A program made the translations under genes and the position numbers. Shown here in pieces: positions 1-22,449 of a DNA stretch of 22,449 bases. This DNA comes from a virus: positions 1-22,449 of the IMG/VR virus record IMGVR_UViG_3300035180_001237; one strand, given 5' to 3'. Each line of letters starts with the position of its first letter. Positions within the stretch are counted from its first letter, which is position 1. The notes below the pieces were generated by a model. It ran no database searches. It was not told the origin of the DNA and saw nothing but the letters and a program-made list of their open reading frames with translations.

Positions 1-1185
1 CCATAATGCAATCATACCATTTATAAAAGATTGGTCGCTATCTAGGTATTCTCCCATTTTTATAACCCAAGAGATAACAGATTTTACACCATTAACTATC
101 TCATCTCCTAATAATTTACCAATAGTATTTAATAATGCTACAATAGGTCTAAATGAGTCAGTAAATTCACCAGTATCGATATTATATACAGATTTTAATA
201 ATTCCTTTAATTTTAATAGTGATCCATTTAGACCGTTTGATATTTCATACTCGAACATTTGAAAAACGTCATGTAAGGCATTAAACATACCTGCTAGCCC
301 GTTTGCTTGTGCTTCACCAGATAAAGCAAATGCTTTAAATTGTTTCTCTAAAAATTCATAAGCTTTACCAGTTTTTATTGCAGTTAAATATTCTTCATGT
401 AAAGCACTACCATGACCTAAACCTAATGCACTTGATAATGTATTTGCTCTACCAATCAATACATCTTTATAATCTCGCATTAATTGATCTTGACCCATTC
501 CCAAAGATTTACCAACAACAGATGCATATCCAGCCATTGTCCTTGCTTGATCTAAATTCATACCAGCACCAGCAGATGGAGCAATTGCCATTTTAAATGT
601 TTCTGCTAATTCTTTTGTTGTTAAACCTAATCTTATAGCATCTCTTTGTAATTTTTTAACTTGTTCGCTTGATATTTCAACAGATTTATTAAAAGCATCT
701 TGTCCCTCTAATATTTTACCATTAGCATCTTTTATTGTATACATATCAGATACAAGACCAGCTATACCATTTTTAGTGGTATCTATATCCATTCTTAACT
801 CTAATGAATTTTTAAATAATTCAAATATACCCTCTCCTATTTTTTCTATTGCTTTTAATCCAACTTCTAATGCAACTAATTCTAATGCTGCATCTTTAAT
901 GGCGTGTTTCATTCCACTAAAAGAATCATGACTTACAGTGCTAATTGCTCTTGTATGAGAACTTACAGCAGATAGATGTGATGTCATACCTGATAATGAG
1001 CTTGATACACTACTTGCACCAGAAGAAGTTGTAGTTGATAATCTCGCTATATCTGCTCTCATACTATCAATAGCAGTTTTAAATGATACTGATACTTGTG
1101 CAGATATATTAGCAATTTTTTTAATTTCTGCTATTGCTTGACTTGCATCAGCTATAATACTAATTTTTATATCTTCGTTTGACAT
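1..1185 (-). CDS. Tail tape measure protein, N-terminal part (cut by window edge)
   Basis: Reading is open from the ATG at 1185 to the left edge, so about 395 N-terminal residues are visible and the C-terminus lies outside. The protein starts MSNEDIKISIIADASQ and continues with long helical, Ala/Ser/Lys-rich stretches and then a hydrophobic segment near residues 85-105. A phage tape-measure-like core follows, containing TKELAETFKMAIAPSAGAGM and a region resembling other tape measure minor tail proteins (LSSALGLGHGSA). Tape measure proteins set tail length and help DNA cross the envelope. Its start overlaps the stop of the chaperone extension by one base (TAATG), so translation is probably coupled. 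Its place right after the chaperone pair is the classic siphovirus order. Identity rests on this context and composition; no catalytic domain is seen in the visible part. Confidence 0.85.
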   Translation of the reverse strand, partial: MSNEDIKISIIADASQAIAEIKKIANISAQVSVSFKTAIDSMRADIARLSTTTSSGASSVSSSLSGMTSHLSAVSSHTRAISTVSHDSFSGMKHAIKDAALELVALEVGLKAIEKIGEGIFELFKNSLELRMDIDTTKNGIAGLVSDMYTIKDANGKILEGQDAFNKSVEISSEQVKKLQRDAIRLGLTTKELAETFKMAIAPSAGAGMNLDQARTMAGYASVVGKSLGMGQDQLMRDYKDVLIGRANTLSSALGLGHGSALHEEYLTAIKTGKAYEFLEKQFKAFALSGEAQANGLAGMFNALHDVFQMFEYEISNGLNGSLLKLKELLKSVYNIDTGEFTDSFRPIVALLNTIGKLLGDEIVNGVKSVISWVIKMGEYLDSDQSFINGMIALW

Positions 1186-1457
1186 TATATCATTCTTACC
1201 TTTATTTTTTTATTTTTATTTACATCATGAGGTATATCTTTTAATAATTCGTGAATGCTTTCTTGTGTATTTTCTATTTTTTTCTTCTTTTTATTTTCAA
1301 ATCCCATAAATCCTTTAACTAAAAGATGTAAAGGTGGATTATCAGCAAAATATTCATTCATAGAGATAAGACGGGGTATATCCATACATTCCTCAATATA
1401 CTCCCATGTCCATCCAGTGCAAACGATTAAATGAGAGTATATTTCACCCCAATTTAT
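1185..1457 (-). CDS. Tail assembly chaperone C-terminal extension, made by -1 frameshift (lambda T-like)
   Basis: This is the downstream frame of the tail chaperone. An ATG-started version would begin only at 1385, but the frame is open upstream to the slippery A7 tract at 1457-1463. The 24 extra codons encode a convincing protein segment (GEIYSHLIVCTGWTWEYI) that runs straight into MDIPRLISMNEYFADNPP. The pattern of an aromatic-rich stretch, a proline-flanked helix and a charged tail is typical of the T part of lambda-like GT chaperones. A -1 slip after codon 106 of the upstream gene gives a 196-residue fusion. No ribosome binding site precedes the ATG at 1385. The fusion would hold tape measure and tail tube subunits together during tail assembly. 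A separate 66-residue protein is the alternative, and less likely. Confidence 0.75.
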   Translation of the reverse strand: MNWGEIYSHLIVCTGWTWEYIEECMDIPRLISMNEYFADNPPLHLLVKGFMGFENKKKKKIENTQESIHELLKDIPHDVNKNKKIKVRMI

Positions 1458-1774
1458 TTTTTTGCTTCTGCTGTACCAACCTCATCTTTATTAACATTTG
1501 TCATTCCAGAAGTTGACATAATATTTACAAAAATTGTTTGAATATTTGATACATCAATTAAATCAGCAACATCATCTCTTGTTATATCTGGATAATTTCT
1601 TTTTAATGAAGCATGAGCTATATCAATAATTGCTGATATTTGGTTTGTTTGAGAATCGCTAGAAGTTACAGCATCAATTTTATCTTGTAATCTTTCAACA
1701 GCACCTAATGATAATGATGGGAATACATAACGAGTACCACCTAATTCAATTTCAAAACCTTTATATTTTGTCAT
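1454..1774 (-). CDS. Tail assembly chaperone, short form (lambda G-like)
   Basis: A 106-residue protein beginning MTKYKGFEIELGG, with the small size and make-up of phage tail assembly chaperones: a beta-rich start (YKGFEIELGGTRYVFPSL), then helices. It lies between the tail tube and tape measure genes, which is the diagnostic position. The gene ends GCA AAA AAA TAA, and the A7 run just before the stop is a -1 slip site leading into the next frame. A strong ribosome binding site (AAGGA) sits upstream. It has its own promoter at 1810-1837, placed after the tail tube terminator. Known members coat the tape measure protein during tail growth and are absent from the virion. Confidence 0.8.
   Translation of the reverse strand: MTKYKGFEIELGGTRYVFPSLSLGAVERLQDKIDAVTSSDSQTNQISAIIDIAHASLKRNYPDITRDDVADLIDVSNIQTIFVNIMSTSGMTNVNKDEVGTAEAKK
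1457..1463 (-). promoter_or_regulatory. Probable -1 ribosomal frameshift site (A AAA AAA)
   Basis: Seven A residues on the minus strand, in the zero frame as gcA AAA AAA, lie directly before the TAA stop of the short chaperone. This fits the X XXY YYZ rule for -1 slipping. The -1 frame stays open for 90 codons and contains a T-like chaperone domain. I did not find a convincing internal Shine-Dalgarno or a strong downstream hairpin by eye. Confidence 0.75.
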
Positions 1775-1809
1775 TTCTTTTTTTCCTTGTAAAGTAAAGT
1801 TTATAATAT

Positions 1810-1837
1810 ATTATAAAGCATTAATAATAAAAATCAA
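1810..1837 (-). promoter_or_regulatory. Promoter for tail chaperone / tape measure genes
   Basis: On the minus strand TTGATT (1837-1832) and TATAAT (1815-1810) are separated by 16 nt and lie 36 nt upstream of the chaperone start. It follows directly after the tail tube terminator, so the block is re-initiated here. Confidence 0.6.
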
Positions 1838-1839
1838 AT

Positions 1840-1867
1840 AAAAAGACATAATAATTTATGTCTTTTT
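1840..1867 (-). terminator. Hairpin terminator after the tail tube gene
   Basis: A 12-bp inverted repeat (AAAAAGACATAA and its complement, loop TAAT) lies just downstream of the tail tube stop. T-rich sequence flanks both sides, so it could work in either direction. It probably separates highly expressed tail tube mRNA from the chaperone block. Confidence 0.75.
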
Positions 1868-1892
1868 ATTTTTTACTTATTTATTTTAATTA

Positions 1893-2663
1893 TTATTCAG
1901 TTGTAGCCCATGACATAACATTACCAGCTGAATCAGCGAAAGCACTAAAATCTAATTCAGGCATCATAAAGTCATCTAATTTTGTTGATATTGATAATTT
2001 ATTTGATATACATTTGTTTAATGTAAGAACCAAAGATTTACCATCATAAGGCATATATAATTCAGTTGAAAATGATGGAGAATAACCCATTGGTATATTT
2101 TTTACAGTATTTTTAACAGCAGTTGTAGAAGTAGCTGTATAAGAATAGTTAATATAAACAACTAATAATGTATCAGCAGCAGCAAAAGTATAAATACCAG
2201 CATTAGATACTGAATATTGACCAGTTGTTGGAGCAGATGCAACTTTTGTTAAAGGTAAACCGGTCGCTTGATATACAACACCTAAATCTGTTTGAAAAGT
2301 TCCAGATGATGGTGGTGTTACAGTAATTTGGTATGGAGTTGCAGGAATAGCAGCACCAACAGTATCATAAACAACTGAATTTATACCACTTGTTTGACCT
2401 TGACCAAAAAACAAACTATTAAATATAGCACCTTTAATAGTTCCCATAGATGCTTTACAATCAATTTTTCCCTTACCACGACCGACATATTTAGCAAATT
2501 GACTATCAGATCCATGTAATTCTTTTGTTTCAAAAGATATATCTACTGATACATTTTGCAATATACCAATCATAATAGGTGTTGCATTAGCTACTGCTGC
2601 ACCTGTTGAATCTTGTAATTGTGTTCCCCACATTATTCCTGCTCCAAAGACTGCTTGACTCAT
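1893..2663 (-). CDS. Major tail (tube) protein
   Basis: A 256-residue protein starting MSQAVFGAGIMWG, rich in Ser, Thr, Ala and Gly with a beta-strand pattern throughout, as expected for a siphovirus tail tube subunit that polymerises around the tape measure. Residues around 30-80 (GILQNVSVDISFETKELHG, then KIDCKASMGTIKGAIFN) resemble tail tube families in which a conserved early strand pair is followed by a substrate-binding loop. A Thr/Ser/Pro-rich middle (about 105-185) may be a surface-exposed Ig-like insert. It lies between the tail terminator and chaperone genes, has a clear ribosome binding site (AAAGGAATAAA before ATG), and is followed by its own terminator. Assignment is by context and composition. 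Confidence 0.75.
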   Translation of the reverse strand: MSQAVFGAGIMWGTQLQDSTGAAVANATPIMIGILQNVSVDISFETKELHGSDSQFAKYVGRGKGKIDCKASMGTIKGAIFNSLFFGQGQTSGINSVVYDTVGAAIPATPYQITVTPPSSGTFQTDLGVVYQATGLPLTKVASAPTTGQYSVSNAGIYTFAAADTLLVVYINYSYTATSTTAVKNTVKNIPMGYSPSFSTELYMPYDGKSLVLTLNKCISNKLSISTKLDDFMMPELDFSAFADSAGNVMSWATTE

Positions 2664-2699
2664 AATTTTATTCCTTTTTAAAGTTAGTTTTTGTTAATT

Positions 2700-3128
2700 T
2701 TATGCTACTGTTATTTCTAATGGTATTATTGCTATTGCTATTGGACCTAATGCACCACCATCATTCTCTACTGTACCGTTTACTTTTACTGTATGAACTA
2801 ATCCACCTAATGTTTGTTTTCCTTGCTGTAAATTTTTTGAATCAAATAAATGTATAATATTATCTACAATAGGATTTAAAATACTATAAGGTACAACATT
2901 TGGATCACTTCCAGCATTTATATATACATAAACTTCTGCATGTAAAGTCCATATATTAGGCATACCAGTTTTTACAGTAGATGTTTCTTTTCCTTGCATT
3001 AAGAACATAGCTGGCATATTACCATTACCCATGTCATCCCAATGCCTTAATCTTCTTGATGTATAATTCAAATTAGGTACTGTTTTCAATAATGTAAATA
3101 AAGTACTATATATTAATTCTCTATTCAT
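2700..3128 (-). CDS. Tail terminator / tail completion protein
   Basis: A 142-residue protein starting MNRELIYSTLFTLLKTVP and ending with a hydrophobic strand (GALGPIAIAIIPLEITVA). The opening helix, the phrase RRLRHWDD followed by PAMFLMQGKE, and a closing beta strand match the fold seen in phage tail completion proteins of the gp17/gpU type, which cap the tail tube and join it to the head. Its start overlaps the end of the gp10-like gene by 4 nt (ATGA), so the two are translationally coupled. It precedes the tail tube gene, the usual place for this function. Family call is by pattern recognition. Confidence 0.65.
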   Translation of the reverse strand: MNRELIYSTLFTLLKTVPNLNYTSRRLRHWDDMGNGNMPAMFLMQGKETSTVKTGMPNIWTLHAEVYVYINAGSDPNVVPYSILNPIVDNIIHLFDSKNLQQGKQTLGGLVHTVKVNGTVENDGGALGPIAIAIIPLEITVA

Positions 3129-3601
3129 AAATCTACCTTTACAACTGCACCTTTTATTTTATTTAAAATCTCACTCTTCATATCAGCTAAAGAGCTACGC
3201 ATAAAACTTCTTTCTGGCATATTTACTCTTCTTATATGAGATTTTACATCTACTGTTTTTGGAGTTATACTTTTTCCAAAAGCTTGGCTTATTTTTCTTG
3301 TAAAACCATTTACATTAACTGAACCTTTAGAACCATATTCATGTATTCTTGCATAAACAACATTTGTACTTACTATTCCTATAACTTGATTAGAATTTGA
3401 AGAAACATTATATTTTATACTATTTCTTAATCTACCAGTTCTTACATTTAGTACTGTTCCTGTTAGTTTATCAGTTCTTATGTGATTTGTCAACTTTATT
3501 GATAGTTTTGTAATTTCTTCTGTTAATGCTTTTCTTATATTAACTTCATAATTATTTATTTTATTTTGTAAAACACTATCATCAAATCTAACATATATCA
3601 T
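3125..3601 (-). CDS. HK97 gp10-like head-tail / tail completion protein
   Basis: A 158-residue protein carrying the recognisable gp10-family signature: RTGRLRNSIKY near residues 54-64, then VVYARIHEYGSKG near 81-93, and NMPERSFMRSSL near 127-138. Members act at the head-tail joining stage, probably as tail-side connector or chaperone. A helical N-terminus with the repeated IxKLxxxL pattern precedes the domain. It sits 12 nt downstream of the connector gene and overlaps the next gene by 4 nt. Confidence 0.85.
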   Translation of the reverse strand: MIYVRFDDSVLQNKINNYEVNIRKALTEEITKLSIKLTNHIRTDKLTGTVLNVRTGRLRNSIKYNVSSNSNQVIGIVSTNVVYARIHEYGSKGSVNVNGFTRKISQAFGKSITPKTVDVKSHIRRVNMPERSFMRSSLADMKSEILNKIKGAVVKVDL

Positions 3602-3613
3602 AATAATATCCTT

Positions 3614-4162
3614 TTAAAAAGATATAACTTTTTTATAATTTTTTAATGTTACCTTTATAAATGCAGGTATATCAGAAGTTATAAAAGCAACAGTTTCACC
3701 AGCAACAACTTTACTTGATTGTTCTATATGTTCTATTTGTTTATATTTTGTTGCTATTAATTCTAAACATGCTTGCTCTATTTCAGGAGGAATTATTGAA
3801 TAACCCGCTTGATAAGTTATTACACAATTTAAACGACCTCTTGCAAAAACATATCCCTGTAATGCTATTTGCTCATCATCATTAATATAACCAGCCGTAT
3901 TTGTGTTTTGAGATAATGGTATAGATAAATCATTTACAACAACACTAGTAATTGAAGTTATAGGATAATCTCCACAAATATGAAACTGATTTCCTGTACC
4001 ACTAAATTTTTCAGTATATGTCTGAATTGATAATTCTTTATTTAACCATGTTTGTATAAATTCACTACATGCAGTAACTAAACGAGTAATAAGAGCATCA
4101 TCAGTTGTTCCAGTTATTCTTAAAAATTGTTTAGCATTTGATAATGTAGTTAAATCAGCCAT
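3614..4162 (-). CDS. Head-tail connector (HK97 gp6-like adaptor)
   Basis: A 182-residue protein with the typical adaptor layout. An N-terminal helical pair (SNAKQFLRITGTTDDALITRL, followed by ACSEFIQTWLNKEL) leads to a beta insert with DYPITSITSVVVND. It closes with QAGYSIIPPEIEQACLELIA, a common motif of connector proteins. Such proteins form a dodecameric ring under the portal. Its start overlaps the stop of the 55-residue gene upstream by one base (TAATG), and it is followed by the gp10-like gene, which fits the standard head-completion order. Confidence 0.85.
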   Translation of the reverse strand: MADLTTLSNAKQFLRITGTTDDALITRLVTACSEFIQTWLNKELSIQTYTEKFSGTGNQFHICGDYPITSITSVVVNDLSIPLSQNTNTAGYINDDEQIALQGYVFARGRLNCVITYQAGYSIIPPEIEQACLELIATKYKQIEHIEQSSKVVAGETVAFITSDIPAFIKVTLKNYKKVISF

Positions 4163-4329
4163 TATTTTTTACCTTTTACTTTTTCTACAAATACTTCAAA
4201 ACCATGTGTTAAAGCAGTTTCTAAATGTACTAATTCTACTTCAATACAATTTTCTTCATTAACTATATATTCTTTTCCTGCTATAACTATTTTTAATAAG
4301 CTATCGCTTAATGCTTTTAATTTTATCAT
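4162..4329 (-). CDS. Small protein between capsid and connector genes
   Basis: A 55-residue reading frame (MIKLKALSDSLLKIVIAG and on, ending VEKVKGKK) with a good ribosome binding site (AAAAAGGA) and a one-base stop/start overlap with the connector gene. It has its own promoter just upstream at 4348-4375. Its position matches small head-associated proteins found between capsid and connector genes in many phages, but I do not recognise a family. The sequence alternates short beta strands with a final helix and has no membrane segment. The tight overlap argues that it is a real gene. Confidence 0.75.
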   Translation of the reverse strand: MIKLKALSDSLLKIVIAGKEYIVNEENCIEVELVHLETALTHGFEVFVEKVKGKK

Positions 4330-4347
4330 ATAAAATCCTTTTTAATT

Positions 4348-4375
4348 ATTATACATTATTTATATAAAAAAGCAA
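4348..4375 (-). promoter_or_regulatory. Promoter for connector / tail genes
   Basis: On the minus strand TTGCTT (4375-4370), 16 nt, TATAAT (4353-4348). It lies between the capsid terminator and the 55-residue gene, so the connector block is re-initiated after the capsid transcript ends. Confidence 0.6.
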
Positions 4376-4384
4376 GTATAAAAT

Positions 4385-4412
4385 AAAAAACCCTTTTTTA
4401 AGAGGGCTTTTA
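4385..4412 (-). terminator. Terminator after the major capsid gene
   Basis: Inverted repeat in which AGGG/CCCT extends to a six-pair core with a further A/T stem, followed on the minus strand by a run of T (GGGTTTTTT). It lies 14 nt after the capsid stop. The plus strand also ends in T-rich sequence, so it may be bidirectional. Confidence 0.8.
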
Positions 4413-4425
4413 TTTTTAATTACTA

Positions 4426-5946
4426 TTAAGCAGCAATATTATAAATCAAACCAAAAGCTGGTGGGAAGTAATTTTTTAATACGCCATCAAAATAAACACC
4501 ATACTCATATTTACGAGTTCTTAATGGCCATTCCATTTGATAGTAATCACGTCTTAATGATTTTTCTAAAAGAACACCAGTATTACTTAATGGATAAGGT
4601 ACTGATTGACTATAAAACATAATAGTACCAGGAGCAGCATTTGGATGAACTTCAATTTTAATCAAATCACCAGTTATTTTATTTAAATATGATCTAACAC
4701 TTGTCCCTGCTTGTAAAGAGCTAGAACCATTGAAATCACCAGCAAATCTAACTAATGGAGCACCATTGTTTGCAATAACTAATTTTGTAATTAATGTTAA
4801 TACAGAAGCACTTACATAAATTGTATCTGGACTTAAACGATAATTTTGATAGAAAGAAATTAATGCATCTTCAATTTCTTGAACTCCACCAGCACCATCA
4901 CTTGTTAAAGTTGTACCAACACCTGCTGTACCTGTTGCTAATGCTTTAACATAAGAACCTGAACCAGGTTTTAATATTTGAGTCATTATACCGTCATAAA
5001 CAGTTGAGTCAATTGAGTTATCATTAGTAAATAAAGAAGCATTAACAGTTGAAGCTGATACATTATTAATTGTAACAGAGTTAATTGAAGTAACAGCCGT
5101 TAAAACTTCTGAACCAGCAACACCGAAGAACCAAGCATAACCAATTGCACCAGCAACAGCTGTAACACTTGCTGTAACAGAGTTTGTAGAAGTAGCACCA
5201 GTTGTAATTGAAGTAGCTACCGATTTTCTAGCAACACCACCTGCTTTTGTATAAGAAGTACCAGAACCTTGGTCTACCACTGTATAAGTTGGTACCAAAG
5301 TAGCACTTGCTTGAATAAATGATTGATTAACAGTACCGTTATTTAATCCAGCAACTTGTTCATAACCTTTTTTAGATAAAGCAACGCAGATTACATTATA
5401 AGTAATAGCAGTAGGTAAAAGTCCACCAGTAGTAGAAGTAGCAACAGTTGGAGTAGGAGTTGTTCCTAATGCCAAAGTAGCATTACCAGCCAAGTCTAAT
5501 TGTTCTTCTTGAATCATGGTAGCTTGTAAAAGATTTTTAACAGCAAGAGCTTTAACATCATCAAATCCTTTTGCAGCGAAATCAGCTTCAAATGTTACTG
5601 AGTTTTCTAATCCCATAAAGGCAAATTTAGCTAAATAATCAGCAGTTGTTTGAGCCATAACAGCACCACGAGCACCTTCAGCAACACCGATACCCATACC
5701 ATTTGTATTAATACCTGTTATTGCTCTCCAGTTTGCTTGGATACCCATTCCACCAACATTACGACTAATACGATTACGTAAAGGAGTCATAACTGGAAAT
5801 AATAATTTTGCTCCAATTTCTAAATCGTAGTATGTAATACCAGAAATAGCAGATCCTGATTGTGTAAATGATTTAGACAATTCATCAGCAATTGGATTAC
5901 TTTGAGCTGTTTTTAATGCATCAAGAGTTTTTTGTGTTTCATTCAT
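4426..5946 (-). CDS. Major capsid protein (HK97 fold) with an inserted domain
   Basis: A 506-residue protein, longer than the usual 300-400. The start (residues 1-160) and end (about 350-506) look like an HK97-fold capsid subunit: a helical N-arm, LFPVMTPLRNRISRN, an E-loop region with VAEGARGAVMAQTTADYLAKF, and a C-terminal part with LSPDTIYVSASVLT and MEWPLRTRKYEYGVYFDG. Between them lies a Thr/Ser/Ala/Gly-rich stretch (about 165-320) with TYNVICVALSKKGYEQVAG and GYAWFFGVAG. This repeats a strand-turn-strand pattern resembling Ig or fibronectin-like decorations. The gene follows the protease and has a strong ribosome binding site (AAAAAGGAAAT) and a terminator of its own, as expected for the most abundant virion protein. 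No separate scaffold gene is seen; the protease tail may fill that role. Confidence 0.9.
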   Translation of the reverse strand: MNETQKTLDALKTAQSNPIADELSKSFTQSGSAISGITYYDLEIGAKLLFPVMTPLRNRISRNVGGMGIQANWRAITGINTNGMGIGVAEGARGAVMAQTTADYLAKFAFMGLENSVTFEADFAAKGFDDVKALAVKNLLQATMIQEEQLDLAGNATLALGTTPTPTVATSTTGGLLPTAITYNVICVALSKKGYEQVAGLNNGTVNQSFIQASATLVPTYTVVDQGSGTSYTKAGGVARKSVATSITTGATSTNSVTASVTAVAGAIGYAWFFGVAGSEVLTAVTSINSVTINNVSASTVNASLFTNDNSIDSTVYDGIMTQILKPGSGSYVKALATGTAGVGTTLTSDGAGGVQEIEDALISFYQNYRLSPDTIYVSASVLTLITKLVIANNGAPLVRFAGDFNGSSSLQAGTSVRSYLNKITGDLIKIEVHPNAAPGTIMFYSQSVPYPLSNTGVLLEKSLRRDYYQMEWPLRTRKYEYGVYFDGVLKNYFPPAFGLIYNIAA

Positions 5947-5976
5947 TTTTTATTTCCTTTTTATAAAATTAAATTT

Positions 5977-7134
5977 TTAGTAGTTTTTTCTTATTTTTTG
6001 AGATTTCTTTATTGCTGTTGCAACTTCATCTATTTCATTTGAACCAGATTTATATATTACATCTTCAAATTCATTAGTAATACCTAATTCTTCATTTTTT
6101 GATATAGACATTAAAGAAGCTTTTGCAGGTTTAGGCATGTTTTCTAATTCATTTACTCTTTTTGCTAAATCTTCATTAATTTTTATTGTTTTTTGTAACT
6201 CTTCATTTAAAACTTCAAATTTGTTTAAATCTTCATTTACTTTTGATTTAACAACTTCTAAACCATAACCTTTTAACAAATTAATTATTTCTTCTGATTT
6301 ATTTAAGTCTGTATTTTTTTCTGAATATGCAACACTATCATCTTCATTATCAATATTAACATAATCATTTGAACTTGTCAACTCATCAGTTTCTTCTTTT
6401 GCAGAAGCTACTAATATATTACTTAATGTTTTAATTACTTCAATTAAATCAGATGGAAGTGTTGAGTTATCTTTTTCGTATTTTTCTTCATTTTCCATAC
6501 ATTCTTGCAAATATGCTAATTCTTGAACAATTGAAGCAAGCCAAGCTACATCTGATAAACCTTTTTTAATATCTGTATTATCTTCTGCTTTAATAACTTC
6601 TTCAACAACAACTTCTGCTTTAACAACTTCTTTATTATCCATTATTTGTTCCTTTTCTTCATTATCTAATATATTAATATCTTTGTCAATAGTTTCAGCT
6701 TTAAACATTGTAAAAATGGCTTCTGGATTAGCAGGACGATCAACTAATGATATTTCTACTAATTTAATTTGTTTTATAACTGATTTATTTAAATTATCTC
6801 TTTCTAAAACTTTACCACCAATACTAAAACCTTTATATGTTCCTGTTTGAACTTTTAATACAGCAATTGGATCTACTATATGAGCACCAAACCAAGTTTT
6901 ACCATCTTCACCAACTGATGCTTCAATTGCTGTACCTGCTGCATTATTACCATGCATTTCACGGACAGCACCAAATTTCATATAATCAGGTAAAGCATTT
7001 TTTAAAGCATCAGATGTTATAGTTTCCCCATCAGAGTCAATAGAGTTAGAGCTAGCATAACCCCATACTTTAATTGTACCATCATCTTGTTGTTCTGTTT
7101 TATTAATCTCACCGTAAATTTGTTTCATTTTCAT
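5977..7134 (-). CDS. Prohead protease fused to a scaffold-like C-terminus
   Basis: A 385-residue protein. Residues 1-150 form a capsid maturation protease domain. GYAS is followed by DSDGETI, the likely catalytic histidine is in REMHG (H61), YKGFSIGG lies near 100-107, and the catalytic serine is in EISLVDRPANPEA (S129). This resembles XkdF/HK97-type proteases that trim capsid and scaffold. Residues 150-385 are acidic and Lys/Glu-rich, with a predicted coiled coil (EELQKTIKINEDLAKRV near 315) and a terminal basic segment, typical of an internal scaffold or delta domain. Two close methionines occur (7134 and 7128); I chose the first because AAGGG lies upstream at a normal distance. The gene directly follows structured RNA copy 1 and may share its transcript. 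Confidence 0.9.
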   Translation of the reverse strand: MKMKQIYGEINKTEQQDDGTIKVWGYASSNSIDSDGETITSDALKNALPDYMKFGAVREMHGNNAAGTAIEASVGEDGKTWFGAHIVDPIAVLKVQTGTYKGFSIGGKVLERDNLNKSVIKQIKLVEISLVDRPANPEAIFTMFKAETIDKDINILDNEEKEQIMDNKEVVKAEVVVEEVIKAEDNTDIKKGLSDVAWLASIVQELAYLQECMENEEKYEKDNSTLPSDLIEVIKTLSNILVASAKEETDELTSSNDYVNIDNEDDSVAYSEKNTDLNKSEEIINLLKGYGLEVVKSKVNEDLNKFEVLNEELQKTIKINEDLAKRVNELENMPKPAKASLMSISKNEELGITNEFEDVIYKSGSNEIDEVATAIKKSQKIRKNY

Positions 7135-7194
7135 TTTTTAACCCTTTTAGTTTGTTTTATAGTTATTTGTACTTCTTTTAATTCATCTATATTT

Positions 7195-7472
7195 GTATAC
7201 CCTAGAGCTTAAAGACAAAGCAATCCTATAAGATTTTTCGCTTTATCTTTTAACAATCAAAATATATTTATTAAAATATACCCTGTCGCAATTGACTTTA
7301 TTACAGACTTTATGCAATATAAAAGCTTGGCTAAATTCACAATATCTTTTAATTACACCCTAGACCGGCTCTATAATTCGCACACCGTTGCATCTGTCCA
7401 CATTCTTATGCATTACAAGTTATGTTCGTTTGGCGTTATCCTCTGTATTCCATAACCATTTACTACTCTTCT
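7195..7472 (-). ncRNA. Structured noncoding RNA, copy 1 (unrecognised family)
   Basis: This 390-nt gap between spanin and protease genes holds no plausible ORF but is clearly related to 20983-21260. Both copies lie on the minus strand behind a promoter. Stems seen here: a closing stem (ATACAGAG at 7448-7441 with CTCT and GTAT near 7207-7197); a hairpin TGCAT/ATGCA (7412-7408 with 7393-7389) that becomes TGTAT/ATACA in copy 2; GTC/GAC closing AATTGC; an A/T hairpin near 7261-7280; and an 11-bp 3' hairpin (7250-7240 with 7221-7211, one G-U). Conserved unpaired blocks include AAACGAACATAA and GTGAATTTAGCC. Similarity continues weakly to about 7150, next to the protease ribosome binding site, so the RNA may be a leader or be processed from one. 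It does not match tRNA, tmRNA, RNase P, SRP or 6S signatures that I can recall. Confidence 0.75.
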
Positions 7473-7478
7473 TAATAG

Positions 7479-7507
7479 ATTATATGGTTATATTTTAAAA
7501 AAGTCAA
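7479..7507 (-). promoter_or_regulatory. Promoter of structured RNA copy 1
   Basis: On the minus strand TTGACT (7507-7502), 17 nt, TATAAT (7484-7479). The same -35 and the same T/A-rich spacer start occur ahead of copy 2. Transcription would start near 7472, about 25 nt before the conserved GGAATACAGAGG. Confidence 0.7.
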
Positions 7508-7530
7508 TATTTATTTTAAATATATTTAAT

Positions 7531-7779
7531 TTATTTCTTTTCTTCATTTAAAATAAAATCTTTTTTTGCTTTATTTTGATTAACACATAAAGCATATATT
7601 TTTTTATTTTCTATAATAACATTTATAAATTCAGCAGGAGTTCCAACTTTTGGTTTAATATATTCTTGGCAATCTTCCATAATTTCATTTGGAGCAATTA
7701 AAGTAGCTGTATTTACAACTTTTGGCATATTTGCACAACTAGATAATAAAAGTGTTAATAATAGGCTAATTTTAATCAT
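7531..7779 (-). CDS. Outer-membrane spanin lipoprotein (Rz1-like)
   Basis: An 82-residue lipoprotein. Its signal peptide (MIKISLLLTLLLSSCANMPK) has the lipobox LSSC, with the lipidated cysteine at residue 15. The mature part is about 68 residues and hydrophilic, with a proline-containing stretch and two further cysteines. Its ATG overlaps the stop of the inner-membrane spanin by 4 nt. This pairing, with a TM protein upstream and a lipoprotein immediately after, is the Rz/Rz1 arrangement that fuses inner and outer membranes in the final lysis step, and implies an outer membrane in the host. Sequence similarity among spanins is low, so the call rests on architecture. Confidence 0.8.
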   Translation of the reverse strand: MIKISLLLTLLLSSCANMPKVVNTATLIAPNEIMEDCQEYIKPKVGTPAEFINVIIENKKIYALCVNQNKAKKDFILNEEKK

Positions 7780-8162
7780 TTTATAGCATCCAATGAGTCG
7801 TTTAATGTTTTTAAATCAGTATTATTAATAGAGCAATCTTTACTATTTAATTGAGGATTGTCATGTATTAATTTATTAACTATTACAACCCTATCTTTAT
7901 AAACTGTTTCAATCTGTTTCTCTGCTTTAACTACTTCAATTGCTTTTTGTTGAATTAAACCTTGTTTTAATGCTTGTTGTTTTAATTCTTTATCTAGTGC
8001 TATATTATCAATATTTTGTTGAAAAATAACGCCTTTATTATAACCTAAATGATGAGAGTACATAATAGAACATATTAATAAAATTATAATAAGAATAATT
8101 TGACCTATTTTTGTTGAGAAAAAATCACTAATATATTTTAAAACTAATAAAATTATTGACAT
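7776..8162 (-). CDS. Inner-membrane spanin (Rz-like)
   Basis: A 128-residue protein with an N-terminal membrane anchor (residues about 18-36, IGQIILIIILLICSIMYS) and a periplasmic helical, Gln/Lys-rich region (about 55-105, with KELKQQALKQGLIQQKAI and EVVKAEKQIETV) that could form a coiled coil. It ends near CSINNTDLKTLNDSLDAIK, similar to the C-terminus of Rz-type proteins. It overlaps the lipoprotein gene by 4 nt. A promoter with TTGTTT and TATAAT lies directly upstream, so the pair can be expressed on its own, apart from endolysin. Confidence 0.8.
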   Translation of the reverse strand: MSIILLVLKYISDFFSTKIGQIILIIILLICSIMYSHHLGYNKGVIFQQNIDNIALDKELKQQALKQGLIQQKAIEVVKAEKQIETVYKDRVVIVNKLIHDNPQLNSKDCSINNTDLKTLNDSLDAIK

Positions 8163-8180
8163 ATTAAAACCTTTTTTATA

Positions 8181-8209
8181 ATTATATACTATTTATATAT
8201 AAAAAACAA
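8181..8209 (-). promoter_or_regulatory. Promoter of the spanin genes
   Basis: On the minus strand TTGTTT (8209-8204), 17 nt, TATAAT (8186-8181). The box context AATAGTATATAATTATAAA is nearly the same as in the portal promoter at 13645, which suggests one shared class for late minus-strand genes. Confidence 0.6.
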
Positions 8210-8265
8210 ATTTTTTTATTGTATTTTATATATTTTAATATATGATATAATAAAAAGGGTTATTT

Positions 8266-8535
8266 ATGTTTGATAATAAAATAATAGAAGCCATCACTTT
8301 ATCAAGTCAAGCACATCATTTAAACTGTATGCTTGCTATATGTGAAATATTTGATTTTGTTAAAGATGCAAATGCAAGATTTGAAAATACAATAATAAAT
8401 TTTAATAAAGAAGAAGATGGCACTGTATCATTATATAATAACACTCAATTAATAGTTAATTTAGATTTTTCATTTAGAACAAAAGAAGACATAGCAAAAT
8501 TACGTCTTCTTTTAATATATTTAGATAAACTATAA
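8266..8535 (+). CDS. Unknown 89-residue protein inside the lysis cassette
   Basis: I do not recognise this protein (MFDNKIIEAITLSSQAHHLN and on). It is soluble and helical at the start (residues 1-40), followed by a beta-rich part with VSLYNNTQLIVNLDFSFRTKED and a final helix. It is the only plus-strand gene between the spanins and endolysin and ends 8 nt from the membrane-protein gene on the other strand. A good ribosome binding site (AAAAAGGG) precedes the ATG. A lysis-timing or unrelated moron function is possible, but nothing in the sequence decides it. Confidence 0.65.
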   Translation: MFDNKIIEAITLSSQAHHLNCMLAICEIFDFVKDANARFENTIINFNKEEDGTVSLYNNTQLIVNLDFSFRTKEDIAKLRLLLIYLDKL

Positions 8536-8542
8536 ATAAAAA

Positions 8543-8830
8543 TTATTTAATAGGGTTTGTTGTATATTTTCTATTAATTATATTTAAGATGGCTATAATA
8601 ATAATAGCAGTAATATAATAATTCATGTTTAATGATTTAAGATATGACAATATATCTGATGTATTGTCTGATAATTGGTTATATAATTCAAACAAAACAC
8701 CAGGAACTGCAACAATAGCATTACCTATAATGGTTTTACTTTTATACCAAGCTTTTATCATTTGATCTTCTAATTCTTGCGGTATTTCTTCTAGTGAATC
8801 TTCATTTGGTGTAACTTCATCATTTTCCAT
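8543..8830 (-). CDS. Small membrane protein, holin candidate
   Basis: A 95-residue protein with an acidic N-terminus (residues 1-25, many Glu and Asp), a weakly hydrophobic region (about 34-50, TIIGNAIVAVPGVLFELY) and a clear C-terminal membrane segment (about 70-88, NYYITAIIIIAILNII) ending in Arg/Lys. It lies next to the endolysin gene on the same strand, 54 nt apart, with its own promoter. Position and TM content fit a holin or another lysis-regulating membrane protein, but the family is not recognised and the call is by context. Confidence 0.6.
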   Translation of the reverse strand: MENDEVTPNEDSLEEIPQELEDQMIKAWYKSKTIIGNAIVAVPGVLFELYNQLSDNTSDILSYLKSLNMNYYITAIIIIAILNIINRKYTTNPIK

Positions 8831-8853
8831 AATTTATCCTTTTTTTATATTTT

Positions 8854-8882
8854 ATTATAACGTGTAAAATATAAAAAATCAA
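8854..8882 (-). promoter_or_regulatory. Promoter of the holin-candidate gene
   Basis: On the minus strand TTGATT (8882-8877), 17 nt, TATAAT (8859-8854). It lies between the endolysin stop and the membrane-protein start. Confidence 0.5.
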
Positions 8883-8884
8883 TA

Positions 8885-9322
8885 TTAAATTATTTCTTCT
8901 AATGTACCACCATTTCTAAAATGTTTAATTGCTTCTGTATAGTCATTAATTCTTCCAGTATATTGAAAGTGTGCCATCTCTTTAAAATGGATCCAATCAT
9001 GACCCCAAAACAAACCTACCCCCCGACCAATTTGACCAATTTGACTCCATTTTGGAGAGTTCCAATCAGCTTTACCATCAACTAACGGTACAACGTCCAT
9101 CGCTACTTTAAAATTATGGAAAGAATAACCAGCACGAGCATTAGTTACTATATGTCCGGGTGTTGTTCTACCTTGGTTAAATAATGCATTTTGACTCTCA
9201 GCATCTCTATAAGTTGATGTTATTAATAAATCAATCCCTGCTTCCTTGCATTTTTCTAAAAAGTGATTAGCATATATTTGAACGATAGGATGTAAATCTT
9301 CTATTTTTCTACTGTTTATCAT
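8885..9322 (-). CDS. Endolysin, M15-type L-alanyl-D-glutamate peptidase
   Basis: A 145-residue cell wall peptidase. Zinc and catalytic residues are visible: TYRD near residue 37-40, then SFHNFKVAMDVVP with His69 and Asp76, and HFKEMAHFQ with Glu115 and His118. This is the pattern of VanY/CwlK/T5-endolysin-like peptidases that cut peptide stems of peptidoglycan. I start at ATG 9322 because a ribosome binding site (AAGGA) precedes it. A longer frame from 9400 would add 26 hydrophobic residues, has no such site, and would place its start in the promoter and repeat region, so the apparent signal anchor is probably false. With no signal, it needs a holin to reach the wall. Confidence 0.92.
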   Translation of the reverse strand: MINSRKIEDLHPIVQIYANHFLEKCKEAGIDLLITSTYRDAESQNALFNQGRTTPGHIVTNARAGYSFHNFKVAMDVVPLVDGKADWNSPKWSQIGQIGRGVGLFWGHDWIHFKEMAHFQYTGRINDYTEAIKHFRNGGTLEEII

Positions 9323-9350
9323 TGTTTTTATCCTTATTTTTCCTATAATT

Positions 9351-9379
9351 AGTATAACATAAAAAAATAAATAAAACAA
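9351..9379 (-). promoter_or_regulatory. Promoter of the endolysin gene
   Basis: On the minus strand TTGTTT (9379-9374), 17 nt, TATACT (9356-9351), 28 nt before the chosen endolysin start. Its -35 box lies inside the left methyltransferase repeat. Confidence 0.5.
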
Positions 9380-9457
9380 GTTTAAAATAATACTTGACAA
9401 TATTTTAAATTGGCTTAATATATATAATATAAAAAGAGGAAAAATAAAAATGAGTAA
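9368..9457 (+). repeat. 90-bp direct repeat, left copy (flanks methyltransferase)
   Basis: Matches 10513-10602 over 90 bases without gaps, with five mismatches by my count. It contains the TTGACA promoter, the ribosome binding site and the first codons (ATGAGTAA) of the methyltransferase. It also begins with TAAATAAAACAAGTTTAAAA, which in the right copy encodes the methyltransferase C-terminus, so the left copy carries a remnant of such an end. Confidence 0.9.
9394..9421 (+). promoter_or_regulatory. Cassette promoter before methyltransferase
   Basis: TTGACA (9394), 16 nt, TAATAT (9416). One of seven near-copies ahead of accessory genes in this window. Confidence 0.75.
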
Positions 9458-10535
9458 TAAATATAAATTAATAAAAGGTAACTCAATAGAAGAATTAAAG
9501 CAATTTCCAGATAACCATTTTGATAGTATAGTTACAGATCCACCTTATGAACTTGGTTTTATGGGTAAATCTTGGGACTCAACTAAAATTGCTTATAATG
9601 AAGAATTATGGAGTGAATGTTTTAGAGTATTAAAACCAGGTGGTCATTTAATAGCATTTTCTGGTTCAAGAACTTATCATCGTATGGCAGTAGCAATTGA
9701 AAATAGTGAGTTTGAAATACGCGATCAAATGCTATGGTTATATGGTACAGGCTTTCCAAAAAATTTAAATATTAGTAAAGCAATAGATGGTAAATTACAA
9801 GAAGTTCAAGTATATAGAGATACAAATTATGATGAAATTGATAAAAAAAGATTAGGAAAATTAAAACCATCAACAGAAGAAGCTAAACAATGGGATGGAT
9901 GGGGGACAGCTTTAAAACCAGCACATGAGCCAATGGTATTAGCAAGGAAGCCTTTATCTGAAAAAACAGTTTCTGAAAATGTATTAAAATGGGGTGTTGG
10001 TGGATTAAATATAGATGATTGTAGAGTTGAATATAAAGATATAAAAAACGATGTAACCAATCCAAATAATGATTTAGGTAGATGGCCAGCAAATTTAATT
10101 CATGATGGTAGTGAAGAAGTAAAAAAGATTTTTCCAAATGACAATTCAAGATTTTTTTATTGTGCAAAAGCAAGTAAAAAAGATAGAAATGATGGGTTAG
10201 ATAATTTTGAATTAAAAGGTAAAATATATAATGGAAATAATACACAATCAACAGTAGATGGATTTAAAAAATTAAGTGTAGAAGATAAATTTACTACTAA
10301 ACCATCAGCTAATAATCATCCAACTGTTAAACCTACTAATTTAATGGCTTATTTATGTAGATTAGTAACTCCACCTGGTGGAATTATATTAGATCCTTTT
10401 AATGGTAGTGGTAGCACTGGTAAAGCAGCAATAAGAGAAAATTTTAATTATGTTGGTATTGACTTATCACAAGAGTATTTAGATATAAGTAAATCAAGAA
10501 TAGATAATGAATTAAATAAAACAAGTTTAAAATAA
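9450..10535 (+). CDS. DNA methyltransferase, DPPY class (beta-type N6-adenine or N4-cytosine)
   Basis: A 361-residue orphan modification enzyme. Motif IV VTDPPYE lies near residues 28-34, and the SAM-binding motif LDPFNGSGSTG lies near 314-324, followed by NYVGIDLSQEYL. Motif IV before motif I defines the beta arrangement. The middle holds the likely target recognition part (about 120-290). A PTVKPTNLMAYL motif, typical of D21/N4-N6 enzymes, precedes motif I. No endonuclease gene is adjacent, so it likely protects phage DNA from host restriction. The gene is bounded by 90-bp direct repeats, and its last codons lie within the right repeat. The ribosome binding site AGAGGAAAAA is strong. Confidence 0.9.
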   Translation: MSNKYKLIKGNSIEELKQFPDNHFDSIVTDPPYELGFMGKSWDSTKIAYNEELWSECFRVLKPGGHLIAFSGSRTYHRMAVAIENSEFEIRDQMLWLYGTGFPKNLNISKAIDGKLQEVQVYRDTNYDEIDKKRLGKLKPSTEEAKQWDGWGTALKPAHEPMVLARKPLSEKTVSENVLKWGVGGLNIDDCRVEYKDIKNDVTNPNNDLGRWPANLIHDGSEEVKKIFPNDNSRFFYCAKASKKDRNDGLDNFELKGKIYNGNNTQSTVDGFKKLSVEDKFTTKPSANNHPTVKPTNLMAYLCRLVTPPGGIILDPFNGSGSTGKAAIRENFNYVGIDLSQEYLDISKSRIDNELNKTSLK

Positions 10536-10602
10536 TAGTTGACAATATTTTAAATTAGTTTAAAATATATAATATAACAAGAGGAAAAATAAAAATGAGT
10601 AA
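10513..10602 (+). repeat. 90-bp direct repeat, right copy
   Basis: Second copy of 9368-9457, covering the last codons of the methyltransferase, the next promoter and the first codons of the following gene. Recombination between copies would remove or add the methyltransferase as a clean 1145-bp unit. Confidence 0.9.
10539..10566 (+). promoter_or_regulatory. Cassette promoter before small unknown genes
   Basis: TTGACA (10539), 16 nt, TAAAAT (10561), with AAATTAGTT directly before the -10 box. It heads the group of four small genes. Confidence 0.75.
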
Positions 10603-10795
10603 AAAAGTAGAACTGTTACAAGAGATTAATGAATTAGTAAAATTATTTGAATATACTAGGCATACAAAAGAATTACTTGGTTTGAAAAGAAGATATAAAA
10701 TGTTAATGTGTGAATATGTTAGTGTTATAGATAAAGAAAAACCTAAATCTAAAAAGTGTCCGTTTGATTATGAAATTAATATTCTTAAAAAATAA
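10595..10795 (+). CDS. Unknown 66-residue helical protein
   Basis: Begins MSKKVELLQEINELVKLFEY and is mostly helix with a Lys-rich tail and two cysteines (MLMCEYV and KKCPFDYE). No family is recognised. It is the first gene after the promoter, with ribosome binding site AGAGGAAAAA. Its opening codons are shared with the methyltransferase through the direct repeat. Confidence 0.65.
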   Translation: MSKKVELLQEINELVKLFEYTRHTKELLGLKRRYKMLMCEYVSVIDKEKPKSKKCPFDYEINILKK

Positions 10796-10807
10796 AGGAG
10801 TATCAAA

Positions 10808-11086
10808 ATGAATAAAATTAAAGAAATATACTTAAATTATAAAATATTAATTAAATTAATAAAATATTTATCGTTATTAAGAGATAGTGAAAGAATAGAA
10901 ATTACAAAAATGTTAGATAATAAAGACTTTAATATAATTTTAAAAGAAATAAGAGATTGTATTAATTTAATTAAAGAAGATAATTACAAGTATAAAGATT
11001 TAGTGTTGGAGTCAATTAAACAATATATATATTCTGAGTTAATTTATAAAAAATATTATAAAGGAATATATAATGAGTCAAATTGA
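10808..11086 (+). CDS. Unknown 92-residue protein
   Basis: Starts MNKIKEIYLNYKILIKLIKY. It is strongly basic and helical with Ile/Leu/Lys periodicity (IKYLSLLRDSERIEITKML), so a coiled or DNA-binding helical bundle is possible, but no family is recognised. It is preceded by AAAGGAG and overlaps the next gene by 14 nt, which marks it as part of one operon. Confidence 0.65.
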   Translation: MNKIKEIYLNYKILIKLIKYLSLLRDSERIEITKMLDNKDFNIILKEIRDCINLIKEDNYKYKDLVLESIKQYIYSELIYKKYYKGIYNESN

Positions 11087-11093
11087 AGAAATA
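11060..11093 (+). repeat. 34-bp leader and start repeat, first copy
   Basis: The ribosome binding site and first seven codons (MSQIEEI) are repeated at 11285-11318 with a single mismatch. It marks local duplication of a gene start. Confidence 0.85.
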
Positions 11094-11279
11094 GTGAAAG
11101 AAAATAGTAAAGATAAAATAAATAAAGAAAAGGTATTAATTGATTTTGATTTATTTAAATCAATAATTCTTAATAAAACAAATTATAGAATAAAAGAAAC
11201 CCAAACAGGTATTGGTAATAATATTACTTTAATTATAAATGGAATTGAAATAGATATTACTAACTATACAGATTGGTAA
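11073..11279 (+). CDS. Unknown 68-residue protein, start shared with the next gene
   Basis: Starts MSQIEEIVKENSKDKINKEK, helical and charged, then a beta-rich end (GIGNNITLIINGIEIDITNY). The first seven residues and the ribosome binding site are copied in the gene at 11298. The two bodies then diverge, so the start has either been duplicated or exchanged. Function unknown. Confidence 0.65.
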   Translation: MSQIEEIVKENSKDKINKEKVLIDFDLFKSIILNKTNYRIKETQTGIGNNITLIINGIEIDITNYTDW

Positions 11280-11284
11280 ATTTA

Positions 11285-11318
11285 AAAGGAATATATTATG
11301 AGTCAAATTGAAGAAATA
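11285..11318 (+). repeat. 34-bp leader and start repeat, second copy
   Basis: Repeats 11060-11093 with one mismatch and supplies the ribosome binding site and start of the gene at 11298. Confidence 0.85.
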
Positions 11319-11435
11319 CTTAAAAATATTAAAGATGGTAGTGAAGATATAAAGGAGGTAAGTAAATTAAATGACTCTGAAAAAATAGATTATTATATTA
11401 AAAAATACAAAGAGTCAATTAAAGAAAATAAATAA
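11298..11435 (+). CDS. Unknown 45-residue protein
   Basis: A short frame (MSQIEEILKNIKDGSEDIK, ending KESIKENK) with a good AAAGGA ribosome binding site 6-8 nt from the ATG. It has the same seven-residue beginning as the preceding gene and is highly charged and helical. It ends just before a terminator, so it closes the cassette. No function can be given. Confidence 0.6.
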   Translation: MSQIEEILKNIKDGSEDIKEVSKLNDSEKIDYYIKKYKESIKENK

Positions 11436-11438
11436 TAA

Positions 11439-11464
11439 AATAGACCTAATTTAATAGGTTTATT
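11439..11464 (+). terminator. Terminator at the end of the small-gene cassette (bidirectional)
   Basis: A 10-bp inverted repeat (AATAGACCTA with TAGGTTTATT, loop of 6) followed by CTTTTT on the plus strand. The MuF gene converges on it from the other side. Confidence 0.75.
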
Positions 11465-11468
11465 CTTT

Positions 11469-12239
11469 TTAATAATCTTCTATCTCTTTATTATCTAACT
11501 CATTACCATCAGCATCTAATAATACTGCTAATAATGTGCATCTACATCTTGGATGTCCTGGTGGAGCATAACTACCTCCTGAAAACTCTTTATCTATATC
11601 AATTGATCCCTCACGTTCATTATGACGACATAATTGACTTACTTTTGAATCATGAGCAGTCCACCATTTTTTCTTTTTGATACCAACAGCCTTATAACTT
11701 ACTAGCCTAGCATCATTACTTGCTCTATTAGTTTCTGTTCTAGCTATCATTTCAGCACGATTAGGGCTAAAATTAAAAGAGTTTTCTAATTCTGTTGCTA
11801 ATGTATCATTAGACCAACCCTCATCCATTGCTTTTTGTATTAAATCACCTAAACCAGAATTAGTACCAATAATTATATTCATATCACCAGCTTCAGCAAA
11901 CATCTCATCAACTCTTTTTGTTGCATCTTTAACTGCTTGCTTTTTAACTTGATCTATTAAAAACTCATCGTTTTTATTTAAGCTTTTTAATGCTTCGTTT
12001 CCAGATTGTATATATACTTCCTCTAATGCTACCGTAACATCATATTTAGTTATTGGTAAATTACTATAATCTAAAAGTAATGCTGTCAATATCCATTGGT
12101 TTGTATCGCTTACATCTTCATTATCTTCTGACTTATTAATATTGCTATATTTACTTATAACATTATTAATTATATAATGTTTTTGACTATTTAAAAATGT
12201 TTGGATTGCTTTTTGTATTTTAGTACTACCATCTTCCAT
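11469..12239 (-). CDS. MuF-like / SPP1 gp7-type head morphogenesis protein
   Basis: A 256-residue protein, mostly helical over the first 150 residues. The C-terminal minor-head domain is marked by AEMIARTETNRASNDARL, then WWTAHDSKVSQLCRHNE and APPGHPRCRCTLLAVLLD. The cysteines and histidines of the last two motifs are the conserved core of the family. Such proteins are made just after the portal, enter the prohead with it, and may be ejected with DNA. The ATG at 12239 has no ribosome binding site, and the frame is open upstream to an A10 tract near the end of the portal gene. Synthesis as a portal fusion, or coupling to portal translation, is therefore possible. Confidence 0.88.
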   Translation of the reverse strand: MEDGSTKIQKAIQTFLNSQKHYIINNVISKYSNINKSEDNEDVSDTNQWILTALLLDYSNLPITKYDVTVALEEVYIQSGNEALKSLNKNDEFLIDQVKKQAVKDATKRVDEMFAEAGDMNIIIGTNSGLGDLIQKAMDEGWSNDTLATELENSFNFSPNRAEMIARTETNRASNDARLVSYKAVGIKKKKWWTAHDSKVSQLCRHNEREGSIDIDKEFSGGSYAPPGHPRCRCTLLAVLLDADGNELDNKEIEDY

Positions 12240-12268
12240 AAACTTTTTATCAAATGGTAGCTCATTAG

Positions 12269-13621
12269 TTAATAGTATCTTTTTTTTTTAAGGTCAACAC
12301 TATATGCTTTTTTAGAGTTATCGTCAACAATAGATTTAACATCATTAGGTACAACAGTTGTGTCTTGTGTTAATTCTTCATCTGATAAAGGATCTAATGA
12401 TAAATCTGCTCGTATTTCATTAATTTTTTTAATACCTGCTTCTACATATATTTTATCAATTTGAGCTTTAACCAATGGATCTGTTTCTAAATCTAAATTC
12501 CACTCAAATTTAATATCAGTATAACCAAAATAATTAATAATAATGCTATCAATAAGACCTTTTACCCATTGCATGATTGGTAAAAGTCCCTCTTCTTCTG
12601 CTATTTCTTTTGAAGTTTCTGATGTTGCTCTATTCATCTCTTTAACAAAACCTTGTGGATTTATTGAGAAAGTATAGCATATAATACGGGCTAACCATTC
12701 ATCAAATTCATTTTTTAAAGGCTCAGGCTTTGTATTAAAAGGTTGTACACCACTTGGAACAAATTTTGCTAATGATTTTGATTGATTTTGATTAATCTCA
12801 TCCCAATATAATTGGAATTTTCTAATTTGATCTGGGTTCCATTCATTAGGCGTTGAAAATATTAAATTTGGAGTATTACCCTCGCTATAATAAGATAGTT
12901 GCTGTAATGATTTACGGATCTGAGTATTTACAGTAACTAATATTTGCTCTACATGACTATAACCATATAATTTATTAGTTCTTATATTTCTTGGCTTATA
13001 TATTAATTCTCTATATGTATAATCTACTGCTGGAACACCCTTTAAAATTTGCTGGTATGCTGGGGAAGTATCATCAATTGGAGTACGACCATTACTATCA
13101 ATTACTTTTTTAATAGTTGAACCATCAATTAACTCTAATGAAAATAATTTACCACCATTAGTCATTCTTGGGTATAAAGTTGCTGCATCTATAACAAATA
13201 AATCTTCTAGTAAAGCACCTAACCATTCTTCAAATGTATGTTGTTTATCAGGTGAACTAAAAAAATTATTTAATTCTTCTGTTCTACTATCATAAATAAC
13301 ATCTTTATTATTTTTGTTATTAATTTTAAAATCATATTTTAATTTTTTAATTTGGTCTTTACGTGTTTCAATTATAATTCTTAAGATATCACAATTATCA
13401 GCTAATAATCTTAATTCTTTAAAGCCGTGTACTTCTTCTGCACGAGGTTGTATTTGTATATTTAATCCTGGTGTATAGTCATACTGTCTACCCTCTGCTT
13501 GTTGAGCCATTGGTTGAATTGGTTGTATTGGACTAAACCATGTATCAGGTTTAACACCCTGAACAATATATTTTGTTGATTGAGTTAATCTTTTTAAAAA
13601 ATTATCTTTCTTTTCACTCAT
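12269..13621 (-). CDS. Portal protein (HK97-type)
   Basis: A 450-residue portal subunit, the dodecameric ring through which DNA is packaged. It shows the family pattern: FKELRLLADNCDILRIIIET near residue 67, GYSHVEQILVTVNTQIRKSL near 225-245, ICYTFSINPQGFVKEMNRAT near 310-330 and NEIRADLSLDPLSDEEL near 405-421. The C-terminus is Lys-rich (DLKKKRYY) and encoded in part by ten A residues in a row. A promoter lies directly upstream (13645-13673) and the ribosome binding site is AAGG. Terminase and portal, normally adjacent, are separated here by a plus-strand cassette. Confidence 0.92.
   Translation of the reverse strand: MSEKKDNFLKRLTQSTKYIVQGVKPDTWFSPIQPIQPMAQQAEGRQYDYTPGLNIQIQPRAEEVHGFKELRLLADNCDILRIIIETRKDQIKKLKYDFKINNKNNKDVIYDSRTEELNNFFSSPDKQHTFEEWLGALLEDLFVIDAATLYPRMTNGGKLFSLELIDGSTIKKVIDSNGRTPIDDTSPAYQQILKGVPAVDYTYRELIYKPRNIRTNKLYGYSHVEQILVTVNTQIRKSLQQLSYYSEGNTPNLIFSTPNEWNPDQIRKFQLYWDEINQNQSKSLAKFVPSGVQPFNTKPEPLKNEFDEWLARIICYTFSINPQGFVKEMNRATSETSKEIAEEEGLLPIMQWVKGLIDSIIINYFGYTDIKFEWNLDLETDPLVKAQIDKIYVEAGIKKINEIRADLSLDPLSDEELTQDTTVVPNDVKSIVDDNSKKAYSVDLKKKRYY
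12280..12289 (-). promoter_or_regulatory. A10 tract near portal end, candidate frameshift site
   Basis: Ten A residues on the minus strand are read AAA AAA AAA Aga near the portal stop. A -1 slip leads through 14 open codons (including ILLTNELPFDKKF) into the MuF start, giving about 717 residues in total. The MuF frame has a stop directly before the tract, so any entry must be at the tract or at the SD-less ATG. A missing A in the assembly would look the same. Confidence 0.45.
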
Positions 13622-13644
13622 TTTAATTAACCTTTTTATTTATA

Positions 13645-13673
13645 ATTATATACTATTATAATAAGTTTGTAAA
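13645..13673 (-). promoter_or_regulatory. Promoter of portal / MuF genes
   Basis: On the minus strand TTTACA (13673-13668), 17 nt, TATAAT (13650-13645), 23 nt ahead of the portal start. It lies back to back with the plus-strand cassette promoter at 13687. Confidence 0.65.
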
Positions 13674-13686
13674 GATTAAATAATAG

Positions 13687-13714
13687 TTGACAATAAATTA
13701 AATTAGTTTAAAAT
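13687..13714 (+). promoter_or_regulatory. Cassette promoter of second accessory region
   Basis: TTGACA (13687), 16 nt, TAAAAT (13709), preceded by AAATTAGTT as in the other cassette promoters. Confidence 0.75.
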
Positions 13715-13739
13715 ATATAATAATAAAAGGAGAAATAAA

Positions 13740-13937
13740 ATGAACAGAGAAAAAAGCATTGATTACATAACACACTTATTCCCGTTAAATACTGAGATTG
13801 GTAAAGATATTGCATATGAAACAACTGGTAAAAGAGATAGTGACTATTCAAAATATAGTGACGACCAATTATTTAATATAGCATGTCAGCAATTGATTGA
13901 AGCTGGTGAAGAATTAAAGGATCATATTTATAAATAA
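13740..13937 (+). CDS. Unknown 65-residue protein
   Basis: Starts MNREKSIDYITHLFPLNTEI and contains SDYSKYSDDQLFNIACQQLI. It is soluble, acidic and helical. No family is recognised. Its ribosome binding site (AAAGGAGAAA) is strong and it is the first gene after the promoter. Confidence 0.65.
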   Translation: MNREKSIDYITHLFPLNTEIGKDIAYETTGKRDSDYSKYSDDQLFNIACQQLIEAGEELKDHIYK

Positions 13938-13989
13938 GCACACTAGCCAAATATATGAGAAATAAGATATTTTAAGAATAGGAGATATA

Positions 13990-14289
13990 ATGATAAAAGA
14001 AATTACAAAAGAAGATGCTATATTCTTTAAAAATTATTCAAAGGTAGTAAAATATAATAAAAATAGAACCGATAAAAATATTGAATTAATTAATGATATA
14101 GTTTTATGCACAAAAGATAAACACATAAATGAAATGATGGATATAATGGAATATGCTATTTTAGAAAAAGATTATACTAAAAAATATTTAGATCTTTATA
14201 AGAGTAAATATGATAACATTATATTATATTTTAAATTAAAAGGTGAGTTATCTTTAAATACAGTAGAAAAAATTAAACATAAAATTTAA
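13990..14289 (+). CDS. Unknown 99-residue protein
   Basis: Starts MIKEITKEDAIFFKNYSKVV and is helical, Lys/Ile-rich and without membrane segments. The end (LNTVEKIKHKI) slightly recalls the KSKI tail of the following genes, but weakly. Ribosome binding site TAGGAG precedes the ATG. Confidence 0.6.
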   Translation: MIKEITKEDAIFFKNYSKVVKYNKNRTDKNIELINDIVLCTKDKHINEMMDIMEYAILEKDYTKKYLDLYKSKYDNIILYFKLKGELSLNTVEKIKHKI

Positions 14290-14326
14290 GTTACTCTTAT
14301 CGATTTAATAATTGAGTAACGGGGGG
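14290..14326 (+). promoter_or_regulatory. Hairpin plus G6 ribosome binding site
   Basis: GTTACTC (14290-14296) pairs with GAGTAAC (14314-14320) across a 17-nt loop, and the stem abuts GGGGGG (14321-14326), five bases before the ATG at 14331. Six G in a row is striking in such AT-rich DNA. The stem could affect ribosome access or mRNA stability. Confidence 0.55.
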
Positions 14327-14330
14327 AAAC

Positions 14331-14648
14331 ATGACTATTGAAATAATTAACAACTATAATATAAAATATATAATGAAACAAATTATCAATACACAACATT
14401 TAATTTATTATAACAAATCAAATATTACAAATATAATAAATGAATTAAATAATAATAATCTTATAGTTAATATAAGTTCTGATAAATATTGGAATACAAT
14501 ATTTTATGAAATTTTATTTACTAATAATTATATTTATATATTATGTTTAGAAGATGATTTTTTAAATAAAATATTATTAAAATTAGAATTAGAAAAACAA
14601 TTAAATAATAAAAATGAGGTAAAATATAATGGAAAAAGCAAGATATAA
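14331..14648 (+). CDS. Unknown 105-residue protein with a KSKI C-terminal tail
   Basis: Asn/Ile/Lys-rich, starting MTIEIINNYNIKYIMKQI. Residues 60-80 (FYEILFTNNYIYILCLEDDF) could form a beta sheet. It ends with LEKQLNNKNEVKYNGKSKI, a variant of the tail shared with the next two genes. Overlap with the next gene is 20 nt. Its translation start has an unusual G6 ribosome binding site behind a hairpin. No function recognised. Confidence 0.6.
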   Translation: MTIEIINNYNIKYIMKQIINTQHLIYYNKSNITNIINELNNNNLIVNISSDKYWNTIFYEILFTNNYIYILCLEDDFLNKILLKLELEKQLNNKNEVKYNGKSKI

Positions 14649-15000
14649 TATATTAAATAGCAATCATAAGCAAGTATCAAAAATATATATTAACGATTTA
14701 GTTGAGTTTAAACAATTTTTTATTGATATTAATGCTGAGTCATTTTATTACTTTGATTATGAAAATTATATTAGCATATTTGAAATACTAACAAAATCAT
14801 ATAATGAATATATTGTTATAGCAAGAATTAATATAGATTATCATGTATCGTTATGCAATAATTATAATTATGAAGATGATTTTAATTTAATAAAAGATGA
14901 GCTAATTAAAAAAATAGAGATTAATCCAATTTATAGAAAATGGTTATTGGAGCAAGAATTAAATAAAAATGAAATAGTAGTTAAAAAATCAAAAATATAA
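14629..15000 (+). CDS. Unknown 123-residue protein with shared C-terminal tail
   Basis: Starts MEKARYNILNSNHKQVSKIY, alternating beta and helix (YINDLVEFKQFFIDINAESF, IFEILTKSYNEYIVIARIN). It has no membrane segment or catalytic motif. The end, LEQELNKNEIVVKKSKI, is almost identical to the end of the neighbouring ankyrin protein although the bodies are unrelated. It overlaps the upstream gene by 20 nt. Confidence 0.65.
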   Translation: MEKARYNILNSNHKQVSKIYINDLVEFKQFFIDINAESFYYFDYENYISIFEILTKSYNEYIVIARINIDYHVSLCNNYNYEDDFNLIKDELIKKIEINPIYRKWLLEQELNKNEIVVKKSKI

Positions 15001-15016
15001 CAAAAGGATAAACAAA

Positions 15017-15385
15017 ATGTACTTAGAATTTATTAATAAATCAATAAAAAACGGTGAAAAAATTCACCCTAATAATGATTATGCTTTAATTTGGAGTGTT
15101 TCTAATGGACATTTAGATATTATTAAATATTTAGTAGAACAAGGGGTTAATATTAATATTAAAGATGATTTTGCGTTAAGATGGAGTGCTTATAATGGAT
15201 ATTTAGAAATTGTTAAATATTTAGTAATTGATTGTAATATAACTATAAAAGAAGATGTATTACAATTTTTAAAAAAATATGATTGTCAAAAAACTCTTAA
15301 AATTATAAACACAAGAGATTTTAAAAATAAATTATGTAAAGAATTAAATAATAATCAAATAGTAGTTAAAAAAAGTAAGATATAA
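15017..15385 (+). CDS. Ankyrin-repeat protein, short form
   Basis: A 122-residue protein with two clear ankyrin repeats: SNGHLDIIKYLVEQGVNINIK and YNGYLEIVKYLV, residues about 21-75. The consensus N-G-x-L-E-[IV]-[IV]-K-Y-L-V is plain. A helical cap (LQFLKKYDCQKTLKIINTRD) and the shared tail KELNNNQIVVKKSKI follow. It is closely related to the larger ankyrin protein at 21971, which has two more repeats and the same cap. Ankyrin repeats bind other proteins; targets could be host factors. There is no signal peptide. Ribosome binding site is AAAGGAT. Confidence 0.8.
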   Translation: MYLEFINKSIKNGEKIHPNNDYALIWSVSNGHLDIIKYLVEQGVNINIKDDFALRWSAYNGYLEIVKYLVIDCNITIKEDVLQFLKKYDCQKTLKIINTRDFKNKLCKELNNNQIVVKKSKI

Positions 15386-15386
15386 G

Positions 15387-15414
15387 TTGACAATATTTTA
15401 AATTAGTTTAATAT
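15387..15414 (+). promoter_or_regulatory. Cassette promoter before EcoRI-type methyltransferase
   Basis: TTGACA (15387), 16 nt, TAATAT (15409). It lies immediately after the ankyrin gene stop, so the methyltransferase can be transcribed independently. Confidence 0.75.
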
Positions 15415-15433
15415 AATAATAGGAGAAAAAACA

Positions 15434-16315
15434 ATGAATTTAAATAGCAAATTAAGTAAAGCTAAAAAAAATAAAAATGATGAATTTTATACAAAGTTAA
15501 TTTACATAGAAAATGAATTAAAACATTACAAACATCACTTTGAAAATAAAGTTGTATTTTGTAATTGTGATGATCCTGAATGGTCAAATTTCTATATTTT
15601 TTTTAAATCCAAATTAAATGAATATAAGATAAAAAAACTTATATTTACTCACTACAAAGATAATAATTTATACGATCAATTATACAAATTAGAGTGTATA
15701 ACCATAGTGAATAATAATGGACTGATTATAGAGAATAAAACATATTTGAAAGATAATGGAGATTTTAGAAGTGAAGAGTGCATTGAACTTTTAAAGCAGT
15801 CAGATATTGTTTGTACTAACCCGCCATTTTCTTTATTTAGAGAATATATGGATCAATTAAATAAATACAATAAAGAATTTTTAATAATTGGTAATATGAA
15901 TTCGATTGCTTGTAAAGATATATTTAATTTAGTCAAAGACAATAAATTATGGCTTGGTGTCAGTCCAAGAGGTATGTTTTTTAAAACAAAAGATGGTGGA
16001 GATAAGGAAGTTAATGCAGCATGGTTTACTAATTTAACACATAATAAAAAAAATGAAGATATTTACTTAAATGCAAAGTATTCAACAGAAACTTATTCAA
16101 ATTATGACAATCATACGGCTATTGAAGTATCTAAAACAAAAAATATACCTTGCGATTATAAAGGTATAATGGGAGTTCCACTTACATTTTTAGACAGATA
16201 TAATCCAGAGCAATTTGAAATTGTTGGATTAAAAAAGGGGTTAGATGGTAAAGATTTAAGATTAAATAATAAAGTTTTATATACTAGAATTTTAATAAAA
16301 AACATAAAGATATAA
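15434..16315 (+). CDS. EcoRI-type adenine-specific DNA methyltransferase
   Basis: A 293-residue orphan enzyme of the EcoRI methylase family. Landmarks are KNDEFYTKLIYIENEL (residues about 14-29), CNCDDPEWSNF (43-53, SAM-binding region), the catalytic CTNPPFSLFREY with NPPF at 129-132, and LTFLDRYNPEQFEIVGL near the end. M.EcoRI methylates the second A of GAATTC; the site for this homologue cannot be read from sequence. No partner endonuclease is nearby, so self-protection against host restriction is likely. The gene has its own promoter and faces the terminase gene tail to tail, only 5 nt apart. Confidence 0.9.
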   Translation: MNLNSKLSKAKKNKNDEFYTKLIYIENELKHYKHHFENKVVFCNCDDPEWSNFYIFFKSKLNEYKIKKLIFTHYKDNNLYDQLYKLECITIVNNNGLIIENKTYLKDNGDFRSEECIELLKQSDIVCTNPPFSLFREYMDQLNKYNKEFLIIGNMNSIACKDIFNLVKDNKLWLGVSPRGMFFKTKDGGDKEVNAAWFTNLTHNKKNEDIYLNAKYSTETYSNYDNHTAIEVSKTKNIPCDYKGIMGVPLTFLDRYNPEQFEIVGLKKGLDGKDLRLNNKVLYTRILIKNIKI

Positions 16316-16320
16316 TAAAA

Positions 16321-17631
16321 TTATTTATTTTTATTTTTTTCCTGGTCTATAAAGTCAAGCCATCCACCGTTTTTATTTTCTGACAATTCAGTCATAGCCC
16401 ATACCATAGCATCTAATCTATCTGGGCTTTTTTCTTTTGTATCTAAACCAGTAAAATTACACATTTGATCCTCTAATTTACTAAAAGTACCAATATGATG
16501 TACCTTTTTTTGCTCGTATAATGCAGATATAGGCTCAGCTCTTATTATTTTACCTCTTGTAGCATGCACCTTTTTATATGATACATTATTATCAATATTT
16601 CTAATAACCTCTTCAATCATATCACCACCGTTATTTACTTCTGCTACTATTCTATCAGCTCTATGTTTATGATATGCATTAATAGCAACAGATGCCCATT
16701 CTGATGGCTTTCCTAACATCGTTAAATCTTCTATTATGTAATAATGTCCATCTTCACCTTTACCAGCAACAATTATACCAGTTAAGTCGCTATTTTCATT
16801 TGATGTTGTTGCTGGATCTATTGCTACTATTATTCTACTAAACGATGTATATTCTTTTACCCTTAATTCATCTAAAAGCTCTAAGTTCCATAAAGCATTT
16901 TCATTTTTATCTAATAACTCAGCGTTTAATTCTTGTCGACCAAGCCTTGTTCCCTCATATTTTGATATTATACTATTAAAAAAGGTTGGTGCTAGATTTG
17001 ACTTATTATCATAAGTTGTACCAACTGTTATTATTGTACCTTTATCTTTTTGTAATTCTCTTATTAATTTTGTTGGCCTAGGAGTTGTTGTTATACATGC
17101 TTGTGGATTTTTACCTAATCTTAAACCAAATACCGCCTGATCCCAAGAGTCTTGATACTTCCAAGCACCTAATTCATCAGCCCATAACTTCATATGTTGC
17201 TTACCCCTTAATCGCTCAGGTTCCTCAGCTGAAAAGATTAGAGATATTGCACCATTAGGCCAATATAAATTACCTTTTTTATATGTTGGACGGTCATATT
17301 TATTACATATAGCTAATATACCAGACTCACCCTCAATCATAATATCAATAGCATCATCCTTGGTTGCTCCCATAAGATTACAATATTTATTAGTTTTAAC
17401 TTGCTCTCTTATCCATTCTGCGCCAACACGAGTTTTACCAAAACCTCGACCAGCCATTACTAACCAATAAGTCCATTTTATATTATTATTAGGGAATCTT
17501 TGCTTATCACGAGCATACCAGTCCCAATCATGAGACAATAGCTCAGCTTCTTCATCTGATAATAAATTAATTCTTTTTATTTGTTCTTCTTTTGATAACT
17601 TTGCAAATAATTCAGCTTTACTAATTGACAT
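16321..17631 (-). CDS. terL: Terminase large subunit
   Basis: A 436-residue packaging motor. Walker A is MAGRGFGKTR (GRGFGKT, residues 61-67), Walker B is LWADELGAW with catalytic Glu at 153, and the coupling motif is TTTPRP (181-186). The nuclease domain has IDPATT (Asp272), VAEVNNGGD (Glu331) and SPDRLDAMVWA (Asp404 and Asp407). Strong resemblance to terminases of proteobacterial phages and gene transfer agents is seen in GTTYDNKSNLAPTF and YEGTRLGRQELNAELLD (about 205-241). Its start overlaps the small-subunit stop by one base (TAATG). Confidence 0.96.
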   Translation of the reverse strand: MSISKAELFAKLSKEEQIKRINLLSDEEAELLSHDWDWYARDKQRFPNNNIKWTYWLVMAGRGFGKTRVGAEWIREQVKTNKYCNLMGATKDDAIDIMIEGESGILAICNKYDRPTYKKGNLYWPNGAISLIFSAEEPERLRGKQHMKLWADELGAWKYQDSWDQAVFGLRLGKNPQACITTTPRPTKLIRELQKDKGTIITVGTTYDNKSNLAPTFFNSIISKYEGTRLGRQELNAELLDKNENALWNLELLDELRVKEYTSFSRIIVAIDPATTSNENSDLTGIIVAGKGEDGHYYIIEDLTMLGKPSEWASVAINAYHKHRADRIVAEVNNGGDMIEEVIRNIDNNVSYKKVHATRGKIIRAEPISALYEQKKVHHIGTFSKLEDQMCNFTGLDTKEKSPDRLDAMVWAMTELSENKNGGWLDFIDQEKNKNK

Positions 17632-18017
17632 TATTCATCTTTTTTATATTCGACAACTATTCCACTTAACAACCTTGATTTTGCATCACTTATTTCAATA
17701 GGGCCGTCATCTTTTCCAGTAATTTCTAATTTATCTGTTTCTTTCCATCTCATTTGAGTTTTGGCATAAAATATCAATAAAGCAGAATCTCCCGACATAG
17801 CCTTTTCAAATAATTTTTGAGATATACTACTATTTGCTTTTGCTTTACCTATTGTTATTTCATGTTGTAAATATTTAACCATTGTGTCAACAGAACATCC
17901 AATTGTTTCAGCTATTTGTTCTTGCGGAAGTCCTAAACCAGACAATTTTTCAACTGTTCTTTTAGTTTCATCTGTTATTTTAAATTTTGGTCGCCCAACT
18001 TGTTTTTTAATAGTCAT
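17631..18017 (-). CDS. terS: Terminase small subunit
   Basis: A 128-residue DNA-binding subunit. An N-terminal helix-turn-helix (residues about 20-55, LGLPQEQIAETIGCSVDTMV) is followed by helices that would form the oligomer ring. The common end motif RWKETDKLEITGKDDGPIE (about 89-107) is typical of small terminases. It overlaps the large subunit gene by one base. It lies 30 nt downstream of the tRNA on the same strand, so the two are probably transcribed together. Confidence 0.9.
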   Translation of the reverse strand: MTIKKQVGRPKFKITDETKRTVEKLSGLGLPQEQIAETIGCSVDTMVKYLQHEITIGKAKANSSISQKLFEKAMSGDSALLIFYAKTQMRWKETDKLEITGKDDGPIEISDAKSRLLSGIVVEYKKDE

Positions 18018-18047
18018 TTTATAATTCCTAATAATATATTATTAAAG

Positions 18048-18120
18048 TGCTGATTGTAAGATTTGAACTCACGACCTACTGATTACAAATCAGTTGCTCT
18101 ACCATCTGAGCTAAACCAGC
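18048..18120 (-). tRNA. tRNA-Thr, anticodon TGT
   Basis: A 73-nt cloverleaf on the minus strand. The acceptor stem is GCTGGTT/AATCAGC (one G-U), with a D-arm TAGCTCAGATGGTAGAGC. The anticodon stem ACTGA/TCAGT carries loop TTTGTAA with anticodon TGT, followed by T-loop GTTCAAATC. The discriminator base is A, and CCA is not encoded. It reads ACA, a codon common in these AT-rich genes. Confidence 0.95.
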
Positions 18121-18143
18121 ATACTATTATTATAATTGAATTA

Positions 18144-18473
18144 TTAACTTAAATCAATATCAGTATTACTTTCGCTTAAATTAATGTATATCTCATTGTC
18201 AATTGTCGTATTTGAGCTTAAATATTTATTAATAAATACATCCAATAACTCCTCAGTTGTATATGATTTTAAATTAGATAATACACATACACAAGTTAAT
18301 AAATCATAATACATGTTTATTTGATTATTATGAGGGTAATATATAAAAGTAATATCATTATAGGTTAATTCATATATTGTTAAATTAACTCTATCATTAT
18401 CAATAATTATAGTCTCACCATCATTTATAATCTTTTCTTTAATTTCTTCTAATACTTTTTTAAATTGTTCCAT
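18144..18473 (-). CDS. Unknown 109-residue protein
   Basis: Starts MEQFKKVLEEIKEKIINDGE. It is helical at the start and beta-rich in the middle (TIIIDNDRVNLTIYELTYND, ITFIYYPHNN), with an acidic end (SESNTDIDLS). No family is recognised. The layout of a short helix then strands is similar to the gene just upstream and to the one at 14629, perhaps a common small-protein fold. It has ribosome binding site AAGGAA and sits between that gene and the tRNA. Confidence 0.65.
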   Translation of the reverse strand: MEQFKKVLEEIKEKIINDGETIIIDNDRVNLTIYELTYNDITFIYYPHNNQINMYYDLLTCVCVLSNLKSYTTEELLDVFINKYLSSNTTIDNEIYINLSESNTDIDLS

Positions 18474-18484
18474 TTTATTTTTCC

Positions 18485-18802
18485 TTAAAGTTTATTTCTT
18501 ATTTGTTTAACTTCATTTTTATTTATAATTTTAGAATTAAGAGAATTATATAATACTAATTTTTTAACTATATCTTTAATTTCTTCTCTCATTTCACTAA
18601 AAGAATTACCATATACATCTTTTTCTAACATATTTCTATATAATTCAACTAAAGAATTTCCTGAGAATATACATATCTTTCTATCATTAGGAATAAAATT
18701 ATAAATGTAAAAACCATTTTTATCAGTTTTAAATAAAAAGTTACCATAAATAAATCCATCTTCTATATTTGAAAGTAATACAATAAAATCATTTTTGTTC
18801 AT
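18485..18802 (-). CDS. Unknown 105-residue protein
   Basis: Starts MNKNDFIVLLSNIEDGFIYG, with beta strands (GNFLFKTDKNGFYIYNFI) followed by a helix (FSEMREEIKDIVKKLVLYNS). The end (INKNEVKQIRNKL) faintly recalls the tail of plus-strand cassette proteins. Its start overlaps the 52-residue gene by 14 nt. Confidence 0.65.
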   Translation of the reverse strand: MNKNDFIVLLSNIEDGFIYGNFLFKTDKNGFYIYNFIPNDRKICIFSGNSLVELYRNMLEKDVYGNSFSEMREEIKDIVKKLVLYNSLNSKIINKNEVKQIRNKL

Positions 18803-18947
18803 TTTTTAATTCTTTCTCTTTATTTACTAAATAAGAACATACAGCAATAACTAATTTGTCATTTTTCTTTTTATATGATATAAATTCATATAATATATAT
18901 AAGTTAAATGTAAAATCAATTGCCAAAATATTATATATTATATCCAT
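18789..18947 (-). CDS. Unknown 52-residue protein, first of the packaging transcript
   Basis: A short frame (MDIIYNILAIDFTFNLYILY, ending VNKEKELKNEQK) with a strong ribosome binding site (AAGGAG) and a cassette-type promoter 23 nt upstream. It is moderately hydrophobic over residues 4-24, with no clear membrane topology. It overlaps the next gene by 14 nt. It was short enough to be missed, but its signals are as good as those of the larger genes. Confidence 0.65.
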   Translation of the reverse strand: MDIIYNILAIDFTFNLYILYEFISYKKKNDKLVIAVCSYLVNKEKELKNEQK

Positions 18948-18969
18948 AATTAACTCCTTTATACAACAT

Positions 18970-18997
18970 ATTTTAAACTATTTTAATTAAATGTCAA
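18970..18997 (-). promoter_or_regulatory. Cassette-type promoter of the packaging block
   Basis: On the minus strand TTGACA (18997-18992), 16 nt ending in ATAGTT, TAAAAT (18975-18970). The -35 box overlaps the last codons of the methyltransferase upstream. It could drive the three small genes, tRNA-Thr and both terminase genes. Confidence 0.7.
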
Positions 18998-19898
18998 CCT
19001 TATTTATTCGTTTAACAGCAATATTATAAAAATCTTTATCTAATTCTATTCCTATAAAGTTTCTATTAGTATTTACACAAGCAACACCAGTTGAACCTGA
19101 ACCCATTGTTAAATCGACAACTAAATTATTCTCATTAGAAAAAGTTTTAATTAAGTCCTCTAATAACAAAATAGGCTTTTGAGTTGGATGATAATTGTTA
19201 TTATCTTTTTTATATTCAAATATAGTTGATTTATGTTTTTTACCTTGTAAATTAAATATTGATGGATAAAGTTTATTATAAATTTCTTTTAGTTTTTTAT
19301 ATTCAATAAATCCATCCATTTTATCTATATTATATAAATCAATTAATTTACTATATGATTTCTCAGTACATAAATTAAATTGAGCACCATTATATTGGTA
19401 AAATTTACTTAATGAACAATTAAAATGTACATTTAATTCTTTTTTACTTATTCCAATAAAACTAAAAAGTAATTTACTATAATTTATTAAAGGATTTGTT
19501 AAACTAGTATCATATTTTTTGTTAAATAATAATATATCTTCATGATATTTAACACATGCTTTTTTAGCAGATAAAGCATTAGCAAACTTATTTTTTTTCC
19601 ATATCATAGAATAAGAATATGGAATATTTACATTTTTATTTATTTTTAATTCTGTTGAAAATGGATCCTGTGCAAATAATAACATTTTACCATTTTTTCT
19701 TAAAATTCTATTAGCAATATCCATAATTTTTTTAGTATCAATAACATTATCCCAATCAAGAGATTTACTACTATAACCACCACTATCATTCATACCTTTT
19801 ATTGTTCCATAAGGTAAATCAGTTATTATTAAATCAACACTACCTGATTCTATTTTATCACTTTCAAATAAACAATCTCCATTATATAACTTAATCAT
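18987..19898 (-). CDS. DNA methyltransferase with DLPY motif
   Basis: A 303-residue orphan enzyme of the beta arrangement. Catalytic motif IV reads IITDLPYGT (residues 24-32), with Leu in the usual DPPY position, a variant seen in some N6-adenine and N4-cytosine enzymes. Further on are DNNNYHPTQKPILLLEDLI and the SAM-binding VVDLTMGSGSTGVAC, then NRNFIGIELDKDF. The region about 100-215 is a longer-than-usual target recognition part. I chose ATG 19898, preceded by GGGGTG; a start at 19910 would add MGCK without a clear binding site. It overlaps the phosphoesterase stop by 4 nt, indicating one operon. No restriction enzyme is adjacent. Confidence 0.88.
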   Translation of the reverse strand: MIKLYNGDCLFESDKIESGSVDLIITDLPYGTIKGMNDSGGYSSKSLDWDNVIDTKKIMDIANRILRKNGKMLLFAQDPFSTELKINKNVNIPYSYSMIWKKNKFANALSAKKACVKYHEDILLFNKKYDTSLTNPLINYSKLLFSFIGISKKELNVHFNCSLSKFYQYNGAQFNLCTEKSYSKLIDLYNIDKMDGFIEYKKLKEIYNKLYPSIFNLQGKKHKSTIFEYKKDNNNYHPTQKPILLLEDLIKTFSNENNLVVDLTMGSGSTGVACVNTNRNFIGIELDKDFYNIAVKRINKVDI

Positions 19899-20872
19899 TT
19901 TACACCCCATTTTTTAACTAATCTACTTATTAATAATTGCTCTGGATCAAATACATCTTTTTTAATATCATTCATTGCCCATACTAATCTTGCATAATGG
20001 TTTCCTTGTTCTTTTAAATATTCCTCATTATGTATATATGAAGAGCCGGCAAATATACCATAAATTGGTGTTCCATCAGCTTTAACTTCTCTATGTATCT
20101 CAAATGATTGTCTATGTCCTTGCACACAATTCATTAACTTTTTTAATATTAATTGTCTAGCACTACATATAGCATTATTCATTCCACCAGAAGTAAAATA
20201 ATGACAATAAGCTATTCCATCTATAATAACTGGAGTTAAAAACGGTATTACTTCAAATCCATATCTGCTTAATTCTAAATCGTCTATACCCATTAAACCA
20301 CCTAATGCTTTATAATTTAACTCCATTTTTGTTATTCTATCCTCATGGTTGCCTAATGTAAAAATAAATCTAGGTTTCCAATTTGTTATGTTATTTTTTG
20401 AATTAATAAAATTTATAATTGGTCGCATCAATTCTTCCATTGCATCTTTACCAGCCTTAATGTCATCTTTGTATTTTTTACCATCAAAAGTTTCTTTTGT
20501 TATTTTAAACATCGATTTCATATCCCAAAAATCACCTAAAAAAATAACAACATTAGGCAATCTACTTATTATTTCATTTGAAATAGAATAAAAATGAGAA
20601 GTATCAACACCAGGTGATATTTGCATATCACTTATAACAAAATGGTTGATTTCTTTGATTATTTCATGAGTGTTTTTAATTATTACAGATGGTTGATATT
20701 TTGAATCTTCATATACTTTTTGATTAGGTTTAACATCTAAAATACCAAATAAACTTCTTTTTCTATAAAGCTCTTTTCTATTAGTATTTAAATCTTTTGT
20801 TAATTTATTTAAACTTGTTGATGATTTAATTAGTTCCACTAATTGTTCTTTTGTTATTTTATGTATATCCAT
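19895..20872 (-). CDS. Calcineurin-like metallophosphoesterase
   Basis: A 325-residue protein. Metal-binding signature pieces occur in order: VISDMQ (Asp82, with Gln84 where most members have His), FLGDFWD (Asp114), TLGNHEDR (Asn175, His176), YCHYF, and VQGHRQSFEIHRE. Residues 1-50 form a separate helical unit (TKEQLVELIKSSTSLNKLTK, then NTNRKELYRKR) that resembles a helix-turn-helix. Phage enzymes of this kind may cut nucleic acid or nucleotide substrates; the sequence does not say which. It has its own TTGACA promoter and is coupled to the methyltransferase gene by a 4-nt overlap, so a role in DNA processing or protection is a fair guess. Confidence 0.82.
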   Translation of the reverse strand: MDIHKITKEQLVELIKSSTSLNKLTKDLNTNRKELYRKRSLFGILDVKPNQKVYEDSKYQPSVIIKNTHEIIKEINHFVISDMQISPGVDTSHFYSISNEIISRLPNVVIFLGDFWDMKSMFKITKETFDGKKYKDDIKAGKDAMEELMRPIINFINSKNNITNWKPRFIFTLGNHEDRITKMELNYKALGGLMGIDDLELSRYGFEVIPFLTPVIIDGIAYCHYFTSGGMNNAICSARQLILKKLMNCVQGHRQSFEIHREVKADGTPIYGIFAGSSYIHNEEYLKEQGNHYARLVWAMNDIKKDVFDPEQLLISRLVKKWGVK

Positions 20873-20901
20873 ATATTAACCTCTTCTTCTTATATGTATA
20901 T

Positions 20902-20929
20902 ATTTTAAATGATTTTAAATAATTGTCAA
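20902..20929 (-). promoter_or_regulatory. Promoter of phosphoesterase-methyltransferase operon
   Basis: On the minus strand TTGACA (20929-20924), 16 nt, TAAAAT (20907-20902). It belongs to the cassette promoter class and lies just downstream of structured RNA copy 2. Confidence 0.75.
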
Positions 20930-20982
20930 GTAAAAATGATTTTATTTTATATTTAGTTTGTTTATAAAGCATCTATATTCTT

Positions 20983-21260
20983 ATATTCCAGAGCTAAAAG
21001 ACAAAGCAACCCTAATAAAAATCGCTTTATCTTTTGAAATCAAAATATATTATTAAAAAATATATTCCGTCGCATTTGACTTTATCACAGACTTTTAATC
21101 TTTATAAAAAGCTCGGCTAAATTCACGATATCTTTTTTAGATTACCTCCCTACGCTCTATGATTCGCACACGTTTGTATCTAGGGTTCTTCTTATACACT
21201 ACTAATTATGTTCGTTTGACGGTTTTCCCTCTGTATTCCATAATCAACAATTTTACTTGT
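20983..21260 (-). ncRNA. Structured noncoding RNA, copy 2
   Basis: It occupies most of the 560-nt gap between the phosphoesterase and GIY-YIG genes and has no plausible ORF. It is a diverged relative of 7195-7472, collinear with it. Conserved blocks include ATGGAATACAGAGG, CAAACGAACATAA, GTGTGCGAAT, GTGAATTTAGCC and TGCTTTGTCTTT. The closing stem (21236-21229 with 20993-20990 and the ATAT beyond) and the 11-bp 3' hairpin (21034-21024 with 21007-20997) are kept. The hairpin at 21198-21194 with 21179-21175 reads TGTAT/ATACA where copy 1 has TGCAT/ATGCA. A loop CCCTA here can pair with TAGGG downstream, and copy 1 keeps pairing with different bases (TGGAC/GTCTA), which hints at a pseudoknot. Weak similarity continues to about 20954 (ACAAACTA). 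Expression is from its own promoter. Confidence 0.75.
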
Positions 21261-21266
21261 ATTTAG

Positions 21267-21294
21267 ATATTAATATATTTTTAAAAAAAGTCAA
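21267..21294 (-). promoter_or_regulatory. Promoter of structured RNA copy 2
   Basis: On the minus strand TTGACT (21294-21289), 16 nt, TAATAT (21272-21267). The -35 box and following T run match those of copy 1. Predicted start is near 21260. Confidence 0.65.
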
Positions 21295-21316
21295 ACAATT
21301 TATTTTTGTAAAAAAC

Positions 21317-21344
21317 TTGACAAACTTATTATAGTATGTTATAT
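21317..21344 (+). promoter_or_regulatory. Orphan plus-strand promoter before a hairpin
   Basis: TTGACA (21317), 16 nt, TTATAT (21339). ACAAACTTATTATA is shared with the portal promoter. No gene follows on this strand before 21971; the transcript would enter the hairpin at 21392 and run antisense to the GIY-YIG gene. Confidence 0.55.
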
Positions 21345-21391
21345 ATATATTAATGTTTATTAAATAACAGATTTTCTCTCTTCTCTTGTGT

Positions 21392-21428
21392 GATGAAACT
21401 AGGACCCTCTGCCTAGTTTTGTTACATC
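21392..21428 (+). other. Hairpin, possible small-RNA end or transcription barrier
   Basis: AAACTAGG (21396-21403) pairs with CCTAGTTT (21412-21419), loop ACCCTCTG. Flanking GATG and CATC add a further 4-bp stem across an internal loop. A pyrimidine-rich run (TTTTCTCTCTTCTCTTG) precedes it. There is no T run after it on either strand, so ordinary termination is not certain. Confidence 0.55.
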
Positions 21429-21435
21429 TATACTA

Positions 21436-21858
21436 TCAATTAATAGTTTTATTTAATATATTCTTTTTATAAACCCTTGCAACGATATTTGCATTATACC
21501 AATTATCTGTTTCTACCACTTCATTTATAAATTGTAGTTTTGCTTCATAATAATTCAATTGAGCAACACTATTACAAAATAAAAGTATCTCCCTTTTGAA
21601 AAATTTTTTATCGCTATTATTTATATCTTCTGTTAATTCTTTACATGAACCATAATAAGTTTTCCAATTAGACTCTTTTCTTATTTTCTTTTTTTTACCT
21701 TTAATTGTTTTATATCCAGCCATTGTTAAAAGCTTTCTTCCTATATATTTTTTATTATTAACAGTATTAGTTATAATATAAATAAAACCTATCATATTAG
21801 GCTCAATTTCTTCACTATTTATTATATTGTTATTATATATCCATTCTTTAAAATTCAT
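21436..21858 (-). CDS. GIY-YIG nuclease, probable homing endonuclease
   Basis: A 140-residue protein with a GIY-YIG domain: GFIYIITN (residues 24-31), KKYIGRK (36-42), and FFKREILLFCNS with the likely metal-binding Glu in NYYEAKLQF (E105). A Lys-rich loop (TIKGKKKKIRK, about 51-61) may contact DNA. It resembles free-standing phage homing nucleases of the Seg type, without the long C-terminal DNA-binding tail, so it is either a minimal nuclease or a trimmed one. It lies near the second structured RNA. A ribosome binding site AAAGGA precedes the ATG. Confidence 0.8.
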   Translation of the reverse strand: MNFKEWIYNNNIINSEEIEPNMIGFIYIITNTVNNKKYIGRKLLTMAGYKTIKGKKKKIRKESNWKTYYGSCKELTEDINNSDKKFFKREILLFCNSVAQLNYYEAKLQFINEVVETDNWYNANIVARVYKKNILNKTIN

Positions 21859-21917
21859 TGTATAAATCCTTTTATTTTAAGTATAACAAAATATTTTAAA
21901 AAAGATATAAATATAAG

Positions 21918-21945
21918 TTGACAATATTTTAAATTGATTTAAATT
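21918..21945 (+). promoter_or_regulatory. Cassette promoter before large ankyrin gene
   Basis: TTGACA (21918), 16 nt, TAAATT (21940). Same class as 9394, 10539, 13687 and 15387. Confidence 0.75.
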
Positions 21946-21970
21946 ATAATACAACAAGAGGAGAAACAAA

Positions 21971-22449
21971 ATGGATTTAAATGATAAACTTATAATAGTA
22001 TCAAATAATGGACAACTAGAAATAGTTAAATATTTAGTTGAACAAGGTGCTGATATTCATGCTGAGGATGAAAAAGCATTAATATATAGTGCTTTGAATG
22101 GATATTTAGAGGTTGTTAAATATTTAGTAGAACAAGGCGCTGATATTCATGCTAATAATAATAATTCATTAAGATGGAGTGCATATAATGGAAACTTAGA
22201 AGTAGTTAAATATTTAGTTGAACAAGGTGCTAATATTCATGTTGAGGATGATTATATATTAAGGAATAGTGCAAATAATGGACACTTAGAAATAGTAAAA
22301 TATTTAATTATTGATTATAATATGACTATAAAAAAAGAAATATTAAAATATTTACAAAAAAATAATTTATCAGAAGTTATTAATATAATTAATGCAAGAG
22401 ATTTAAAAAATAAATTACAAAAAGATTTAAATAATAATAAAATAATTGT
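21971..22449 (+). CDS. Ankyrin-repeat protein, long form (cut by window edge)
   Basis: About 159 residues are visible, starting MDLNDKLIIVSNNGQLEIVK, and the frame is open at the right edge. Four ankyrin repeats follow each other, each ending in LE[IV]VKYLVEQGA or a variant, with the loop ADIHAxD. A cap (ILKYLQKNNLSEVINIINARD) and the start of the shared tail (LQKDLNNNKII) match the shorter protein at 15017. It has the cassette promoter and strong ribosome binding site AGAGGAGAAA. Likely a cytoplasmic protein-binding scaffold. Phage ankyrin proteins are known from sponge symbiont phages, where they affect eukaryotic cells, but there is no signal peptide here to support secretion. Confidence 0.85.
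   Translation, partial: MDLNDKLIIVSNNGQLEIVKYLVEQGADIHAEDEKALIYSALNGYLEVVKYLVEQGADIHANNNNSLRWSAYNGNLEVVKYLVEQGANIHVEDDYILRNSANNGHLEIVKYLIIDYNMTIKKEILKYLQKNNLSEVINIINARDLKNKLQKDLNNNKII

Follow-up and report, generated by a model that had tools for sequence, protein, structure and literature searches.

The question raised by the window, as we call the whole 22,449-base stretch analysed here (IMG/VR record IMGVR_UViG_3300035180_001237), is what function is served by a folded RNA that a tailed phage carries in two diverged copies. Genes annotated in the window include those for a portal, TerL, a prohead protease, an endolysin and an Rz-like spanin; a further gene probably encodes the major capsid protein, judging from its position and from relatives. 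We find that the RNA belongs to a previously undescribed family in dozens of uncultured phages and that, as it usually heads a long block of virion or replication genes, it probably serves as a control element within transcripts of the phage itself.

Two diverged copies of one folded RNA

A sequence-only reading had proposed that 7195-7472 and 20983-21260 are diverged copies of a conserved RNA. Alignment bears this out: the two are 76% identical over ~345 nt (E 3e-58), a similarity far above chance, and are homologous. The alignment overruns the ends first proposed, upstream into the promoter, where TTGACTTTTTT is common to both, and downstream to ~7191 and ~20976 (Table 1). Folded singly, neither copy has a significant energy (z -1.5 and -1.8), although the opposite strand does worse (z +0.5). 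Near-identical relatives of the window phage are present in three metagenomes, and a distinct phage (IMGVR_UViG_3300002461_000454), whose capsid is 64% identical to that of the window phage, also has two RNA copies (c3 and c4). No copy was found in other phages with a related TerL or capsid (MW202545, RLK, MW202777, OP947159 and L057-L086 except L071).

In these four AT-rich copies, P2 (GTTATG/CATAAC, ATTATG/CATAAT, TTGTAG/CTACAA, AGTTTG/CAAACT), the closing pairs of P4 (CGG/CCG, ACG/CGT, ACG/CGT, TGG/CCA) and the pseudoknot (TGGAC/GTCTA, CCCTA/TAGGG, CCCC/GGGG, GCGC/GCGC) are all complementary. The change in P3 from TGCAT/ATGCA to TGTAT/ATACA, noticed earlier in the window copies as one that keeps the stem, is real, and P3 reads GTGC/GCAC and TGCAT/ATGCA in the two further homologues. 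The pseudoknot had likewise been said to survive a paired change, and the last two of its pairings listed above extend that to the further copies. A closing stem and an 11-bp 3' hairpin had also been described as kept. The hairpin stands, whereas the closing stem is not established: CTCT has one possible AGAG partner at the 5' end and another in the core, and covariation favours neither.

The minus-strand promoter TTGACT-17-TATAAT that had been reported before copy 1 is present, with 11/12 consensus matches, and a weaker one (9/12) precedes copy 2. Such matches are no commoner in the AT-rich window DNA than in shuffles (157 vs 164), and both promoters are therefore plausible, not proven. The -10 element of copy 1 lies ~20 nt before P2, as in one GC-rich subgroup; the promoter stands directly before the RNA, and there is no terminator between the RNA and the protease gene.

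Table 1. Features of the two RNA copies, their surroundings in the window and the copies of the second AT-rich phage.
Feature	Position	Strand	Remark
RNA copy 1	7191..7472	-	From alignment with copy 2 and L071/L091; probable 5' end ~7472, probable 3' end at or after X'
Promoter, copy 1	7479..7507	-	Putative; TTGACT-17-TATAAT
P2, copy 1	7419..7456	-	GTTATG (7456-7451) / CATAAC (7424-7419); compensatory changes in AT-rich and GC-rich sets
P3, copy 1	7389..7412	-	TGCAT (7412-7408) / ATGCA (7393-7389); compensatory changes
P4, copy 1	7366..7387	-	Invariant core GTGnGCGAATnnnAGAGC (7385-7368), closed by CGG/CCG
Pseudoknot, copy 1	7361..7400	-	P3 loop TGGAC (7400-7396) with GTCTA (7365-7361)
Segment X, copy 1	7277..7284	-	AGGGTATA; identical to X'
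Segment Y, copy 1	7258..7268	-	AATATATTTTG; complementary to X and X'
3' hairpin P10, copy 1	7211..7250	-	AAAGATAAAGC / GCTTTGTCTTT; conserved AAAGCG...TATAGGATTGC; motif also in L311 and GC-rich members
Segment X', copy 1	7196..7203	-	AGGGTATA; directly after CTCT
Prohead protease	5977..7134	-	First gene after copy 1
Major capsid	4426-5946	-	After the protease gene; putative, from position and relatives
RNA copy 2	20976..21260	-	From alignment with copy 1
Promoter, copy 2	21267..21294	-	Putative, weak; TTGACT-16-TAATAT
P2, copy 2	21205..21244	-	ATTATG / CATAAT
P3, copy 2	21175..21198	-	TGTAT / ATACA
P4, core motif, copy 2	21152..21174	-	Model R1, E 0.023
Pseudoknot, copy 2	21148..21185	-	CCCTA / TAGGG
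Segment X, copy 2	21061..21068	-	GGAATATA
Segment X', copy 2	20982..20989	-	GGAATATA
Genes after copy 2	16321..20872	-	Metallophosphoesterase, DNA methyltransferase, tRNA-Thr, TerS, TerL
TerS	17631-18017	-	Downstream of copy 2
TerL	16321-17631	-	Downstream of copy 2
RNA c3, second AT-rich phage	L071:6427-6719		Between spanin and protease
RNA c4, second AT-rich phage	L091:918-1245	-	Adjoins SegE-like GIY-YIG gene, like copy 2

Free-standing homing-type endonucleases adjoin the RNA in three lineages. A SegE GIY-YIG gene lies beside copy 2 of both AT-rich phages, in differing orientation (window 21436-21858, minus strand; L091 ~490-915, plus strand), and an HNH-like gene is antisense to the RNA in L160 (2227-2721, plus strand). 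Several ankyrin-repeat-like proteins are encoded as well (window 15017-15385 and 22012-22449; G002 157-1606), and small genes ending in KKSKI adjoin them. At window 21330-21425 (plus strand), a divergent promoter-like TTGACA...TATATA is followed by a short stretch and a terminator-like hairpin (AAACTAGG/CCTAGTTT), possibly a small RNA opposite copy 2.

A family of AT-rich and GC-rich members

Viral contigs were scanned with the core motif common to the AT-rich copies (GUGnGCGAAUnnnAGAGC / GTGNGCGAATNNNAGAGC). Besides many chance matches, the scan returned a GC-rich group where complementary bases close the core, a P3-like hairpin comes before it and AGTCTG comes after; a second scan enlarged this GC-rich branch to ~50 contigs of uncultured phages. 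RNA length in the family is 220-280 nt. Model R1 (113 positions) was built from GC-rich members with the intermediate L311 left out, and detects L311 at E 9e-13. With filters off, its top two matches in the window are copy 1 at E 0.012 and copy 2 at E 0.023, both weak, and in the second AT-rich phage the two copies likewise rank first (with model R2, at E 0.004 and 0.067); these AT-rich E-values are not fully independent, the scan motif having been derived from AT-rich copies. The 3' domain, like the repeat X = X', was unused in the search, and it reads AAAGCG...TATGGGCTTGC in GC-rich members and AAAGCG...TATGGACTTGC in L311, beside the copy 1 form in Table 1. The window copies and the GC-rich branch thus have in common the core, P3 and P4, a 3' domain of the form AAAGCG...TAURGRYUUGC and the repeat X = X' described below. 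Because the model E-values reach only 0.004-0.067, the link between the two branches rests on several features together; it appears strong in pattern and modest in model score.

Covariation in further homologues, which the sequence-only reading had named as a check on its proposal, was found. P2, P3 and P4 were tested on 18 aligned GC-rich members against 500 shuffles and slid controls. The three helices are paired in 98.8% of cells, a level that 0/500 shuffles reach (77.5% in shuffles); changes on both sides are seen at 10/14 pairs, and slid controls pair <56%.

A covariance-model scan of Rfam 15 gave no match reaching the gathering score, either for the window copies or for eight GC-rich loci, consistent with the earlier statement that the RNA matches no known family; permissive Rfam scans returned noise only. 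A group I intron was rejected, with no model match up to E 10 and both flanking genes complete. The GC-rich members had no blastn match among cultured phages and plasmids, and a scan of genome contigs found no cellular member, the three readable of its four matches being due to chance. Distant blastn of L311 pointed to Lactococcus phage 949 and relatives, where the match is the TGTGGATAAC DnaA-box repeat 3' of the RNA and the family model finds nothing. Papers on structured RNAs of phages, on RNAs linked to terminase genes and on antitermination at late leaders were searched, and no description of the element was found.

Each of the earlier checks that could be carried out favoured the sequence-only reading. 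The picture of a free-standing RNA in two copies gives way to a widespread family, usually in single copy, located 5' of operons and lacking a terminator of its own. GC-rich phages have one copy per 20-56 kb contig and AT-rich phages two.

An exact repeat and its complement

The most distinctive feature of the RNA, missed by the sequence-only reading, is a segment X of 5-10 nt, before or within the 3' domain, of which nearly every well-covered member has an exact repeat, X', 60-80 nt further on. X varies between phages (CGGCAG, GCGACA, AGGGTGGG, AAGGAGAA, CTGAGGCATA, GAAGCATA and TTGCCAGA are examples) while X = X' within each, and in most members X' comes directly after TTCACCA (GC-rich) or CTCT (AT-rich). 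Exceptions are L311, L113 and L197, of which the last two keep five bases only, and L130 and L247, with one mismatch. Over 18 members the summed match length of X and X' is 137, compared with 103 for the best of 20,000 partner shuffles, a significance somewhat inflated by the compared stretches having been picked by eye; the test is weak when restricted to the four AT-rich copies (855/20,000 shuffles). Such covariation by identity, rather than by complementarity, is rare and is not scored by standard RNA searches.

No other consistent X site was found in the phage genomes searched, and X would therefore act locally. A role for X as a guide to other genomic targets, in the style of TnpB or IS110, was rejected when the count of X sites gave nothing consistent beyond the pair, and a target-site duplication of a mobile element was considered and set aside. 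Between X and X' lies segment Y, which can pair with either in most members (CAGGGTATATT/AATATATTTTG in copy 1, GAAGCATAG/CTGTGCTTT in L193); the pairing is weak in L141 and L155. We read X-Y-X' as a possible switch.

Placement and proposed role

Where contigs are long, the genes that follow the RNA usually form a run on its strand, a statement that is approximate given crude gene calls. Most commonly it lies directly before terS-terL. The genes downstream are TerS of unrelated PHROG families followed by TerL, moron-like genes with head genes, or replication genes; head genes follow copy 1 of the window and c3, a primase/helicase follows in L193 and a replication initiation gene in L155. Near-identical RNAs precede differing first genes, 8 to 1000 nt away, with sequence diverging right after X', and so the RNA is not tied to one gene. 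In G011 the RNA comes after TerL, and in G012 TerL is 13 kb from it; the genes downstream in G012 and G013 are replication genes, not a late operon. In L311 an antisense gene block separates the RNA from the TerS gene, 4.6 kb away, and four DnaA-box-like 9-mers (TGTGGATAA type) lie directly 3' of the RNA (1505-1575); no such cluster follows the RNA in 16 other contigs. Lactococcus phage 949 and its relatives (L375) have similar repeats in a 1-kb gap without annotation. In most contigs the sign of the GC skew is constant over much of the length, with the RNA strand G-rich and no turn at the RNA (G005-G020, G001, G002). The TerL of ~750 aa in L118 (413-2665) and L113 (3305-5560) gives a two-part alignment with relatives, as a large insertion such as an intein would cause.

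Sense-strand promoters are found upstream of the RNA in most relatives, where sigma70 matches average 8.9, compared with 7.4 on the antisense strand and 7.3 downstream. Most GC-rich members have a TTGACA/TATAAT-like promoter 115-170 nt upstream, then a structured leader with an intrinsic terminator, then the RNA, and a T-run of at least 5 occurs within 70 nt upstream of P2 in 40/42 members. On the 3' side, a terminator within 160 nt is found in 0/42. The second leader of the GC-rich phages, 115-190 nt with a complex intrinsic terminator at its end, was seen in L178 (~800-930) and also upstream of the RNA in L116, L131, L155, L160, L118, L137 and L243; it resembles an attenuator or a small RNA in its own right.

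Since the RNA lies 5' of operons and has no terminator of its own, it is most likely the leader of a longer transcript. Most members have a promoter, the RNA and a long co-oriented operon in that order, the exceptions being L311 and, with their replication genes, G012 and G013. Our tentative explanation, to which we give somewhat less than an even chance, is a new family of structured RNAs with which long late (or replication) transcripts would begin and which would act in cis on RNA polymerase. P2, P3 (with the loop pseudoknot in AT-rich copies), P4 with its invariant core and the 3' domain would fold during synthesis. Y would pair first with X and, once the identical X' was made, could swap to X', so that the fold would change when RNA polymerase is a fixed distance away; the folded nascent RNA would then let its own polymerase run through the long operon, as HK022 put RNA does. 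The window phage may have two copies because it has two late promoters. Stated more broadly, the proposal is of a new RNA class placed where the late operons of many uncultured phages start, with X kept identical to the 3' border and a swap of Y gating RNA polymerase or replication, and in this form it comes close to an even chance. However, several observations speak against a leader acting in this way. The terminator of the GC-rich phages would be out of the RNA's reach because it is placed between promoter and RNA, and strong intrinsic terminators are so rare downstream (8 in 316 kb) that a need for antitermination is not visible. The odd placement in L311, with its DnaA-box-like repeats, the replication genes of G012 and G013 and the weak Y of L141 and L155 count against it as well.

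The position directly before terS-terL, the complex fold with invariant loops and the low copy number would also suit an RNA processed from the late transcript and acting in trans, either as a pRNA-like part in packaging or assembly or as a binder of a phage or host protein. We consider this unlikely: the RNA is conserved beside unrelated TerS families and also away from TerS (in G012 and G011), it usually reads into the downstream genes, and two diverged copies per phage are unexpected for a ring component. An untranslated 5' element governing translation or stability of the first gene only would equally be a leader without its own terminator, and the distance to the first gene is often <150 nt. 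However, the variety and spacing of first genes behind near-identical RNAs, the antisense genes that intervene in L160 and L091 and the divergence that begins right after X' make it quite improbable. Lambda cos adjoins terS, and the single copy beside terS in GC-rich phages would be similarly placed if the element were a DNA site (cos, pac or origin) and not an RNA. Compensatory helix changes and an invariant U-G pair argue otherwise, as do the window phage, whose two copies differ in X, the unrelated TerS families and the copies that lie away from terS. Moreover, a cos or pac site would occur once per genome at the start of packaging, whereas the window phage and G001 have two copies and those of G011 and G012 are not before terS, and we regard a DNA site as highly improbable. 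These three readings, as a packaging RNA, a first-gene leader or a DNA site, are the less likely ones.

A replication RNA like ColE1 RNA II, in which an X-Y-X' switch in the style of alpha, beta and gamma controls priming at an origin just downstream, would explain the layout, which is that of the RNA II segments, the 9-mers just 3' of the RNA in L311 and the replication genes that adjoin it in L155 and L193. Against it stand the contigs in which no DnaA-box cluster follows the RNA, a GC skew that does not turn there and the location of most copies at packaging or head genes; we find it rather doubtful, and keep it in consideration because of the placement in L311 and the alpha-beta-gamma-like repeat.

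If the cis-acting leader is correct, elongation at the late operons of many uncultured phages would be controlled by RNA only. To our knowledge, such control is known from very few phages (put) and from no late operon. The dozens of members and the invariant core make the question of elongation control testable, and the family adds a structured RNA that Rfam lacks.

Among known systems, phi29 pRNA is likewise a phage RNA, and many members of the new family are tied by position to packaging genes; their phages are unrelated to phi29-like phages and have TerS. The late leader of lambda, pR'-tR', resembles the GC-rich phages in that a strong promoter and an intrinsic terminator precede late genes; its antiterminator is the protein Q, and the conserved RNA after the terminator is without a lambda counterpart. 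In ColE1 RNA II, one complement can be taken by an internal segment or by an identical one made later, as Y could be by X or X'. The likeness is one of layout only, and unlike in ColE1 the hint of an origin downstream is limited to the DnaA-box-like repeats of L311. ROOL and GOLLD are far longer and free-standing, and the earlier view that the RNA differs from them agrees with the empty Rfam scan. Like the new RNA, both are structured, come from uncultured phages and have no known function (PMC12286853). Closest is HK022 put RNA, of which one copy lies directly after a promoter and another ~270 nt after, and which needs no phage protein to act on RNA polymerase (PMC9378689). Like putL and putR, the new RNA is a folded RNA that would lie early in a long transcript, after a sigma70 promoter, with two related copies in the window phage (PMC9378689). 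However, put is ~70 nt long, has two stem-loops and belongs to the early operons of a lambdoid phage, and by this description the two differ in size and fold and are not of one family (PMC9378689): the RNA described here has an invariant core, a pseudoknot and the X-Y-X' repeat within its 220-280 nt, and stands mostly before late operons.
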